Under the pieces are notes generated by a model, which saw only the letters and a list, made by a program, of their open reading frames with translations, did not search any database and was not told where the DNA came from. The position numbers and the translations under genes were made by a program. Positions 1-64,000 of a DNA stretch of 64,000 bases are shown here, piece by piece (position 1 is the stretch's first letter; every line of letters starts with the position of its first letter). The stretch is from Micromonospora siamensis. GTDB taxonomy: Bacteria; Actinomycetota; Actinomycetes; Mycobacteriales; Micromonosporaceae. The stretch is taken from NCBI RefSeq assembly GCF_900090305.1, contig NZ_LT607751.1:4340001-4404000 (forward strand), read 5' to 3'.

Positions 1-516
1 GTACCGGCCGAAGTCGAGGGCGGCGAGGGGATAGTTCGGGTACTTGTCGACCACCAGCGGTCCGCCGGTGATCGTGCCGGAGTCGTGCACGGAACTGTTG
101 AGCCGGTTGAGTTCGGCGCGGATCTCGTCGAGCAGCTTGCGCAGGCTGGCCCGCATCGCCGCCAGGCAGGAGAACGCCTTGGCCAGGTCGGTGCCGAGGT
201 GGTCGAGGTCGTGCTCGATGCGGTGGAACCGCTCGTTGAAGCCCAGCTCCCCGGTGGTCTGGCCGGCCTGCACCACGTCCTCGCCGTCGACCCAGTCGGC
301 GTGGGCGAAGGTGCGGGCGAACGGTGGCGGGGCGCAACCCGGTTCGACGGCGGGGAACGGCTCGGCGTAGTTGAAGACCCGCTTCGCGCTGCCGACGTTC
401 TCGTAGATCCAGGAGGAGACCAGGACGCTGGCCTCCGACTTGTCGATCCCGGCCTTGGTGAAGGTCTCGTAGAGCTGGCCGACGGTGAGCCCGTCGTAGT
501 TGATCTCGGTGGCCAT
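1..516 (-). CDS. Partial eCIS-locus protein, truncated by the left window edge
   Basis: The frame is open from an ATG at 514-516 (MATEINYDGLTVGQLYETFT...) to base 1 without a stop, so only about 171 N-terminal residues are visible. I do not recognise a family. The middle looks helical (HRIEHDLDHLGTDLAKAF, then RASLRKLLDEIRAELNRL), suggesting a short coiled coil. The ATG lies 11 bases after the stop of the 777-aa baseplate gene, on the same strand, so it is the next gene of the injection-system operon. Its position after the wedge genes is where tail-fibre, tape-measure or ATPase genes occur in other eCIS loci, but nothing in the visible part identifies it as one of these. Confidence 0.7.
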   Translation of the reverse strand, partial: MATEINYDGLTVGQLYETFTKAGIDKSEASVLVSSWIYENVGSAKRVFNYAEPFPAVEPGCAPPPFARTFAHADWVDGEDVVQAGQTTGELGFNERFHRIEHDLDHLGTDLAKAFSCLAAMRASLRKLLDEIRAELNRLNSSVHDSGTITGGPLVVDKYPNYPLAALDFGRY

Positions 517-527
517 GGGTGCCCCTC

Positions 528-2861
528 TCAGAGCTGGTCGTACACGCCGCGCGCTCGGCGCTGCCGGTACTGGCGGAAGGTGCGGGCGACGGCCGGGCGC
601 AGCGGCTCGGCCACCCCGTCGCCGTCGAGGTCGACGTGGTCGCGGCGCAGGGCGTACGTGTTGATCTCGACCCCGAGCGGGCAGACCCGGCTCAGGACGT
701 TCATCAGCCGCTCGTACTGGGCCAGGGTGAGCGCCACCCCGTCGGGCAGCTCCACCCGGAACTCGTACGGGTCGGTGCGGCCGGTGCGGACGTAGGAGAG
801 GGCGACCACCGCGACCAGGCCGGGCGCGGTCGGCCGCAGCACGGTGCGGCTGCCCACCGCCTTGATCTCCCCCGCTGCGCCGCCGAGGCCGACGGTGTAC
901 CAGCGGAACCCGGTGGCCCGCCGCTCGGCCAGGTTGATCCCGGCCTCGGGCAGGCCGATCACGCTGACCACCAGCAGCACCCGGTTGCCGGAGTCGACCA
1001 GGGGCAGCACCGCCGCGAGCCGGTTGTCCCGCAGCACGCCGACCAGCCGGGCCAGTCGGGCCACCGCCGCCGGCTGGTTGGCGACCAGGTCGGCGGAGAA
1101 CGCGGCGGGCAGCTCGATGGTCTCCACCAGCTCGTCGGGGAGCTGGTTCAGCGCGGTCACCACCGGGGCCGGGGTGCCGACCGCGGGCAGCCCGGCGGCG
1201 GCGAGGGCCAGCAGCACCGGCTGGCCGTCCGGGCGTACCGGGACGGTGGCCCAGCGGGCCCGGGCCTGCGCGTCCGTCAACCCGGTCCACCCCGCCTCGC
1301 CGGCGCCGGTCCACGCCGTCGCGGCGCCGGCCAGGCCGGCGACCAGCAGGGCGTTGTTGCCCGGGTCGCCGGGGGCGTGGAAGCGGGCCTGCACCGGCAG
1401 CGCCGCCTGCACCGCGCCGGTGGCCGGGGCGGTGACCACCAGGCCCCGGGTGGGCAGGTGGGACAGGTAGAGGGTGCCCGAGTCGACCCGGTGCGCGGTC
1501 GGCAGGCCGCAGGCCCGCCACAGCCAGGCCGCCTCGGGGTCGGCGGTGGTGGTCGGCACCCCGGCGGCCCGGGCGGCGGTGATCAGCGCCTCCGCGGTGC
1601 GGTCCGCCGTCGCGACCCGCGCGGTGTCCAGTACCCGGGTGCGCAGGTCGGCCAGCTGGGCCGCGGTCGGCGGGACGACGTCGACGCCGAGGCCCAGCTC
1701 GTAGCGGCTGCCGCCGGTGTCGTCCTGGGCCCGCTTGACCTGCCAGGTGACGCCCGCGCCGAGGGCGCGGCAGACCCGCCCGGCCCGGTCCAGGGCCACC
1801 GCCAGCGGCGGCGCGACGCCGTGCCCGCTGTCGAAGGTGTACGACTGGCGCAGGCTGGCCCGCAACGCGGTCGTCTCGGCCAGCCGCCGGGCCGGCAGCG
1901 CGCGGGCGGCGTGCGTGGTGTTGTTGGGTGGGGTGTTGGCCGGCAGGATCAGCCGGTCGCGGCGCAGCTGGGCGAGGAAGTTGGCGCGGTGCTGGGCCCC
2001 GCCCACCGCGACCAGGGCCACCGCCACGGCGAACTGGTCGTCCTCCTCCCGCAGGGTGAACCGGGCGCCGCCGGGCAGGTCGGCGAAGAGCCCGGCGTTG
2101 GGGTCGGTGGCCTCGCCGGGCCCGTTGAGCAGCCGGCGTACCGCGCCGGGGGTGGGCAGCAGCAGCCGGCGGTAGAGGCCGATCCGGGCGGCGTACGCGG
2201 CGTCGGGTTCGCGGACGCCGTCGGGCAGCCGGCGGGCGTAGACCTCGCCGGTGCCGGCGTCGTGCGCCAACTCGTCGACGAACCGGGGCACGCCGACGTC
2301 GGCGCCGATCCGGTCCAGCGCGTCGCGGCGGGCGTACGCCAGGGTCCGGTAGGCGTGCACCTCGCGCAGCGTGCGGCGCAGCCGGTTCTTCTCGTACGCC
2401 AGCGCGTAGAGCAGCCGGCCCAGGTTGCCCTCGACCACGGCCAGCTCCACCAGGGCTCCGGCGGCGGTCCCGGTGACCGGGGTCCACGTGCCGTCCGCTC
2501 CGGCGCGGTCCACCGTCACGGTGACCCGGAAGGCGGCGACCAGCGGCTCGGCGGCGGTGTCCGGGGCGAGCACCGGCACCGAGGCGCCCGCCGCCGACCA
2601 GGGTGCGAAGATCCCGGCCGGCAGGGCCGAGCCGCCGTCCGGGGTGACCCGGACCCGGACGCTCTCCTCGCCGAGGTCGCGGCGGAGCACGGCGGTGAGC
2701 AGCGGGTGCCGGCTGGTCCAGTCGACGGGGGCGGTGCCGTCGGTGGCCAGCGGCACCACCACCCGCCGCACCGTCCCCGGGTACGGGCCTTCGAGCTGGT
2801 CGACGAGGTTGCGTTCGACGGACGGGTCGGCGCCGTCGACCGGTACGCGCAGGTCGGTCAT
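528..2861 (-). CDS. eCIS baseplate wedge protein, Afp12-like (putative)
   Basis: The product is 777 aa. Residues around 145-260 resemble phage tail protein I / second wedge proteins: a helical stretch (LLYALAYEKNRLRRTL) is followed by LDRIGADVGVPRF and a run of arginine-rich helices, the usual pattern of the tail-I domain. The remainder is not recognised. It starts 7 bases after the gpJ-like gene, and in Afp/PVC loci the second wedge subunit (Afp12) follows the first (Afp11), so order supports the call. The likely role is to assemble with the gpJ-like protein into the wedge ring around the spike. Start is the ATG with adjacent upstream gene; a downstream start cannot be excluded. Function is inferred from context more than sequence. 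Confidence 0.6.
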   Translation of the reverse strand: MTDLRVPVDGADPSVERNLVDQLEGPYPGTVRRVVVPLATDGTAPVDWTSRHPLLTAVLRRDLGEESVRVRVTPDGGSALPAGIFAPWSAAGASVPVLAPDTAAEPLVAAFRVTVTVDRAGADGTWTPVTGTAAGALVELAVVEGNLGRLLYALAYEKNRLRRTLREVHAYRTLAYARRDALDRIGADVGVPRFVDELAHDAGTGEVYARRLPDGVREPDAAYAARIGLYRRLLLPTPGAVRRLLNGPGEATDPNAGLFADLPGGARFTLREEDDQFAVAVALVAVGGAQHRANFLAQLRRDRLILPANTPPNNTTHAARALPARRLAETTALRASLRQSYTFDSGHGVAPPLAVALDRAGRVCRALGAGVTWQVKRAQDDTGGSRYELGLGVDVVPPTAAQLADLRTRVLDTARVATADRTAEALITAARAAGVPTTTADPEAAWLWRACGLPTAHRVDSGTLYLSHLPTRGLVVTAPATGAVQAALPVQARFHAPGDPGNNALLVAGLAGAATAWTGAGEAGWTGLTDAQARARWATVPVRPDGQPVLLALAAAGLPAVGTPAPVVTALNQLPDELVETIELPAAFSADLVANQPAAVARLARLVGVLRDNRLAAVLPLVDSGNRVLLVVSVIGLPEAGINLAERRATGFRWYTVGLGGAAGEIKAVGSRTVLRPTAPGLVAVVALSYVRTGRTDPYEFRVELPDGVALTLAQYERLMNVLSRVCPLGVEINTYALRRDHVDLDGDGVAEPLRPAVARTFRQYRQRRARGVYDQL

Positions 2862-2868
2862 GGTCGCC

Positions 2869-4305
2869 TCACACGATCCGGAACGGCCGGGGGTCGTCCC
2901 GGTCGACGTAGACGGGCACCTGGTTGGCGGCGAGCACCGCGTTGGCGCCGACGGCGAGGCGCTGCACCCCGTCGCCGGTGGGGGCGGTGCCGGTGACCAG
3001 GGTGGCGGAATCGGCGGGGAAGCGGACCAGCCGCAGGTCGCGGACGTCGGCGACGCCGGGCTCGTTCATCAGCGTCCAGATCACCTCGGCCACCCGGACG
3101 GGCTCGCCGAACGGCAGCTCGTCGACGTAGCGGCGCAGCCGGGCGTGCAGCCGGGCCCGCAGCTCGGTGGCGGCGGTGGAGGCGTTGACCGTCTCCTTGG
3201 AACCGGTGGGCAGCGGCAGGCCGCGGATCACCAGGTCGGCCTCCACGCCGATGCCGACCTCCTCGGCGCGTTCCACGGCGGCGAAGATGCCCACCGGGCG
3301 CAGGTCCTCGATGACCGACTCGACGGCGGCCTGCAACCCGTCGGGGCCCTCCCAGATCGCCGCGGCGGTGGGGGCGACCAGCACCGAGAAGTAGTACGGG
3401 TTGCCCAGGTCGCGTTCGGTGCTGAAGACCCGTTCGATGAAGTTGAAGTTGCCGAAGATGGACTGGTTGAGGTCGAGCCCGCCCCGGCCGTCGAAGACCT
3501 GCACCTGTCGTACGCCGGGAACGGTCGCGACGGCGAGGCCGATCGCCTCGGAGGTCCAGACCGATCGGGGCGCGGCGAGCAGCAGCTGCCGGTATCGGAC
3601 GTCGCCGACCTGGAGCTCGCCGCCGGTCAGCGGCGCGGTGTGGGTGATCAGGACCAGTTCGGCGCCGGCGGCCTGTTCGGCGTCGTCCAGGTCGGCCAGC
3701 AGGGTGTCGGCCCGGTTCCACCGGTCGATGCGCTGGTTCGGCTGGGCCGGGTCCAGGTTGTGCGACGGGCCGGGGTGGAAAGCGGCCACGGCGGGGCTGC
3801 GTTGCGGCGTGGCGGCGGTGAGCACCACCGTCTCGTCGAGGGCCACGTGGTGCCCGCCCGGGGTGGAGAGCCGGGCCCCGCGGGGCAGGGTGAGCTGGTT
3901 GCGTCCCGCCGGCAGCGGCGCGGCCAGCTTGAGTGTGACCGTGCCGCGGGCCTGCTGGTAGGGCCGGGGGATGCCGAGTTCCTCGCCGAGGCGGGTCAGC
4001 CCGTCCCCGGTGGCGGAGACGGCGTAGGAGTTGTCGTAGACGGCGGCGGCGACGGCCCAGTGCCGGGCGTCCTCCAGGGCGGCGAGTTCGAGGACCTTGC
4101 GCAGCACGGAGCCGGAGCCGAGGTCCACGTCGTCGCCGAGGAGCAGCCGGGCGGTGGCCAGCTTCTCGGCGAGCAGCCGGGCGAAGGACTTCGGCACGAA
4201 GCCGGTGTCGACGATGCCGAAGCCCGTCGATCCGGTGCTGCGCAGGGCCGCCGCGTCGACGGCGAGGACGTCGGCCAGCTCGGCCGGGAGGATGGGTTCA
4301 GACAC
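2869..4305 (-). CDS. eCIS baseplate J-like wedge protein (gpJ / Afp11-like)
   Basis: 478 aa. It has the layout of phage baseplate J proteins: an N-terminal helical region containing GFVPKSFARLLAEKLATARL, then LGIPRPYQQARGTVTLKLAAPLPAG, the typical gpJ beta-rich segment with an 'A.GTVTL' strand and a 'P.G..L..P.GA.ls' turn, then a domain with VPGVRQVQVFD. Wedge proteins of this type join the sheath base to the central spike. The start codon lies 8 bases inside the end of the upstream gp25 gene, and the second wedge gene follows after 7 bases, so translation of gp25, gpJ and the Afp12-like protein is probably coupled. Length fits single-domain gpJ proteins. The call as gpJ is firm; the exact eCIS position (Afp11) comes from gene order. 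Confidence 0.82.
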   Translation of the reverse strand: MSEPILPAELADVLAVDAAALRSTGSTGFGIVDTGFVPKSFARLLAEKLATARLLLGDDVDLGSGSVLRKVLELAALEDARHWAVAAAVYDNSYAVSATGDGLTRLGEELGIPRPYQQARGTVTLKLAAPLPAGRNQLTLPRGARLSTPGGHHVALDETVVLTAATPQRSPAVAAFHPGPSHNLDPAQPNQRIDRWNRADTLLADLDDAEQAAGAELVLITHTAPLTGGELQVGDVRYRQLLLAAPRSVWTSEAIGLAVATVPGVRQVQVFDGRGGLDLNQSIFGNFNFIERVFSTERDLGNPYYFSVLVAPTAAAIWEGPDGLQAAVESVIEDLRPVGIFAAVERAEEVGIGVEADLVIRGLPLPTGSKETVNASTAATELRARLHARLRRYVDELPFGEPVRVAEVIWTLMNEPGVADVRDLRLVRFPADSATLVTGTAPTGDGVQRLAVGANAVLAANQVPVYVDRDDPRPFRIV

Positions 4306-4786
4306 CGGGCAGCTCCCCCAGGCGCACCGCGAGCCGGTCGTCGGTGACGGTTTCGAACTGGACCTCCACCCGCAGGGTGCGGGCGGCGCGCAGCGCCGGG
4401 TCGCCCTCGGCGCCGAGCCGGCCGTCGTCGAGGTTGACGTCGACGATCCGGCGGACCCGTGGGTCGCGGTGCAGCAGGGTGATCACGGCGACCCGGACCT
4501 GTTCCCGGATCAGCACCGGCTCGATGTCCTCGGCGAGGGCGTTGAGCCCGTCGAAGCCGAACTCGGCGTCGAAGACGTTGGAGCCGCGCAGGGTGGTCAG
4601 CGCGACGGCGAGCGCCTGGCTGAGGTTGTCCGGGCCGCGTACCAGGTCCAGGACGCGGCCGTTCGGGCCGGCGGAGAAGGAGATGTCGCGGGTGATGTCG
4701 ATGCCGGGCAGGGTCTCGGCGAAGGCGAGGCCCCAGCCGAGGTAGCGGTTGCGGGCGGTCTCGCGTTCGCGTTCGGTGCGGTCCAT
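4298..4786 (-). CDS. gp25-like baseplate protein (GPW/gp25 family, Afp9-like)
   Basis: 162 aa, the normal size of T4 gp25/Afp9 proteins. The pattern of the family is visible: an N-terminal GWGLAFAETLPGIDITRD segment, then the LDLVRGPDNLSQALAVALTT helix, GSNVFDAEFGFDGL, and the helix IREQVRVAVITLLHRDPRVRRI that precedes the final strands. In this family the N-terminal strand completes the sheath handshake, so it nucleates the sheath on the baseplate. The gene is one base downstream of the PAAR-like tip gene and overlaps the gpJ gene by 8 bases. This is one of the clearest markers that the locus is a contractile system. Confidence 0.85.
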   Translation of the reverse strand: MDRTERERETARNRYLGWGLAFAETLPGIDITRDISFSAGPNGRVLDLVRGPDNLSQALAVALTTLRGSNVFDAEFGFDGLNALAEDIEPVLIREQVRVAVITLLHRDPRVRRIVDVNLDDGRLGAEGDPALRAARTLRVEVQFETVTDDRLAVRLGELPGV

Positions 4787-4787
4787 G

Positions 4788-5117
4788 TCAGACCGCCGTC
4801 AGCTTGTTCTGCCCGGCGGTGAAGCTCAGCGTGGGCTGGCTGCCGTTGGTGCTGCCGGTGCTGGTGTCCAGGGCCACCCCGGCGCCGTCGACCGTCAGCT
4901 TCCCGGCGGCGTTCCCGACGGAGGCGACGGTCTGGCACTGGACGCTGGACGTGTTCGGGTCGGTCGGGGTGGTGCAGCCGGAGACCGTCTTCCCGCTGAT
5001 CCCGTCGAGGCGCACGACCGGCACGCCGTCGACGGTGAGGCGGGGCCGGCCGGTGGGGGTGACCTTGCCCTGTGCGGGGCAGCTCACGGTGCTCGAGCTG
5101 ATGAGGACCTTTGCCAC
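4788..5117 (-). CDS. PAAR-like spike tip protein (Afp10-like)
   Basis: 109 aa. It begins AKVLISSSTVSCPAQGKVTPTGRPRLTVDGVPV, which matches the pattern of small spike-tip proteins of contractile systems in actinobacteria: alternating short strands, repeated 'L.V.G..V' turns, and four cysteines spread along the chain. The expected role is to cap the trimeric spike and sharpen it. It directly follows the VgrG-like gene (9-base gap) and precedes gp25, the same spike-tip-wedge order as in Afp and PVC clusters. A metal-binding histidine/cysteine arrangement as in true PAAR proteins is not certain from sequence alone, so 'PAAR-like' is the safer name. Confidence 0.7.
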   Translation of the reverse strand: MAKVLISSSTVSCPAQGKVTPTGRPRLTVDGVPVVRLDGISGKTVSGCTTPTDPNTSSVQCQTVASVGNAAGKLTVDGAGVALDTSTGSTNGSQPTLSFTAGQNKLTAV

Positions 5118-5126
5118 GGCTGCTCC

Positions 5127-7121
5127 TCAGTGGACGTTCATCGAGCCGCTGACGTGGACGTCCACGTTGGCGGCGGTGAGGTTGATGTTCCCGTCGCCGG
5201 CGTCCAGGTCGATCCGGCTGCCGGTGATGGTGATCGAGCCGTCCTGCTTGAGGACGATCTTCGAGCCGCCGCCCGCGTGCTCGATGGTGATGCTGTCGGT
5301 GTCGGCGGCGCGTTCCGGGCGGTGCCCGCGCCCCTGGAGCTGGGCCCGGCCCACCCGGACGGTCAGCTCGCCCAGCTCGATGACCCGGTTGCCGTCGCCG
5401 TCGGTCAGGTCGTGGGCGACCTTGCCGGCGTGGTCGGCGGGGACCGCCGTGTCGGCGACCGAAGAGCGGTCGGCGGAGGCCACCCCGACCGGCAGGGAGA
5501 GCCACCAGTCGCCCGGCTGGGAGACCGGCGCGTGCCCGGAGGGCCAGAGGGCGCCCACGTCGACCGGGTCGTCCGGGCGGCCGTTGCGGTAGGCCAGGGC
5601 CACCCGGGTGCCGGGGTAGCGGGGCAGGATCAGCCCGCAGCCACCCCAGGCGAACGGGGTGAGGTAGCTGACCCCGGGCAGCGGGGTGGGCTGTTCCCGG
5701 CGCGGCGGCAGCCGGCGGGCGCCGTTGGGCCGGCCGTCCGGGCGGACCAGGCCCTCCCACACCGTCTCGGTCTGGGCCGGCGGCTCGACCGCGCCGGAGG
5801 CGTTGGTGGCCACCGCGCGTACCTCGCCGACCTCCAGGCCGCGGGTCTCCCCGGTGGCGGCGCGGGCGGCCCGGCGGACCGCCTCGGCGGCGGCGGTGCC
5901 GGGTGAGCCGCCGCCGGCCGGGTCCGGGGCGGGGCCGGGGACGGCGTCGGACCAGCTGTCCCAGGCCGAGGCGGTGGAGTCGATCTCCACCCCGTGCACC
6001 TCGGTGGCGAAGCCGGCGGATTTCGACAGCTGGTGGCGGACGGAGCTGACGTAGAGCAGCTTCGCGTCCGGCCCCAGCTCCCCGGTGGACGGGGCGAACG
6101 GGGCGGCGAACGAGCCGAGCAGGGCGGCGCCGACGCTGCCCAGCGTGTTCGCCTCCTGCTGCGGCGGCGGGTCGAACCGCAGGACGTCGCCGGGCTTGAC
6201 GTCGGGGCGGCCCTTGCAGGTCAGCGTCCACGCGGTCCGGGTCGGTGGCGCGGCGCCGGTGGACTCGGTGGCCGCGTACGGGTCGGTCTCCCGGGGTTCG
6301 TCCTCGGTGCACTCCAGCAGGCCGCTGGCCAGCGTCATCGGCTTCGGCGACCCCTCCGGGTAGGGGATCGGCCGCTCGCCGACGTGCACGGTGCCGTCGC
6401 GGATCAGCAGCATCGACCGGCCGAACCGGTTGAGCGAGTGGGCGATCGCCGCCCCGATCCGCTCCAGCGCGGCGCTGTGCAGCAGCCCGGCGCCGAGCAC
6501 GAGGCGTTCCGCCCCGGCGGCCTCCGCGGTGGACCGGGTCATCGTGCCGTCCGGGGCGGCTCCCCAGGTGGCCACCGAAACCCCGGTACGCCGGCCGATC
6601 TCGCGGACGGCGGCGGAGAAGTTCTGCGCCTCGAACCGTTCGGTGACCCGCTGGCCGAGCCGGGCGTACGCCTGCTCGACCAGGGTCAGCTCGGTGTCGT
6701 AGGTCTTGTCGCCGGTCAGCCGGCGGATCTTGCGTACCCGGAGCACGGCGACCAGCGCCTGGTCCAGTTCGGCGGCGGACGGGCCGGCGTTGAGGCCGAC
6801 CAGGTTGGTGAAGAACGCCCCGACGCTGGTGTTGGCGTCCCGCCAGTACAGGTAGAGCTTGACGACCAGCGGCTGGTTCACGGCGCGCAGGGCGGTGAAG
6901 TGCTCGTCGGTCAGCCCCTCGATGGTGATCTTGAAGGCGCCGGGGCGCAGCCCCTCCTCCAGCGTGGCGTCGATGGAGGCGTGGTGGCTGGCGCTGGAGA
7001 GGGTCAGCGGCAGCGGCGCCGTGCCGGTGGGCGTCTGCCGGTGGAACTCCAGCGTCCAGCCGGCGTCGTTGCCGACCGCACCCTGCTTGACCTGGCTCGA
7101 CTGGAACGGGGTCAACGTCAT
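5127..7121 (-). CDS. VgrG/gp27-gp5-like spike protein (Afp8-like)
   Basis: 664 aa from the ATG at 7119-7121, which overlaps the upstream stop as ATGA. A longer open frame exists upstream but it runs across the neighbouring gene with arginine-rich shadow composition, so it was not used. The N-terminal half has the gp27-like hub pattern (ASIDATLEEGLRPGAFKITIEGLTDEHFTAL, then a late-control-D-like region). Near residues 480-560 is a gp5-type OB domain (GVSYLTPFAWGGCGLILPRYPG, VALAYRNGRPDDPVDVGALWPSG), and the C-terminus ends in a short-strand spike (DGDGNRVIELGELTVRVG ... GNINLTAANVDVHVSGSMNVH). It should form the trimeric central spike on which the inner tube is built. Confidence 0.82.
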   Translation of the reverse strand: MTLTPFQSSQVKQGAVGNDAGWTLEFHRQTPTGTAPLPLTLSSASHHASIDATLEEGLRPGAFKITIEGLTDEHFTALRAVNQPLVVKLYLYWRDANTSVGAFFTNLVGLNAGPSAAELDQALVAVLRVRKIRRLTGDKTYDTELTLVEQAYARLGQRVTERFEAQNFSAAVREIGRRTGVSVATWGAAPDGTMTRSTAEAAGAERLVLGAGLLHSAALERIGAAIAHSLNRFGRSMLLIRDGTVHVGERPIPYPEGSPKPMTLASGLLECTEDEPRETDPYAATESTGAAPPTRTAWTLTCKGRPDVKPGDVLRFDPPPQQEANTLGSVGAALLGSFAAPFAPSTGELGPDAKLLYVSSVRHQLSKSAGFATEVHGVEIDSTASAWDSWSDAVPGPAPDPAGGGSPGTAAAEAVRRAARAATGETRGLEVGEVRAVATNASGAVEPPAQTETVWEGLVRPDGRPNGARRLPPRREQPTPLPGVSYLTPFAWGGCGLILPRYPGTRVALAYRNGRPDDPVDVGALWPSGHAPVSQPGDWWLSLPVGVASADRSSVADTAVPADHAGKVAHDLTDGDGNRVIELGELTVRVGRAQLQGRGHRPERAADTDSITIEHAGGGSKIVLKQDGSITITGSRIDLDAGDGNINLTAANVDVHVSGSMNVH

Positions 7122-7720
7122 CGGACAACCCTCCGCAGCTTCTTGTCCACCAGGTAGCGGTAGCGGAACCGAGCGCTGCCCTGTTCGGACTCGATCCGCA
7201 TGCCCGGCGGGCGCCGGCGCCAGACGAAGACGTTGATCGGCGGCGGCCCGAACGTGTCGACGGCCCGGTCGGCGACCCGCCAGCCGACCCACAGCCAGGA
7301 GCCGTAGTCGCCGGCGCCGCGTACCGTGCCGGCGGTCAGGTGCCAGCCCAGCACGGCCACCTCGACCGGGCCGCAGACCCGACGCAGGCCGGCGGCCAGC
7401 GGCACCGAACCGAGGATCCGGGTGCCCTGGCGCACCACCAGCCGCAGCGGCACGCGGGCTCCCAGCGCGGGCAGCGGGCGCGGCGCCGGGACCGGACGGG
7501 CGGCCGACTCGTCGGCGGAGGTGCCGACCACGGCGAGCGGGTCGGCGTCCAGCCACTGCCGGGCCAGCCCGGTGGGCAGGATCAGCACGCCGTGGATGCC
7601 GTCGGCCAGCTCCACCCGCTGCGGCAGCCCGGCGGTCAGCGGCCGGCGTACCTCGGTGAACCCGGTGGGCGGCGTGACCGGCGTCTCGGGGACCAGAAAG
7701 CGGTCGATCGGGAAGGCCAT
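7118..7720 (-). CDS. eCIS-locus protein of unknown family, 200 aa
   Basis: The start is the ATG at 7718-7720, which shares one base with the stop of the upstream gene (TGATG); a GTG one codon earlier is also possible. It ends in an ATGA overlap with the spike gene. In Afp-type loci the gene just before the spike encodes a LysM-domain adaptor (Afp7) that links tube and spike; the position fits, but I see no convincing LysM motif. Visible features are a proline-rich linker (ARPVPAPRPLPALGARVPL) around residues 73-92 and a basic C-terminus (RFRYRYLVDKKLRRVVR). Translational coupling on both sides makes a structural role in the particle likely. Confidence 0.6.
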   Translation of the reverse strand: MAFPIDRFLVPETPVTPPTGFTEVRRPLTAGLPQRVELADGIHGVLILPTGLARQWLDADPLAVVGTSADESAARPVPAPRPLPALGARVPLRLVVRQGTRILGSVPLAAGLRRVCGPVEVAVLGWHLTAGTVRGAGDYGSWLWVGWRVADRAVDTFGPPPINVFVWRRRPPGMRIESEQGSARFRYRYLVDKKLRRVVR

Positions 7721-8220
7721 CACGACCCCAGCCCGTCGGCGAGCGCGCCGACCCCGATGCTGGCCACGTCGAGCAGCTTGCCGAGCAGGCTCGGCCGCGG
7801 CACGTGGGCCATCGCGACGCTGACGTCCAGGACGTCCCGGCGGGCGGCCGACGCGGAGACGGTCAGCGACTGCACCTGCATGTCGGTCCGGATGGTCATC
7901 GAGGTGACCAGGATCAGCCCGCCGAACCGGCCACCGGAGTACGCGGCCAGCGCGGTGCCCCGCTTGCTGGCCTCGGCCATCGTCTCCAGGGCCAGTTTCC
8001 AGGCGTACCGCTCGGCGCCGACCAGCACGCCGGTGAGGGTGATGGTGTCGTCGTGGGTGGCCACGATCGCCTTGTGCGCGGTGGAGCCGATCGGCGGGAG
8101 GTGATAGGTCTGGGTCAGCGAGATCGCGGTGACCGCCCAGAGCGGGATCGGCAGCACCCCGTCGCTGATCACCGCCGACGGCACGGTGCCGTACCTCATG
8201 AAGCTGCTGGTGATGCCCAT
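7720..8220 (-). CDS. eCIS-locus structural protein, possible tube-initiator
   Basis: 166 aa, start ATG at 8218-8220, two bases after the stop of the 494-aa gene. The sequence alternates predicted strands (AITLTQTYHLPP-type segments, HDDTITLTGVLVG, GLILVTSMTIRTDMQVQSLTVS, DVLDVSVAMAHV) around one central helix (AWKLALETMAEASKRG). That strand-helix-strand layout is shared with Hcp-fold tube and tube-initiator proteins, though no signature motif is present. Its place between the main tube gene and the spike suits a second, baseplate-proximal tube protein (Afp5-like). I regard this as a structural guess; the family is not recognised. Confidence 0.55.
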   Translation of the reverse strand: MGITSSFMRYGTVPSAVISDGVLPIPLWAVTAISLTQTYHLPPIGSTAHKAIVATHDDTITLTGVLVGAERYAWKLALETMAEASKRGTALAAYSGGRFGGLILVTSMTIRTDMQVQSLTVSASAARRDVLDVSVAMAHVPRPSLLGKLLDVASIGVGALADGLGS

Positions 8221-8222
8221 GC

Positions 8223-9707
8223 TCAGCGTCCTCCCGGGTTGGGCCAGGGCACGGCGGTGCCGGTGGGTTCGACGGACATGCCGAGGTCGCGCAGCGCCTG
8301 GCTGATCTCGGCGACCTGACCGGCGGCGCTGGTCACCCGCATCCGCAGCCGCCGATCCTGAAGCGACCGGGCGATCCGGGCCGGGCGGCTGGACTCCGGG
8401 CCGGTGCGGTTGATCCGGTCGATGTCGACGGCGGCGTCCTCCATCCGGCCGATCGCGTCGAGCACCCGGGGGTCGGGGGTGAAGCCGGGGTCGCGGGTGC
8501 GCAGGTCCGCCAGGGCGGTCCGGAAGTTCGCCGCGTCGTTGCGCAGGTTGGTGGCCAGGTTGTCGGTGAGCGCGGTGACCGACGAGACGCTGGCGCTGCG
8601 GTGGGACTTGTCGTCGATCAACCAGAGCCAGCCGTCGTGGCCGATCCCGATCAGGTCGATGCCGGCCGACCGGACGTTCGCGTCCGGGCCGCGCAGGAAG
8701 AGCTCCACGCTGCTCAGCGAGAAGGCGGCGGTGTACTCGCCGACGGCGGCCCGGCCGTAGTGGGTCATCTCGCCGCGCACGTACCCCCGGAAGCCGGCGA
8801 CGTCGTCGACGCCCCCGCCGCCCCGGCGGAAGTTCCGCCACAGCTCGGTGAGCGCCTCCGGGTTGTGCGCGGCGACCTGCTGGAGCAGCCAGACGTCGCC
8901 GCGGGCCACCACCGCGCGCAGGTCGGCGTCGCCGATGCGGGCCAGCGCCTCGGCCAGCCGGGCCGGGTTCATCTGCAGGGCGGCGTTGCGCGCCCGGCCC
9001 AGCTCGTCCAGCGCCCCGCGCAGCCGGACCAGCTCGTCGGGGGTCAGCCGGCCGGCGAGGGCGGTCTCCAGCTCCGCGCCGGCCTGCCGCGCAGCGGCCT
9101 CCGACTCCGCGGAGATGCGGCGCCAGACCGCGCGGGGGTCGAGTTCGGCGGCCCGGCGCAGCGCCGCCGCCTGCTCGGGCGGGAGCCGGCGGAACGCCCC
9201 GGCCACCTCGGCGGAGGGTTCCAGGTGCAGGCCGCCGGGGCCACCGTCGGGTGCGCCCTCGAACTCGTGCAGCAGGGACTGCGCGTACGACCCGGCGTCC
9301 TCGTAGAGCCGCAGCGGCTCGTCACCGACGATCGCGTCCCGGGGCCGGGACAGTTCCCGCATCTCGCTGTTGAGCTGCTCGAAGTACTCCCCCAGCGTCT
9401 CCAGCCGGACACCCTCGGGCAGGTCGCCGCCGTCGAGCACGTGGTCGAGGATCGCGGCGATGTTGTCCCGCAGCACCTGGATGCGCTCCAGCCGGGCGGT
9501 GGCGTTGCCCAGGTGCAGGTCGCCCACGTCGTCGACGACCCGCCGGATGATGAACTCCAGCAGGGCCCGCGAGCGGGGCTCGCCGCGTTCGCCGTGCTCG
9601 GCGAGGGTGCGGACGAAGCCGCGCAGCCGGGGGTGGGCCTCGGCGGCGGCGCGGACCGCCGCGGCGTCGAGCATCCGGCCCACCCGGAAGCGGCGCGGCG
9701 GGGTCAC
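8223..9707 (-). CDS. Candidate eCIS cargo with PD-(D/E)XK-like nuclease core
   Basis: 494 aa from a GTG at 9705-9707 that forms a GTGA overlap with the preceding 1076-aa gene. Residues 1-300 are almost all helical, rich in Ala, Arg, Glu, with no recognised domain. Residues about 335-400 contain SAGIDLIGIGHDGWLWLIDDK: Asp351 in a first strand, then after a short turn a hydrophobic strand ending Asp365-Asp366-Lys367, followed by helices. This D...(D/E)xK spacing is the core of restriction-endonuclease-like toxins. It is encoded among eCIS structural genes but is not part of the usual particle, so it may be loaded as cargo. No immunity gene is obvious beside it. The nuclease assignment rests on one motif. 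Confidence 0.55.
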   Translation of the reverse strand: MTPPRRFRVGRMLDAAAVRAAAEAHPRLRGFVRTLAEHGERGEPRSRALLEFIIRRVVDDVGDLHLGNATARLERIQVLRDNIAAILDHVLDGGDLPEGVRLETLGEYFEQLNSEMRELSRPRDAIVGDEPLRLYEDAGSYAQSLLHEFEGAPDGGPGGLHLEPSAEVAGAFRRLPPEQAAALRRAAELDPRAVWRRISAESEAAARQAGAELETALAGRLTPDELVRLRGALDELGRARNAALQMNPARLAEALARIGDADLRAVVARGDVWLLQQVAAHNPEALTELWRNFRRGGGGVDDVAGFRGYVRGEMTHYGRAAVGEYTAAFSLSSVELFLRGPDANVRSAGIDLIGIGHDGWLWLIDDKSHRSASVSSVTALTDNLATNLRNDAANFRTALADLRTRDPGFTPDPRVLDAIGRMEDAAVDIDRINRTGPESSRPARIARSLQDRRLRMRVTSAAGQVAEISQALRDLGMSVEPTGTAVPWPNPGGR

Positions 9708-12700
9708 GGCCGCACCACCGGCGCGCGGACCGCCCCGGCGGGCGCGGCGGCGGCGCGGCGCTCCTCGGCCAGCACCATCAGGATGAACCGGGCACCCTCC
9801 GGGCCGCCGACCGACTCGGTGAGCATGGCCTCGTGCTCGATGTGGGCGAGCACCGGCTCCATGGCCTTCTGGATGATCCGGCCCAGCACCTCGTTGACCA
9901 GGATCTCGGTGATGAAGGCCTGGAGCAGGTCGCGGGAGGCGGCCTCGACGATCTGCCGGCTGATCCGCCGGGCCACGTAGCCGCGGGCGGCACGTAGCCC
10001 GGACCGCAGCCCGGCGCGCAGCCCGACCCGACCGCCGCGCACCACCGCGCCGCCGATGGTCCCGACCTCGGGCAGCAGGGACAGCGCCAGTCCGAGGTAC
10101 GCGGCGAAGAGCTCCACCTCCACCTCGGCGCGGGTGAGCACCAGCTCCGGGTCCAGCATGGAGCCGTAGAGGCGTTCCCGTTCCCTGGCGTGCCGCACGT
10201 CGTTGGCCGCCACCACCACGCCGGCCAGGAAGCCCAGCGGCGGGCAGAGCACCGACAGCAGCACGATGCCGACGGTCAGGCCGAAACCGATCAGCTCCTC
10301 CCGGCCCAGCTCGGCGCTGAACAGGGCGTCGATGCCGAGGGCGTAGAAGCTGTCGCCGCCGAAGAACTCGCCGAGCTCCTGGTGCACCTGGAGGTGGATG
10401 CCCTGGAGGGCGTACCGGCTGCCGGGGACGGTGGCGGCGGGGATGTTGTCGCTGATCCGGCTGGCCCGGAAGGCGAACATCGCGTCGGCGCGGGCCTTGT
10501 CCAGCATCTCGGCGTTGTTGGCGCTCATCTCGTCGAGCAGCCGGCGCAGCTCGCGGCGGATCGCGGTGGGATCGGTGCGGAACCGCTCGATCACGTCGGG
10601 CAGGTCGGTGATCTGCTTGACCAGCGGGTCGATCCCCTCGGCCTGGCCGCGCTGCATCACCATGGCCTGGTCCAGGTCGGACTCGCTCCACATCACCCCG
10701 TGCGAGTCGCGGATACGGGCCACCCCACCGGTGGTGACGATCTCCCCGGCCGTACCGGCGGTGGTCAGGGCCTGCTCGGTGGCGAGGAACGCGCCGGACA
10801 GGGCGTGCGCGGCGCCGAACCAGGCGGTGGCCGGGTGCAGCTGCGAGGCGGCGGCGACCGCTCCCCCGCCCTGGCCGGTGTGCCCCTGCACCCACGCGGC
10901 GGCGGTGTGCCGGCGCAGCCGCTCGCGCAGCCGGGACAGCTCGGCGTAGTCGGTGAGCTGGGAGACCAGCAGCCGCTCGAAGATCGGTGCGTACCGGTCG
11001 AAGTTGGTGATCCGGGCGTTGATCCCGGTACGGGAGCTGAGCAGCAGTTGCAGCAGCAGCGCCTGGCTGCCGCTGACCAGGATCTGCCCCACGGCCGCCT
11101 CGGTGGCGGGGGTGAACTCCTCCAGGAAGTGCAGGTCCCAGGAGGCGGTCGAGTCGATCCAGCCGCCGTGCACCTTGGCCCAGTTCTCCGGCTGCTCGTA
11201 GGTGCGCATGACGGCCAGGGCAAGGGCGTGCAGCCGGGGCACCACCCCGGCGAGGTGACGCAGGAACTGCACGGCCGGTGAGGCCACCGGACGGAAGTTC
11301 AGCGAACCGAGCGCCCCGTCGCCGTCCGGCGTCGGCTGGGTGAAGCCGTCCCGCTCGGTCAGCCCGATGTACGCGCTGATCGACGCCGCCCGGCCGAACA
11401 GCGTCTCGGCGGCCTGGAGGCAGAAGTTCGCCGGGTAGTCGCAGATCTTCCCCATCTGGAGCCGGAAGGCGATGTCCTCCATGGCGCGGCGCAGGCCCTC
11501 GCCCGCCCGGCCCAGCTCGTCCAGGGACGGCTCGCCGTTGAACGGGGCGCAGCCTCGGGGCTCCCGGCTGAACAGGCCCCGGCGGACCACCGGGAACCGG
11601 CTGGGCTCCTTCCCGGGTGGGGGTGGCGGCGTGGTCGGGGCGGTGGGGTCCCAGACGAACGCGCCGCCGCCGGCGCCGCCGCCCATGCCGATGCTGAAGC
11701 CGCCCGACCCGTCGCTGTCGCCGTCCCCGCCACCGGTCCCGTCGCCACCCGCGCCGGTCGCGTCGCCCTCGCCACCCGCCCCGGTGCCGGCGCCGCCACC
11801 GGTCCCACCGCCACCGTTCGCGCCGGCCCCGCCTCCCGCGCCGGTGCCGTGCCCGTGGCCCCGGGGCCGCTCGACGGAGACCGGCAGCAGGTTGGCCACG
11901 CCGGTCCAGTGCAGGTCGGCGTCGGTGGCGTCGGTGCTGACCAGCAGCATGCTGCCGCCGCCGAGGGTCAGCACGATCACCGAGGTGGGGGCCGCGCCGC
12001 CGAGCCCGGCGAGCACCGCGTCGACCCGCCGGTTGATCTCGGCGTCGACGGCGGTGTCGACCCGCCGGTCGTACTCGGCCTGGCTGGTGGTGGCTCCGCG
12101 CGGTTGCGCGTGCACGATGAGCGCCCGGATGTCCGGCCCGAGCAGGTCCGCCGCGGTGGCGACCAGCGCCGCACGGTCGGCGATCATCCGGCGCACGGCG
12201 GTGGCCGGCCCGGCCGGGGGGTCGACGTCGCGGGTCTGGAACCGGGCGTTCGGGCCGGCCACCAGGGTCGTCTCCTGGAAGGTGGGGAAGCCGAAGAACG
12301 ACCAGGGCGTGGTGAACACGATCGCGCCCCAGACGGTGTGGCCGGAGGCGTCGACCACCTTGGCGAGCAGGCCGGCGGGGGTGCCGGCCGGTGGCGGGCC
12401 GAACTGGCGCACCGCCTCGGCCGCCGCCGCCCGCAGGTGGGCCCGCAGCTCACCCACCGGCCGGACGACCCACTCGTGGCTCACGGGCGTGACCACGGCG
12501 GGCTCGTCGCTGAAGTCGATCACCTCGGGTTCGCCGCCGCCCTGGTAGGACGGCAGCTCGTAGGTGCGCAGCAGGGCGCTCTCCCGCACCGGGTCGGCGG
12601 TCTCGGCCGGTGGCTCGCTCAGCGGTGCGGCCACCCCGTCGGGCAGGCCCGGGTCGAGCCGGGCCGCGTCGACCGCGTCGGCGACGACCGCGCGCAGCCG

Positions 12701-12934
12701 GTCCTCGAAGGCCCGCCGCGCCGCGCCGGGCACCGCGTCGCCGGTCCAGGTGAAGACCGGTTCGGTGGTACGCACCCCGAGGTAGCCGCCGCGCGGCTCG
12801 ACGGCCTCCCGGCGGGACCGGTCCAGGGCCCGGGCCAGCGCGACGGCCAGCGCCTCGGTGACCCGGTCCGGCGTCTCGGCCAGCGACCGCGCGTCGAGGC
12901 GGACCCGCACGGGCACCCGCACCTGCACCGGCAC
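9704..12934 (-). CDS. Large eCIS-associated protein with Gly-rich linker and membrane segments
   Basis: 1076 aa from a GTG at 12932-12934. Three parts are visible: a soluble N-terminal region (1-350), a glycine/aspartate/serine-rich linker at about 351-431, and a long helical C-terminal region. Near residues 878-911 (GLTVGIVLLSVLCPPLGFLAGV) and 943-961 (LGLALSLLPEVGTIGGAV) are hydrophobic stretches that could cross or insert into a membrane. Length is far above any eCIS structural subunit. It is translationally coupled to the nuclease-like gene. It could be a cargo protein, a membrane anchor that brings cytosolic injection particles to the membrane (a role known for CisA in Streptomyces), or a pore-forming effector. 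I recognise no family. Confidence 0.6.
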   Translation of the reverse strand: MPVQVRVPVRVRLDARSLAETPDRVTEALAVALARALDRSRREAVEPRGGYLGVRTTEPVFTWTGDAVPGAARRAFEDRLRAVVADAVDAARLDPGLPDGVAAPLSEPPAETADPVRESALLRTYELPSYQGGGEPEVIDFSDEPAVVTPVSHEWVVRPVGELRAHLRAAAAEAVRQFGPPPAGTPAGLLAKVVDASGHTVWGAIVFTTPWSFFGFPTFQETTLVAGPNARFQTRDVDPPAGPATAVRRMIADRAALVATAADLLGPDIRALIVHAQPRGATTSQAEYDRRVDTAVDAEINRRVDAVLAGLGGAAPTSVIVLTLGGGSMLLVSTDATDADLHWTGVANLLPVSVERPRGHGHGTGAGGGAGANGGGGTGGGAGTGAGGEGDATGAGGDGTGGGDGDSDGSGGFSIGMGGGAGGGAFVWDPTAPTTPPPPPGKEPSRFPVVRRGLFSREPRGCAPFNGEPSLDELGRAGEGLRRAMEDIAFRLQMGKICDYPANFCLQAAETLFGRAASISAYIGLTERDGFTQPTPDGDGALGSLNFRPVASPAVQFLRHLAGVVPRLHALALAVMRTYEQPENWAKVHGGWIDSTASWDLHFLEEFTPATEAAVGQILVSGSQALLLQLLLSSRTGINARITNFDRYAPIFERLLVSQLTDYAELSRLRERLRRHTAAAWVQGHTGQGGGAVAAASQLHPATAWFGAAHALSGAFLATEQALTTAGTAGEIVTTGGVARIRDSHGVMWSESDLDQAMVMQRGQAEGIDPLVKQITDLPDVIERFRTDPTAIRRELRRLLDEMSANNAEMLDKARADAMFAFRASRISDNIPAATVPGSRYALQGIHLQVHQELGEFFGGDSFYALGIDALFSAELGREELIGFGLTVGIVLLSVLCPPLGFLAGVVVAANDVRHARERERLYGSMLDPELVLTRAEVEVELFAAYLGLALSLLPEVGTIGGAVVRGGRVGLRAGLRSGLRAARGYVARRISRQIVEAASRDLLQAFITEILVNEVLGRIIQKAMEPVLAHIEHEAMLTESVGGPEGARFILMVLAEERRAAAAPAGAVRAPVVRP

Positions 12935-12937
12935 CGT

Positions 12938-13192
12938 TCACACCCGCCCTTCCAGATGCTCGGCCAGCCGGCTGAGCGCCAGGTCGGCGAGGTGGTCGGC
13001 GTCCAGGGTCACGCCGGCGGCGACCACCTCGATCTCGACCGGGAACTGGTAGACGATGCTGGCCCGGTCGTCCTCGGCCACCCGTTCGGCCTCCGCCTCG
13101 CTGCCGGCGGCCGGCAGCACCAGCTCGCCCGCGTGCACCAGGGCCAGCCCGGTACGCGTCACCCGGGCGGCGCGCCCCTCACCACTGGCCAC
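12938..13192 (-). CDS. Small eCIS-locus protein, 84 aa
   Basis: 84 aa from a GTG at 13190-13192. The chain contains HAGELVLPAAGSEAEAE, then IVYQFPVEIEVV and a C-terminal helix DADHLADLALSRLAEHLEG. Short genes with an 'HAGE.V.P' segment often occur in phage-tail-like clusters of actinobacteria, which supports it being real. It starts 30 bases after the tube gene stop and ends 4 bases before the 1076-aa gene, so it belongs to the same transcript. It could be a chaperone or a small component made together with the 1076-aa protein. Function unknown. Confidence 0.55.
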   Translation of the reverse strand: MASGEGRAARVTRTGLALVHAGELVLPAAGSEAEAERVAEDDRASIVYQFPVEIEVVAAGVTLDADHLADLALSRLAEHLEGRV

Positions 13193-13222
13193 CGGCGGCC
13201 TCCCTCCGAGGTGGGCGGCCGC

Positions 13223-13654
13223 TCATCGCGGCAGCGTGGACGCGTCGCCGACCTTCGGGTCCACCGAGGCGGCCAGGCTGAAGCCGCTGAACGTCGCCGC
13301 GGGCGCGCCGGAGATGGTGGCGGTGGTCGGGGTCGCGCTGGTGATCAGGCAGTCGCGCAGCACGAACGACGAGAACGACCAGTCGTCGCCGGTGTACTCC
13401 AGCAGGGCGATGTCGAACAGCTCGCCGTCGAGGGCCAGCTTGGTCAGCCGGCCGGCCACGTCCCCGATCGCCTTCACGGTCATCGTGAAGTTCATCGACA
13501 CCGGCGCGTGGACGGCGCCCATGTGGGTGACGTGGATCGAGTGCAGCGGTTCGATGTTGAGCGAGAACGACGGGGTGAACGAGTCGATCGGGCTGATCAG
13601 GACCGTCTCCGTGCCCTTGGTGTACTGGACGGCGAGTCGGGTCTTCCACTCCAT
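13223..13654 (-). CDS. eCIS inner tube protein (Afp1-like, Hcp fold)
   Basis: 143 aa, typical of contractile-system tube proteins. It has the beta-rich layout of the fold (TRLAVQYTKGTETVLISPIDSF, then PSFSLNIEPLHSIHV, MNFTMTVKAIGDVAG), one helix region (RLTKLALDGELFDIALL) and a strand pair (SFSSFVLRDCLITSATP). It lies 13 bases downstream of the sheath gene, and sheath-then-tube is the standard order. The protein should polymerise as hexameric rings inside the sheath and be driven out upon contraction. ATG start. The call is supported strongly by order and size, moderately by sequence. Confidence 0.72.
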   Translation of the reverse strand: MEWKTRLAVQYTKGTETVLISPIDSFTPSFSLNIEPLHSIHVTHMGAVHAPVSMNFTMTVKAIGDVAGRLTKLALDGELFDIALLEYTGDDWSFSSFVLRDCLITSATPTTATISGAPAATFSGFSLAASVDPKVGDASTLPR

Positions 13655-13667
13655 GGCGGGTCTCTCC

Positions 13668-14837
13668 TCAGAACTTGGCGACGAGCGTGACCAGCAGCCG
13701 GCTCACCGCGGGCCCGTAGGTGACCGTCACGACCAGGTCCACCGTGCGGTCGGCGCGGGCGGCGGTGACGATCGCGGTGTCGGTGGCGTCGCGGGCGGAC
13801 TCCGGCAGGGCGAGGATGTCCAGCACCGGGATCTGCACCGTGAAGTCGTCGATCACCGCCGACCGCTTCAGCGGGCCGAGGATCCCCTCGACCTGGGTCT
13901 TCAGCAGGGTCATCCCCGGCTTGGTGATCCGCGCGTCGCCGATCAGCCCGATCAGCCCGGCGCGGAGCATGAACTCGATCTGGTCGAGGGTGCGGACCAG
14001 GTCCACGTGCAGCAGGCTGGCGTCGGTGGTGAAAAGCCGCCCATCGGCGAAGTGCAGGCTCTCGCCGGTGATCAGGGCCGGGTCGATGATCGGCACGATG
14101 TCGGCCTCGGACAGGCCCTTGATCTCGGCGGGGCTGTACTGCCGGGCGACCGGCACCTTCACCCCGCGGATCTTCTTCAGCACGATGCTGTGGTGCACCG
14201 GCAGGCCGGCGACCGCCGCCATTGCCGCGGTGGCGGCGTCACCGTCGGCGCCCCGCGCGGCGACCATCATCATCCGGCTGGTGCTGCTCTTCAGCGCCGA
14301 GACGGCGGTGACGGTGTCGGCCACGTACGTCGCGCTCTTGGTGGCGGCCGGGTCGGTCATCGCGAAGCCGATCCGCCGTTGCCCCGCCGCCGACATCGTC
14401 TCCACGTGCGCCTTGAGCGCGTGCAGGCCGGTCGGCGGGTTCGCCCCGGCCGGGTTGCCGACGGTCACCTCGTTGGCCAGGGACACCATGGTGACGTCGT
14501 CGGCGGCCTCCAGGCCGGACAGCGCGGCGGCGTAGTCGTCGCCGGCGACCTTGACCCCGTACACCTTCGCCGGCCGCGGGTCCTGCAACAGCGCCAGTTC
14601 CAGCGAGTTGTAGAGCGCGTTGCGGACGACGTTGCCGGCGTTGCGACGGGCGAAGTTGGTCACCGCGTCGTCCAGCGTCTCGATCCGCACCGGGGTGTTG
14701 GCCGGGGCGGCGCCGCCGTCGGCGGTCGACGGGGCCTTGCCCACGACGGCGATCACCCCGGGTGAGCGCTGTGCCAGCGGCGGTGCCGGCGGCACGATCC
14801 TGACCTCGATGAACGGGAATGCTGCGGTGACTGGCAC
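13668..14837 (-). CDS. eCIS contractile sheath protein (Afp2-like)
   Basis: 389 aa from a GTG at 14835-14837 preceded by GGAGGA three bases upstream; the reading frame continues further upstream but without a comparable ribosome site. The N-terminus (VTAAFPFIEVRIVPPAPPLAQRSPGVIAVVGKA) is the classic sheath opening 'P.v.v......p......vgI.AfvG', and the C-terminal third has the conserved sheath core: DARITKPGMTLLKTQVEGIL, a helix, and the final strand pair DLVVTVTYGPAVSRLLVTLVAKF. Sheath subunits wrap the inner tube and contract to fire it. Only one sheath gene is seen, whereas many gamma-proteobacterial eCIS have two or three; single-sheath loci are usual in actinobacteria. Confidence 0.85.
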   Translation of the reverse strand: MPVTAAFPFIEVRIVPPAPPLAQRSPGVIAVVGKAPSTADGGAAPANTPVRIETLDDAVTNFARRNAGNVVRNALYNSLELALLQDPRPAKVYGVKVAGDDYAAALSGLEAADDVTMVSLANEVTVGNPAGANPPTGLHALKAHVETMSAAGQRRIGFAMTDPAATKSATYVADTVTAVSALKSSTSRMMMVAARGADGDAATAAMAAVAGLPVHHSIVLKKIRGVKVPVARQYSPAEIKGLSEADIVPIIDPALITGESLHFADGRLFTTDASLLHVDLVRTLDQIEFMLRAGLIGLIGDARITKPGMTLLKTQVEGILGPLKRSAVIDDFTVQIPVLDILALPESARDATDTAIVTAARADRTVDLVVTVTYGPAVSRLLVTLVAKF

Positions 14838-14878
14838 GGGTCCTCCCAGCGGGGATTCGATGCTGCGGTTCGTGGGGG

Positions 14879-15817
14879 TCAGGGCACGGTGACCAGGCCG
14901 ATGCCCTCGGCGGCGAGCCACCGGCCGGCCCGGGCGTACCGGTCGGCGCGTTGCTGCTGCGGGGTGCCGGTGGTGCCGCCCGGCCAGGCCGGGTCGTCGA
15001 AGGTGGCCGCCGGCACGATCCAGACCACCACCACCGGCCGGCGCCGGCGTACGTCCTCGGCGGCCGGCACCTCCAGCCCCAGCTCCTCGGCCCGGCTGCG
15101 GGCCAGCCGGCTGGAGAGCAGCAGGTCGGCCAGGGAGAAGCCGGCGTCGCGGACGAAGACCGCGGCAGCGAAGGGCAGCATCCGGGGCGTGGGCGGGGTG
15201 GCCGCCGGGGGCGCGTAGCGGAGCTGGACGGTGGCCGTGCCGTTCTGCCCGCGTACCTGGGTGACCAGTTCGGAGACGCTGCCCGCGCCGACGGATTGCA
15301 GCAGCCGGTCGACGTGCGCGTCGGTGAACGCGGCCGGCTGGTCCAGGCCGGAGCGCAGCCGGTCCACCAGCCGGCTGCGCCGCTCGGTCTCCAGCAGCGC
15401 CGGATCGGTGGGCAGCGCGCCCAGGTCGGCCACGATGTCCGGGTCGACGTCGAACGAGGGCAGGTTCACGGTGAGCGCCTGCACCCGGTCCCGGGCGGCG
15501 CTGGTGCGCACCACCAGGCCGCCGCGCCACAGCGCCTCCACCCGCAGCGGGGCCGGGCCGAGGCCGTGCAGCCGCAGCCGCAGCTCGGTCCGGTCCTGCC
15601 CGGCGACGCCCATCCACTCGCCGTCGACCACGGTGACCGGCGGCGTCGCGTACCCGACGGTCAGCTCGTCGAAGACCGCCGAGTAGGGCGGGCCCACCGG
15701 CATCGCCTCGGTGTCGTAGGCGGCGGCCACCAGGTTGGCCAGGGCCGCGTCGTCGAGGACACCGGACCGGGTGGCCGGGTCACCGAGCCGGACGAGCACG
15801 GAGTCGACGAAGTCCAC
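14879..15817 (-). CDS. eCIS-locus protein, 312 aa, first gene of the visible operon
   Basis: 312 aa from a GTG at 15815-15817 with GGGGGAG just upstream. It precedes the sheath gene by 41 bases and is the first minus-strand gene, so it may be the promoter-proximal gene of the injection-system operon. I see an N-terminal helical part (MDFVDSVLVRLGDPATRS), a beta-rich middle (TELRLRLHGLGPAPLRVEALW), a helical part (LLETERRSRLVDRLRSGL) and a C-terminal region with VVVVWIVPAATFDDP. It resembles small tail-completion or terminator-type proteins (DUF4255/Afp16 position) only in size and position, so no function is assigned. Confidence 0.5.
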   Translation of the reverse strand: MDFVDSVLVRLGDPATRSGVLDDAALANLVAAAYDTEAMPVGPPYSAVFDELTVGYATPPVTVVDGEWMGVAGQDRTELRLRLHGLGPAPLRVEALWRGGLVVRTSAARDRVQALTVNLPSFDVDPDIVADLGALPTDPALLETERRSRLVDRLRSGLDQPAAFTDAHVDRLLQSVGAGSVSELVTQVRGQNGTATVQLRYAPPAATPPTPRMLPFAAAVFVRDAGFSLADLLLSSRLARSRAEELGLEVPAAEDVRRRRPVVVVWIVPAATFDDPAWPGGTTGTPQQQRADRYARAGRWLAAEGIGLVTVP

Positions 15818-16144
15818 CTGCTCCCCCTCGGTCGCGGACGGCGGGACGTACCACGGCAGGATGACCGGCGGCCCGTCTCGTGATCGTCACCGGTCACGTC
15901 GCAGCGCCGTCGCCGCGGCGTCACCGCCCCTCGTCGCGCTCCGCAAGCCGGTGGTCGGCCAGCGTGGACCTGGGCGGGATCGGCCATCCGAGGCACCGGC
16001 GACGGCCGCCGGGGCGTCGGTGAGTCCCGGATCGCGGGGCCGGGGGTTCAACCGCGGCGCGCCCGGCGGTAGCGTTGCGCCACGCCATGTCCGCCGGCAC
16101 CTCTCGCCGGGTGGGATGGCGTTCGATCGTACGGAGGATGACGG
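15818..16144. promoter_or_regulatory. Divergent intergenic region between eCIS operon and DivIVA-like gene
   Basis: This 327-base gap separates divergent genes, so promoters for both should lie here. The only site I can support is the ribosome binding sequence GGAGG at 16133-16137, seven bases before the DivIVA-like ATG at 16145. No convincing -35/-10 pair or operator palindrome was found, and the short frames across the gap have no coding character. Confidence 0.4.
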
Positions 16145-17599
16145 ATGTCCCACGGCGAGGAGCCGTTCACGGTACGCGACGACGGCTCGTCACGGCCGAG
16201 CTTCGATCTCGCGCTGCGCGGGTACGACAAACGGCAGGTGGACCGCTACGTCGAGCACCTCGACGAGCAGGTCGGCGCGCTCACCGCCGAACGGGAGCGC
16301 ACCGCCGGCCGGGTCACCGAGCTGACCGGCCAGGTGCACCGGCTCCAGGCGGAGGTGACCGAGGCGCGCCAGCGTACGCCGCAGGTGGAGCGGGCGTCCT
16401 TCCGCGACCTGGGTCCGATGGTCGACCAGATTCTCGCCCTGGCCGAGAAGCAGGCCGGTGTGATCACCGAGACCGCCACGCAGCGGGCCGAGAAGCTGCA
16501 GGCCGAGGCGGAGAAGGCGCTGGCCGAGGCGCAGGAGCGGGGCGCCGAGGAGCTGCGTGAGCTGGCCGAGCAGCTGGAGGCCCGGCGGGTCGAGCAGGAC
16601 AAGGCCGACCAGGAGCGGCGGGCCGCGGCCGAGGCGGAGCTGACCGCGATCCGGGAGCGGGCCGAGCAGTTGCGGGCCGACGGTGAGGCCGCGCACGAGC
16701 GCGCCCAGCAGGAGGCCAAGCGGATCAGCGAGCAGAGCGCCCGGCAGATCACCCAGACCCGGGCGGCCAGCGAGGCGCTGACCAAGGCGGCGCGCACGCA
16801 GATCCAGCAGGAGATCCAGGCGGCGCGGACGCAGAGCCAGCAGGAGCTGGCGCAGTGGCGGGCCGGGGTGGAGAAGGAGATCGAGGACCGGCGGGCCGCC
16901 GCGGAGCAGGAGCTGGCCGAGGCGCGGGCGGCGGCCGAGCAGGAGCTGGCCAACCAGCACAGCGCGGCCGAGCAGCAGATCACCGGCCTGATCGCCGAGG
17001 CGCAGCAGTATTCCACCGAGGTGCGGCAGCGGGCCGACGAGCAGGCCACGATGCTCCAGGAGCAGCTTTCCTCGGTGCAGCAGGAGCTCACCGAGCGGCA
17101 GGCGGCGCTGACCCAGGTCCGGTCGGACCTGGAGGGCGCCCGGGCGCAGATCGCCCAGGCTCGGGACGAGGAGACCACGCTGGGCCGGGAGCTGGCGCAG
17201 ATCCGCCAGCAGCTCGGCGACGTCCGGCGGGAGCTGGGCGGCGAGGTGGCCCGGCTGGAGGAGGCCCGGCGGGCGGCGGAGCTGGCCGAGCGGCACGCCA
17301 AGGACGTCCGGGCGCGGGTGCAGCGGGAGGCGAAGCGGGTGGCCGACCTTGCCGCGGCGGCGGTCATGGCCGCGGCGGCGGGCGGGTCGGAGACCGCCGA
17401 GTTCCCGATGGTCACGCCCCGGCGGGAGGCCACCGTGGAGCTGGCCCGGGTCGACGAGGAACAGCCGGTGCCCGGCGGGGCGCACCGCGGCGGCCCGGCG
17501 ATCGCCCTGCCCGGCCGGATCGAGGAGCAGGCCGGGCAGGCCGAGGACGCGTCGGGGCCGCGGCGCGGCCCACGGTCCGGAGTGGAGCTACCGGCCTGA
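16145..17599 (+). CDS. DivIVA-domain coiled-coil protein
   Basis: 484 aa. Residues about 18-40 (SFDLALRGYDKRQVDRYVEH) are the DivIVA N-terminal signature 'F...lRGYd..eVD.fl', which senses membrane curvature and targets cell poles in actinobacteria. From about residue 40 to 420 the chain is almost pure Ala/Glu/Gln/Arg heptad sequence (QAEAEKALAEAQERGAEEL...), a very long coiled coil. The C-terminus is disordered. Proteins of this type include the polarisome components DivIVA, Scy and FilP, which organise tip growth, and this one is intermediate in length. GGAGG precedes the ATG by seven bases. It is divergent from the eCIS operon. Role in polarity or cytoskeleton is inferred from domain type. 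Confidence 0.8.
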   Translation: MSHGEEPFTVRDDGSSRPSFDLALRGYDKRQVDRYVEHLDEQVGALTAERERTAGRVTELTGQVHRLQAEVTEARQRTPQVERASFRDLGPMVDQILALAEKQAGVITETATQRAEKLQAEAEKALAEAQERGAEELRELAEQLEARRVEQDKADQERRAAAEAELTAIRERAEQLRADGEAAHERAQQEAKRISEQSARQITQTRAASEALTKAARTQIQQEIQAARTQSQQELAQWRAGVEKEIEDRRAAAEQELAEARAAAEQELANQHSAAEQQITGLIAEAQQYSTEVRQRADEQATMLQEQLSSVQQELTERQAALTQVRSDLEGARAQIAQARDEETTLGRELAQIRQQLGDVRRELGGEVARLEEARRAAELAERHAKDVRARVQREAKRVADLAAAAVMAAAAGGSETAEFPMVTPRREATVELARVDEEQPVPGGAHRGGPAIALPGRIEEQAGQAEDASGPRRGPRSGVELPA

Positions 17600-17605
17600 C
17601 CGACA

Positions 17606-17622
17606 GGTCCGGGCGGCGGACC
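17606..17622. terminator. Small hairpin between convergent genes
   Basis: GGTCCG / CGGACC form a 6-bp stem with a 5-base GGCGG loop, in the 29-base gap between the stops of the DivIVA-like gene and the MFS gene. It could act as a weak bidirectional terminator; there is no T-tract. Confidence 0.4.
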
Positions 17623-17628
17623 GGCCGC

Positions 17629-18897
17629 TCAGCCCGCCGGGGCCGACGCCTCGGGCCGCCGTCGCGCGGCCCAGCCGACGAGCGCCGGGGCGACCAGCCC
17701 GGCGGCGGCGAAGATGCCGCCGAGCAGCAGCCAGCCGGGAACGCCCCAGGTGAGGCAGAGCAGCGCCAGCACCGGTGGGGCGGCCACGTTGGCCAGGCCC
17801 ACGCCGAGTCCGGCCACGCCGGCGTACTGGCCCTGGGCGTGGGCCGGGGCGAGGCTGAACCGCAGCTCCAGCGACGCGGCGGTGTGCCACAGTTCGCCCA
17901 CCGTGTGCAGCACGACTCCGAGGAGGACGGCGGCCAGCGCGGCGGCGGGGGCCAGGCCGGCGGCCGCGGCGATCGTCGCCATGCCGAGCAGGAAGGCCAG
18001 CCCGGCCCGGCGCAGCGCGGCACCGGCGGCCGCCGGGTCCCGGACGCCCCGACTGGCGGGCACCTGGAGGAGCACCACCAGCACGGTGTTGGTGAACGCG
18101 GTCGCCCCGACCAGCCAGCGTGGCGCGTCGGTCCGCTCGACCAGCCAGAGCGGCACGGCGAAGATCAGCACGTGGAACTGGAGGTACAGCAGCGCGTCGA
18201 GCGCGGTCACCGCCAGGTAGCCGCGGTCGCGCAGGGCGTCGGACCGGCGGGCGCGCGGCGGGGCGGGCACCGGTGGCACGGTCGGCAGTCGGGTGATGAT
18301 CAGGGCGGCGACGCCGAAGCTGACCGCGTTGGCCGCGATCAACCCGAGGTAGGCCGCGCGGCTGTCGAGTTGCACGGCCGCGCCGGTGGCCAGGGCCGCT
18401 CCGGCGCCGGCCAGGTTGCCGACCGACCGCAGGTAGGCGCGGTACCGGACGAGCTGGGCGCCCCCGACGCCGCGGACCAGGGGGCCGCGGGCGGCGGAGC
18501 CGGCCGATCCGGCCAGGGCCCCCACGCCGAGTGCCGCCACGACGACGGTGAAGGAGTGGGCGACCAGCAGCGCCGCCATCGCCAGTCCCTGGACGCCGAG
18601 GGTCACCCGGTAGACCTCCCGCGGCCCGCGCCGGTCGGCCAGGTGCCCGACCGGCGGTCCGGCGACGAGTCCGACGCCCGCGGCGATGCCCATCGCCAGG
18701 CCGATCTGGGCCAGTGGCAGTCCCGCCACCCGGGTGCAGTAGAGCGCCGCGCTGACCATGAACAGGCCGCTGCCGGCCTGGTTGACGAAGGACGCCGCCG
18801 CCAGGATCCGCTGGGAGCGGGTCTGGGGCACGAGGGCGCGCAGGCGGGTGCGGAACCGTCCGGCCCGGACGGCGGGTTCCTGATCGATGATCGCCAC
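17629..18897 (-). CDS. MFS transporter
   Basis: 422 aa from a GTG at 18895-18897 with GGGGGA upstream. The chain consists of about 12 hydrophobic segments. After the first helix pair the cytoplasmic loop reads AGPPVGHLADRRGPREVY, the MFS signature G-x-x-x-D-R-x-G-R/P-R/K. A cytoplasmic loop between helices 6 and 7 is short and basic (PPVPAPPRARRSDALRDRG). The gene is unlinked to a regulator or enzyme that would show the substrate, so only a drug/sugar efflux or uptake role in general can be stated. It converges on the DivIVA-like gene. Confidence 0.82.
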   Translation of the reverse strand: MAIIDQEPAVRAGRFRTRLRALVPQTRSQRILAAASFVNQAGSGLFMVSAALYCTRVAGLPLAQIGLAMGIAAGVGLVAGPPVGHLADRRGPREVYRVTLGVQGLAMAALLVAHSFTVVVAALGVGALAGSAGSAARGPLVRGVGGAQLVRYRAYLRSVGNLAGAGAALATGAAVQLDSRAAYLGLIAANAVSFGVAALIITRLPTVPPVPAPPRARRSDALRDRGYLAVTALDALLYLQFHVLIFAVPLWLVERTDAPRWLVGATAFTNTVLVVLLQVPASRGVRDPAAAGAALRRAGLAFLLGMATIAAAAGLAPAAALAAVLLGVVLHTVGELWHTAASLELRFSLAPAHAQGQYAGVAGLGVGLANVAAPPVLALLCLTWGVPGWLLLGGIFAAAGLVAPALVGWAARRRPEASAPAG

Positions 18898-19103
18898 TGA
18901 TCCCCCGATTCAGCGTTGCGGACAACCGGGTCAATCTAGGCAGCGCCGGCCGCGCTCCGGATCCCCCGGCCACCCGATACCGGGATCCGGCACAACCGGC
19001 TAAAGTGGACTGCGTCGGACAGCCCCGCCGACGCCCCCGCATCGCCATCCACCCGAGCCTCTTCCGCGGGCGACCCGGCCGTGGTTACATCCATCCAGAT
19101 CTA

Positions 19104-19117
19104 TGGGAGCGCTCTCT
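19104..19117. promoter_or_regulatory. CelR/CebR-like operator upstream of the GH12 cellulase
   Basis: TGGGAGCGCTCTCT matches 12 of 14 bases of the TGGGAGCGCTCCCA palindrome bound by CelR/CebR (LacI family) repressors of cellulase genes in Thermobifida and Streptomyces. It ends 18 bases before the chosen start of the cellulase gene, where a repressor would block transcription until cellobiose or cello-oligosaccharides are present. Confidence 0.72.
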
Positions 19118-19135
19118 CGTCCCGGAGGGCGCGGG

Positions 19136-20326
19136 ATGGAGAACCGGATGCGACTCTCACGTACCCTCGCGGCCCTGCTGCTGGCCGCGGCGACCGCGCT
19201 GGCGGCACCCGCCGTCGGCGCGACCCCGGCCGAGGCCGACACGCTGATCTGCGACCAGTACGGCTCCACCACCATCGGCGGGAAGTACGTCGTGCAGAAC
19301 AACCGCTGGGGCAGCAGCGCCACCCAGTGCATCAACGTCACCGCCACCGGATTCCAGATCACCACCCAGAACGGCTGGACCAGCGGTGGCGCGCCCCTGT
19401 CGTACCCGTCGGTCTACCTGGGCTGCCACTACGGCAACTGCTCCCCCGGCACCAACCTGCCCCGCCAGCTCTCCCAGATCGGCAGCGTCCCCTCCTCGAT
19501 CTCCTACAGCTACGTCGGCGGCGGCGCCTACGACGCGTCGTACGACATCTGGCTGGACCCGACCGCGAAGACCACCGGGGTCAACCAGATGGAGCTGATG
19601 ATCTGGTTCAACCGGCTCGGTGGCGTCCAGCCGGTCGGCAGCCGGGTCGGCACCACCACCATCGGCGGCCGCAGCTGGGAGGTGTGGCAGGGCTGGAACG
19701 GCGGCAACGACGTCGTCTCGTACGTGGCGCCGTCGGCGATCGGCAGCTGGTCGTTCGACGTGCTGGACTTCGTCCGCGACGTGGACGCCCGCACCCAGGT
19801 CACCACGAGCTGGTACCTGACCAGCATCCAGGCCGGCTTCGAGCCCTGGCAGGGCGGGGTGGGGCTGGCGGTGAACAGCTTCTCCGCGGCCGTCAGCGCC
19901 GGCTCGGGCGGCGGCACCGGCACCACCGGGCAGCAGATCGTCGGCCAGGGCAGCGGCCGGTGCGTCGACATCGCCGGCAACCCGGGCGGCGACGGCACAC
20001 CGGTGCAGCTCTGGGACTGCTGGAGCGGTGCGACCAACCAGCGCTGGACGCGTACCGGCAGCACCTTCGTCAACCCGGCGACCGGCAAGTGCCTGGACGT
20101 CTCCGGCGGCTCGACGGCCAACGGGGCGAAGGTCCAGTTGTGGACCTGCAACGGCAGCGGCGCCCAGAACTGGCAGGTCAACGCCAACGGCACCATCACC
20201 AACCCGCAGTCCGGCAAGTGTCTGGACGCGGCCGGCCAGGGCACCGCGAACGGCACCGGCATCCAGATCTACGCCTGCTACGGCGGGGGCGGCACCCAGG
20301 CCAACCAGGTCTGGTCGCTGCGCTGA
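19136..20326 (+). CDS. Secreted GH12 endo-beta-1,4-glucanase with ricin-type CBM13
   Basis: 396 aa. The ATG at 19136 was chosen because GGAGGG lies six bases upstream and the CelR-like operator covers the earlier in-frame ATG at 19103; an ATG at 19148 is also possible. A Sec signal peptide (RTLAALLLAAATALAAPAVGA) precedes the catalytic domain (about 37-255), which shows the GH12 nucleophile segment QMELMIWFNR (Glu153) and the acid/base segment GFEPW (Glu236). A Gly/Thr linker leads to a CBM13 beta-trefoil (about 268-396) with three repeats of the type C.D..g...gt.vq.w.C, with the QxW pattern mostly retained. It should hydrolyse cellulose or xyloglucan outside the cell, and the lectin module should bind plant polysaccharide. 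Confidence 0.88.
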   Translation: MENRMRLSRTLAALLLAAATALAAPAVGATPAEADTLICDQYGSTTIGGKYVVQNNRWGSSATQCINVTATGFQITTQNGWTSGGAPLSYPSVYLGCHYGNCSPGTNLPRQLSQIGSVPSSISYSYVGGGAYDASYDIWLDPTAKTTGVNQMELMIWFNRLGGVQPVGSRVGTTTIGGRSWEVWQGWNGGNDVVSYVAPSAIGSWSFDVLDFVRDVDARTQVTTSWYLTSIQAGFEPWQGGVGLAVNSFSAAVSAGSGGGTGTTGQQIVGQGSGRCVDIAGNPGGDGTPVQLWDCWSGATNQRWTRTGSTFVNPATGKCLDVSGGSTANGAKVQLWTCNGSGAQNWQVNANGTITNPQSGKCLDAAGQGTANGTGIQIYACYGGGGTQANQVWSLR

Positions 20327-20332
20327 CGCGAC

Positions 20333-20361
20333 GCGGGCGGGACCACCAAGGTCCCGCCCGC
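20333..20361. terminator. Strong bidirectional terminator hairpin
   Basis: GCGGGCGGGACC and GGTCCCGCCCGC form a perfect 12-bp stem with a 5-base loop, exactly in the 46-base gap between the convergent cellulase and lectin-hydrolase genes. No T-run, as is usual for GC-rich actinobacterial terminators. Confidence 0.8.
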
Positions 20362-20372
20362 TCCGGGTCAGC

Positions 20373-21908
20373 TCACCCCTGGGTGCTGCCGCTGGCCCAG
20401 GTCACCGTGCCGTCGCTGTCCCGGTAGAGAACCAGGTTGCCGTCCTCCTGCATCCACAACGTCGACGGACCGTTGCCCCAGGTGCCGCTGGACCAGACCG
20501 CGGTGCCGTCGGCCCGGTACAGCACCAGGTTGCCGTCGTCCTGGTTGATCAGGACGACACCGTCGTGGCTGCCGCTGGCCCAGATCGCCGCGCCGTGCCG
20601 CCGATAGAGCACCAGGTTGCCGTCGCCCTGCAGGTTCAGCTGGTAGCCGCCGTCGAGGGAGAGCAGCGAGGCCCATCGCCGGATGCGCTCACCACTGCGC
20701 AGTGCCGGCCGCCAGGCCTCGGTCAACGCCTCGCTCAGGTCGTCGTGCAGGTCGGGCTTGGCGACGAGGTCACGGAGGACGACGCCGAAGTTGCACTCCG
20801 GGTCGCTCGTGGAGACACACGCGTCCCGGTACGAGTACAGGAACAGCGGCCCCGCGTACGGCAACGACCGCCACATCGACACGCCCTGGACCAGGTGGTC
20901 CCGGACGGTGGTGATGGGCAGACCGGTGGCGCCGGCGGTCGGGTAGCCGTACTCGGTGGCCCAGATCCTCTTCGCCCCGTCGCCCCACTTGACCATGATC
21001 GAGCGCAGGTACGCGAGCTCGCCGCAGGCCGGTGCCGTGCCGGGCGGGCCGAACATGTTCCACCACCGGGTCGCGCACTCCGGGTCGGCCGGCCCCTTCC
21101 CCGAGCTCCACGCCGGATACGGGTGGTGGGCCAGCGCGTCGAAGTCGGCCCCGTAGCCGTTGGCGTACGCCCAGTCCAGCCAGGCGCCCGACTCGTTCGG
21201 GTTGCTGGTGGCGGTGCTCGGGGTGCCCGCCCCGGACGCGCCGGCCAGCACCACGCAGGTCGGGCAGAGCGCCCGGACGGTGCCGGCCGCCGACCGGACG
21301 AGCTGCCAGTACCGGGCCCGCCGGTCCCCGTCGTAGTTGCCGAAGCCCTGGTAGCCGGTGGTGGCCGAGTTGTTCGGCTCGTTCCACACCTCGTAGGCGA
21401 TCACCGTGTCGCCGACGTGCCGCACGGTCGCCTCGACGATGGCGGTCCAGTCCGCGTCGCTGGTCGGGAACCACTTGTCGCTCGGGTGACCGCCGTTGGC
21501 CCACGGTGGGGCGTATCCGAGCATCAGCAGCACCCGCATGCCGCGTGCCTTCGCCGCGGCCAGCACCGGGTCGAGCCGGTCCCAACGCAGCGGGCAGCCG
21601 CGGCAGTCCTGCACGTACCACCAGTCCAGGTCGATCCGGAGCAGGGGGGAACGGCCGGGCAGGTAGGAGACCATCCCGTCCAGTCGCCGCGCGAGGTCGG
21701 CGTCGTTCATCCCGGCGCCTTCGGCGAAGCCGACGTCCCACCGGTTCAGGGTGTCCGTGGCCGCCGCCACCGGGACCGGTGCGGGCACGGCGCCGGTGGC
21801 CGTCGGCGCGCCGGTCAGCAGCGCGGTGACCATGGCCAGCATCAGCAGCAACGGTGTGCGGGCGCGTCGCGCCCGGTGGAAGGTGGATGGTGCGTTGCTC
21901 GCCGTCAT
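20373..21908 (-). CDS. Secreted clan GH-A glycoside hydrolase with bulb-type lectin domain
   Basis: 511 aa from the ATG at 21906-21908, with GGGGAG five bases upstream; upstream in-frame starts lack a site. A basic stretch and hydrophobic segment (ARTPLLLMLAMVTALLTGAPTA) form the signal peptide. The TIM-barrel domain has IAYEVWNEPN (acid/base Glu177) and RIWATEYGYPT (nucleophile Glu319), the clan GH-A pair on strands 4 and 7, most like GH5/GH39. The C-terminal about 100 residues carry three QxDGNLVLY-type repeats of a monocot mannose-binding (bulb) lectin. It is probably a mannan-, cellulose- or exopolysaccharide-degrading enzyme; substrate is not determined. It converges on the GH12 gene, giving a small polysaccharide-degradation pair. 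Confidence 0.82.
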   Translation of the reverse strand: MTASNAPSTFHRARRARTPLLLMLAMVTALLTGAPTATGAVPAPVPVAAATDTLNRWDVGFAEGAGMNDADLARRLDGMVSYLPGRSPLLRIDLDWWYVQDCRGCPLRWDRLDPVLAAAKARGMRVLLMLGYAPPWANGGHPSDKWFPTSDADWTAIVEATVRHVGDTVIAYEVWNEPNNSATTGYQGFGNYDGDRRARYWQLVRSAAGTVRALCPTCVVLAGASGAGTPSTATSNPNESGAWLDWAYANGYGADFDALAHHPYPAWSSGKGPADPECATRWWNMFGPPGTAPACGELAYLRSIMVKWGDGAKRIWATEYGYPTAGATGLPITTVRDHLVQGVSMWRSLPYAGPLFLYSYRDACVSTSDPECNFGVVLRDLVAKPDLHDDLSEALTEAWRPALRSGERIRRWASLLSLDGGYQLNLQGDGNLVLYRRHGAAIWASGSHDGVVLINQDDGNLVLYRADGTAVWSSGTWGNGPSTLWMQEDGNLVLYRDSDGTVTWASGSTQG

Positions 21909-22069
21909 CACAGCTCCCCGTTCCGGCACGTTCGTCACACCCTCCACTGAGGAGTGTGGCGTGTGAGCATAGCTGCCCGAAGGCCCGGACGGTTGCCCGT
22001 CCGGGAGGTGCCCGCGACGGCCGGAGTCCGTTCGGCGCTCGCGCGGCGCCGGCCGGTGGTCGGCGTGGG

Positions 22070-22630
22070 TCAGCGTTCGCGGAGCAGCGGCCGGTAGTCG
22101 GCGGCGGTCAACGGCTCGCGGGACAGCGACCCGTCGGCCCGCGGCACCTCCAACGGCTGGTCACCCCGCCGGAAGCTCACCCGGTCCACGTCACCCCGAC
22201 CGGTCAGGGTGCAGACGATCTGCCCGTACGCCAGGATCTCGTCGCTGCGGCCGATCTCCTCGCCGACCGGCTGCACGGTGACCTCGGCGAGCCGGCCGGT
22301 GAGCCGCGCGCCGGTCACGGTCAGCGTGCCGGGCAGCGCGGTGACCAGCCCACGGTCGCGCTCCGCGCCGTCCGGGCCGGCGAGCAGGCGTTGCAGGTGC
22401 ACGTCCACCGCAGGCAGCGCCTGCACCTGCCGGACCACGGTGTCCAGGCCGTCGTCGCGGACGAAGCAGAGCGTCTCGTCGACCTGCCCGGCGGCCACGC
22501 TGGGACTGCCGGTGGCCGGGTTGGGGAACGGGCCGGGCGGCGCCTGCACCGGGCGGGGACCGTCGTCGACCGGAACGCCGCAACCGGCGAGCAGCGCGAC
22601 GGTCAGCAGCGCCGCGAGACGCCGGCTCAC
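22070..22630 (-). CDS. GerMN-domain lipoprotein
   Basis: 186 aa from a GTG at 22628-22630, overlapping the histidine-kinase stop as GTGA. A lipobox LLAGC follows a short hydrophobic signal, so the mature protein is probably membrane-anchored outside the cell. The body (VDVHLQRLLAGPDGAERDRGLVTALPG...) has the GerMN pattern seen in LpqB and spore germination proteins. Such lipoproteins commonly sit in an operon with a sensor kinase and response regulator in actinobacteria and may modulate the kinase, as LpqB does for MtrB. Coupled translation here supports that link. Confidence 0.75.
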   Translation of the reverse strand: MSRRLAALLTVALLAGCGVPVDDGPRPVQAPPGPFPNPATGSPSVAAGQVDETLCFVRDDGLDTVVRQVQALPAVDVHLQRLLAGPDGAERDRGLVTALPGTLTVTGARLTGRLAEVTVQPVGEEIGRSDEILAYGQIVCTLTGRGDVDRVSFRRGDQPLEVPRADGSLSREPLTAADYRPLLRER

Positions 22631-23982
22631 GGCAGGCTCCCCGGCAGCTCGACCCGGAACCGGGCGCCGCCGCCCGGGCGCTCCTCGACCTGCGCCCGGC
22701 CGCCGTGCGCGGCGACGTGCGCGGAGACCAGGGCCAGACCGAGGCCGGTGCCGTCGGTGCCGGCGCGGTCGTGCGCGGCCCGGCCCCGGACGAACCGGTC
22801 GAAGATCACCTCCCGGTCGGCGGGGGGCACGCCCGGCCCGGCGTCGTCGACCTCGACCACACCGGTGTCCGCCCCGGCCCGGGACAGGCGTACGGCCACC
22901 GGGCCGTCGCCGTAGCGGACGGCGTTGTCCAGCAGGTTCAGCAGCACCTGTTCGAGTCGGCGGCGGTCGACCCGCCAGTCGGCCGGGGTGTCCGGGGCGA
23001 GGCGGACCAGCTCGGGCGGCAGCCCCCGTGACCGGCACGCCTGCCGGGCCAGCGCCGCCACGTCGACGGTTTCCCGCTGGGCGGGCTGCTCGGTGCGGGC
23101 CAGCTGGATCAGGTCGTCGACCAGGTGCTGGAACCGGGCGACCTCGTCGGCCACCAGCCCGGCCGCCATCGCGGTCCGCTCGTCCTGGTGGGCGCGCCGG
23201 CTGGTGAGGACGCTGGCCGCGGCGGCCAGGGTCTGCAACGGCGAGCGCAGCTCGTGGCTGACGTCCGCGGCGAACCGGCGGTCCCGCTCGATGCGGCGGG
23301 CCAGCTGGTCGACCATGTGGTTGAACGAGGTGGAGAGCCGGGTCAGGTCCGGGTCGGTGGTGGCGTCGAGCCGGGTGGTCACGTCCCCGGCGGCGATCCG
23401 TTCGGCGGCGTCCGCGACGGCGGTCAGCGGGCGTACGCTGCGCCGGGTGGCGTACCAGCCGAGGGCGGCGCCGGAGCCGCCCACCATGATCGCGACGGCG
23501 GTCAGGGTCAGCGCCAGGACCTGGAAGGTCTCCTCGACCTCCCGCAGCGAGGTCAGCTCGTAGTAGCTCGCCCGCTCCGACAGCGGCACGCCGACCAGCA
23601 GGGTGGCCTGCCCGTCCACCCGGACCCGCTGCACGGCCGGTTCCCCGGCGGCGACCACACGGCGCAGCTCGGCCGGGACGATGTCGCCGCTGACCTCGGC
23701 GGCCCGGGCGTGCGGCTGCCCGTCCAGGAACAACAGGGGTCGCCGGCTACCGCCGGTGTTCAGCGAACGCAGCACCTCCACCACGTCCGGCTCGTCGGTG
23801 TCGAGGCCACCGCGAACCACCTCGGCGTCGAAGTAGGCCACCCGCACGGCCGTGCGTTCCCGCTCCTCGAGCAGTGAGCGCCGGGTCAGGTCGTAGGTGA
23901 ACAGCGCCATCACGGCGGCGAGCGACAGCGCGCCGACGGCGAAGCCGGCGGTCACCCGGGCGCGCAGTCCGAGCCGGGTCAT
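22627..23982 (-). CDS. Sensor histidine kinase
   Basis: 451 aa, ATG at 23980-23982, overlapping the regulator stop by four bases. Domains in order: first membrane helix (about 9-30), an extracellular domain of about 130 residues, second membrane helix (about 168-190), HAMP (SVRPLTAVADAAERIAAGDV), HisKA with the phospho-acceptor His in FAADVSHELRSPLQTL, and an HATPase_c domain with NLLDNAVRYG (N box), DDAGPGVP (G1) and GTGLGLALV (G2). It senses an unknown extracellular signal and phosphorylates the adjacent response regulator. Confidence 0.9.
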   Translation of the reverse strand: MTRLGLRARVTAGFAVGALSLAAVMALFTYDLTRRSLLEERERTAVRVAYFDAEVVRGGLDTDEPDVVEVLRSLNTGGSRRPLLFLDGQPHARAAEVSGDIVPAELRRVVAAGEPAVQRVRVDGQATLLVGVPLSERASYYELTSLREVEETFQVLALTLTAVAIMVGGSGAALGWYATRRSVRPLTAVADAAERIAAGDVTTRLDATTDPDLTRLSTSFNHMVDQLARRIERDRRFAADVSHELRSPLQTLAAAASVLTSRRAHQDERTAMAAGLVADEVARFQHLVDDLIQLARTEQPAQRETVDVAALARQACRSRGLPPELVRLAPDTPADWRVDRRRLEQVLLNLLDNAVRYGDGPVAVRLSRAGADTGVVEVDDAGPGVPPADREVIFDRFVRGRAAHDRAGTDGTGLGLALVSAHVAAHGGRAQVEERPGGGARFRVELPGSLP

Positions 23983-24653
23983 CGTTGCAGCTTGTAGCCG
24001 AGGCCGCGCAGGGTCACCAGGTGGCGGGGGTTGCCCGGGTCCTGTTCGATCTTCTGCCGGAGCCGGCCGACGTGCACGTCGACCAGCCGCTCGTCGCCGG
24101 TCTCGTAGCCCCAGACCCGGCGCAGCAACTGCTGGCGGGAGAGCACCCGGCCGGCGTGGTCGGCCAGCTCGCACAGCAGCCGGAACTCGGTGCGGGTGAC
24201 CGGGACCGGCTGGCCGGCCCGGCGGACCTCGCCGGCCTCCTCGCTGATCTCCAGGTCGCCGAAGGTCTGGGCGCTGACCGGGGCGGCGGGGGCCCGGCCG
24301 CGGCGGCGCAGGGCCCGCAGCCGGGCGGAGAGCTCCTTGACCGCCACCGGCTTGACCAGGTAGTCGTCCGCGCCGGCCTCCAGCGCGGCGACGATGTCGG
24401 AGGTGTCGTCGCGGGCGCTGACGACCACGATCGGCACGTCGTCGTCGCGGCGCAGCTGCCGGATGCACTCGTACCCGTCGACGCCGGGCAGCATCAGGTC
24501 GACCAGCACGTTGTCGGCGGGGGTCTCCCGCTGCCGTCGCAGTCCCTCCTCGGCGGTCGCCGCGCCGTGGGCGGTCCAGCCCTCCTCCTCCAGGGCCAGC
24601 AGCAGCGCGAGCCGGATCCGGTCGTCGTCCTCGATCACCAGTACGGCCGTCAT
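23979..24653 (-). CDS. OmpR-family response regulator
   Basis: 224 aa. The ATG at 24651-24653 was preferred over one nine bases upstream because GGGGAGG lies nine bases before it and abuts the other. The receiver domain has the acidic pair EDDD, phospho-acceptor Asp in LVDLMLPG, the Ser of VVVSAR and the Lys of YLVKPV. The C-terminal winged helix (DLEISEEAGEVRRAG ... DVHVGRLRQKIEQDPG ... TLRGLGYKL) binds DNA. The gene is first in the operon regulator-kinase-GerMN lipoprotein, and the gap upstream (24654-24805) holds a divergent promoter region. Confidence 0.92.
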   Translation of the reverse strand: MTAVLVIEDDDRIRLALLLALEEEGWTAHGAATAEEGLRRQRETPADNVLVDLMLPGVDGYECIRQLRRDDDVPIVVVSARDDTSDIVAALEAGADDYLVKPVAVKELSARLRALRRRGRAPAAPVSAQTFGDLEISEEAGEVRRAGQPVPVTRTEFRLLCELADHAGRVLSRQQLLRRVWGYETGDERLVDVHVGRLRQKIEQDPGNPRHLVTLRGLGYKLQR

Positions 24654-24805
24654 GCTGCCCATCCTCCCCGGCCCGGGTCCGAGCTCCCAACTCCGCCGGG
24701 CGCTCGCGGGTTTTGTCACACAACCGTCATCCGACCGCCGGACGCCCGCCACGCTGCTCGCGCACGGTGGGAAACAGGGCACGCCGACCGGAAGGAGCCG
24801 ACGCG

Positions 24806-24892
24806 ATGACCGGACCGCGACCGCCCGTCGTGTCACCCGACCACCGGCTCCCCGCCGCGTCCGGGCCGGGTCCGCGCGGAGGCCGGGTGTGA
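24806..24892 (+). CDS. Possible 28-aa leader peptide
   Basis: The frame starts ATG at 24806 after a good GGAAGGAG site at 24790-24797 and encodes MTGPRPPVVSPDHRLPAASG followed by PGPRGGRV. Its TGA (24890-24892) overlaps the GTG of the next gene (24889-24891), so ribosomes ending here could restart on the membrane-protein gene. It is proline-rich, which could pause ribosomes. Very short and without relatives that I know, so it may only be a translation-coupling device or chance. Confidence 0.35.
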   Translation: MTGPRPPVVSPDHRLPAASGPGPRGGRV

Positions 24893-25200
24893 CCGGGGCG
24901 GCGCTGGTCAGCGCGCTGCTGGTGGGGCTCGCCATGGGGACGGTGGGGCGACTCGTCGTGCCCCGACGCCGGGCGGTGCCGGTCTGGCTGACCGTCGCCG
25001 CCGGGGTCGCGGCGGCGCTGCTGGGCACGATCGTGGCCCGCCTCGACGGCGTGGACGTGCGGGATTCCGGGGGGCGGCTGCTGGTCCAGGCGGGCGCCGC
25101 CGGGGTGGCGGTGCTCCTCGCGGTGCGTGCCGCGGCCGGCCGGCGGCCGGGCGACCCGGCCGGCTCGGGACAGCGGCCGGCGGATCCCGCCGTCCGGTAG
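24889..25200 (+). CDS. Small GlsB/YeaQ-like membrane protein
   Basis: 103 aa from a GTG at 24889 with GGAGG at 24878-24882. Three hydrophobic segments are visible (ALVSALLVGLAMGTVGRLVVP, VWLTVAAGVAAALLGTIVA, AGAAGVAVLLAVRAAAG). The first, with 'GLAMGTVGRLVVP', and the second with 'GVAAALLGTIVA' match the transglycosylase-associated (GlsB/YeaQ/YmgE) family, whose members are small stress-related membrane proteins of unknown biochemistry. It follows a possible leader peptide and precedes the STAS gene by 90 bases. Confidence 0.65.
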   Translation: MTGAALVSALLVGLAMGTVGRLVVPRRRAVPVWLTVAAGVAAALLGTIVARLDGVDVRDSGGRLLVQAGAAGVAVLLAVRAAAGRRPGDPAGSGQRPADPAVR

Positions 25201-25290
25201 GAACCGGGCCGGGCCGGCGCCCGTCCAACGGGCGCGGCAGCTGCGCCGGTGGACCGTCGAGCGGTCCGCCGGTGAACGAGAGGAGAGGTC

Positions 25291-25860
25291 ATGACGGTCG
25301 TACCGGCCGATCACCGGATGACGTTGATCTGCGACGGCTGCGGCGACACCGTCACCGGCACGGCGTGCGTCCTGCCCGACGCGGAGGTGGTCTGGACGCT
25401 GGTGTTCGACAACGGCTGGGCCGGTTCCCCGTTCGCCTCCGGGCCGCACCACTGCCCGCGTTGCGAGATCGACTCTCCGGCGCGTGTCGGCGGGCGGCGT
25501 ACCGTCGACGACCCGCTCGGCCTCGGCGCGCCGGAGGACGGCGACGACGGGCGGGAGCCGGCGACGACGGATCCCGCCGACGGCGTACGACGGGCCCTGG
25601 CCCGCACGGTCGACCTGGGTGACCGGCTGCTGGTGGACCTCAGCGACGTCGAGGTGATCGACCCCGCGGGTCTGGGGCTGCTGGTCCGGGCCCACCAGGA
25701 CGCGCGGGCCCGGTCGGCGGCGTTGTGCCTGGTGGCGCCGTCGAGGTTCGTGCTGACCGTGCTGCACACGATGCGCCTCGACGGCGTCTTCCCGATCTTC
25801 CCCAGCCGCGCCGCCGCGGCGGGTGACGGCGGTCAGCGGGCGACGGCGGTCAGCGGGTGA
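25291..25860 (+). CDS. Zinc-ribbon/STAS-domain protein (anti-sigma antagonist-like)
   Basis: 189 aa, ATG after GAGAGGAG. Residues 13-17 (CDGCGD) and about 55-60 (HHCPRCE) give two CxxC knuckles of a zinc ribbon. After a disordered acidic linker, residues about 110-175 form a STAS domain (LLVDLSDVEVIDPAGLGLLVRAHQDARARSA, then a VLTVLHTMRLDGVFPIF helix-strand). In anti-anti-sigma factors a Ser in 'DSxGL' is phosphorylated; here the sequence is DPAGL, so the phospho-site is replaced by proline. It may therefore be a constitutively active antagonist or serve another partner. Fusion with a zinc ribbon is unusual. The end overlaps the convergent MOSC gene by 11 bases. Confidence 0.75.
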   Translation: MTVVPADHRMTLICDGCGDTVTGTACVLPDAEVVWTLVFDNGWAGSPFASGPHHCPRCEIDSPARVGGRRTVDDPLGLGAPEDGDDGREPATTDPADGVRRALARTVDLGDRLLVDLSDVEVIDPAGLGLLVRAHQDARARSAALCLVAPSRFVLTVLHTMRLDGVFPIFPSRAAAAGDGGQRATAVSG

Positions 25861-26323
25861 CGGTCACCTCGACCGGGCCGACGCGCAGGACGCCGTCGGT
25901 CAGCGGCGCGCAGCGGATGCCGCCCCGGCCGCGCAGCGCCTTCCAGGCGCCCGGCCCGATGGTCGTGTCCATCCAGGCGCAGGGTGGGGCGGGGCGGTGC
26001 ACCCGCAGGCTGACCGGGCCGTCGCCGGAGTCGAGGGTGAGCACCGCGCCGACCAGGTCGTCGACGGCGATGCCGCTGGTCAGGATGTTGCGCCGGGCCT
26101 GGAGCAGGCCGGCGCCGGCCGGCAGGGACTCCTCGGCGATCAGCGTGACGGCGGCCTCCCGGTGGGCCGGCCGGCCGAAGTAGCGGTCGCCGACGATGCC
26201 CAGGCCGGCCCGGATCGTCACCCGGTCGACCAGCTCACCGGTCGGGGCCGGGGCCGGTCCGTCGGCGGGCCGGCCCACGTACCGGTGCACGGGCGAGGCC
26301 AGCAGGGCGACGATGTGCGGCAC
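25850..26323 (-). CDS. MOSC-domain protein
   Basis: 157 aa from a GTG at 26321-26323. It has the MOSC fold pattern: GLGIVGDRYFGRPAHREAAVTLIAEE, RRNILTSGIAVDDLVG, and the conserved cysteine in HRPAPPCAWMD, the position that carries sulfur or binds the molybdenum cofactor in this family. Proteins with a lone MOSC domain, like YiiM, reduce N-hydroxylated compounds together with partner enzymes. It ends within the convergent STAS gene, and its start lies 12 bases from the end of the FkbM gene on the same strand, so the two may be cotranscribed. Confidence 0.82.
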   Translation of the reverse strand: MPHIVALLASPVHRYVGRPADGPAPAPTGELVDRVTIRAGLGIVGDRYFGRPAHREAAVTLIAEESLPAGAGLLQARRNILTSGIAVDDLVGAVLTLDSGDGPVSLRVHRPAPPCAWMDTTIGPGAWKALRGRGGIRCAPLTDGVLRVGPVEVTVTR

Positions 26324-26334
26324 GGCGGTCGATC

Positions 26335-27120
26335 CTACGGCCGTCCCCGACCCGACCGGCAGTACACGTCGCCGGAGTTGGCCCGGTGCGGCAGGGCCCA
26401 CAGGTAGGCGGCCAGCCGGTCGGGGGGCACCCAGTCGGGGAAGGCCAGGGACCGGCTGTCCCCGAGCGCGACGTTGAAGGCGTCGAAGCCCAGTTCCCGG
26501 AGCCGGTCCAGGCAGCGGTACGCGACCGGCCGGGCGATGGTGGTGAACTCGAAGGAGAGCACGGGTGGTGGCCGGCTCAGCCCGGCCAGCACGGCGTCCT
26601 CGAAGCCCTCCACGTCGATCTTGACGAACGCCGGCACGCCGTACGCGTCGACCAGCGCGTCGAGGGTGACGACCTCGACCTCGACCTGGGCGTCCCAGCG
26701 TTCGTGCCGCCAGCCGTCGGCGCCCTCGGCCGCTTGGCGGAAGTCGGGCGCGGCGGTGGAGACGGTGGGGTTGGCGGTGTTGACCGCGAGCGGGATCCGG
26801 CCGGCGGTCGCGCCGCAGGCGGCCTCGACCAGGGTGACCCGGGGGTCGTCGGCGTAGAGGGTGCGCAACGCTCGGGAGCAGGCCGGCTGTGGCTCCACCG
26901 CCACCACCCGGGCGCCGAGGCGGCGGAAGCAGCCGATGTGGTCGCCGACGTGCGCGCCGACGTCGAAGGCCAGGTCCCCCGCGGTGAGGAAGCGGGCGTA
27001 GAAGGCGTCCAGGCCGGCGTCCCGGGCCGGGTCGCCGTAGTAGAAGTCCAGTGAGCGGCGCAGGGACGAGGTGGCCGGGTCCTGTTTGAGCGCCTCGATC
27101 GCGACCGTCCGGGCGTCCAT
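26335..27120 (-). CDS. FkbM-family SAM-dependent methyltransferase
   Basis: 261 aa, ATG at 27118-27120. Motif I for SAM binding reads LAFDVGAHVGDH (about residue 50), with the acidic loop VVAVEPQP (motif II); the FkbM hallmark FVKIDVEGFE lies near residue 168. FkbM enzymes O-methylate sugars, polyketides or other small molecules, so the substrate cannot be named. The gene is followed closely by the MOSC gene. Its start faces the SIS-isomerase promoter region across a 202-base divergent gap. Confidence 0.88.
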   Translation of the reverse strand: MDARTVAIEALKQDPATSSLRRSLDFYYGDPARDAGLDAFYARFLTAGDLAFDVGAHVGDHIGCFRRLGARVVAVEPQPACSRALRTLYADDPRVTLVEAACGATAGRIPLAVNTANPTVSTAAPDFRQAAEGADGWRHERWDAQVEVEVVTLDALVDAYGVPAFVKIDVEGFEDAVLAGLSRPPPVLSFEFTTIARPVAYRCLDRLRELGFDAFNVALGDSRSLAFPDWVPPDRLAAYLWALPHRANSGDVYCRSGRGRP

Positions 27121-27220
27121 GGGACGACCGTAGCCCAGCCGGGGCCGGCCGATCCGGCGTTCGCGCCCCTTCCGCGCGTGCAAAAGCTGCGCGATCGATG
27201 CGCGGAGATGCTCTGTGCGG

Positions 27221-27256
27221 TTGAAGTTCGAGCAAGATCGTGCAACAGTGCTCGCA
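27221..27256 (+). promoter_or_regulatory. Promoter of the SIS gene with operator-like site
   Basis: TTGAAG (27221-27226) and AACAGT (27244-27249) are spaced by 17 bases and would start transcription about 65 bases before the SIS gene. TGCAACAGTGCTCGCA (27241-27256) covers the -10 box and resembles the palindrome over the promoter of the convergent GlmS-like gene, so one regulator may bind both. Confidence 0.45.
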
Positions 27257-27322
27257 GGACCTGTTCCGTGGGCGGGGCCCCGACCCGGGCCGCCGCCGCG
27301 GACGTGAGCACGCGGGAGAGTC

Positions 27323-28375
27323 GTGGTGGCAGAAGCCGGCCAGGGGATGGCGACCGACATCGGCGAGCAGCCGACGACCTATCAACGGATCCTCGACGGC
27401 GCGGCCGCCGTGCGGGAGGTGGCCCGCGAGGTGGCCCGCCGCGACGTGCGGCACGTGGTGCTGGTCGCCCGGGGCACCTCCGACCACGCCGCCCTGTACG
27501 GGTCGTACCTCAGCCAGATCCGGCTGGGCCGCCCGGCCGGGCTCGCCTCACCCAGCGTGGTGTCGCTCTACGGCGCCCACCCGGACGTGTCCCAGGCGCT
27601 GGTGATCGGGGTGTCGCAGAGCGGCCGCTCCCCCGACCTGGTCGAGGTCCTCGACAGCGCCCGCCGGTCCGGGGCCACCACCCTGGCCCTGACCAACGCG
27701 CCCGACTCGGAGCTGGCCCGGGTCGCCGAGCTGCACGTCGACATCCTCGCCGGCCCGGAGCGGGCGGTGGCGGCCACCAAGACGTACACCGCCGAGCTGC
27801 TGTCGCTGCTGCTGGTCGTCGAGGGCATCCGCACCGGCACGGGTGCGCCGGAGCCGGCGGTCGCCCGGGAGCTGGACCGGCTCCCGGAGCTGGCCGCGCA
27901 GGCCCTGGCCGGGCGGGACCACGAGGACGTGGCGGCCCGCCTGCGCTACGCCACCCAGCTGGTCGTGACCGGCCGCGGCTACGCGTACGCGACGGCCCGG
28001 GAGGCCAGCCACAAGATCATCGAGACGTCGTACCTGTCCGCGCTCGCGTACTCGGGGGCGGACCTGCTGCACGGCCCGGTGGCCGTGGCGGACCGGGAGA
28101 TGCCGGTGCTGACCATCGTCGGCGACGGTCCGGGCGGGGCGGCGATGAACGAGGTCATCGAGCGGCTGCGCACCATGCACGCCGACGTGATCACGGTCGG
28201 TCCGGGCCGGGCGGCGGGCGAGCAGGCGCACATCGGCGTGCCGGCGGTCGACGAGCGCTACTCGCCGCTGCTGGACATCCTCCCGCTGCAACGACTGGCG
28301 CTGACCCTCGCGCTGGCCCGGGGCGAGGATCCGGACAGCCCGCGCGGCATCACCAAGGTCACCCACACCCGCTGA
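27323..28375 (+). CDS. SIS-domain sugar isomerase/deaminase (GlmS C-domain-like)
   Basis: 350 aa, GTG at 27323 (a second GTG follows directly). Two SIS domains are visible: the first with VVLVARGTSDHAALYG and VIGVSQSGRSPD, the phosphosugar-binding serines, and AVAATKTYTAE; the second with VVTGRGYAYATAREASHKI. The C-terminus DSPRGITKVTHTR is like the 'P..LaKsVTVE' tail of GlmS-type proteins, which closes over the active site. It lacks the glutaminase domain, so it probably isomerises or deaminates a hexosamine phosphate rather than making one. It converges on the GlmS-like gene. Confidence 0.85.
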   Translation: MVAEAGQGMATDIGEQPTTYQRILDGAAAVREVAREVARRDVRHVVLVARGTSDHAALYGSYLSQIRLGRPAGLASPSVVSLYGAHPDVSQALVIGVSQSGRSPDLVEVLDSARRSGATTLALTNAPDSELARVAELHVDILAGPERAVAATKTYTAELLSLLLVVEGIRTGTGAPEPAVARELDRLPELAAQALAGRDHEDVAARLRYATQLVVTGRGYAYATAREASHKIIETSYLSALAYSGADLLHGPVAVADREMPVLTIVGDGPGGAAMNEVIERLRTMHADVITVGPGRAAGEQAHIGVPAVDERYSPLLDILPLQRLALTLALARGEDPDSPRGITKVTHTR

Positions 28376-28380
28376 CGCGG

Positions 28381-28421
28381 CGGAGCGCCGGGCAGGTCCA
28401 GCGGACCCACCCGGCGCTCCG
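28381..28421. terminator. Bidirectional terminator between SIS and GlmS-like genes
   Basis: CGGAGCGCCGGG (28381-28392) pairs perfectly with CCCGGCGCTCCG (28410-28421). The 17-base loop contains a second small hairpin (GGTCC-AGC-GGACC). It occupies most of the 55-base gap between the convergent stops. Confidence 0.78.
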
Positions 28422-28430
28422 GTGCGCGCA

Positions 28431-31400
28431 TCAGCGGGCGAGCAGGGCGCCCGCCACCTCGCCGACCGAGCCGACCAGGACCTTCTCCACCGGAACCTGC
28501 TCCAGCATGGCCGGGTCGAAGGTGGCCTCGGTCTCGGTCACCGCGGCGTCGATCTCCGCGAGCCGGGTCCCGCTGGTCTGCAGCGCGTTGGTCAGCGCGG
28601 CGGCGCTCGCCGCCGGGACCAGCGCCACGTGCAGCAGGGTCAGGCCCGACACGTGCGCGCCGACCTGCTCCGGCACCATCAGCACCAGCCGGTCGTCGGT
28701 CCGGCCGCGCACCAGCTGGATCATCCGGGCGTCGACGGCGTACCGCTTGGAACCGGTCAGCCGGGTGCCGTTGTCGGCCCGGCTGGGGGTGTCGGCCACC
28801 TCGCCGGACTTCGCCAGCACCCGGATGGCGCTCTCGTCGCCGGCCCGGTCGACCCGGTAGCGCACCGCGCCGGTCACCTCGCCGACCAGCGGCGCGTGGG
28901 CGCGCAGCGCCAGCAGCACCGGGTAGGTGAGCAGGTTGACGTCGCTGCCCGCGGCGACCAGCGCCTGGGTGAGCGGGTTCTCCAGCAGGTCGTTGTCGTC
29001 GCGGGAGGTCCCCACGGTGACCGTCTTGGCCTGGTGCTTGACCGAGTCGATCGAGCGGGTCAGCTCCTCCACCGACGCGGTGAGCTGGTCGCGGACGTAG
29101 TCCAGCGGCTCCCCCAGCTCGTCGGCGCGCATCGGCAGGCCGGCGTTGAGGCCGCGCAGCGACAGCAGCACGTTGGCCAGGCTGAGGGTGGCCTCCGGGG
29201 AGAGCACGCCCCGGGTGCGGCCGGTGGCGACCTCGGCGAGGAACTCCTCGACCGGCTCGGCCAGCTCGGCCACGTCGGTGAAGTGCGCCGCGCCCTGGTC
29301 GACCCGCTCCTCCAGCAGGGTCAGCGCCTGCCGCAGCGGCAGGGCCAGCTCGTCGATCGCCCGCGCCGAGTGGTACGAGATCAGGTGGCCCACGGCGGTG
29401 CTGAGCAGCCAGGCCAGCGCCGGGTGCGCGCGCGGCACCCGGATCACGTGCTGCGCCGCCCAGGCGATGTCGACGCCCTCGTCGGCGATGACCACCGGCG
29501 CGTTCTTGTGGGCCGCGTAGATCTCGATCTCCTTGGCCATGTCCCGCACCTGCTGCGGCGGGGTGCCCGCCGCACAGACGATGATCATGGCCTCGGCGGA
29601 GAGGTCGATGTGCTTCTTGTCCTCCAGCGCGTCGGTGGAGACGGTCCGGTAGCACAGCTCGGAGAGCTTGATCCGGACCTCGGCGGCGGCGACCCGGTTC
29701 GGGCCGGAGCCGACCACCGCCCACGACGGGTACGCGGCCATCTCCCGGGAGGCGGCGGCGACCTCGTCGGTCAGCCCCTGCACGGCGGTCAGGTGGGCCG
29801 GCATCTCCAGCAGGCCGACCAGCAGGTCGTTCTCGATCTCCGGGCGCAGCTTGCCCCAGGCGCGGGCGATCTGCAGGCCGAGCAGGACACCGGTGGCGAC
29901 CTGCGAGTAGAACGCCTTGGTCGAGGCGACGGCCATCTCGACGTCCCGGCCGTCGGAGGTGTAGAGCACGCCGTGGGTCTTGTGGGCCAGGTCGCTGTCG
30001 CGGCGGTTCACGATCGCCACGGCGGCGGCACCCCGCTTGACCACCAGGTCGACGGCCCGGTTGGTGTCGGTGGTGGTGCCCGACTGGCTGACCGCGATGA
30101 GCAGGATGCCGCTCATGTCCTGCGGCAGGTCGGTGGCGGACAGCTCGGTGGCCGGGACGGCCCGGACGGCCAGGCCCGGCAGGTGCGGCCGGATGACCTC
30201 GGCGATGCCCTGGCAGGCGACGGCGGCGGTGCCCTGGCCGACCAGGACCACCTCGCGGAACCGGCCCCGGGCGATGTCCTCGCGGATGGCGGCCGGCAGG
30301 CCGCTCTCGCCGACGGAGACCTGGAGCAGGCCGTCGACCTCGGCGATCCGGCCGCGCAGGCTGCGCCGGAACGAACGGGGAGCGCCGGCGATCTCCTTGA
30401 CCAGGTAGTGGTCGAAGTCGCCGCGGGCCACGTCCCGGGTGGTGATCTCGGCGGTCTGCACCCGCTCCGGGGCGGCCACGCCGGCGGAGGTCACCTCGGT
30501 GATGCCCTCCAGGGTGCCGGCGTTGTCGCCGTCGAGCACCACGACGACGCCGCCGTCGGTGGCGGAGCCGTCGACCCGCAGGTAGCGGTCGGTCAGGGCG
30601 ACCAGGCCGTACACCTCGCTGGCGACGATGTAGCACCAGTCGGCCAGGCCGACGTAGAGGCCCTGGCCGCTGCCCTTCTGGGCGAGGGTGAGGTGGCCGG
30701 CGTCGTCCTGCACGCCGATCGCCATCGAGCCGTGGAACTGGGCCACGCAGGAGGTCAGCGCCTCGCCCGGGTCCATGGTGCGGCGCAGCGCCGCGGAGTA
30801 CATCACCGGGATCAGCTTGGCGTCGGTGGTGATCTCGTCGGTGACGATGCCGTTGTTGCGGCGCAGCTCGACGTGGTTGTCGATGTCGCCGTTGAGCACC
30901 GCCGCCGAGTAGGGCAGCTCGGTGTCCCCGGCGACGCTGTTGACCGGGTGCGCGTTGGCCTCGCTGATCCGCCCGACGCTGGCCCAGCGGGAGTGGGCCA
31001 GCACGGAGATCCGGGCACTGGGCAGGCGCAGCGCGGTGGCCAGCCGCTCGTCGGCGACGATCGAGGCGCGCAGGTGGGCCACGTTGTCGCCGAGGGAGCC
31101 GAGGATGGCGGCGCGCTTGTAGACGAAGACGACCCCGTCGCCGACCATCTCCACCGCGCCGGAGCGGAACTTCGGGTCGGAGGCCGGGGCCAGGGTGTCC
31201 ATGGTCTTGCGGTCGGCGTCGTCGAGGCCGACCCAGAGCTGCACGCCGGCGGAGTCGCGGCCGCGGACCTCCAGCCGGTCGATGGCGTCGAGGACGGAGT
31301 CCACGCTCAGGTAGGACACGGCCAGCTTCGCGTCGGCGTTGTCGCCGAAGCCCAGCTCACGCATCCGGCGGGCGGCGGCGAGCCGGTCGTTGCGCAGCAT

Positions 31401-31778
31401 CCAGAGCAGGTCGCGAACCACGACGGCCTGCGCCTGGGCCGCCTCGACCTCCTCCGGGGAGCCCTGCGCCCCACCGTCGAGCACGGCGTCCCAGCCGTCC
31501 AGCCAGCGCTGGGTCCGGTCCAGGGCGGCGATCGCCTCGCCCTGCAGGCCCGGGTCGGCGGCGAGCAGACCGAGGGTGGCCGGCGCGGAGAGCAGGGCCA
31601 GGGCCTTCTCGGCGCGCCGGTGCGCGTCGGTGAGCAGTTCGGACGCGCCGGCCACGGTGACCGTCCCCACCGCCTCCGGGGAGGCCAGGTCCCACGTCAG
31701 GCTGCCGAGGACGTGGTCGGCCGCCACCGCCTCACCTAGGCGGTCGTACCGGGGCAGCAGGGCAACAATGCCACACAT
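28431..31778 (-). CDS. Oversized GlmS-like amidotransferase (glutaminase + SIS)
   Basis: 1115 aa versus about 610 for GlmS. The start is set at the ATG of MCGIVALL (31776-31778), because class II glutaminases need Cys2 free at the N-terminus, and GAGGAG lies upstream; an earlier in-frame codon exists but would bury Cys2. About 150 residues, mostly helical, separate the Cys2 strand from RLEVRGRDSAGV (GlmS: RGYDSAG). The rest of the Ntn domain follows (SVLAHSRWASVG, AVLNGDIDNH). SIS domains come near residues 520-840 (VLVGQGTAAVACQG, IAVSQSGTTTDT, VASTKAFYSQ), with a further roughly 270-residue C-terminal region. It probably uses glutamine ammonia on a keto-hexose phosphate. Promoter and operator lie just upstream. 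Confidence 0.85.
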   Translation of the reverse strand: MCGIVALLPRYDRLGEAVAADHVLGSLTWDLASPEAVGTVTVAGASELLTDAHRRAEKALALLSAPATLGLLAADPGLQGEAIAALDRTQRWLDGWDAVLDGGAQGSPEEVEAAQAQAVVVRDLLWMLRNDRLAAARRMRELGFGDNADAKLAVSYLSVDSVLDAIDRLEVRGRDSAGVQLWVGLDDADRKTMDTLAPASDPKFRSGAVEMVGDGVVFVYKRAAILGSLGDNVAHLRASIVADERLATALRLPSARISVLAHSRWASVGRISEANAHPVNSVAGDTELPYSAAVLNGDIDNHVELRRNNGIVTDEITTDAKLIPVMYSAALRRTMDPGEALTSCVAQFHGSMAIGVQDDAGHLTLAQKGSGQGLYVGLADWCYIVASEVYGLVALTDRYLRVDGSATDGGVVVVLDGDNAGTLEGITEVTSAGVAAPERVQTAEITTRDVARGDFDHYLVKEIAGAPRSFRRSLRGRIAEVDGLLQVSVGESGLPAAIREDIARGRFREVVLVGQGTAAVACQGIAEVIRPHLPGLAVRAVPATELSATDLPQDMSGILLIAVSQSGTTTDTNRAVDLVVKRGAAAVAIVNRRDSDLAHKTHGVLYTSDGRDVEMAVASTKAFYSQVATGVLLGLQIARAWGKLRPEIENDLLVGLLEMPAHLTAVQGLTDEVAAASREMAAYPSWAVVGSGPNRVAAAEVRIKLSELCYRTVSTDALEDKKHIDLSAEAMIIVCAAGTPPQQVRDMAKEIEIYAAHKNAPVVIADEGVDIAWAAQHVIRVPRAHPALAWLLSTAVGHLISYHSARAIDELALPLRQALTLLEERVDQGAAHFTDVAELAEPVEEFLAEVATGRTRGVLSPEATLSLANVLLSLRGLNAGLPMRADELGEPLDYVRDQLTASVEELTRSIDSVKHQAKTVTVGTSRDDNDLLENPLTQALVAAGSDVNLLTYPVLLALRAHAPLVGEVTGAVRYRVDRAGDESAIRVLAKSGEVADTPSRADNGTRLTGSKRYAVDARMIQLVRGRTDDRLVLMVPEQVGAHVSGLTLLHVALVPAASAAALTNALQTSGTRLAEIDAAVTETEATFDPAMLEQVPVEKVLVGSVGEVAGALLAR

Positions 31779-31818
31779 CGTGGGCGTCTCCTCAAACCGT
31801 CGACTCGGGTCCCGGGCC

Positions 31819-31848
31819 ACTATAGTGCGCAACACTGCTGCGCAAAAA
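31819..31848 (-). promoter_or_regulatory. Promoter of the GlmS-like gene with embedded palindromic operator
   Basis: On the minus strand TATAGT (31824-31819) is a good -10 box, with TTGCGC or TTTTTG as -35 fifteen to eighteen bases upstream. Between them lies TGCGCAACACTGCTGCGCA (31826-31844), a 19-base palindrome matching its own complement at 16 positions. A repressor bound here would block RNA polymerase. Confidence 0.6.
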
Positions 31849-31926
31849 GCACCGAATCACACACGAGCTGTGCGCCGTTCACTCGTCATGTTCCATGCGT
31901 CCGTACCCGAATCGGCCCCCGTGGAA

Positions 31927-32670
31927 TCAACGCCGCTGCAGCCGCCCCCGGGCCACCAGCTCGACGGTCAGCACCACCGCGACCGACTCCACGGCCAGCA
32001 GGCCCACCAGCACGAAGAGCTGGGTGATCCCGGCGGCCACCGGACTCGCCCCGCCCAGCAGCACACCCACGTAGGCGCCGGGCAGCGTCACCAGCCCCAC
32101 GGTGCGGGTCTGGTCCAGCGCCGGGATCAGCGCCTGGGCCGCCGCCGGGCGGCAGACCAGCAGCGCCGCGTCCCGGGGCAGCAGGCCGAGCGCGAGCGCC
32201 GCCTCCACCTCACCCCAGCGACCGGTCAGCTCGTCCAAGGCGCGGCGCCCGGCCAGCGACGTGGCGGTCATCGCCCCACCGATGAGGATGCCCGCCACCG
32301 GCACGACGGCGATCCCGCGCAGCGGCAGCAGGCCCGCCAGCAGCAGCCCCACCACCACCGGCAGGCTGCCCGCCGCGATCGGCACGGCCGCCCACCAGCC
32401 GTGCCGGCCACGGGTGATCCGGCGGGCCGAGGTGCCGGAGGCGACCGCGCACATCACCGCCACGAACGCGGCCGTGGCCCACAGCGAGGTCACGATGGCG
32501 GTGATCAGCAGGGAGACGGCCGCGAGCTGGACGGCGGCGCGGGCGACGGCGACGGCGATCTGCCGGCCGTGACCGAGCCGGCCCACCGCGGCCACGGCCG
32601 CCGCGACCATGGTCAGCAGGACCAGGGCGTACGCGAGGCGGGGCCCGGTCACCAGCATCGTCGACGACAT
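31927..32670 (-). CDS. FetB-like ABC transporter permease (UPF0014 family)
   Basis: 247 aa from the ATG at 32668-32670; an upstream in-frame extension to 32775 is possible but reads like arginine-rich shadow. About seven hydrophobic segments are present, and the family signature appears near the end: ALDQTRTVGLVTLPGAYVGVLLGGASP, the 'TR.VGLV.LPGm.tG.ilGG.sP' block of UPF0014 proteins such as FetB/YbbM. These work with an ATPase (FetA) in iron or metal homeostasis. No ATPase gene is next to it here, so it may act alone or with a distant partner. Confidence 0.78.
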   Translation of the reverse strand: MSSTMLVTGPRLAYALVLLTMVAAAVAAVGRLGHGRQIAVAVARAAVQLAAVSLLITAIVTSLWATAAFVAVMCAVASGTSARRITRGRHGWWAAVPIAAGSLPVVVGLLLAGLLPLRGIAVVPVAGILIGGAMTATSLAGRRALDELTGRWGEVEAALALGLLPRDAALLVCRPAAAQALIPALDQTRTVGLVTLPGAYVGVLLGGASPVAAGITQLFVLVGLLAVESVAVVLTVELVARGRLQRR

Positions 32671-33012
32671 CGGGCCAGTGTCGCGCAGCCGCAGGTCCTG
32701 GAGGGGCGCGCGCCCACAACCCAGGCCCGATCTGCCGGTGCGCGCGAAGCGCGACGGATCGGCCGCTGGAGGCACCCTTCACTGACAGGGCCCGCCGGAC
32801 CACCGGGTTGACAGCTCGCCCGCTCGGGTTGACGGGGAGCGCCCAGAACTACGAACGACTGGTCGAGGCCACCCGGCGCCGACAAGAGGCCCACCAACGG
32901 CCAGTGGTCACAGGTACAGGGCGGATGGATCCGAGACCATATGATGTGCGTTCGCCGACGGTCCGGGGCTCGGACATCGGCCACACACGTAGCGCGGGGT
33001 GGAGGAGATCCG
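32671..33012. other. Intergenic region without a supported gene
   Basis: This 342-base gap separates divergent genes. TTGACA at 32809-32814 and TTGACG at 32829-32834 occur but have no good -10 partner. TATGAT at 32940-32945, about 60 bases before the GmrSD-like gene, is a possible -10 for it. GGAGGAGA lies just before the ATG at 33013. Nothing else was recognised. Confidence 0.4.
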
Positions 33013-35025
33013 ATGGATTCCAAGACGCTTTCGCTCAGCAGGATCCTGACCAACGAGGTCCGCTACACCGTGCCGCTGTTCCAACGGAAGTACGTCTGGA
33101 ACGAGCAGGAAAACTGGTGGCCGTTGTGGACCGACGTCGTGGAGACGACGTGCCGGCTGATGACGGATCAGGAACGGGGCGTCGACAGCACCCGGCCCCA
33201 CTTTCTGGGCGCCGTCGTGCACGAGGGGCTTCTCTCCAAGACGGGGCAGTTGCCGGAACAACGCATCATCGATGGTCAGCAGCGGATGACGACGTTGCAG
33301 CTGCTGCTCGCTGCCACCCGCGTGGCAGCCACCGACTGCGGTCTCAGCAAGTCTGCGAGCAGGATCGGACGCCTGATCGAGAACCCGCACGACTCGGTGA
33401 AGGAGGCCCACGACCGGTACAAGGTCTGGCCCACGAACGCCGATCGGGAGTCGTTTCAACGAGCCATGAACGACGACCCCGACGATTCCCTGCTCGGTAG
33501 CGCATACCGCTTCTTCCGCGAGAGGGTGATCGGTTTCGTCAACACGGCCGACGGGGGTTCCGGGTGGGATCCGGGCGACGAGGACGACTGGGCGGGCCCA
33601 TCGATCAGCACCGAGGCCGAGTCCGCCTCCACCGACGATCGCCTGGCCGCGCTGATCGAGACGTTACGGGATCTGATCCGCATCGTCGTCATCGAGCTGG
33701 ACCCGGCCGAGGACGACGCTCAGGTCATCTTCGAGACCCTCAACGCCCATGGCACGGCCCTCCTCCCGTCGGACCTGGTCAAGAACCACATGTTCAACCG
33801 GGCTCAAGTAGCCGGGCTCTCGGTAGACGCTCTTCACGGAAAGTACTGGGCGGCTCTTGAGGACGACTGGTACTCCAAGGAGGACTCCGTAGGACGGACG
33901 CGCCGTCAGCGTCTCGATCTTGCGATCGGCTTCTGGGCCGCGTCGGCGAGCCCTCGCGGTGCGGATGTCGCACAGGCTCACCTGTTCTCCACGGTCCAGG
34001 AGATCGCCCGGGCCCGGTCCGGCCCGATGTCGAGGCCGGACCCGGAGGGGGTGAATCGGCTGTTCGCCGAGATAGCCCACCATGTCACCACCTGGCGGAG
34101 GCTCCGCAGTGCCTCGTACGGCACCGCCGAGGGCCGCTTCATGTCCAGGCTCCACGATCTCAACACCACCACGCCCATGCCCCTGGTGTTGTGGATGGCG
34201 GCTCAGGTCGACGGTCAGGTTCCCCGCGCCGAGTTCGAGCGGGCGCTGGTGTCCGTCGAGTCCTACCTCATCCGGCGCGCGGCCTGCGGCCTCACGGCCA
34301 AGAACTACAACCGGGTCTTCGCGGCCGTGCTGGCACGCGCCAAGAAGACTGACCCGGCGGCTGTGGGCGAAGCTGTTACCAGCTCCCTCGCCGACCTGAC
34401 CGACGACTCGTCCAGGTGGCCGGAGGACTGGGAGTTCGAGTCGGCCCTGACTGAGGAGCCGCAGTACCGACGCCTGCTGCGCGCTTCCCGCGTTCGGATG
34501 GTCCTGGAGGCTCTGGAGTCGGCGATGCTAGGCCCGGACGTGGAGCAGTTGGCCCCGCCGGGGGCGTGCCTCAGCGAGGACGAGGCACCCGACGGAGCCG
34601 GCCGCACCCGGGCGGGGAAGGCGTTCACCGTCGAACACGTGCTGCCCCGGGCCTGGGAGACGCACTGGCCCGTCCCGCCCGGTCTCTCCGATCACGATCG
34701 CGCGCGGGAAACGCAGCGACGTAACGACGACCTCGACCGCCTGGGCAATCTCACGCTGGTCACCGGCGCGAAGAACTCCCAGATGAGCAACAGCGCCTGG
34801 CCGACGAAGCGCAACTACCTCCGGACCAAATCCCTGTTGATGCTCACCCAGAGCACGATCCTCGCCCTGCCCCGTGGACCTGAGGAGGCCCGCAGCCACG
34901 ACGCCAACGCTCAGGCCGCCGACGAGCTCTTCGCCGACCTCTGGGCCACCGATCCCCACATGGCGATAACCCTCCGAGGCGCCTGCCTGGCACAGTGGGC
35001 CCTCAAGGTTTGGCCTCGTCCCTGA
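33013..35025 (+). CDS. GmrSD-like type IV restriction protein (DUF262-DUF1524)
   Basis: 670 aa, ATG at 33013 preceded by GGAGGAGA. The N-terminal DUF262 domain starts with LSLSRILTNEVRYTVPLFQRKYVW and contains IIDGQQRMTTLQLLLA, the ParB-like nucleotide-binding/hydrolysing motif DGQQR (87-91). The C-terminal DUF1524 domain has the HNH nuclease motif: FTVEHVLPRAWETHW (His542) and DRLGNLTLVTGAKNSQMSN (Asn579). GmrSD enzymes cut phage DNA containing glucosylated hydroxymethylcytosine. Both halves are in one chain here. It converges on a GIY-YIG gene and is the first gene of the defence-type island. All catalytic residues appear present. Confidence 0.88.
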   Translation: MDSKTLSLSRILTNEVRYTVPLFQRKYVWNEQENWWPLWTDVVETTCRLMTDQERGVDSTRPHFLGAVVHEGLLSKTGQLPEQRIIDGQQRMTTLQLLLAATRVAATDCGLSKSASRIGRLIENPHDSVKEAHDRYKVWPTNADRESFQRAMNDDPDDSLLGSAYRFFRERVIGFVNTADGGSGWDPGDEDDWAGPSISTEAESASTDDRLAALIETLRDLIRIVVIELDPAEDDAQVIFETLNAHGTALLPSDLVKNHMFNRAQVAGLSVDALHGKYWAALEDDWYSKEDSVGRTRRQRLDLAIGFWAASASPRGADVAQAHLFSTVQEIARARSGPMSRPDPEGVNRLFAEIAHHVTTWRRLRSASYGTAEGRFMSRLHDLNTTTPMPLVLWMAAQVDGQVPRAEFERALVSVESYLIRRAACGLTAKNYNRVFAAVLARAKKTDPAAVGEAVTSSLADLTDDSSRWPEDWEFESALTEEPQYRRLLRASRVRMVLEALESAMLGPDVEQLAPPGACLSEDEAPDGAGRTRAGKAFTVEHVLPRAWETHWPVPPGLSDHDRARETQRRNDDLDRLGNLTLVTGAKNSQMSNSAWPTKRNYLRTKSLLMLTQSTILALPRGPEEARSHDANAQAADELFADLWATDPHMAITLRGACLAQWALKVWPRP

Positions 35026-35063
35026 CATGCCGCCGGGCGGCGGCGAGGGAGCGCAGCCGGAGG

Positions 35064-35627
35064 TCAGTAGCTGTACGTGGGCTTGAACGTGAACCCGTGG
35101 TGATCGACGACGCCTCGGTCCTTGATCGTCGCAGCATCACTCTCGGTCACCTGCTCCCATCTCTGGGCGCCCAGGAACTTCATCTGGTTCTGCTGCCGGG
35201 CGCCGAGCACGTTGATAAGGAGCGCCTCGACCTCGCGGATGACCGTGTCGCCTGTGCTGGGAACCGGGCGATCCCGCTGGCTCACCACCTTCCACCCGTC
35301 AAGCTCACCTTCCACCACATCGTCGAAGGAGAACCAACAGAAGCGGGACCATGTCCCCGCCAGGTGATCCGACAGATGATCCTTGAGCCGTCCACCGAGT
35401 CCCCCTCTTCCCCGTGCCAGGCCCACATACGCGGGGCCGTAGTGGTCGAAAAGGATGTAGACGCCACGGGCACGCCTGAAGTCGCACAGCCGGATGCTTC
35501 CCGCGTTGCGGTTCTGGCGTCCGAGCAACTGCCAGGCACTCGGTCCCGACCCCGGGCTCCAGGAGATCTCGTCCGCCTCCCAGAACATCCCGTAGGCACC
35601 GAAGAGGTGACCACCAGGCGTCGACAT
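35064..35627 (-). CDS. GIY-YIG domain protein
   Basis: 187 aa from the ATG at 35625-35627. Around residues 50-80 the sequence RARGVYILFDHYGPAYVGLARGRGGLGGRLKDH matches the GIY-YIG layout: 'GVY' strand, 'YVG' strand, then a basic helix with the catalytic Arg. A later Glu in IREVEALLINVL may be the metal ligand. Proteins of this type are nucleases or degenerate DNA-binding domains. Upstream part (ISWSPGSGPSAWQLLGRQNRN) is not recognised. It is convergent with the GmrSD-like gene, so it may be a partner nuclease or an unrelated neighbour. Confidence 0.75.
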   Translation of the reverse strand: MSTPGGHLFGAYGMFWEADEISWSPGSGPSAWQLLGRQNRNAGSIRLCDFRRARGVYILFDHYGPAYVGLARGRGGLGGRLKDHLSDHLAGTWSRFCWFSFDDVVEGELDGWKVVSQRDRPVPSTGDTVIREVEALLINVLGARQQNQMKFLGAQRWEQVTESDAATIKDRGVVDHHGFTFKPTYSY

Positions 35628-35700
35628 TGGACGATTATCGCACCTCCGAAGCATCGGCACTTTGACCGGCCGGGCACCGTCCAGCGCATCGGCACCTGGC

Positions 35701-35952
35701 TCAACGGCGCAGGCGGCGAGTGCAGGGGCCGTCGTGGTCGGCGGCCAGGAGGCAGCGCCGGCCGCCGGGCATCAGCAGGTCGCAGAAGACCCGATGGCGT
35801 ACGTTCTGGTCGTCCTCGGCGGAGACGGTGGTCTCCCCCGGGTCGGTCTGCGGCAGGAGCACCGTCCAGCGGGCGACCACCCGGGCCAGGCGCTGCGCGG
35901 CGGTCAGGTCGGTGGCGGCGACCGGCAGGTGAATGACGTACCGCCCGGTCAC
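35701..35952 (-). CDS. Small hypothetical protein, 83 aa
   Basis: 83 aa from a GTG at 35950-35952, overlapping the preceding small gene as GTGA. It contains strand YVIHLPVAAT, an amphipathic helix LTAAQRLARVVARWTVLL, and a Cys-containing C-terminus (RHRVFCDLLMPGGRRCLLAADHDGPC), which may bind metal. Such proteins pair with small DivIVA-like and XRE genes in Micromonosporaceae as I know the pattern, but no function is known. Confidence 0.6.
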   Translation of the reverse strand: MTGRYVIHLPVAATDLTAAQRLARVVARWTVLLPQTDPGETTVSAEDDQNVRHRVFCDLLMPGGRRCLLAADHDGPCTRRLRR

Positions 35953-36164
35953 CGCGCGTTCCCGCGGTCGAGCAGGGCGAGCTTCGCGACGGCGACCTCG
36001 CGGCGGCTGGCGGCCAGGGCGGTGTGGACGGCGGCGAAGTCGACGGCCACGCGGTCGAGGAACGCGTACACCTCGGCGGGGTCGAGGCCGCGGCGGCCGA
36101 ACCCGGCGGGCTTGAAGCGGTGCTCGCCCACCTGCCAGGGCAGCAAACTGATGCGGTCGCTCAT
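35949..36164 (-). CDS. Small DivIVA-domain protein
   Basis: 71 aa, ATG at 36162-36164. The chain PAGFGRRGLDPAEVYAFLDRVAVDF matches the DivIVA N-terminal pattern 'F...lRGYd..eV..fl.', followed by a short helix. It lacks the long coiled coil of true DivIVA, so it may be a membrane-targeting adaptor. It is translationally coupled to the 83-aa gene and divergent from the XRE regulator, so it is probably controlled by that regulator. Confidence 0.65.
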   Translation of the reverse strand: MSDRISLLPWQVGEHRFKPAGFGRRGLDPAEVYAFLDRVAVDFAAVHTALAASRREVAVAKLALLDRGNAR

Positions 36165-36363
36165 GGCCAACCTGCCTCTCGTCGTGGGGTGGAAGGCGGG
36201 TCCGCCCGCCCGCCGCGCACGGGCGGACCCACCCGGCACCTGCCACCGCAGCCTTCGATCGGCGGTACGGCACCAGGGCTTCTGGTGGTCAGCTTGTGAC
36301 ACTCCGCAGTGTTCCTGCAACGTTCCACGGCGATATTTCTTCCAGATTCATTGACTTTCTTTA

Positions 36364-36385
36364 CTGCAACCTGTAGGTGTTGCAG
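36364..36385. promoter_or_regulatory. Inverted repeat upstream of the XRE regulator
   Basis: CTGCAAC (36364-36370) and GTTGCAG (36379-36385) form a 7-bp inverted repeat with an inner palindrome ACCTGTAGGT at 36369-36378. It lies 46 bases before the XRE gene and just after a TTGACT box (36351-36356), so it may be the operator of that regulator. Confidence 0.5.
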
Positions 36386-36430
36386 AAGCGAGTCACGCAG
36401 TGTTGCGCCGTGGAATCAGGGAGTGTTCGG

Positions 36431-37318
36431 ATGGCCGACGACCTCGGATCGACCGTGCCGCGGCGGCAGCTCGGGCGGCTGCTGCGGCAGTACCGGACCG
36501 AGGCGGGGGTGACCCTGGACGCCGCCGCCGAGGCGCTCGAATACAGCCGACAGAAGATCTGGCGCATCGAGTGCGGGATGGGCGCGGTGCGGATGCTCGA
36601 CGTCAAGGCGATGTGCGAGCTGTACGGGGTCTCGGGCGAGATGACCGAGGCGATGCGAGGGCTCGCGGCCGAGACGAAGTCGAAGGGGTGGTGGCACGCG
36701 TACGGGGACGCGGTGCCGAGCTGGTTCGAGCTGTACGTGGGGTTGGAGTCGGCCGCCGCCCACCTGCGCCGCTACGACGAGTCGCTCATCCCGGGACTAC
36801 TCCAAACCCGGGAGTACGCGCTGGGGCTCTATCACCCGAGCAGTCGCCTCAGTGTTGAGGAGCGGGAGCGGGCCGTTGAGGTGCGCATGCAGCGACAAGG
36901 GCTGCTGACTCGACTCCTGCCGCGACCGCCACGGCTGGACGCTGTGCTCTCGGAGGCTGTGCTCCGTCGAGCAGTTGGCGGGCCGCGGGTGATGACCGGT
37001 CAGTTCAGTCGACTCCTGGAAGTAGCAGAGTTGCCGAACGTGTCGGTGCGCGTGGTACCGCTTGCGGCCGGACCGCACCCCGGCGCGGTGGCAGGCTCCT
37101 TCGTCATCCTCGACTTTCCTGCCACCAACAAGGGACGCACTGCACCCGAACCATCCATCGTCTACAGCGAGTCGCTGACCGGGGCGCTCTATCTAGACAA
37201 GCCGGATGAGCTGGCTGCCTACGAGAACACGTGGAGAGGCGTAGAGACCCTCGCGTTGAGTGAGGCAGAATCGAAGGACATGATCAAGCGGATCGCCCGG
37301 GAGATGCGGCATGACTGA
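36431..37318 (+). CDS. XRE-family regulator with DUF5753 domain
   Basis: 295 aa from the ATG at 36431 with GGGAG upstream. Residues about 10-60 form the helix-turn-helix (LGRLLRQYRTEAGVTLDAAAEALEYSRQKIWRIE). The remainder is DUF5753: GWWHAYGDAVPSWFELYVGLE, LIPGLLQTREYA, VVPLAAGPHPGAVAGSFVILDF, YLDKPDELAAYE. In Streptomyces, such regulators pair with a DUF397 protein and govern development or antibiotic production. The pair is present here. Confidence 0.87.
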   Translation: MADDLGSTVPRRQLGRLLRQYRTEAGVTLDAAAEALEYSRQKIWRIECGMGAVRMLDVKAMCELYGVSGEMTEAMRGLAAETKSKGWWHAYGDAVPSWFELYVGLESAAAHLRRYDESLIPGLLQTREYALGLYHPSSRLSVEERERAVEVRMQRQGLLTRLLPRPPRLDAVLSEAVLRRAVGGPRVMTGQFSRLLEVAELPNVSVRVVPLAAGPHPGAVAGSFVILDFPATNKGRTAPEPSIVYSESLTGALYLDKPDELAAYENTWRGVETLALSEAESKDMIKRIAREMRHD

Positions 37319-37511
37319 CCTGACCGGCGCCGTCTGGCGCAAGAGCACCCGCAGCGGCGACAACGGCGGCGACTGCGTCGAGGTCGCCACCAATCTCCCC
37401 GACATCGTCGCCGTACGCGACTCGAAGGACGCCAGCGGACCGTCACTCGCCGTCGCCGCTGAGTCGTGGATCACCTTCGTCGCGACCCTCAAGCACCCGA
37501 TCGCGCGATGA
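37311..37511 (+). CDS. DUF397 protein
   Basis: 66 aa, ATG at 37311 overlapping the regulator stop by eight bases. WRKSTRSGDNGGDCVEVATN, then VAVRDSKD and the C-terminal strand are the standard DUF397 pattern. These proteins act as a partner or antagonist of the XRE/DUF5753 protein. The next reading frame starts inside its stop codon (ATGA). Confidence 0.85.
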   Translation: MTDLTGAVWRKSTRSGDNGGDCVEVATNLPDIVAVRDSKDASGPSLAVAAESWITFVATLKHPIAR

Positions 37512-38126
37512 CGTCCGCGCCAGCCGCTCCTGCCTTCATGGCACCAGCCGAACGCTGCGAGATGCTCGTCGAGGCTCGCGAGATACCGGGCCGAGGTTCC
37601 GGACCACTACGACGAGCCCCTTCGAGAGGTCGCCGAACGTATCGACCAAACCGGCAGCTTGGGTAAGTCCGACATCGGTGCTCTCTACCTCTGGAAACGC
37701 ATCCCTCGCGGACCCTGGTGCCTTGAGCTGCTTCGGATGCCGAAGGCCAAGGTCCGAGCCATCACGTCCGCCACCGTCCAGGCCGCCCGCTTGATCGAGA
37801 TGCCGGTACCTGAAGCCGCTGCTGCTGCACGTAGCACCCTTTATCCGCTTCCTGGCACGAAGACAGGTGACGCCCTGCCATCGGCGCTGATACTGGCGTC
37901 CGCACCCAAACGAATGGCGGTGTATGACATCCGCGCACACAAGGGGCTTGCCAGAGTGTGCTTGCCACTACGTAACGGCCACGGCCGGTACCGGCGATAC
38001 ATGGAATTGGTCGAGACGTGCCGTGCCGAGTTGTTGGCGCACGGCGCCGGGGTCCATACGGCACGGCAGGTGGACCTTGCTCTCTATTGGCTCGGTGGCC
38101 ACCCGGCACACCCTGGACCACGTTGA
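37508..38126 (+). pseudogene. Frameshifted hypothetical gene downstream of DUF397
   Basis: Frame one starts at ATG 37508 in an ATGA overlap and reads APAERCEMLVEARE to about 37582. A different frame then gives a coherent continuation, RYRAEVPDHYDEPLREVAERI then DQTGSLGKSDIGALYLWKRI, which stays open to the TGA at 38124-38126 but has no ATG, GTG or good start near its beginning. Joining them at about 37580-37586 gives one smooth protein of about 205 aa with the helical opening common in actinobacterial small proteins. One or two bases are thus probably lost or gained. The product may still be made as two pieces, a short peptide and a fragment from a TTG at 37659, but no ribosome site supports that. 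Confidence 0.6.
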
Positions 38127-38285
38127 CGTCTAAGGGCAGCCCTCGTGGTCAACTCACCACGACAAGGCCCGGAAACCGTCGAAATGCCGGCGATTCAATG
38201 TCGGCGGGAACCGGCAAGAGCGCTCGGCGGCTGCCGAGGGTCGGTCCGGCCGGACGAGCCCCGGTGACGAGCTGCCCGGTTCCCC

Positions 38286-38873
38286 TCATCGCCGTTTGCC
38301 GAGGGTGGGCAGACCCGCCGCCAATGATCGCACCGACGCTGACCGGTCGCCGTCACGACACAGGTCGCACCTACGGGAGGCTGGATCGGTCCCCCTCCGA
38401 CGAAACGTGCTGCCACAACGCGCGCACCTCACGGTGGCCCACTCCGCGTGACACCGGGAACAACGGGGCGCACCTGACTTCCGGGTCAGGCCGCCATCGC
38501 GTCCGCTGACACCGCAGCCGGCGCAGTGCGCCGCGAGCAGTGACTCGACCCGCTCCTGGGACCTGATCGCCTTCAATTCGCGCTGTCGCTTCTGTCGCTC
38601 GCCCGCATCCTGCTTGGCCCTCACGCGTCCGCGTTGCACTGAAAGGAGCCGATGCATCTGTTGCCGGACCTTCGGGTCGGAACAGCTCTTCGCGACGCGT
38701 GAACCTTGCCTCAGCAGGTCGTGTGCACCCCGAGCGTCACCGGCGCTGATCGCCCGGTCCACGGCGAGCAGGATCGAGACCAGACGATCTTCGGGAGCAA
38801 CCGTCGAGCCCGGCCTGCTGGCGCGTTCGACGCCCGCCGGCACCTCTCGCCCTGCTTTCCTGCCGTTGATCGT
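38286..38873 (-). CDS. Zinc-ribbon-rich hypothetical protein
   Basis: 195 aa from a GTG at 38871-38873, with GGGGGA six bases upstream. The C-terminal half has four CxxC pairs (CAGCG, CSRCH, CARCG, CDLCR), enough for two zinc ribbons. The N-terminal half is helical, and the middle is a Lys/Arg/Gln-rich helix (RGRVRAKQDAGERQKRQRELK) that looks nucleic-acid binding. It lies just downstream of the TPR gene (31-base gap) on the same strand. No known family recognised; a nucleic-acid-linked role is possible. Confidence 0.55.
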   Translation of the reverse strand, partial: TINGRKAGREVPAGVERASRPGSTVAPEDRLVSILLAVDRAISAGDARGAHDLLRQGSRVAKSCSDPKVRQQMHRLLSVQRGRVRAKQDAGERQKRQRELKAIRSQERVESLLAAHCAGCGVSGRDGGLTRKSGAPRCSRCHAEWATVRCARCGSTFRRRGTDPASRRCDLCRDGDRSASVRSLAAGLPTLGKRR

Positions 38874-38904
38874 CACCGCACTGTCCCCCGGGCCGAAGCT
38901 TCGT

Positions 38905-39582
38905 CTACCGGTCGTCGTCGTCCAGCCGTCGGAGGTGGTCCAGTAGCGCCTCCACCTCCGCGGCAATTGCAGACTCGGAACCATACGCTCGGTGGGCATC
39001 GTGCAGGAGGTCATCGAGTTGGCGTCGCGCCTCGGTCACGTCGCCCACGCCCGCCGCCAGCATGGCGACCTGCTGCCGCAGCGGGAACAGGGTCGGTGAG
39101 CCTGGGGCCATCTCCCGCTGCTCCTCGGCGAGCAACGCTCGCAGCTCGACCAGCGCCGACGTCCCTTCGCCCAGCTCCGCCTGACACACGGCCGCCTGCT
39201 GCCGGCATTGCCAGATCAGCTCCTGGTCCGGCACCGGCCGCGCGGCCAGGTCGGGGACCAGGCGCTGAAACTCCGGTAGCGCCTGCCGGAACGCCCCGGC
39301 GAGGACGTACAGGTTGGCCAGGTTCAGCCGCAACTCCAACACCTTCGGCTGCTTGGCGGCATGCCCCTTGCGCAGCGGTCGGAGTGCCGCCTCCAACAAC
39401 TCGGCCGCCTGGGTGAACCGCTCCGCCTCGGCCAGCTCCCAGGCTCGTTCCTCCACTTCGTCCAGCTCGTCGGCGGATGGCGCGACGACTTCCGGCGCGA
39501 TCCGCGGCTGCACGATGTCGACGCGGGTGGGCAGCAGCGGCGCCCGCGGCGGCAGCGGCCCGAAGGGATAGCGATAGGGCAT
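38905..39582 (-). CDS. TPR-repeat protein, C-terminal remnant of a Ser/Thr kinase
   Basis: 225 aa. After a proline-rich start (YPFGPLPPRAPLLPTR) the protein is built of helix pairs of the tetratricopeptide type: AWELAEAERFTQAAELLEAAL, LELRLNLANLYVLAGAFRQALPEFQRL, CRQQAAVCQAELGEGTSALVELRALL, LFPLRQQVAMLAAGVGDVTEARRQL. In actinobacteria such a proline-rich linker and TPR tail follow a protein-kinase domain. The kinase N-lobe remnant lies immediately upstream in another frame. The TPR part may still be translated from its own ATG. Confidence 0.65.
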   Translation of the reverse strand: MPYRYPFGPLPPRAPLLPTRVDIVQPRIAPEVVAPSADELDEVEERAWELAEAERFTQAAELLEAALRPLRKGHAAKQPKVLELRLNLANLYVLAGAFRQALPEFQRLVPDLAARPVPDQELIWQCRQQAAVCQAELGEGTSALVELRALLAEEQREMAPGSPTLFPLRQQVAMLAAGVGDVTEARRQLDDLLHDAHRAYGSESAIAAEVEALLDHLRRLDDDDR

Positions 39583-39751
39583 CGTGCGCGTTCTCCCGCT
39601 CGCCCTCAGGGATGGTGAGCTGACGGAGGAACTTGATGGCGACCGGCCGGTCCAGTTTCTCGTCGAAGCCGGCCCAGACCTCCCCCATGCCGCCGTGCCC
39701 GAGCGGGTACGTCAGCTCGTACCGGTCGGCTACCCGCTCCTGCGCCTGCAT
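39583..39751 (-). pseudogene. N-lobe remnant of a Ser/Thr protein kinase
   Basis: From an ATG at 39749-39751 the frame encodes DRYELTYPLGHGGMGEVWAG and then DEKLDRPVAIKFLRQLTIP: the kinase glycine loop GHGGMG and the VAIK lysine. Sequence then passes straight into the TPR gene in another frame (offset by one base). The catalytic HRD and DFG regions, about 220 residues, are missing. This is an internal deletion, so it cannot be an active kinase. Confidence 0.7.
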
Positions 39752-39793
39752 CGCCTCTCCCCGTTCTCAGCCCCGGAATTGATGGATGACCCG

Positions 39794-40582
39794 TCAGACC
39801 CGCTCGCCTGCCAGCTCGGCCAACTCCCGGTACGCCGCCCGGACCGCCTCGGAGGCATCTGCTTCCTGCGCCGCGTTCTCGGTAGCGATGGCCGCAAGTT
39901 CAAGAGCGATCCGGAGGCGCTGCAGCTCAGCTTCGGTCTGGTGCCACAGCTTGCTCGCGCTCTCCCGCTGTTCGGCGAGTATCCGAGCGACATGGGTGTC
40001 CGGCGGGCGCGCTCCGGGCCTGTCCTGCCAGCCGGCGATCCCGGGACGAAGCTGCTGCCGATGGCTGAGAACCTCGGCGGCCTCCCACAACGCCTGCGCC
40101 AGCAGGCGGCCCCCCTCCGCCGGGTCGATGATCTCATCCACGGCGGGAAGGGCACGGCCCGCCCGCTCGGCCAATGTCTCCAAGGCGGAGAAGTCCTTCT
40201 GCTCCTCCTCCTTGTGCAGCAGGTGGTGAAGCGCGGGGAACTCCGCTCGATCCGGCGCGATCAACTCCGGAACGGGTGCCGACGACGGCGTCGCCGCCGC
40301 AAGGCAGAGCACCAGCACCAGCGCCGCCACCACGAAGACCGCCAACGGCGGTACGCCGCTGACGAACAGTCCCAGGGCGCCGATCAGAGTCAGCGTGGAG
40401 AACACGACGGCGGCCGGAACGTTGTGACCCTTTTGCACGGGCGTAAAGGCGCGAAGGTGCGTGATGCTCCCCCACTCATGCTTCATCGGCCTCTCGGAGA
40501 ACCGCAGCGGCGCCAGGGCGACCATGGTCTGCGTGTCGTCCTGGGCGATCCAGAGATGGAAGGGGGACTCGGACGGGGACAA
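39794..40582 (-). CDS. Membrane protein of unknown function, 262 aa
   Basis: Start is a TTG at 40580-40582 with AGGAGG five bases upstream. An N-terminal soluble segment is followed by two hydrophobic helices (about 54-98: PAAVVFSTLTLIGALGLFVSGVPPLAVFVVAALVLVLCLAA) and a long helical tail that is Glu/Arg/Ala-rich (ILAEQRESASKLWHQTEAEL...), probably a coiled coil on the cytoplasmic side. It is next to the kinase remnant on the same strand, so it may have been a kinase partner. Family not recognised. Confidence 0.6.
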   Translation of the reverse strand: MSPSESPFHLWIAQDDTQTMVALAPLRFSERPMKHEWGSITHLRAFTPVQKGHNVPAAVVFSTLTLIGALGLFVSGVPPLAVFVVAALVLVLCLAAATPSSAPVPELIAPDRAEFPALHHLLHKEEEQKDFSALETLAERAGRALPAVDEIIDPAEGGRLLAQALWEAAEVLSHRQQLRPGIAGWQDRPGARPPDTHVARILAEQRESASKLWHQTEAELQRLRIALELAAIATENAAQEADASEAVRAAYRELAELAGERV

Positions 40583-40607
40583 CCGTCCTCCTCTCGGCGG
40601 TATTCAG

Positions 40608-40772
40608 TTAGGCGATGCCCTTGCGGCGGCGGATCATCTGGTACGCCTGTCGGCGGGCGAACTGGTTGAGCTGCGAGCGCAGCCTCTCGTCGTCGAGGTA
40701 ACGCTGCATCAGCTTGCCGTTGTCGTCGTGCCTGGACAGGATCGCGTTCTCGATGCGCCCGTCGGAGACGAG
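40608..40772 (-). pseudogene. 3' fragment of an unidentified gene
   Basis: After an in-frame TGA (40775-40773) the minus strand reads LVSDGRIENAILSRHDDNGK, then LMQRYLDDERLRSQLNQFAR and RQAYQMIRRRKGIA to a TAA at 40610-40608. The composition is coding-like, but no start codon precedes it apart from an internal ATG. It is the C-terminal 54 codons of a larger gene, left next to the end of the Hhe-like gene. I do not recognise the parent. Confidence 0.4.
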
Positions 40773-40779
40773 TCACGAT

Positions 40780-43700
40780 CTATCGAGGCGGTTGAGGGTT
40801 GGCCGACAAGCTGTGACCGTTGGTGATGAGTACGCCGTCGGCAACCAACCCATCGATGAGTAGTTCGAGCCGCCGGGAGATGTCAGGTCCACGCCGCGTC
40901 CAGCCGTACAGCTTGGCCACGTGCGCACTCAGCTCCTCTCGCGCCACCCCGCCCGTGTCCCGGACGAGGTTCGCCAAGGCGAGTGAAAGCTCATCGTCGT
41001 GGATCTGATCCACGCTGCGGCTGCAGGCGTCAACAGGGCTACGGACTTCGCTGACGACGGCACCCGGCACGCGTACGAAATCCCCGTCACGATCGAGGCC
41101 AGCCTGACGGATCGCGGCATCGACGTTGTCCCTGATCCGCGACCCGATCCGGCCAATGCCCCAGCACTCGCGCAACCTCTGATGCATGACCGAAATGTGC
41201 ACGGGACCTTCGACGGCGGCAACCTCGGCGACACCGACTCTCATGGCATGTGCGCTGCCGCGTTCGCCGGGATCCGCCCAGTAGGGCAAGCGATCGACGA
41301 CCGCGGTCCGGTACGGCGTCACCCAGGTCGGTTGCAGGTCGAGAGCCGCCGCCTCGACAGTGACTGCGGGACGCTCGATGGCCTCTTCCACGCTGGACAG
41401 GAGGCCACGCACCGGGGCGGCGACAGCCTTCCCGATCGCAACCCGCAGCCGCTGTTCCTCGCCCAGCCGGTTGCGGTACCAGGCGGTGCCCCAGATGCGG
41501 TGTAGCCGCCACCCGAGGCCGCGCAGGACCTGATCACGCAGCCGGTCCCGGTCCCGGGCGACCTTGGAGGAGTGATACTGGAATCCGTCACACTCGACGC
41601 CCAACACATAGACGCCGGGCCGGTCCGGATGGCGCACCCCCATGTCGATTCGGTAACCGGCGGCGCCGACCTGCGGGGTCACCTCGTATCCCCAGGAGCG
41701 GATCACGGAGATGACCGACTCCTCGAACGGTGATTCGGCGTCGCCTCCCGTGCTGGTGTCCAGCGCCAGGGCCGCGATGCCGCGTTCGGCGTAGTCCAGG
41801 TAGCGACGCAGATGCCGCAGCCCTTCGCTCCCGGCTGCGGCAACGATGTCCGAAGCCCGCACGCTGGTGACGATCTCGTTGCGGAAGCGCGCCCGGGTGA
41901 TGGCCACGTTCAATCGCCGCCACCCGCCGGCCCGGTTCAGCGGGCCGAAGTTCATCGTCGTCTTGCCCGCCTCGTCCGGGCCATAACCGATCGAGAAGAT
42001 CATTACGTCGCGCTCGTCGCCCTGTACCGACTCCAGGTTCTTGACGAAGAATCCGTCAAGCCGGTCGTCGGTGAAGAACCGGTCGAGTTCCGGCCAGTCC
42101 TGGCGTGCCTGCTCAACGGCATGCTCGATAGCCGCCGCCTGCGCCTCGGAGAAGCTGACCACACCAAGCGTGAGGTGCGGACGGGTGACGAAGTGGTGGA
42201 TGACCCTCTCCGCAACCTTGGCCGCCTCGGTCGGATTGTCGCGCGACGAGCCACGGCGATAGGTACCGGGGACGTGGAAGAGCTCCACGCCCACGTCCGG
42301 CCCAACGTCCTCGGCACCCGGGAAGGTGATAAGACGACCCTTGTAGAACGACGAGTTCGAGAAGGCGATCAGCGCTTCGTGCCGGGACCGGTAATGCCAG
42401 CGCAGCGTGAGCGCGCGGAACTCGGCGGATCCCTTCATGAGGTCGAGGACGGACTCGAAGTCGACCCCGTCCTCGGCCTCCTCATCCCATTCGTCGCTGT
42501 CGTCGGCGACGCCAGCGGTGAAGAAGCTGGTCGGTGGGAGCTGTTTCTGATCACCGGCCGTGATGAGCGCGTCGCCCCGGTAGATGCAGTTCACGGCATC
42601 GGCGGGGGCGACCTGGCTCGCCTCGTCGAAGATTACGACGTCGAATCGCATGTCGGGCGGGAGGTACTGACTGACCGCCAGCGGCGACATCATGAAACAT
42701 GGCTTGATCGCCTGAGTGACGTGACGCGTGCGTTCCAACAGCAGCCGCACCGGCATGTGCTTCTTCTTCTTGCCGGCTTCGCGGCGAATGACGCCCGACT
42801 CGCCCAGGTTGTTGCGCGGTCGCAGGGCGTTGCAGGCGGTGATGATCCGGGATGTCGCCCCCGCGATGAGCGCCCGGTCCAGAGCGCGATACTCGCCCAC
42901 CAGTGAGTCGCGATCCTCGGCCCGCACGACACGTAGGGCCGCATCCTGGTGCAGGTGATGGTCGGCCCACTCCTGCAGCAGGGCTCGCTCCAGGACCAGC
43001 GGCACCTGATCGGCGCCGACGCCCTCGGTGATGCAGAAGTCGATTGCGGTCTCGAGTCCCACAGCGACCAGTTCAGCGCGGGCACCTTGGTACGCGAACC
43101 ACTCGTCCTGTCCGGCACTGTCGTCGCGCAGGGCCGCGATGAGGTCGCCTGCCTCCGCGTAGTCGTCGAGTTCGGTACCGAGCTCCGCGTGCCTGCTCGG
43201 TTCGAAGGCCGCCAGCAGGTCGGCCCGCGCCCCGGCCCACCGCAGTTCGATCTCGCCCAGCTGAGGCGTGGGAACGATATGCTCCAGCGCCCTGGCCTGA
43301 GCGAGGGTCAGCGGCTCATCGAAGCCCTTCGTGCTCGCGCGCATTTGTGCGGCCCAGTCCAGTGCCGTGTGCACTGACGGCAGTTCGGTCCGCTCACCTG
43401 AATAGAGCGAGCCAAGGTTCGACGAGTAGGCGTGGCCGTTCGCGGCGAGCGCGGTGTAGGCGGCGTCGACCGCCGCGCGTAGCTCAAGCAGGTGGCGGGA
43501 CTCGGCGACGGTCAACTGCCGGTCCACCGCCTGGCTGACCGCCCCTGCCAGCGCAGCCGCCGAACGCAACGGCGTCAGGTGGGTGTGCAGCCATTCGACC
43601 GCCTCCGTGATGGCAAGCAACGCGAGCTCCGGCCGTGCGGCGGGCAGCGGTTCCGGTGCCAGGCGCGACCGCCAGTCCTGCAGCCCCACGCGCGTCTCGT

Positions 43701-46287
43701 CGGCGACGGTGAGGACGCTGGTGTTGGGGGTCGCATCGACAGCGATGTGGTCGGCCAGCTTTCGCAAGTCGGTGGTGCGTGCCTGGCGGATCGCGGTATC
43801 CGCGACCGTCAACGCGTGGTCGATCCGGTCGAAGTCGGTCGATCGGCCGTCGTAGTAGGTGCCTAGGTTCTTTGCGTGCCGAGTTTCTGCCTCGGTGAGG
43901 GCGCTCGCGGCCTGCTTCCAGGCGATCGCCAACTGCAGCTGGTCACGCGCCGACTGCCAGTCGACGCCCGCGCAGGTGAGGGTCGCCAGAGTGCGCTTGT
44001 CCGCGCGGTAAGCGCCGCCGAGCTTCTTCATGCCTCGGTGGTCGTGCGTGAAGCGGTGCGCCAATCCTTCGACGTCCGCCACGAGTACGGCCTCGGAGTA
44101 GTGTGCTGCCGCTGCCTTCTCGGCCTCCAACAGGGCGACGATGGCCTGCCGGAGCGTCTGCGCGGCGCTGGCGGCTGCGGCGTGGCCCTCGGCGGACAGC
44201 CACGCACGCTCCGGACGGATGCCGCTGCCGCCGAGACCTGCCACCGTCAGAGTCGCCTCGGCATCGTCGAACGACACGACGGGCGGCAGGCCGAGCATGA
44301 CAGCCACCCCGGTGAGCGAGCGGCTGGCCGCCTGCAAGGTCTCGGCGTCGCGCGCGAAAGTGTCGGCGAGCACGGTGGCCTGCTCCGACGTAAGTCCTGC
44401 GAGGTGCAGTGGCGCGACGGTGAGATCTGCCAGCGCGGAGGCGTCGAGGTCCGGCGTGGTTTCTTTGGTCGGAATGTCGCACCAGGACACGCCCGCGGCA
44501 CGGCTGGCTGCGTCCTGCCGTTCGGCGAGTTCCCGCAATTCCGCGGCGAGACGATCCGCGGACTCCCTGGCCGAGTCGAGCGTCTCAGCGGTCAGCCACT
44601 GCTGCGGCACACCGGCAGGCTGTACCGCGCAGTGCGCGACGATGCGTGCGAGGTCGGCCGCCTGGCACAACCGGCTGACGTCGAACGCGGCGGCCAGCGG
44701 CGCATGAGCCGCGGTCACGCCGGCCAACGCGTCGAGCGCTGAAGCGGCTGCGTAGAGACGCGCGTCCAGGGAGCCGGGATGTGTGACACCACGCCAGACG
44801 AACGAGCGTCCCTGGGAGGCGGGTCGCCACGCCCTGGCCAACCCCGCGGCGGTGGCCCGAACGGTGCCGAACATCTCGACGGTCAGATCGACCGGCGCGA
44901 TGCCGCTCATCGGAGCCGCAGGCACGTGGTGCAGGTTGGCGATCATGCCGAGGACGTCGTGCAGTGAGTAGTTGAGCGGCGCCCGCGGCACGTTCATGGC
45001 ATCGGCGTACGCGTTCAGCTCCTCGCGGCGGCGCCGGGCGTTGTCCAGGTCAATGTCATTCATTCCGCTCGGGGCGACCGGAACGGTCTCCAATGCCTGC
45101 CCCAGAGCCGATGCGACCTCTTTCCGCGTCGCCTTGTGGGAGTGCAGCTCCAGCAGGTACGCGCTGAGCCCCACGTCGTGGAGCCGGTTCCGGACCACTT
45201 CGAGTGCTGCGGCCTTCTCGGATACGAACAGCACCCGCTTGCCGGCGTGCAACAGTGCGCCGATCATGTTCGCGATGGTCTGCGACTTGCCGGTTCCCGG
45301 TGGTCCGTCCATGACGAACGAGCGGCCTGCCAGCGCGGCGGCCACGCTGGCCCGCTGGGAGGAGTCGGCGTCGAGCACCAGCGGAATCCGCTCCGCCGGC
45401 ATGTCCTGGTCGATCCGTTCGTCGGTCAACTCTTCGAAGAGGAAGCCGGCGCCGCCTGAACCTCGCCCGCCTGTCGCCAGCGCCTGGATCGCCGGATGTC
45501 CGGCGACGGACGCCTCGTTGTCGAGCAGGTCGCGGTACATCGCCTCCTTCGCGAACGAGAAGTAGGAGAGCGTGACCTCGTCGTTGACCCGCCAGCCGGC
45601 CTGCCCGGCCACGGCGGCCCGCGCTTCGGCCAGGAAGGCGGCATAGGCGACGTCCTCGAGGTCGTCGACGGTCGGCAACGTGACCATGAGCTGGTTGAGC
45701 TTGAGAGTCAGCGCCGGGTTGACGACTGGGTCTTCGTCGGCACGCTGCAGCAAGGGCAACTGCCGCGCCCCGGTCGGAACGAGGCGGACCGGGACGAGCA
45801 GCAGCGGGCTGGTATACCGCGCCTTGTCACCGTCGGTCCAGGTCAGCGAGCCGAAGGCGAGGTAGAGAATCCACAGACCTCGGTCGAGGAACTCCTGGTT
45901 CGACCGACGCATGAGGTTGCGAAGCGCCGAGCTCAGATCACTGAGCGGCTTGTCCGTACGGAGGACATCTACCCGGAAAGCCTTGCCCGGTGCGCCGGAA
46001 TCAGCTGCAGGGAGGGCGCGGCCCGGTTCGGTCCGTGCGTTCTCGAACTCGTCGCTGCCCTCCTCCACAGGCCGGAACCGAAAGTAGCGGCCGGCGTTCA
46101 AACCGGCCAGGACCTCCGTGGCCGCCGGTTCAAGCACCCGGACGGCCCCCGACTTGCTCAGCCGGAAGTTGAGGAGCCGGTTCGTGCCGGAGAGGTTGAT
46201 GAGACTGTCACGCCATTGATGGATGGTGGCCTGAAGCAGCCGATCCTGCGCCGGAAGGTCTTCGTTCACGCCGGCGTTGCCGCCCAT
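40780..46287 (-). CDS. DUF4011-helicase-nuclease-DUF3320 defence protein (Hhe-like)
   Basis: 1835 aa from the ATG at 46285-46287 (GGAGAA seven bases upstream; TTG 46320 and ATG 46302 also in frame). Order: DUF4011 at the N-terminus (RDSLINLSGTNRLLNFRLSK, FLDRGLWILYLAFGSLTW); SF1/UPF1-type helicase with Walker A GPPGTGKSQTIANMI (about 325), a long inserted helical region, motif II VVIFDEASQVAPAD (about 1215), motif III GDQKQLPPTSFF and motif VI INVAITRAR-type block; a Vsr/REase-like domain (YRIDMGVRHPDR, LGVECDGFQYHSSKVARDRD, about 1545-1600); and DUF3320 (HISVMHQRLRECWGIGRI, about 1690). This architecture is the antiphage system Hhe. All ATPase motifs and the D...ExxxDGxxYH core appear intact. 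Confidence 0.87.
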   Translation of the reverse strand: MGGNAGVNEDLPAQDRLLQATIHQWRDSLINLSGTNRLLNFRLSKSGAVRVLEPAATEVLAGLNAGRYFRFRPVEEGSDEFENARTEPGRALPAADSGAPGKAFRVDVLRTDKPLSDLSSALRNLMRRSNQEFLDRGLWILYLAFGSLTWTDGDKARYTSPLLLVPVRLVPTGARQLPLLQRADEDPVVNPALTLKLNQLMVTLPTVDDLEDVAYAAFLAEARAAVAGQAGWRVNDEVTLSYFSFAKEAMYRDLLDNEASVAGHPAIQALATGGRGSGGAGFLFEELTDERIDQDMPAERIPLVLDADSSQRASVAAALAGRSFVMDGPPGTGKSQTIANMIGALLHAGKRVLFVSEKAAALEVVRNRLHDVGLSAYLLELHSHKATRKEVASALGQALETVPVAPSGMNDIDLDNARRRREELNAYADAMNVPRAPLNYSLHDVLGMIANLHHVPAAPMSGIAPVDLTVEMFGTVRATAAGLARAWRPASQGRSFVWRGVTHPGSLDARLYAAASALDALAGVTAAHAPLAAAFDVSRLCQAADLARIVAHCAVQPAGVPQQWLTAETLDSARESADRLAAELRELAERQDAASRAAGVSWCDIPTKETTPDLDASALADLTVAPLHLAGLTSEQATVLADTFARDAETLQAASRSLTGVAVMLGLPPVVSFDDAEATLTVAGLGGSGIRPERAWLSAEGHAAAASAAQTLRQAIVALLEAEKAAAAHYSEAVLVADVEGLAHRFTHDHRGMKKLGGAYRADKRTLATLTCAGVDWQSARDQLQLAIAWKQAASALTEAETRHAKNLGTYYDGRSTDFDRIDHALTVADTAIRQARTTDLRKLADHIAVDATPNTSVLTVADETRVGLQDWRSRLAPEPLPAARPELALLAITEAVEWLHTHLTPLRSAAALAGAVSQAVDRQLTVAESRHLLELRAAVDAAYTALAANGHAYSSNLGSLYSGERTELPSVHTALDWAAQMRASTKGFDEPLTLAQARALEHIVPTPQLGEIELRWAGARADLLAAFEPSRHAELGTELDDYAEAGDLIAALRDDSAGQDEWFAYQGARAELVAVGLETAIDFCITEGVGADQVPLVLERALLQEWADHHLHQDAALRVVRAEDRDSLVGEYRALDRALIAGATSRIITACNALRPRNNLGESGVIRREAGKKKKHMPVRLLLERTRHVTQAIKPCFMMSPLAVSQYLPPDMRFDVVIFDEASQVAPADAVNCIYRGDALITAGDQKQLPPTSFFTAGVADDSDEWDEEAEDGVDFESVLDLMKGSAEFRALTLRWHYRSRHEALIAFSNSSFYKGRLITFPGAEDVGPDVGVELFHVPGTYRRGSSRDNPTEAAKVAERVIHHFVTRPHLTLGVVSFSEAQAAAIEHAVEQARQDWPELDRFFTDDRLDGFFVKNLESVQGDERDVMIFSIGYGPDEAGKTTMNFGPLNRAGGWRRLNVAITRARFRNEIVTSVRASDIVAAAGSEGLRHLRRYLDYAERGIAALALDTSTGGDAESPFEESVISVIRSWGYEVTPQVGAAGYRIDMGVRHPDRPGVYVLGVECDGFQYHSSKVARDRDRLRDQVLRGLGWRLHRIWGTAWYRNRLGEEQRLRVAIGKAVAAPVRGLLSSVEEAIERPAVTVEAAALDLQPTWVTPYRTAVVDRLPYWADPGERGSAHAMRVGVAEVAAVEGPVHISVMHQRLRECWGIGRIGSRIRDNVDAAIRQAGLDRDGDFVRVPGAVVSEVRSPVDACSRSVDQIHDDELSLALANLVRDTGGVAREELSAHVAKLYGWTRRGPDISRRLELLIDGLVADGVLITNGHSLSANPQPPR

Positions 46288-46302
46288 TTCAGATTTCTCC
46301 AT

Positions 46303-46617
46303 CCGCGTTAGAGGTCTCAAGTCGGGCTACCGCGCCGTGGGGCAGGCGCCTGTGCAGGGTGTTGAAGGACTCATGTCCCCGCTAAGGAAGCGTCGACCGG
46401 CGGACGGTCGGCAGGTCACAAGGGGGATCTCAGAGGCGCTCCGCGCAGTGGTCGCGGCGTGAGCAACTCCGGAGCAGAGTGAGGTCGTCGTTCATGGAGA
46501 TCAACTCGAATGTAGAGGCGGCACCGCGGCCACGCACTCGGCCGTCCGGCTGGTCTTGAAGCACCGCCTGTCCACGGCCGGGCCTCGGGCGATCCGGCCG
46601 TGGGCGCCCGGGCTGAC
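46303..46617. other. Intergenic region downstream of the Hhe-like start
   Basis: 315 bases containing no credible gene. A short plus-strand frame (46277-46462) overlaps the Hhe-like start and has no ribosome site. The region contains the terminator hairpin of the upstream minus-strand gene (46572-46603), and presumably the Hhe-like promoter, though no -35/-10 pair was recognised. Confidence 0.4.
46572..46603 (-). terminator. Terminator hairpin after the 174-aa gene
   Basis: CCACGGCCGG (46572-46581) and CCGGCCGTGG (46594-46603) form a perfect 10-bp stem around a 12-base loop. It lies 14 bases after the stop of the minus-strand 174-aa gene. Confidence 0.65.
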
Positions 46618-47142
46618 TCAGGCGAGGTAGCGGTTCAGGATGGTGTCGTCGTGGACGACCTCGTGACCCAGCTCGCGCAGCGCCGCCTCGATCGCGTCCT
46701 GGTCGTCGAGCGGCAACCAGGTGGCCGGCTCGTAGTCCATGCCGTACACACGGTCCTCCTGACCGAAGGTGGCAAGCAGGCTAGGCGGCGCCAGTTCCGC
46801 CGTACGCAACCGCGGATCCGGCCGCCAGTAGACGTCGAGTTCGTCGTACCAGTCGAACGGGACGTCGTCGCCCAGCTCGTCGAAGGGCGGCTCGCCGTCC
46901 ATGGTCGCCCGCTCGTCGAACGAGGCCTTGACCAGCGGAAGCGCCAGCGGCGACCGACGTACCTCCCCCAATGTCTTCGGCTCGATCACCGCCTTGATGA
47001 GCTCGACGTCGCGCAACGCCACTTCGAGGGGAACGACGGCGAGCCAGTCCTGCGGATCTCCCTTGACGAGTCGCTTCGTCTCGGCGCGCTCTTCGAACCT
47101 CGAGTGGTCGGTCCGCCCGTAGGTGCCCACGAAGTACTGCAC
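46618..47142 (-). CDS. Hypothetical acidic protein between Hhe-like and Hsd loci
   Basis: 174 aa from a GTG at 47140-47142, five bases after the preceding stop. It is acidic, with repeated W/Y/D clusters (VPFDWYDELDVYWRPDP, YEPATWLPLDDQDAIEAAL) and a C-terminal helix ending ILNRYLA. Low-GC neighbours are not seen. No family recognised. Its position inside a defence-type island suggests accessory or immunity roles, but nothing in the chain shows this. A terminator follows. Confidence 0.55.
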   Translation of the reverse strand: MQYFVGTYGRTDHSRFEERAETKRLVKGDPQDWLAVVPLEVALRDVELIKAVIEPKTLGEVRRSPLALPLVKASFDERATMDGEPPFDELGDDVPFDWYDELDVYWRPDPRLRTAELAPPSLLATFGQEDRVYGMDYEPATWLPLDDQDAIEAALRELGHEVVHDDTILNRYLA

Positions 47143-47146
47143 AGTC

Positions 47147-47320
47147 TCAGCCCTGCCATTCAATCTCGGTGTTCGTGTTGACGATCTTGACCTCGCTGCG
47201 CTCGGTGCCCAGCGAGACCTCGTTCATGTCGTGCCGGTCGCCGGTCAGCTCAACAGAGCCGAGGACCCGGCCGCTCTCGGCGCCCGTGAACTGCCCAGAT
47301 GACCTGCGAAGTGCCGTCAT
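47147..47320 (-). CDS. Possible small protein, 57 aa
   Basis: From an ATG at 47318-47320 a 57-residue frame (MTALRRSSGQFTGAESGRVL...VNTNTEIEWQG) ends just before the 174-aa gene on the same strand. Upstream in-frame starts reach 47383. It is hydrophilic with a strand-rich end (SEVKIVNTNTEIEW). No ribosome site is clear and no family is recognised; it is kept because the tight spacing to the next gene suggests an operon. Confidence 0.35.
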   Translation of the reverse strand: MTALRRSSGQFTGAESGRVLGSVELTGDRHDMNEVSLGTERSEVKIVNTNTEIEWQG

Positions 47321-47419
47321 CCGAAAGCGCCGAGACACCGTACGCTGCCTCGATCTCAACGGTGCGTCGCACCCAGAGACCAAGAAACAGCACGGCAGCT
47401 TTATAGGCGACCAATTGCT

Positions 47420-47437
47420 TGATAAGCCCGGTTATCA
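47420..47437. promoter_or_regulatory. Palindrome TGATAA-N6-TTATCA upstream of the hsd operon
   Basis: TGATAAGCCCGGTTATCA, flanked as TTGATAA...TTATCAG, lies 12 bases upstream of the -35 box of the hsd promoter, in the divergent gap. A second copy with a different 6-base centre lies downstream of hsdR at 55661-55678. It is a candidate operator for a dimeric regulator. Confidence 0.6.
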
Positions 47438-47448
47438 GCGTCTTTCAT

Positions 47449-47476
47449 TTGACACCTCAGAGCGAACGCCTACAGT
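47449..47476 (+). promoter_or_regulatory. Sigma-A-type promoter of the hsd operon
   Basis: TTGACA (47449-47454) and TACAGT (47471-47476) are separated by 16 bases. Transcription should begin near 47483, about 25 bases before the chosen ATG at 47509. Confidence 0.7.
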
Positions 47477-47508
47477 AGGGAACCTTGATCATGAAGGAGG
47501 TGAAGAGC

Positions 47509-49545
47509 ATGCTTTCCGAGCTCATGTCGTCAGGCGAGATCGCCCAGTTGGCGCAGGTCGAGCGCCCGGTGGTGACGACGTGGCGGCGGCGGTACCCGGA
47601 CTTCCCCGGTCCGGTGCCCGGCACCAGCGGTCAGCTGCTCTTCCCTGCCGACGCGGTGCTCACCTGGCTACTGGACCGCAAGCTAGGTAACGCTGAACCG
47701 GAGATTCTGCGCGCCGAGCGCGCCTTGCACACCCTCACTGGGTATGCCCGGGAGCACGGCGGCCGCCATCTGGTGCTCTCCCTGGGCGCCGCTCTCTGTC
47801 TGCGGGAGATGTCCGGCAAGGTCCTGTCGGCTGATCCGATGAAGGCGGCTCGCCGGTTCGACCCGGAGGACGACTTCCTGCTCTCAGACCTGCGGGAGGC
47901 GCCTGCCCTACCCGATCTTCCGGGAATGGTCGAGCAGCTGATCGAGGGCGCCTACGAGGCGAACCGGGCGTACCAATTCCTGCTCGGCAACTGCGCTCGC
48001 TTCGGCTGGCCGGAGCTGAGTGCCGACGCACTCACCCCCCACCTGGTCACCCTCATCCGCCTGGCCGCCGACGTGCCGGGCCGGCTACGCGGTCGCCGCC
48101 GGATCACGGTCGGTGACCCGTACGCGGGCTCGGGCGACCTTCTCGCCGCAATGTTGACCGACCAGGATCCCGAGCCGTTCAGTTTCAACGCCGCTCAGCC
48201 GGATCCGGCCCTGGCCCGCCTGATCCGCCGCCGGCTGCTGCTGGCCGGTGTCCCCGACTTCAACATCGAGGTGGTTCCGGACGACCTGAACGACGAGTTC
48301 GCCGACGTCGACGCGGTCGTGACCCGACTGCCCTACCAGCCGACCGAGCAGCGCTACCCGGCCGAGGACCTCGACAAGATCAGCGACATCGCCGACCGGC
48401 TCGGTCCCGGCTGCACCGCCGTCGTGGTCGGCCCTGCCTCCAGCCTGGTCGACGCCCTGCGCGACACCGATGCCATCACCAAGCGGGCCGACCTGCTGAC
48501 CAGTGGCCTCGTCGAGGCGGTGGTACGACTGCCCGGCGGCATGTTCCCGGCTCGCCCCGGTCACTCCGCCGCCCTGTGGCTGCTCACTCGCGACCCGGTC
48601 GCGGCCACGCAGGGCCGCCTCCTGCTCGCTGACGTCGGTGGTGCCGCCCTCGATCAGCGCGTCGCGGAAACCACGGCCGAGGACATCCTGCTGTGGCGGG
48701 CCGAGGGCTACCGGCGCGACGGCCACGACCCGCGGACCGGCTGGGTGGTCCCACTCGACGCCCTCGACCTGCGCCGCGGTGCGGCGCTGCGGCCGCCGGG
48801 CCCGGCGTCGGTCACCATGCGGGCCCGGCTGGCCGCCGACCGGCCCGCCCTGATCGGCGAGATCGAGGGCCGTCTCACCGATGCGGAGCACGAAACCATC
48901 CGGTACGCGAAGGAACACGGTCCCCTGAGCACCGGGGCGGCACAACGCGACGGAAACCGCCCGAAGGAACTCACCCTCGGCGCCCTGCGCACCGCTCGCC
49001 GGATCCGCCCCCTTCCCGGCCACCGTCTGACCCCTGAGCATGTCGGGCCGCGGGGTCACCACCGGGTCATCGGCGCCGCGGAGGTCGTCGCGCAGTCGTC
49101 CAAGCGCTGGATGGACCGGCTCACGCTAGCCGCTGAGTACCCGCACGTCGGCCTGACCGACCCGGGTGATCTCGTCGTCACCACGGTTCCCCAGTTCGGT
49201 GTCCTCCTCGACGAGGACGGCTTCTCGGTCATCGAGTTTCCGGCCCGGGGTCTGCGTATCTCCCCCGGCGACGCCCTCACCCCGCGGGTGCTGAAGGCGC
49301 TGCTCGACACCGCACGCAACACCACCCGCAGCCCCGGCGCCGTGCGCGGCGCACGGCTGGGCGACGTGACGATTCCTGACCTGGGCCGGGACGAGGCGGC
49401 CCGCCTGGATGACGTGCTGCGTCGCCTCGACGAACGCGAGCGCCTCTTGCAACAACAGGCCGGCCTCCTTGTCGAACTGCGTGAACTCGCCGTGGCGGGC
49501 TTCGCCGACGGCACCCTCACGACTCTGTACGGTACGAACTCCTGA
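47509..49545 (+). CDS. HTH-fused, catalytically degenerate N6-adenine methyltransferase homologue
   Basis: 678 aa. The ATG at 47509 is preceded by AGGAGG eight bases upstream; earlier in-frame ATG at 47491 overlaps that site. Residues about 5-55 (SSGEIAQLAQVERPVVTTWRRRYPDFP...LLFPADAVLTWLL) form a MerR/Xis-type helix-turn-helix. The rest follows type I methylase (HsdM) order: ITVGDPYAGSGDLLAAM at 200-214 (SAM motif I, normally D-x-x-x-G-S-G-G), then VDAVVTRLPYQPTEQ (motif IV). The catalytic NPP(Y/F) is replaced by RLPY at 273-276, so methyl transfer at adenine should be lost. The gene is the first of the operon, 20 bases before the true hsdM. A regulator, or a non-catalytic subunit, is the most likely role. 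Confidence 0.75.
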   Translation: MLSELMSSGEIAQLAQVERPVVTTWRRRYPDFPGPVPGTSGQLLFPADAVLTWLLDRKLGNAEPEILRAERALHTLTGYAREHGGRHLVLSLGAALCLREMSGKVLSADPMKAARRFDPEDDFLLSDLREAPALPDLPGMVEQLIEGAYEANRAYQFLLGNCARFGWPELSADALTPHLVTLIRLAADVPGRLRGRRRITVGDPYAGSGDLLAAMLTDQDPEPFSFNAAQPDPALARLIRRRLLLAGVPDFNIEVVPDDLNDEFADVDAVVTRLPYQPTEQRYPAEDLDKISDIADRLGPGCTAVVVGPASSLVDALRDTDAITKRADLLTSGLVEAVVRLPGGMFPARPGHSAALWLLTRDPVAATQGRLLLADVGGAALDQRVAETTAEDILLWRAEGYRRDGHDPRTGWVVPLDALDLRRGAALRPPGPASVTMRARLAADRPALIGEIEGRLTDAEHETIRYAKEHGPLSTGAAQRDGNRPKELTLGALRTARRIRPLPGHRLTPEHVGPRGHHRVIGAAEVVAQSSKRWMDRLTLAAEYPHVGLTDPGDLVVTTVPQFGVLLDEDGFSVIEFPARGLRISPGDALTPRVLKALLDTARNTTRSPGAVRGARLGDVTIPDLGRDEAARLDDVLRRLDERERLLQQQAGLLVELRELAVAGFADGTLTTLYGTNS

Positions 49546-49565
49546 CCGAGAGAACGGAACACACT

Positions 49566-51182
49566 GTGCCCCCACGCAAACGTGCCAACGGACAGGGCGA
49601 GCTGCCCGGGATGTCCAGCACGAAGCAGATCCAGGACATCCTGTGGAAGGCCGCCGACAAGCTGCGCGGCTCCATGGACGCCGCACAGTACAAGGAATTC
49701 GTCCTCGGCCTGGTCTTCCTCAAGTACGTCTCCGACGCGTTCGCCGAGCGCCGCGACCAGATCGAAGCCAGCCTCTCCGACATCCCGGAGAGCCGGCACG
49801 CGGCCTTCCTCGACGACCGCGACGAGTACACCAGCGCGAACGTCTTCTGGGTCCCCGAGAACGCCCGCTGGGACTACCTGGTAGAGCACGCGCCCAACGG
49901 CGTGGGTGAGCTGCTCGACAACGCCATGGAAGCGATCATGCAGGAGAACCGGGCGCTGACCGGCGTCCTCCCGAAGATCTTCAACCGGGACAACGTCGAC
50001 CAGAAGCGGTTGAAGGAACTCGTCGACCTGATCAGCGACGCCCGCTTCACCGGTCACGGCGACCGGAAGGCCCAGGACGTCCTCGGCGAGACGTACGAGT
50101 ACTTCCTGGAACGCTTCGCCCGCGCCGAGGGCAAGCGGGCCGGCGAGTTCTACACCCCGTCCAGCGTGGTAAAGGTTCTGGTCGAGGTGCTGGAGCCCTA
50201 CGAGGGCCGGGTCTATGACCCGTGCTGCGGCTCCGGCGGCATGTTCGTGCAGTCCAAGAAGTTCGTCGAGGCGCGCGCCGGCCGCGACCACACGCACGAC
50301 ATCGCCGTCTACGGGCAGGAAGCCAACGAGCGCACCTGGCGGCTGGCGAAGATGAACCTCGCCATCCACGGAATGGACCCGGTCGGCATCGGCGACCGCT
50401 GGGCCGACACGTTCGCCGACGACAAGCACCCGGACCGGCGGGTCGACTTCGTCATGGCGAACCCGCCGTTCAACATGAGCGACTGGGCGCGCAGGGTGGG
50501 CGACCCGCGCTGGCGCTACGGTACGCCGCCGCAGAGCAACGCCAACTACGCCTGGCTCCAGCACATCCTTTACAAGCTGGGCGACCGGGGCAGCGCCGGC
50601 GTCGTCCTCGCCAACGGCTCGATGTCATCGAAGCAGTCCGGCGAAGGCGACATCCGCCGCGAAATGGTGGAGAGGGACCTGGTGGCCTGCATGGTCGCCC
50701 TCCCACCGAACCTGTTCCGCACCACCGCGATCCCCGCTTGCCTGTGGTTCCTCACCAAGGACAAGACCCCACAGGGCGCCAAGGCGCTGACCGACCGGCG
50801 CCACGAGACTCTCTTCATCGACGCTCGCGCGCTCGGCACCATGGTCGACCGCACCGAGCGCGTTTTCACCGACGACGACATCGCCAAGATCGCCGATACG
50901 TACCACGCCTGGCGCGGCACCAAGTCCGCCAAGGCCAAGGGCCAGACGTACGAGGACATCCCCGGCTTCTGCTACTCCGCCAAGCTCGATGAGGTGGCCG
51001 TCCACGACCACGTCCTCACCCCCGGCCGATACGTCGGCGCCGCTGAAGCCGAAGAAGACCCGGACGCCGAACCGCTCGCCGACCGCGTCGAACGCCTCAC
51101 CAAGGAGCTGTGCACCCACTTCGACGAGTCGGCTCGCCTCGAAGCGGTCATCCGAATGCAGCTTGGAGGACTCGATGTCTGA
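49566..51182 (+). CDS. hsdM: Type I restriction-modification methyltransferase (HsdM)
   Basis: 538 aa from a GTG at 49566. The N-terminal helical domain (QIQDILWKAADKLRGSMDA, EFVLGLVFLKYVSDAF) is that of HsdM. The catalytic core has GEFYTPSSVVKVLVEVLEP, motif I VYDPCCGSGGMFVQS (about 217-231) and motif IV VDFVMANPPFNMSDWA (NPPF at 299-302), followed by QSNANYAWLQHIL. It methylates adenine with SAM in complex with HsdS and is required for both modification and restriction. The hsdS gene begins eight bases before its end. Confidence 0.93.
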   Translation: MPPRKRANGQGELPGMSSTKQIQDILWKAADKLRGSMDAAQYKEFVLGLVFLKYVSDAFAERRDQIEASLSDIPESRHAAFLDDRDEYTSANVFWVPENARWDYLVEHAPNGVGELLDNAMEAIMQENRALTGVLPKIFNRDNVDQKRLKELVDLISDARFTGHGDRKAQDVLGETYEYFLERFARAEGKRAGEFYTPSSVVKVLVEVLEPYEGRVYDPCCGSGGMFVQSKKFVEARAGRDHTHDIAVYGQEANERTWRLAKMNLAIHGMDPVGIGDRWADTFADDKHPDRRVDFVMANPPFNMSDWARRVGDPRWRYGTPPQSNANYAWLQHILYKLGDRGSAGVVLANGSMSSKQSGEGDIRREMVERDLVACMVALPPNLFRTTAIPACLWFLTKDKTPQGAKALTDRRHETLFIDARALGTMVDRTERVFTDDDIAKIADTYHAWRGTKSAKAKGQTYEDIPGFCYSAKLDEVAVHDHVLTPGRYVGAAEAEEDPDAEPLADRVERLTKELCTHFDESARLEAVIRMQLGGLDV

Positions 51183-52299
51183 CTGGCCGACCCAAACCCT
51201 CGAAGAGTTATGCGTCCGGATAACTGTCGGGCACGTTGGCTCCATGGCACACGAGTATGTCGAGAGCGGCGTCCCGTTCCTGCGGTCGCAAAATATTAAA
51301 CGCGGCCGCCTGGACCTGTCGTCAGTTAAGTACATCAACAAGGATTTTCATCACCGGCTAGCTAAGTCACAGCTGCAGCCCGGTGACCTGGCGATTGTGC
51401 GTACCGGCGAGCCTGGCGCCACCGCCCTGATTCCGGATGATCTCGGACCGGCGAACTGTAGCGACATCGTCATCGCCCGCCCTGGTCCAGACACCGCTGC
51501 ACGGTATCTGTGTTACGCAATCAACGCCACCGCACAGCAGTTCATTGACGCACACACGGTCGGGGCCGTCCAGCAGCACTTCAACGTAGCCTCGGCGAAG
51601 CGTCTGACCGTGGCCGTACCCCCGATCGCTGTACAAAAAGCGATCGCCAGCCTTCTCGGGGCGCTCGATGACAAGATTGCGGTCAACGACCGCATCGCCG
51701 AGACCAGCTACGAGTTGGCCGCTACTGAACACGCTCGCGTGGCACAACTAGCCGGACGAGCATGCACCCTCGGCGATGTGATTGAGCTGGCTTACGGTAA
51801 AGCCCTGCCAGCGGCGCAACGCCGACCTGGGCCGGTAGCCGTCTACGGAAGCGGCGGGGTCTCGGGTTGGCATGACGAGCCGTTGGTGCGGGGCCCTGGC
51901 ATCATCGTTGGTCGTAAGGGCACGGTCGGCTCGGTTTACTGGTCCTACCGGGATTTCTTCCCGATTGACACCACGTTCTACGTCAGGCTAATTGACGACC
52001 AGCTCACGACCGAGTACGTGTACTTCCTGCTAACTCGTTTAGGCTTGAGCGAGATGAATTCGGACTCAGCTGTTCCTGGTCTAAACCGATCAAGGGCCCT
52101 GTCCGCCCCAGTGCAGCTGCCTAACCAGGAACTTATCGCCAATTTTACTGAACGCGTTCGGCCCCTGTTCGCGATGCGCGAGCAGACGGCTCGACAGAAC
52201 CAGACGCTCGCCAAGCTGCGAGACACGCTGCTTCCGGAACTTATGTCGGGGCGGTTGCGGGTCAGAGACGCCGAGAAGGTTGTCGAAGAATCGGTTTAG
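51175..52299 (+). CDS. hsdS: Type I restriction-modification specificity subunit (HsdS)
   Basis: 374 aa from the ATG at 51175 with GGAGGA upstream. It has two target-recognition half-domains, each followed by a conserved helix (AVPPIAVQKAIASLLGALDDKIAVND in the middle; TLAKLRDTLLPELMSGRLRV at the end), the normal HsdS layout. The base composition is visibly lower in GC than its neighbours, with TTA leucine codons (including codon 12) and CTA codons that are almost absent elsewhere in the window. This is typical of recently exchanged recognition domains. It determines the DNA sequence recognised by the complex. Confidence 0.92.
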   Translation: MSDWPTQTLEELCVRITVGHVGSMAHEYVESGVPFLRSQNIKRGRLDLSSVKYINKDFHHRLAKSQLQPGDLAIVRTGEPGATALIPDDLGPANCSDIVIARPGPDTAARYLCYAINATAQQFIDAHTVGAVQQHFNVASAKRLTVAVPPIAVQKAIASLLGALDDKIAVNDRIAETSYELAATEHARVAQLAGRACTLGDVIELAYGKALPAAQRRPGPVAVYGSGGVSGWHDEPLVRGPGIIVGRKGTVGSVYWSYRDFFPIDTTFYVRLIDDQLTTEYVYFLLTRLGLSEMNSDSAVPGLNRSRALSAPVQLPNQELIANFTERVRPLFAMREQTARQNQTLAKLRDTLLPELMSGRLRVRDAEKVVEESV

Positions 52300-52330
52300 C
52301 TAGGTGAACGGTTCACGGGGAGGGGTTGTG

Positions 52331-55300
52331 ATGGGTGCAGGCGGGTGGATGAGCGAGGCGGACTGGGAGGCGCTCGCGCTGGACCATCTCGGTGAGCTCG
52401 GGTGGGAGCCGGGTGCCGGAAAGGATTTTGCGCCGGGCTCGGGGCAGCGGCAGTCGTGGGCCGATCTCGTACTCATCGACGACCTGCGGGCCACGATCGA
52501 ACGGCTCAACCCCGACCTGCCGCCCGCAGCGGTCGCCGACGCGGTGCGAGCCGCCACCGACGCGGCCAGCCGGGAGGCGTTCGCCGAGAACCGGGCGGCG
52601 CACGAACGGCTGGTCCACGGCATCCGCTCGATCACGTACACCGATGCGTTCGGCGCTGAGCACACCCCCACCGTGCGCCTGGCCGACCTGGACGACCCCG
52701 GCCGCAACGTCTACCGGGCGATCAACCAGGTCACGATCGTCGACGGCGACTTCCGACGCCGGTTCGACATCGTGCTGTACCTCAACGGTCTGCCGGTGGC
52801 GATCGTCGAGCTGAAGAACGCCGCCGACGAGAACGCCACCCTGACGGGCGCGCACGCCCAGCTTCAGGCGTATCGCGCGGAGTTCCCGCTCGCCTTCCGG
52901 CACGCCGTCCTGTGCCTGATCTCCGACGGGGTCACCGCGAAGTACGGCACCCCGTTCACCCCCTACGAGCACTTCGCGCCGTGGAACGTCGACGACGAGG
53001 GCGACCGCGTCGACACCACCTCGCCCGACTACGACGGCCCGGAAGCGCTCATCGTCGCCCTCTATGGACTGTTCACCCAGCGGCGCTTTCTGGAGCTCAC
53101 CGGGGGCTTCGTCAACTTCACGTCGAAGGCAAAACGGATCGCGAAGGCGCACCAACACTTCGCGGTCGTCCGGGCCGTCGAGTGCATCGTGCGGGCGTCG
53201 CAGAGCGACGGGAAGGCGGGCGTCGTCTGGCACACCCAGGGCTCCGGCAAGTCCGAGGAGATGGTGTGCACGGCGGCGTTGACCGCCCGCCACCCTGCCC
53301 TGAAGAACCCGACCATCGTGGTGCTCACCGACCGCACCGACCTCGACGACCAGCTCTTCGAGACGTTCCGCGACAGCCAGGCGCTGCTGGGCCAGGAGCC
53401 GGAGCAGGCCGACACCCGAGCCGAACTGCGAGACAAGCTGTCGAACCGGAACGCCGGCGGCATCATCTTCACCACGTTGCAGAAGTTCGGGCGTACGAAG
53501 GAGGAGCGCGACGCCGGGAGGCCGCATCCGCTCCTCTCCGACCGGCGCAACATCCTCGTGATCGTCGACGAGGCGCACCGCAGTCACTACGACAGCCTGG
53601 ACGGCTACGCCCGACACCTGCGCGACGCGCTGCCGCACGCGACGTTCATCGCCTTCACCGGCACCCCGATCGCCAGCGCCGAGGTGAACACCCGCGCCGT
53701 CTTCGGCGACTACATCGACGTGTACGACCTCAAGCGTGCCGTCGACGACGAGGCGACCGTGCGGGTCTACCACGAGCCGCGGATCATTCCGGTGTCGCTG
53801 CCGCCAGACATCGACCCGGAGAGCATCGACGAGCAGGTGGAGCAGCTCACCGCCAGCCTGGACGACGCGGAGCGGCGCAGGGCCGAGGCGTACGCGGCCA
53901 CCATGAACACCGTCTACGGCGCCCCCGACCGGGTCGAGATCCTTGCGAATGACCTCGTCGAGCACTGGGAGAAGCGGCGGGAGCTGATGCGACCGCAGCT
54001 CGGCGGGCCGGGCAAGGCGATGCTCGTCTGCGCGACGCGGGAGATCTGCGTCCGCGTCTTCGACGCTCTCAAGGAGCTGCGGCCCGACTGGGCCGACCCG
54101 GCTGTCGACAAGGGCAAGATGAAGATCGTCTTCCATGGGGTGCCCAGCGACAAGGAGATGCTACGCCCACACCACCTGCGCCCGTCGCAGCAGAAGACCA
54201 TCCAGGCCCGCGCCAAGGACCCGGACGACGAGCTGGAGTTGCTCATCGTGCACTCGATGCTGCTCACCGGCTACGACGCGCCGCCGATCCACACCATCTA
54301 CATGGACCGGCCGATGAAGGGCGCCAACCTGATGCAGGCGCTCGCCCGGGTCAACCGGCGGTTCCGGGAGAAGCAGGACGGCCTGCTGGTCGGCTACGCC
54401 CCGCTGACCGAGAACCTGCGCAAGGCGCTCACCGAGTACACGCCAAGCGACCAGGAGGACCAGACCCTCGGCCGCGAGATCGAGCGTGCCATCAGCGAGG
54501 TGCACAACGAGATCTCCGTCCTCGAAGCCATGCTGACCTCGGTCAAGTGGCGCGAGATCCTGGACGACGAGACGGACCCGACCCGCTGGCGCCGGGCCGT
54601 GAAGAAGGCCGCCAACTTCCTGCGCAACCCGCGAACCCCCGGCAACGACGTGGAGCCCGGCACGAAGCCGCTGCACCGCCGTTTCCGGGACTCGGCGGGC
54701 CGGCTGGAACGGTTCTACACACTCTGCGCAACCAGCCGCGACTTCGCCGAACGCGCTGGCGACATCCAGCGGATGCGCCGCGACATCCACTACTTTCGGG
54801 ACGTCCGGGTCTGGATCGTCAAGGAGGAGGCCGCCGACCGGGAGGCCAAGGGCCTGCCCAACACGGCCGAGGTGGAACGCTACCTGTCCCAGCTCGCCGC
54901 CGAGGTGGTCGACGCCGCCGACATCACCGACATCTACGAAGAAGCGGGCCTCGGGAAGCTCGACATCACCGAGCTCAACGGGGTGGCGCTGGAGCGCCTG
55001 CAGAACTCGGAGACCCCCCACCTGGCCGCCGCGGCGCTGCGACGGCTGATCGAGCGGAAGATGCGCGAGGTCACCAAGCACAACGTGGTCCGTCAGGAGC
55101 GCTTCTCCGCCCAGCTCGAAGACCTGATGAACCGCTACATGCGTCAGCAGCTGACCAGCGCGCAGCTGATCGTCGAGCTGGTCGAGTTGGCCAAGCAGGT
55201 GTCCGCCGACGCTCGGCGCGGTCACCAGTTCGACCCTCCGCTCAACCACGCCGAACTGGCCTTCTACGACGCCGTCGCCCAGAACGGCGCCGCTACGGAG

Positions 55301-55540
55301 CTGATGAACGTCGGCACGCTCGCGGAGATAGCCCGAGAGCTGGTGAAGTCGATCCAGTCCTCGATCACCGTGGACTGGTTCTCCCGTGAGCCGGTACGCG
55401 CCAAGCTGCGCAGTCACATCCGCCGGCTGCTGGCCCGATACGACTACCCGCCGGACCACGAGCGCGCCGCCGTCGACCTGGTCATCCGCCAGATGGAGAC
55501 CTTCGCCAACGAGTGGTCACCCGCAGCGTCAACGAGATAG
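52331..55540 (+). CDS. hsdR: Type I restriction endonuclease subunit (HsdR)
   Basis: 1069 aa from the ATG at 52331 (GGGGAGG upstream; GTG at 52304 is the longer alternative). Domains: the N-terminal PD-(D/E)XK nuclease with FDIVLYLNGLPVAIVELKN (catalytic E-x-K near residue 160), SF2 helicase with Walker A VVWHTQGSGKSEEMV (about 303), IVVLTDRTDLDDQL, DEAH motif VIVDEAHRSHYD (about 411), motif III FIAFTGTPI, and motif VI AAPPIHTIYMDRPMKG-type/QALARVNRRF, then a C-terminal helical domain. ATP-driven translocation and cleavage far from the recognition site are its role. All four hsd-type genes are one transcript. Confidence 0.92.
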   Translation: MGAGGWMSEADWEALALDHLGELGWEPGAGKDFAPGSGQRQSWADLVLIDDLRATIERLNPDLPPAAVADAVRAATDAASREAFAENRAAHERLVHGIRSITYTDAFGAEHTPTVRLADLDDPGRNVYRAINQVTIVDGDFRRRFDIVLYLNGLPVAIVELKNAADENATLTGAHAQLQAYRAEFPLAFRHAVLCLISDGVTAKYGTPFTPYEHFAPWNVDDEGDRVDTTSPDYDGPEALIVALYGLFTQRRFLELTGGFVNFTSKAKRIAKAHQHFAVVRAVECIVRASQSDGKAGVVWHTQGSGKSEEMVCTAALTARHPALKNPTIVVLTDRTDLDDQLFETFRDSQALLGQEPEQADTRAELRDKLSNRNAGGIIFTTLQKFGRTKEERDAGRPHPLLSDRRNILVIVDEAHRSHYDSLDGYARHLRDALPHATFIAFTGTPIASAEVNTRAVFGDYIDVYDLKRAVDDEATVRVYHEPRIIPVSLPPDIDPESIDEQVEQLTASLDDAERRRAEAYAATMNTVYGAPDRVEILANDLVEHWEKRRELMRPQLGGPGKAMLVCATREICVRVFDALKELRPDWADPAVDKGKMKIVFHGVPSDKEMLRPHHLRPSQQKTIQARAKDPDDELELLIVHSMLLTGYDAPPIHTIYMDRPMKGANLMQALARVNRRFREKQDGLLVGYAPLTENLRKALTEYTPSDQEDQTLGREIERAISEVHNEISVLEAMLTSVKWREILDDETDPTRWRRAVKKAANFLRNPRTPGNDVEPGTKPLHRRFRDSAGRLERFYTLCATSRDFAERAGDIQRMRRDIHYFRDVRVWIVKEEAADREAKGLPNTAEVERYLSQLAAEVVDAADITDIYEEAGLGKLDITELNGVALERLQNSETPHLAAAALRRLIERKMREVTKHNVVRQERFSAQLEDLMNRYMRQQLTSAQLIVELVELAKQVSADARRGHQFDPPLNHAELAFYDAVAQNGAATELMNVGTLAEIARELVKSIQSSITVDWFSREPVRAKLRSHIRRLLARYDYPPDHERAAVDLVIRQMETFANEWSPAASTR

Positions 55541-55660
55541 CGACGTCGCCTCGGACGTTAAGGAGGCGCCTCGGGTTGAGTTGTCGGGCGTCTTCGAGAG
55601 AGTGAACCAATGCTCGACTGGCGCACATCTGCGTTGAGAGCCCGCGAACCCCACGTGGTC

Positions 55661-55678
55661 TGATAACGCGGGTTATCA
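55661..55678. promoter_or_regulatory. Second palindrome TGATAA-N6-TTATCA downstream of hsdR
   Basis: TGATAACGCGGGTTATCA lies in the 260-base gap between hsdR and a lipoprotein gene, 123 bases before that gene's ATG. It has the same arms and spacing as the one upstream of the hsd operon. The rest of the gap (55541-55800) holds no gene that I can support. Confidence 0.6.
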
Positions 55679-55800
55679 ATGCTTCGAAGCCTTCCGCCTG
55701 GACTCCGGGCCATGGCTCCTGTTGTGATTCATGGGCGTCGACGAAATGCCGATCCGGCGAGTCGACCAGCAACCCCACTTCTTCCGACAGGAGCTTCAGC

Positions 55801-56328
55801 ATGCGCAAGATCGCCACCCTCGCCCTGCTCGCCACCGGTCTCATTGCGCTCGGCTGCGGCGCCGGGACCACCGACGACACCGGCAGCTCGGACAACAGCG
55901 GCAGCGGCACGAGCGAGGACAAGCCGAAGACGGCGAAGATCGGCAAGCCGGCCCGGGACGGCAAGTTCGAGTTCACGGTGAAGTCAACCAAGTGCGGCGT
56001 CGCCAAGATCGGCGACAGCACTCTCGGCGCCAAGGCGCAGGGCCAGTTCTGCCTGGTGACGATGACCGTCAAGAACATCGGCAAGGAAGCGCAGATGTTC
56101 GACGGCAGCAGCCAGAAGGCGTACGCGGCCGACGGCACCGAATACTCCGCCGACGGCGGCGCGGCCATCTACGCCAACCAGAACGCGGAGACGTTCCTCA
56201 ACGACATCAACCCCGGCAACCAGGTCAGCGGCGTCGTCGTCTTCGACATCCCGAAGAGCGTCAAGCTCACCAAGCTCGAGCTGCACGACTCGCCGTTCTC
56301 CGGCGGCGTCACCGTCTCCCTCGGCTGA
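55801..56328 (+). CDS. DUF4352-type lipoprotein
   Basis: 175 aa, ATG after AGGAG. A signal peptide with lipobox (TGLIALGC) is followed by a Ser/Gly/Asp-rich linker and a telokin-like DUF4352 domain (FEFTVKSTKCGVAKIG, FCLVTMTVKNIGKEAQMFDG, QVSGVVVFDIPKSVKLTKLELHD). DUF4352 proteins are cell-surface immunoglobulin-fold proteins, frequent in Gram-positives and of unknown role. A strong terminator follows, so it is a single-gene transcript. No link to the hsd operon is visible besides the palindrome upstream. Confidence 0.8.
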   Translation: MRKIATLALLATGLIALGCGAGTTDDTGSSDNSGSGTSEDKPKTAKIGKPARDGKFEFTVKSTKCGVAKIGDSTLGAKAQGQFCLVTMTVKNIGKEAQMFDGSSQKAYAADGTEYSADGGAAIYANQNAETFLNDINPGNQVSGVVVFDIPKSVKLTKLELHDSPFSGGVTVSLG

Positions 56329-56338
56329 TCGCGCCTCG

Positions 56339-56372
56339 GCCGAGGGTGGGACCCGCGAAGCCCACCCTCGGC
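56339..56372 (+). terminator. Terminator hairpin after the DUF4352 lipoprotein gene
   Basis: GCCGAGGGTGGG (56339-56350) pairs perfectly with CCCACCCTCGGC (56361-56372) around a 10-base loop, 10 bases after the stop. Confidence 0.78.
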
Positions 56373-56424
56373 CCCAGGTCCACCGCACCACCGCCAGCCC
56401 GAATCTCTACGCGAGGAGATGGAC

Positions 56425-58164
56425 ATGCGCAGTGCGACGAACCGCGCCGGCACCACCCCGAGACACCGCCGGCGCCGCTCCCCCAACCAGCCCGCCCTCT
56501 TCGAGTGCCCGCTGCCACCCGCCCCGGCGGGCACCCACCCGACCACCGTCTACCGGCTCACCGTTGCGCCGGACCCCGACGGGCTGTTGTCGGCGCTGAA
56601 CACGGACTACCTGCGGGAGAACGGCATCGAGCCGACCCCTCGGCAGGTCGCCGGCGCACCGGCGCTGCTGGTGCACGGCACCGTGCACCGCGCTCGCGCC
56701 GAGTGGTGTGACGTACTGGCCGGGCTCGTCGGCGAGGACGTCGACCTCGGCTACAGCAGCGGCGGCGGCGCCCTGCTGCTGGCGGTCGACGACCAGGCGT
56801 ACGCCCTCGCCTACGGCACCCTCGGCCGCTTCATGATCGAACACGAGACGTTCGACCGGACGTTCGGCGTGTCCTTCGCCGTCCGGGCACTGCTGCCGAG
56901 TGATATCCGCCAGGTCCGCCGACGGATGCTGGGTGCCAGCGGCCGGGTGGACCGCAGCCTGGTGCCCGGCGGTCAGCCCATCTGGAGGTACGGCATCGAC
57001 AAGTGGGGCGAGATCGTCGGCCAGGTCTGCGGCCGCACCCACAACCCGAACCTGACCGCGTGCCGCCGGACCGGCCGGCCGGTCAAGGTCGAGGGCGGCG
57101 ACGCGCTGCACATCCCTCTCTGCGTCGAGCCCGAAGGGCTCCTCGCAGACCTGCGGGAGATCGACCGCGTGTGCCACCAGGAATCTCCGTTGGCCGACCT
57201 GGAGTTCATCACGCAGATCCGGCCGATACCGACGTCCGACCCACGGGTTGCCGACCTCGTCAGCACCATCGATCAGCGGCTGGCGCTGGCCGAGCCGCCC
57301 GAGCTGGGCCTGGCCATACCCGGTGATCTGATCGCCGACATCGAGCACGTCGGGTCGTACCGAATCCAGGTGCCCAAGTCCGCGCGGCGGCCGAGCCTGA
57401 CCACGGAGCTGGACCTGGCCGCGATCCTCGCGCACACCAACCGGGCGCTCGACGGTGACCGGTGGACCGGCCTGCAGAAGGGGACCCTCACGCTCTACGC
57501 CGACGCCGGTGGAAACGACGAGATGGTGCCCACCCGGATCTCCCGATGGATCACCGCCGAGGTGGCCCACGGCACGAGCCACCTGCTGCTGCACGAGGAC
57601 CGGTGGTACGAGATCGGCGACCGGCACCGGGAGTTCCTGAGCCAGGAGATCCGCCAGATCTTGGACCAACCCTCCCAGATCGTCCTGCCGCCGTGGACCG
57701 GCGACCTGCCCGACGAAGACGCCTACAACCGGGCGGTCGCCAAGCGGGACAACCGGTTCATCCTGCTCGACAAGAAGCTCGTGCGCACGGCTCAGCACCC
57801 GCGCGGGATCGAGGCGTGCGACCTGCTCGGCCCGGGTGACGAACTGATCCACGTCAAGCGCGCCTCCGGCAGCTCGCCGCTGAGCCATCTCTTCGCCCAG
57901 GGAATCACCTCCGCCGAGGCACTGCGCTACGACGAGGAGGCCCGTGCCACCTTCCTCGACCTGGTCGAGCGGCAACCCAATGGCCGGAAGCTCCCCGGAA
58001 GCTTCCGGCCGCGCAAGGTCGTCTACGCCATCGCCCTCAAGGCGGGCCGGACGGTCACCGTCGACACGCTCTTCACCTTCGCCCAGGTGGCTCTCTACCA
58101 GGCGATGAAGACGCTGCGCAACGAAGGTGTCGAAGTCGAGGTCGTGCCGATCCCCGCCGCCTGA
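56425..58164 (+). CDS. DUF6119 / TIGR04141 family protein (sporadically distributed)
   Basis: 579 aa from the ATG at 56425; GAGGAG is six bases upstream of it and abuts the alternative ATG at 56419. The C-terminal two thirds match the DUF6119 family: WITAEVAHGTSHLLLHEDRWYEIGD, a DLPDEDAYNRAVAKR segment, FILLDKKLVRTAQHPRGIEACDLL, HVKRASGSSPLSHLFAQGITSAE. These proteins occur sporadically beside restriction, methylation and other defence genes and have no established biochemical function. Its nearest upstream neighbour is a restriction operon, which fits that pattern. The N-terminus (basic, disordered, then VYRLTVAPDPDGLLSALNT) is the usual opening. Confidence 0.8.
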   Translation: MRSATNRAGTTPRHRRRRSPNQPALFECPLPPAPAGTHPTTVYRLTVAPDPDGLLSALNTDYLRENGIEPTPRQVAGAPALLVHGTVHRARAEWCDVLAGLVGEDVDLGYSSGGGALLLAVDDQAYALAYGTLGRFMIEHETFDRTFGVSFAVRALLPSDIRQVRRRMLGASGRVDRSLVPGGQPIWRYGIDKWGEIVGQVCGRTHNPNLTACRRTGRPVKVEGGDALHIPLCVEPEGLLADLREIDRVCHQESPLADLEFITQIRPIPTSDPRVADLVSTIDQRLALAEPPELGLAIPGDLIADIEHVGSYRIQVPKSARRPSLTTELDLAAILAHTNRALDGDRWTGLQKGTLTLYADAGGNDEMVPTRISRWITAEVAHGTSHLLLHEDRWYEIGDRHREFLSQEIRQILDQPSQIVLPPWTGDLPDEDAYNRAVAKRDNRFILLDKKLVRTAQHPRGIEACDLLGPGDELIHVKRASGSSPLSHLFAQGITSAEALRYDEEARATFLDLVERQPNGRKLPGSFRPRKVVYAIALKAGRTVTVDTLFTFAQVALYQAMKTLRNEGVEVEVVPIPAA

Positions 58165-58232
58165 CTCCCCATCGACACTCGCTCCCTCCAGGCACCCGTG
58201 GCAAGAAGTCATCCCCACTTCCAGGAGTCGAC

Positions 58233-59063
58233 GTGCGTACCGATGAGATCCTCCGAGCCCTGAGCCTCCTCCCACCTCCGCTGCACGAGCGGGCCTCCGT
58301 CCTTCGCACCTTCCTTCGCCCCACGCGCTGCGACGGTTGCGAGCGCATCGGCGACGCGCTGCGCCTCGCCCTCACCGCCGCCCACTACGACGAGTTCACC
58401 TCCGCCGGGCACCTCCTCGACACCGCCGAGCACCTCGCCGCAGACCACGCCCACCAGCGCGGCCCGGCGTGCCGGCCGCACCGCGACGACCGCCGCGGCC
58501 GGGGCCAGGTCCGCCGGTGGGCGGGGACGTCCGCGCCGCTGGTCGCCGCGACCGACGCCAGCTGGAAGGGCCGCGCCGGCGGCATCGGGTACGTGGTCAG
58601 CGACGGCCGCTACGGCCTGCGCAGCCGCGGCACCGGCCGCCTCGACCCGACCGGCGCCTCCAGGGTGCTCGTCGACGAGTTGCGGGCGGTCGACTTCCTG
58701 TTCTCCGCGTACGACGAGGTGCCGGCCAGGATGACCGTGCTGCTGGACAGCCGCTCCGCCCTGCGGTACCTGCACCGCTGGCAGGCTGGCGAGACGGCGG
58801 CCATGCCGGCCGGGTACAGCCTGCGGCCTCGCACCTCGGCCGCCCAGCCCACCCTGGTCCGGCTCGCCGGGCTGGCCGGCAGCCGGCCGGACCTGACCTT
58901 CGACCACGTGAAGGGCCACGACGGGCACGCACTCAACGAGGCCGCCGACGGCCTGGCCCACATGGCCCGACGCCGGGTCACCGAGACCTTCGACGTGCGC
59001 CCGCGGGCGCACAGCCTGGCCGAGGCGTTCCTGAACGACTGGCACGCCGCCCTCGCGCACTGA
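58233..59063 (+). CDS. RNase H-fold protein with N-terminal CxxC domain
   Basis: 276 aa from a GTG at 58233 (AGGAG upstream). The N-terminal about 75 residues, with CDGC and a helix AGHLLDTAEHLAADH, are homologous to the start of the 167-aa protein at 60161. From about residue 105 there is an RNase H fold with the four acidic positions in order: LVAATDASWKG (Asp), VDELRAVDFL (Glu), MTVLLDSRSAL (Asp), and DHVKGHDGHALNEAADGLA (Asp). This suggests RNA-DNA hybrid cleavage or a related nuclease. RNase HI is normally about 155 aa without this N-terminal part. Context (adjacent to defence and toxin genes) does not settle a role. Confidence 0.75.
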   Translation: MRTDEILRALSLLPPPLHERASVLRTFLRPTRCDGCERIGDALRLALTAAHYDEFTSAGHLLDTAEHLAADHAHQRGPACRPHRDDRRGRGQVRRWAGTSAPLVAATDASWKGRAGGIGYVVSDGRYGLRSRGTGRLDPTGASRVLVDELRAVDFLFSAYDEVPARMTVLLDSRSALRYLHRWQAGETAAMPAGYSLRPRTSAAQPTLVRLAGLAGSRPDLTFDHVKGHDGHALNEAADGLAHMARRRVTETFDVRPRAHSLAEAFLNDWHAALAH

Positions 59064-59194
59064 CCTGCAGCCGGCGTCACCGCTCGGGCCCGAGCCGCCC
59101 AACGATCGCGCTCCCGGCCGCAATTCCACCGACCACCCGAACGAGTGGGTCGCCACCTAGGCGATCCGCCGCTCCCCCACGCCCGGAGGACCTG

Positions 59195-60118
59195 ATGACG
59201 TTCCCCCACCGCACCGCCAGAGCCGCCCGCTGGGTCGGCCCCACCCTCACCCCGGCCCGCCGGGTCGGTCCGCTGCTGATCACGGCGCTGCTCGTGACGG
59301 CCGCCCTGGCTGGCTGTGGCACCGAGGATCGGCCCGCTGCCGTCGCTTCACCCAACGGCGACTCGACTGCCTCGACCGACCCCACCCCGTCGCCGAGCCC
59401 CACCCCGACGCCCAGTCCGAGTCCGCTGCCCGATCGGGACGGCGACGGCCGCCCCGACCTCAGCGACCCCTACCCGGACGACCCGAAGAACGTCCCGCAG
59501 CAGGAACCGGTGATCCTCGAGTGCACCACCGGCGAGGAGTGGACGGCTTCGGTCACCGTGGCACCCGGCAAGGGCGGCCGCCCGGACTTCACCGAGGCAT
59601 GGTCGGCGAAGGCGACCAGCTGCGAGGCCCCGACGGCGATCCGTCCGGTGAGCGCGCTGGAGAAGAAGGCGCTGAAGGCCTCGAAGTACGACGACGGCGA
59701 CATCGCCACCCTCTACACGATCTGCGCGGAGATCGACCCTGACGACGCCTACGCCGAGCCCGGCTTCGCGGCCAGCGCCGAGCAGATCGCCGAGATCAAC
59801 GCCGCGCTGCTCCTCTGCCCCACCCACCCGTACGCGAAAAAGTGGCGCGCGGCGGTGCAGCGCGGCCAGGTCGACGCGGACCTCGAGGCGCAGGGACGAC
59901 TCTTCGGCGCCGGAACCTTCCGCGTCGGCAAGGAGATCAAGCCCGGCACGTACGTCACCACCGACGTCGAGGGCTGCTACTGGGAGCGCCAGGACAGCTC
60001 CGGGCAGACCATCGACAACTACTTCACCAACTCGGCCCGCCGGGTGCAGGTCACCATCCGCTCCTCCGACTACGCCTTCAACTCCGAGAACTGCGGCCAG
60101 TGGCGCCCGGCAAGCTGA
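59195..60118 (+). CDS. Surface lipoprotein with acidic calcium-binding-type linker
   Basis: 307 aa from the ATG at 59195 (GGAGGA upstream). An N-terminal Arg-rich stretch and hydrophobic signal end in a lipobox (TAALAGC). A Thr/Pro/Ser-rich linker leads to RDGDGRPDLSDPYPDDPKN, a thrombospondin type-3-like Ca-binding loop. The C-terminal half has cysteine-containing segments (ECTTGEEWTASVTV, VEGCYWERQDSSG, FNSENCGQW) and a repeat seen in actinobacterial lipoproteins, 'G.FRVGKEIKPGTYVTTDVEGCYWE', which resembles the pre-toxin-associated secreted repeat domain. Function unknown. Confidence 0.7.
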   Translation: MTFPHRTARAARWVGPTLTPARRVGPLLITALLVTAALAGCGTEDRPAAVASPNGDSTASTDPTPSPSPTPTPSPSPLPDRDGDGRPDLSDPYPDDPKNVPQQEPVILECTTGEEWTASVTVAPGKGGRPDFTEAWSAKATSCEAPTAIRPVSALEKKALKASKYDDGDIATLYTICAEIDPDDAYAEPGFAASAEQIAEINAALLLCPTHPYAKKWRAAVQRGQVDADLEAQGRLFGAGTFRVGKEIKPGTYVTTDVEGCYWERQDSSGQTIDNYFTNSARRVQVTIRSSDYAFNSENCGQWRPAS

Positions 60119-60160
60119 CTCCCCACTCCACCGGCACCTGTCCGACGTCAGGAGGCACCT

Positions 60161-60664
60161 GTGCAGCCCGATGAGTTCGACGAGGTCATCCATCTGCTCC
60201 CCATCGACCTGTACGCCCGGGCCACGGCGCTGCGCCCCTACCTCTCGCCCGACAACTGCGCGGAGTGCCTGCGGATCGCCGAGACGGCGGAGCTGGCCCT
60301 GATGGCGGCGCGCTGTGCGGAGATCGACGCCGCTGGCCACCTGCTGGGGGCCGCCGAGCGGCTCGCCGCCGGCCATCCGACGCCACGGACGTGTCGGGAA
60401 GCCGACCCGTCATACGAGGATGGCGGTGATGTCCCCTTTGCCCCGACGAGACAGCCCACACCGGAGATTCCCCTGGTGGACGCGGGTGGCGGCGGTGGGA
60501 CCGCCCTGACATCATCTGTGCCCTGTGGACGATCGGCTCGACGTCGTTCGCGTTCCCGCCGCCTGCCTCTCGATCAACGAGCTCGCCGGGTACGCCGCCG
60601 CCCGGTCGACGAGCTGTTCAAGGTCCGCCCACCTGGGCGATTCGAAGACTCGATTGCACGATGA
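60161..60664 (+). CDS. Protein sharing the CxxC N-terminal domain of the RNase H-like gene
   Basis: 167 aa from a GTG at 60161 (AGGAGG upstream). Residues 1-75 (PDEFDEVIHLLPIDLYARAT..., CAEC, AGHLLGAAERLAAGH) align over the whole length with the RNase H-fold protein at 58233, with about 34 identities in 72 positions. Beyond that it has no RNase H domain; the tail (about 80-167) is Pro/Gly/Arg-rich with low complexity, and could be partly out of frame. It may be a partial duplication of the RNase H-fold gene that has lost or never had the nuclease domain. Confidence 0.6.
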   Translation: MQPDEFDEVIHLLPIDLYARATALRPYLSPDNCAECLRIAETAELALMAARCAEIDAAGHLLGAAERLAAGHPTPRTCREADPSYEDGGDVPFAPTRQPTPEIPLVDAGGGGGTALTSSVPCGRSARRRSRSRRLPLDQRARRVRRRPVDELFKVRPPGRFEDSIAR

Positions 60665-60684
60665 CGACACAAGGAGTACGAGGC

Positions 60685-61410
60685 ATGGCAGCAGAAGCCT
60701 TCGACGGATCGGCTCCGGCAGCAGCCGTTGCCGGGCAGCGGGTCCTCGACGTCCTGGACAAGGCGATCGCTCTGCAGACCCCGCTGGTGCGCAAGAACAT
60801 CGCCCGGGCGCGCCAGCGGAACCCGGAGGCGTCACCGGCCCAGGTGATCAGCAACCTGGAGCGGATGTACGTCAGCGCCCTGACCGGCACCGGAGCCGCG
60901 GTGGGCGGAGCCGCGGCGGCGCCCGGCGTCGGCACGGGCGTCGCCCTGGCGCTGTCGGGTGGTGAGTTCCTGTCCTCCCTGCAGCTCAGCGCCCTCTTCG
61001 CACTGTCGCTCGCCGAGGTCCACGGAGTCCCCATCGACGAGGTCGAGCGTCGCCGGACGATCGTGATGGGCATCATGCTCGGCGGGTCGGGCTCCGCCAC
61101 CATCACCAAGGTCGCCGAGCGTACGGGCCAACACTGGGGGCGTCAGATCGTCGCCAAGGTGCCCACCCAGACGCTGAAGCAGATCAACAAGGCCCTGGGG
61201 AGACACTTCGTCACGAAGTACGGCACCAAGCAGGGGATCATCGTTCTCGGCCGGGCGGCACCGTTCGGCATCGGCGCCGTGATCGGTGGTGGCGCCAACG
61301 CCGCCCTCGCCACGCTGGCGGTGCGCGCCGGCCGACGCGCATTCGGTGAACCCCCGGCAGCCTGGCCGGGATCGACGCCCTGCGGCCCGTCCGAGGACTC
61401 GGAGGACTGA
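60685..61410 (+). CDS. EcsC-like membrane-associated protein
   Basis: 241 aa from the ATG at 60685 with AAGGAG upstream. Central part has a glycine/alanine-rich hydrophobic stretch (GTGAAVGGAAAAPGVGTGVALALSGG) followed by EFLSSLQLSALFALSLAEVHGVPI, then a Glu/Arg helix (EVERRRTIVMGIMLGG), which is the arrangement of EcsC-type proteins. A second Gly-rich segment (GAVIGGGANAALATLAVRAG) lies near the C-terminus. Membrane association is likely; function unknown. It is upstream of the type VII toxin cassette. Confidence 0.55.
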   Translation: MAAEAFDGSAPAAAVAGQRVLDVLDKAIALQTPLVRKNIARARQRNPEASPAQVISNLERMYVSALTGTGAAVGGAAAAPGVGTGVALALSGGEFLSSLQLSALFALSLAEVHGVPIDEVERRRTIVMGIMLGGSGSATITKVAERTGQHWGRQIVAKVPTQTLKQINKALGRHFVTKYGTKQGIIVLGRAAPFGIGAVIGGGANAALATLAVRAGRRAFGEPPAAWPGSTPCGPSEDSED

Positions 61411-61523
61411 CCGTCGGCGCATGGGAGGGCATGGTGTCCCCCACTACGCAGCACCACCGGTTGACACCCTCGCCATGACATCGATTGACTGGCACCCGTT
61501 GATGTCCTTTGGGGAGGGTCGAC

Positions 61524-61910
61524 ATGTGGGCGGACGAGGCCGCGCTCGACGCGGCGGCACGCCGGCTCGACGACTGGGAGGCCGGCTTCGCCGACCGCGC
61601 GACCCGCTCCCGCCAGTTGTCGGCCCGGTTGCAGACCCTGACCGGCACCGCCGCCAACGCCGACCGGACGGTCGAGGTCACCGTCGACGCCTCCGGAGCC
61701 CTGGTCGACCTGCGGCTCGACGAACGCACCCGGCAACACTCCGCCGCCCACACCGCCAAGCAGATCATCCAGACCACCCGGGCCGCGCACGCCGACCTGC
61801 TGCGGCAGGTCACCGAGGCCGCCACCAGCCTCCTCGGGGCCGGCGACCAGACCGGCCAGGCCGTCGTCGCGTCGTACCGGCAGCGGCTGGACCGCGATGC
61901 CCGGCGGTGA
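61524..61910 (+). CDS. YbaB/EbfC-family protein linked to a type VII toxin
   Basis: 128 aa from the ATG at 61524 with GGAGGG upstream. The region VEVTVDASGALVDLRLDERTRQHSAAHTAKQIIQTTRAAHADLLRQV is the YbaB pattern: strand, strand, long helix. In actinobacteria such proteins are often the first gene of type VII secretion (ESX) toxin operons. It overlaps the next gene by 14 bases, so all four genes of the cassette are translationally linked. Confidence 0.75.
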   Translation: MWADEAALDAAARRLDDWEAGFADRATRSRQLSARLQTLTGTAANADRTVEVTVDASGALVDLRLDERTRQHSAAHTAKQIIQTTRAAHADLLRQVTEAATSLLGAGDQTGQAVVASYRQRLDRDARR

Positions 61911-62217
61911 CGGCATCCAGGTCGACCCGACGGATCTGACCCGCCACGCGGCCCGCCTGGACCGCAGCGCCGACCAGATCGACACCGCCCGGCAGGCCGG
62001 CCAGCACGTCCGGCTCGGCGCCGACGCGTACGGCCAGCTCTGCGCGTTCCTGCCCGCCCTCCTGGACGGCCTGCACCACACGCTGGTCGACGGGATCGGC
62101 ACCGCCGCCGGTTCGGTCCGTGACACCGCCGGGCGGCTCCGCACCGCCGCCGACGGCTACCGCGCCACCGACGCCCGCGCCCAGCAACAGCTCGATCGGG
62201 TACGGCAGCGGAGGTGA
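61897..62217 (+). CDS. EspC-like (WXG100-type) type VII secretion protein
   Basis: 106 aa, ATG at 61897. It is mainly two helices (TDLTRHAARLDRSADQIDTARQAG and DTAGRLRTAADGYRATDARAQQQLD), with the 'YRATD' motif near the end of the second helix, as in EspC-type ESX substrates. It overlaps the toxin start (GTGA). It would dimerise with, or guide, the adjacent large toxin to the secretion machine. Confidence 0.8.
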   Translation: MPGGDGIQVDPTDLTRHAARLDRSADQIDTARQAGQHVRLGADAYGQLCAFLPALLDGLHHTLVDGIGTAAGSVRDTAGRLRTAADGYRATDARAQQQLDRVRQRR

Positions 62218-63530
62218 CCGCCAACCCGTTGGTCGCCACCGCCACGGACACCCCGCCGAGCGCCTGGGCGGGCGTGTGGATCTGCGAGGACATCGAACTC
62301 ATCGCCCAGGGCGTACGCGACGGAAGCTGGATCGACACCAGCCTCGGGGTGGTCAGCGCTGGCCTCGACGCCCTGGCCTTCGTCTCCGACCCGGTCGGCG
62401 CACTGCTGCAGTACGGCGTCGCCTGGCTGATCGAGCACGTCAAGCCGCTCAGCGAGGCCCTGGACTGGCTGGCCGGTGACCCGGCGCAGATCACCGCGTA
62501 CGCCCAGACCTGGCGCAACACCTCCGCCGCCCTGCGCGAGGAGGCCGCCGAGCTGGCGCGGGCGGTCCGCGCCGACGTCGCCGGCTGGGGCGGCGCGGCC
62601 GGTGCCGCCTACCGATCCTGGTCCGGTGAGCAGCAGCAGGCCGTGACCAGCCTCGCGGCCGGCGCGGATGCGATGGCCGCGATCACCGAGGGCGCCGCCG
62701 GGCTGGTCGCCGCCGTCCGGCTGCTGGTCCGCGACGCCATCGCCACCTGCGTCTCCCGCCTCATCGTGTACGCGGGTGAACTCGTCGCCACGGTTGGGCT
62801 GGCCACGCCGCTGGTGGTGGAGCAGGTCACCACGTTGGTGGCGTCGTGGGCGGCGCGGATCGCCCGGTTGCTGCGCGGGCTGTTGGCCAGCCTGCGGCGG
62901 TTGCTGCCGCAGATGCGGCGACTCGCTGAGTTGATCGAGAAACTCAAGCACGCGTTGAACAGGTTGACTGGAATCAGTCCGACCGACCGGATGGGCAGAC
63001 GCCGGGACTGGGCGGATCCACGAGATCGGCCGTTGGAGCCCCGAACCCCTCCGGACTCCCGCCTTCCGGCGGGAGACCCCGTGTACTACACCGATCACTC
63101 GACCGTCGTCGGCTACGACGCAAAGACCCTGCGGAACATGGAGAAGTCACTCCCGCTCGCAGGCCACCATGACATCGTCGTGCACGGCACGAATCAAGGA
63201 TTCTTCGTTCCCGGTAAGGTCTCAGCCGAGGGGGCGGACATGGACGGTGACCCGACCAGCGCGGCACAGATTGCCGCCGCGCTCAGGGACAATCCCGCCT
63301 ATCACGGGGAACCGGTACGTCTCGTGTCCTGCTACTCCGGAGTCATAGACCCGAAGACACTCGATGCCGTGCCGCTCGGCCAACAACTCGCCGACGAACT
63401 CGGCGTATCGGTGATCGCCCCGACCAAGCGGGTGGGCACGGATCGCTGGGCTGCAGAACCAGAGCCTCCGGCCGTGGACGCCGGAGGCTCCTGGGTGATC
63501 TTCACCCCGCAACTGGGAGGACACCGATGA
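62214..63530 (+). CDS. Type VII-secreted polymorphic toxin with caspase-like C-terminal domain
   Basis: 438 aa from a GTG at 62214. Residues 1-250 form the secretion part: helical, with AGWGGAAGAAYRSW (WxG-type turn) and a helical LXG-like stretch; hydrophobic segments at about 165-215 could insert in a membrane. After a Pro/Arg-rich hinge the C-terminal about 150 residues contain HHDIVVHGTNQGFF (His324) and GEPVRLVSCYSGVIDP (Cys373), each following a hydrophobic strand, then LGQQLADELGVSVIAPTKRVG. A strand-HG and strand-xC pair about 49 residues apart is the clan CD (caspase/C80) dyad. It is most likely a peptidase-type toxin. It is coupled to the following gene by ATGA. Confidence 0.72.
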   Translation: MTANPLVATATDTPPSAWAGVWICEDIELIAQGVRDGSWIDTSLGVVSAGLDALAFVSDPVGALLQYGVAWLIEHVKPLSEALDWLAGDPAQITAYAQTWRNTSAALREEAAELARAVRADVAGWGGAAGAAYRSWSGEQQQAVTSLAAGADAMAAITEGAAGLVAAVRLLVRDAIATCVSRLIVYAGELVATVGLATPLVVEQVTTLVASWAARIARLLRGLLASLRRLLPQMRRLAELIEKLKHALNRLTGISPTDRMGRRRDWADPRDRPLEPRTPPDSRLPAGDPVYYTDHSTVVGYDAKTLRNMEKSLPLAGHHDIVVHGTNQGFFVPGKVSAEGADMDGDPTSAAQIAAALRDNPAYHGEPVRLVSCYSGVIDPKTLDAVPLGQQLADELGVSVIAPTKRVGTDRWAAEPEPPAVDAGGSWVIFTPQLGGHR

Positions 63531-63940
63531 GGACCGTCGGCTTCTTTCGTGAGCTCGGGCCCGATCCGGCCGAAGTCTACGCAGAGAGCATCCACGACCA
63601 TCTTGGCGCTGCCCCACTGCCGGACACGCCTCGAGTGGTCCAGTACCTGCGCGAGGGTCACGGTCTCATCGATGTCATGGGCGCGGAGCCGGACGTCCTC
63701 GGCAGCGATCGACGTCTCGTCGGTGGCGCGTCGGTAATGACGGACGGTGAGTGGATCTGGCGCGACGACTTGAGCTTCTACCTGGCCACCTACCAGGTGT
63801 CGCTTTCTCGGGAATTCGTCGAGTCGGTGCGGGCCAACCATTATCAGGTCCCGCAGCTCCAGATCGACGAACTCCGGGCCGCAAGCAGAGAGGCGATGCG
63901 CATCCTCGGCTATCACCGGCCGCCGGCACCCACCCTCTGA
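63527..63940 (+). CDS. Putative immunity protein for the caspase-like toxin
   Basis: 137 aa, ATG at 63527 overlapping the toxin stop as ATGA. It is acidic and soluble with no signal peptide: VYAESIHDHLGAAPLPDTPRVVQYLREGHGL, then GGASVMTDGEWIWRDDLSFYLATYQVSLSREFVESVR. Small cytoplasmic proteins overlapping a polymorphic toxin normally inhibit its active domain. I do not assign a named immunity family. The remaining 60 bases of the window show no gene. Confidence 0.68.
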   Translation: MRTVGFFRELGPDPAEVYAESIHDHLGAAPLPDTPRVVQYLREGHGLIDVMGAEPDVLGSDRRLVGGASVMTDGEWIWRDDLSFYLATYQVSLSREFVESVRANHYQVPQLQIDELRAASREAMRILGYHRPPAPTL

Positions 63941-64000
63941 CCCTCCTTTTCCTTCAGCCGACATTGCCAGACGACTATCTGCTGCTCCAGAACTTCGCCG

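Follow-up and report, generated by a model that had tools for sequence, protein, structure and literature searches.

A predicted control protein from a decommissioned HsdM-type methyltransferase at the head of a type I restriction operon of Micromonospora siamensis

The control (C) proteins of type II restriction-modification systems are small helix-turn-helix (HTH) proteins of the XRE type, and M.EcoRII, M.SsoII and M.Ecl18kI are working cytosine methyltransferases. The latter three are also fusions of a type II methyltransferase with a transcription factor: according to PMC12707154, their regulatory DNA-binding part is joined to the enzyme and controls the system to which it belongs. The same text presents the transcription of type I restriction operons as little known. 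In the type I system of Mycoplasma gallisepticum, the control gene of HsdC lies upstream of hsdM, hsdS and hsdR; the protein, called a C protein in PMC5282649 and PMC12707154, binds the promoter of its own operon at direct repeats, (GTGTTAN5)2, and has further target promoters. RptR, as described in PMC12255303, is a repressor of 79 aa that is encoded first in type I operons, has TAGCTA sites conserved in their promoters and has been traced across Gammaproteobacteria.

Here we describe a protein, X, encoded first in a type I operon within a window of 64,000 nucleotides (the whole stretch of DNA that was analysed) from Micromonospora siamensis, and predicted to control that operon. Like HsdC, X is predicted to bind its own operon promoter and may have further targets, but its predicted site is a 20-bp palindrome and the protein carries a pseudo-methyltransferase and a half-S in addition. 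It shares with RptR the first place in the operon and a site conserved in promoters. Its 678 aa and its site, CTGATAAC-N4-GTTATCAG, set against the 79 aa and TAGCTA of RptR, led to the rejection of that identity. Its length, its MerR/HTH_17-like HTH and its pseudo-methyltransferase likewise ruled out a type II C protein; where C proteins have an autoregulatory site at their own promoter, X has a conserved palindrome upstream of the -35 box as a candidate for such a site.

The M.EcoRII-type fusions resemble X in joining a regulatory DNA-binding part to a methyltransferase, but X belongs to the adenine methyltransferases of the HsdM type, stands at the head of a type I operon and has a half-S as well. 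As its catalytic motif is replaced, X falls outside that class, defined as an active methyltransferase with a regulatory domain. HsdM itself has the fold and motif order of X; X, however, lacks NPPF, having RLPY where the catalytic pattern of HsdM is [NDS]PP[FYW], and possesses the extra HTH and half-S. An assignment of X to the MADS systems was rejected: the hsdM of the operon matches MAD2 of NCBIfam at 48.8 bits, against a cut-off of 720, and the PADLOC matches of X to mad2 (E 2e-11) and mad1 (E 0.009) reflect a distant likeness only. In the open-licence literature searched, which took in passages of a BREX survey (PMC12839542), no type I system was found to be described as controlled by a protein that joins an HTH to a pseudo-methyltransferase.

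With X, an actinobacterial type I system of several families gains a predicted regulator whose operator is defined to 20 bp and whose candidate regulon extends to other genes in the island. X would also provide an example of a methyltransferase that has lost catalysis and turned transcription factor, and a practical means of acting on restriction in actinomycetes that produce antibiotics.

Architecture of X and of its operon

The operon and the parts of X are as follows.

47509..49545, + strand: gene of X, 678 aa, with HTH, pseudo-methyltransferase and half-S; predicted control protein
47509..47679, + strand: N-terminal MerR/HTH_17-like HTH of X, residues 1-57, recognition helix RPVVTTWRRR
47692..48816, + strand: HsdM-like fold of X, residues 62-436
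48115-48138, + strand: motif I-like DPYAGSGD in X
48325-48336, + strand: RLPY replacing NPPF in X
48946..49509, + strand: TRD-like domain and long C-terminal helix of X, half-S-like, residues 480-667
49566..51182, + strand: hsdM (Pfam HsdM_N; N6_Mtase, E 3e-106), catalytic NPPF
51175..52299, + strand: hsdS (Methylase_S, two stretches), start overlapping hsdM by 8 nt
52304..55540, + strand: hsdR (HSDR_N, SWI2_SNF2, T1RH-like_C), GTG start, alternative GTG at 52328

The hsdM, hsdS and hsdR genes are intact and all have Pfam and PADLOC matches, which makes the operon a type I restriction-modification system; hsdR also scores above the cut-off of TIGR00348 (NCBIfam). In the reading frame of X, the preliminary description had noticed the HTH, the fold order of HsdM, the kept DPYAGSGD, RLPY in place of NPP(Y/F) and the full hsdMSR set downstream, and each of these observations was confirmed. 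What it had overlooked is the C-terminal part, where a TRD-like domain and a long helix amount to half an HsdS.

An HsdM-like fold with motif I is present in X. HsdM-type proteins are its top VIA matches, and the alignments to 7eew, DrdV, CamA and M.BseCI span the TRD-like part, with a large overall rmsd. Foldseek and VIA, run on the whole model, barely probe the HTH, and a family that does not appear among their matches is not thereby excluded. The HTH matches of the window's X in Pfam stay under the cut-off, and the HTH modelled in isolation, without an alignment, came out poorly (pLDDT 66.8). No solved structure matched when queried with the sequence of X, and NCBIfam has no family for it.

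The RLPY of X aligns with the NPPF of the HsdM encoded in the same operon (hhalign, 98%, E 1.6e-13). Across 106 family members (proteins of at least 560 aa, the window's X included, shorter fragments and the P0113/P0114 proteins discussed below left out), the position of the catalytic Asn is never N, D or S; the residues found are R, Q, L, T, H, A and V. A second and more distant set of 82 (77 new, 5 repeats) has no [NDS]PP[FYW] either. The HsdM orthologues beside X, by comparison, have the catalytic NPPF in 35 of 35 cases. Among the 38 X proteins whose loci were retrieved, however, three do have DPPF (L063, L064 and L076, all leading hsdMSR operons; the X of L075 is too short for scoring of the motif). 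Going by this motif, these three are perhaps catalytic and could be intermediates.

The residues expected to hold SAM have fared less evenly. Asp203 is present in 104 of the 106, the GxG of motif I in 61 and the acidic residue of motif II in 72, the window's X having Gln231 at this last position; in L077-L079 motif I is lost while an operator-like dyad is kept. Because the SAM motifs decay, the family is not a uniformly conserved SAM binder, and selection to keep SAM binding looks weak. The kept SAM pocket that the preliminary description envisaged is not supported. On the control-protein reading, X probably does not methylate.

A different picture is offered by the HTH-methyltransferase-TRD proteins of the P0113/P0114 type, from Streptomyces and relatives, which by alignment have the overall layout of X at 27-29% identity but differ in carrying HPPF, NPPF, NPPY, SPPF or APPF in 19 of the 20 loci examined. 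An operator within three mismatches is absent from all 20 of these loci, and another HsdM-like gene lies in the flank of three. Of 197 genomes sampled, 28 encode a protein of the P0114 type. To judge from their motifs, these proteins are probable catalytic cousins of X.

How widespread is X, and how tightly is it bound to the enzyme? A survey of 300 genomes of the family gave matches in 23; with P0040 as the query, 16 of 394 genomes of the class had one (the window's own genome counted in both), and with A3 as the query 28 of 347 genomes of the order of G493. Within 38 wider loci, X precedes a same-strand hsdM in 35, and hsdR was found in 34. The loci without hsdM are L072 (contig end), L074 (no hsd genes found) and L075 (short X, no hsd genes); hsdR is missing from L068, at a contig end, and additional DNA separates S from R in L056 and L078. 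The reverse survey covered 1-1.5 kb before hsdM at 24 HsdM loci, window included. A clear X stands ahead of hsdM in nine, all with an HsdM identity of at least 55.9%. Four more have only a partial or weak X: a C-terminal scrap in L087, a C-terminal part 0.8 kb off in L090, and a weak C-terminal match in L095 and L096. No match precedes hsdM in ten, namely L086 (61%), L093, L099 and all seven scorable loci with an HsdM below 55% identity; L104 ends with its contig and could not be scored. From these surveys X looks like an add-on to this type of HsdM enzyme and not like an obligate subunit.

The palindrome upstream of X and the recognition helix

Two further features precede the gene.

47419..47438, + strand: predicted operator 1, TTGATAAGCCCGGTTATCAG, an 8+4+8 dyad
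47449..47476, + strand: predicted promoter of X-hsdMSR, with -35 TTGACA at 47449-47454, -10 TACAGT at 47471-47476 and a 16-bp spacer

The 20-bp palindrome, or a variant of it, stands upstream of X well beyond the window. Among 12 close orthologues (window included), one clade of six has TGATAACCCGGGTTATCA or a near form and the other clade of six has TGTTATCCCGGGATAACA; the dyad also recurs upstream of X proteins that are only 25-48% identical. With TGATAAC-N4-GTTATCA as the motif, 27 of the 38 upstream regions reach a best score of 12-14 of 14, as against 3 of 1292 random stretches. The remaining 11 dyads are built on TGTTATC (6), TGTTAAG (2), TGATAGC (2) and CGATAAG (1), and by the TGATAAC motif alone L003-L006, L051, L077 and L079 are indistinguishable from controls. 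When the best of five half-site variants is taken, all 39 loci of the first set (window included) have a dyad of at least 12 of 16; X loci within one family are related, and such counts are therefore of non-independent events.

The five variants had been named after the first set was seen. They were then applied unchanged to a held-out set of 28 loci from another order, 27 of them scorable after the omission of L150, in which no HTH was located. At least 12 of 16 was reached by 25 of these 27 (among which L152 and L153 have an identical site sequence) and by 6 of 877 controls. L139 and L146, which make up the remainder, score 11, as do 65 of the 877 controls, and both are GCGATAAG-N4-GTTATCGC dyads. 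When, free of any motif, the 300 nt were searched for the strongest dyad of the 8+4+8 kind, its left arm had GATA, GTTA or GGTA in 59 of 65 loci, ties included.

The logo of 31 divergent loci reads CTGATAACCCGGGTTATCAG, and its chief further signal is TAnnnT, 32 nt beyond; the -35 is poorly conserved. TAnnnT follows the operator at 30-34 nt in 36 of the 39 loci (32 nt in the window), compared with 23 of 1900 random positions, and at 30-33 nt in 24 of the 27 held-out loci. The loci without a spaced -10 are L062, L074 and L077 in the first set and L139, L141 and L146 in the held-out one. In the window, operator 1 ends 10 bp ahead of the -35, has its centre about 54 bp before the predicted start, and overlaps neither of the two boxes nor that start.

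Such sites are rare. In the whole genome of 6.25 Mb, the core TGATAA-N6-TTATCA with at most one mismatch is present only twice, at 47420 and at 55661. From X to the end of hsdR, the window shows no other site resembling the operator, and no operator of the TGATAAC form was found inside X-M-S-R in the 38 loci, of which L003-L006, L051 and L052 have variant half-sites.

The variants of the site change together with the protein. Eight loci have Ala at residue 21 of X, and they form two separate groups, one with KPAV or KPAI (L003-L006, L051, L052) and one with RQAV (L077, L079). All eight have T for A as the third base of the half-site (TGTTATC, TGTTAAG), a change absent from the 57 remaining loci in which the helix could be parsed (L075 has no parsed helix in this set). 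The KDVV pair, L061 and L062, has the half-site TGATAGC. The dyad is present even at L074, whose X has no hsd genes alongside. Because the operator variants track the recognition helix, and because of the dyad at L074, the HTH of X appears as the reader of the palindrome; the comparisons are good evidence that it would bind there.

Possible modes of action

How would such a protein work? The comparisons make it likely, in our judgement, that X is an autoregulatory transcription factor derived from a decommissioned HsdM-type methyltransferase, and that it sets the expression of the whole X-hsdMSR operon. Its HTH, probably as part of a dimer, would bind the palindrome just upstream of its own promoter; the body of the pseudo-methyltransferase and the half-S helix at the C-terminus would hold the dimer together, and the TRD may either strengthen the contact with the operator or help the protein to dimerise. 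Bound at this site, X would set the expression of X, hsdM, hsdS and hsdR alike, and with it influence restriction. As to the direction, X would activate by helping RNA polymerase and would possibly repress at high dose; activation is favoured because the operator lies 10 bp before the -35, at a nearly fixed spacing to the -10, and because the -35 is poorly conserved.

The idea of a non-catalytic control protein of the operon, advanced in the preliminary description, gains support from two separate sets of loci in which the promoter of X has a palindrome of one kind, and from variants that follow the recognition helix. Its companion idea, that restriction is timed behind modification, is not borne out. 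Since the only operator found for the operon lies ahead of it, all four genes of X-M-S-R should be switched by X as a unit, and a separate hsdR promoter under X was rejected on the same grounds (the window, and the TGATAAC form in the 38 loci).

A reading of X through its HTH only does not account for the half-S. A bolder arrangement is put forward tentatively, and we consider it somewhat doubtful: the X homodimer might be a retired M2S-like machine, in which two pseudo-HsdM bodies and two half-S, paired in the manner of a type I methyltransferase, clamp a fixed palindrome, the HTHs reading the outer half-sites and the TRDs the core. A modification enzyme would in this way have become the switch of the defence island to which it belongs. 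Exchange with free HsdM or HsdS could then report how much modification enzyme has accumulated.

Could X instead be a repressor, bound upstream to shut the operon and released on infection or establishment, in the manner of RptR? This is a real possibility, although not the one that we favour. The known type I regulators repress, RptR according to PMC12255303 and apparently the M. gallisepticum control protein according to PMC12707154, and TTGACA, at the promoter in the window, is a good -35. The operator, however, is clear of the -35, the -10 and the predicted start, and its nearly fixed distance to the -10 (36 of 39 loci), next to a poorly conserved -35, is better suited to activation.

A further suggestion of the preliminary description was that X senses the modified state. 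In its broader form, X would respond to SAM, or to the methylation of the target of its own TRD, by altering its binding to the operator, as does M.EcoRII, for which PMC12707154 gives a precedent with methylated target sites. Such a sensor would suit the retention of the glycines of motif I by 61 of the 106 family members, and a conserved TRD-like part that is distinct from the operon's HsdS. We nevertheless regard it as unlikely: both motif I and the acidic residue of motif II decay in the family, and L077-L079 retain their operator-like dyad without motif I. As a sensor of the state set by HsdS, X is weakened further by a comparison of the first 11 close orthologues, in which HsdS is 17-60% identical (the 17% from a partly detected hsdS) and the TRD-like C-terminal part of X 74-89%. 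With HsdS variable and this part constant, the TRD of X does not follow the target of the enzyme.

The same exchange of HsdS beside a constant X makes it improbable that X is a structural pseudo-subunit, whose body and half-S would pair with HsdM and HsdS to tune assembly or specificity while the HTH serves as a DNA anchor. The HsdM relatives that lack X (10 of the 24 loci, including all seven below 55% identity) indicate that this type of enzyme does not always depend on it, and the covariation of HTH and operator is what a transcription factor would produce. A double role, as regulator and as subunit of the complex, is possible. Finally, that the palindrome belongs to an unrelated host regulator, X doing something else, is very improbable, given that both core sites of the genome lie at this locus, that the lone X of L074 also has the palindrome and that the operator changes in step with the recognition helix of X.

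The second site and the surroundings of the operon

The second core site of the genome lies behind hsdR, and related genes occur at other X loci.

55660..55679, + strand: predicted operator 2, CTGATAACGCGGGTTATCAA; the lipoprotein gene follows 121 bp downstream, and a -10 box is missing from the usual distance
55801..56328, + strand: DUF4352 lipoprotein-like gene (PF11611, E 1e-29), candidate member of the X regulon
56419..58164, + strand: TIGR04141/DUF6119 gene, behind the lipoprotein gene
L003, 6704-9076, - strand: SMC_N/AAA_23-type ATPase
L076, 17312-19750, + strand: SMC_N/AAA_23-type ATPase

Accessory genes that carry the same operator are perhaps also under the control of X. A relative of the lipoprotein gene is present in 10 of the 38 X loci and is divergent from X in nine; in L002 it stands downstream of hsdR with an operator of its own, as in the window. 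The frame 55731-56711 was rejected as a gene, the matches that it gave as a neighbour query being shadows of the lipoprotein gene. The TIGR04141/DUF6119 gene accompanies X operons elsewhere too, being found on the opposite strand upstream of X in seven of the 38 loci; for this family, the open-licence literature searched yielded only work on plant genes. Matches to an ATPase of the SMC_N/AAA_23 type occur in 17 of the 38 loci, and in nine of these the alignment begins within 700 bp of X, on the other strand, so that the two genes diverge across the operator; the window itself has no such match. In L067 and L076 the ATPase lies apart from X and has its own operator, followed by TAnnnT at 32 and 33 nt. 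It is a candidate for an accessory defence gene controlled by X. TAnnnT is missing from the usual distance behind the second sites of the window, L002, L047 and L048, and for this reason their use is uncertain.

In L047 and L048, the extra operator-like copy lies about 7.4 kb upstream of X and about 90 bp before a protein of 267-268 aa, in which an N-terminal membrane segment can be seen by eye. On the other side of the window's operon, at 40780-46320 on the - strand, is a DUF4011/AAA helicase/MTES_1575 nuclease protein of 1846 aa (PADLOC PDC-S37, Hhe), whose top NCBIfam match, ProA, reaches 1176 bits and stays below the cut-off of 1500. Close relatives of this protein are on the same side in L002 (92%) and L049 (83%), and such a helicase/nuclease-type neighbour places the hsd operon within a defence island. 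Relatives of X are also carried on six plasmid records of Streptomyces, Arthrobacter and Paenarthrobacter (NZ_CP109103.1, NZ_CP101138.1, NZ_CP015733.1 and three others), four of them predicted to be conjugative, so that the gene also occurs on mobile DNA.
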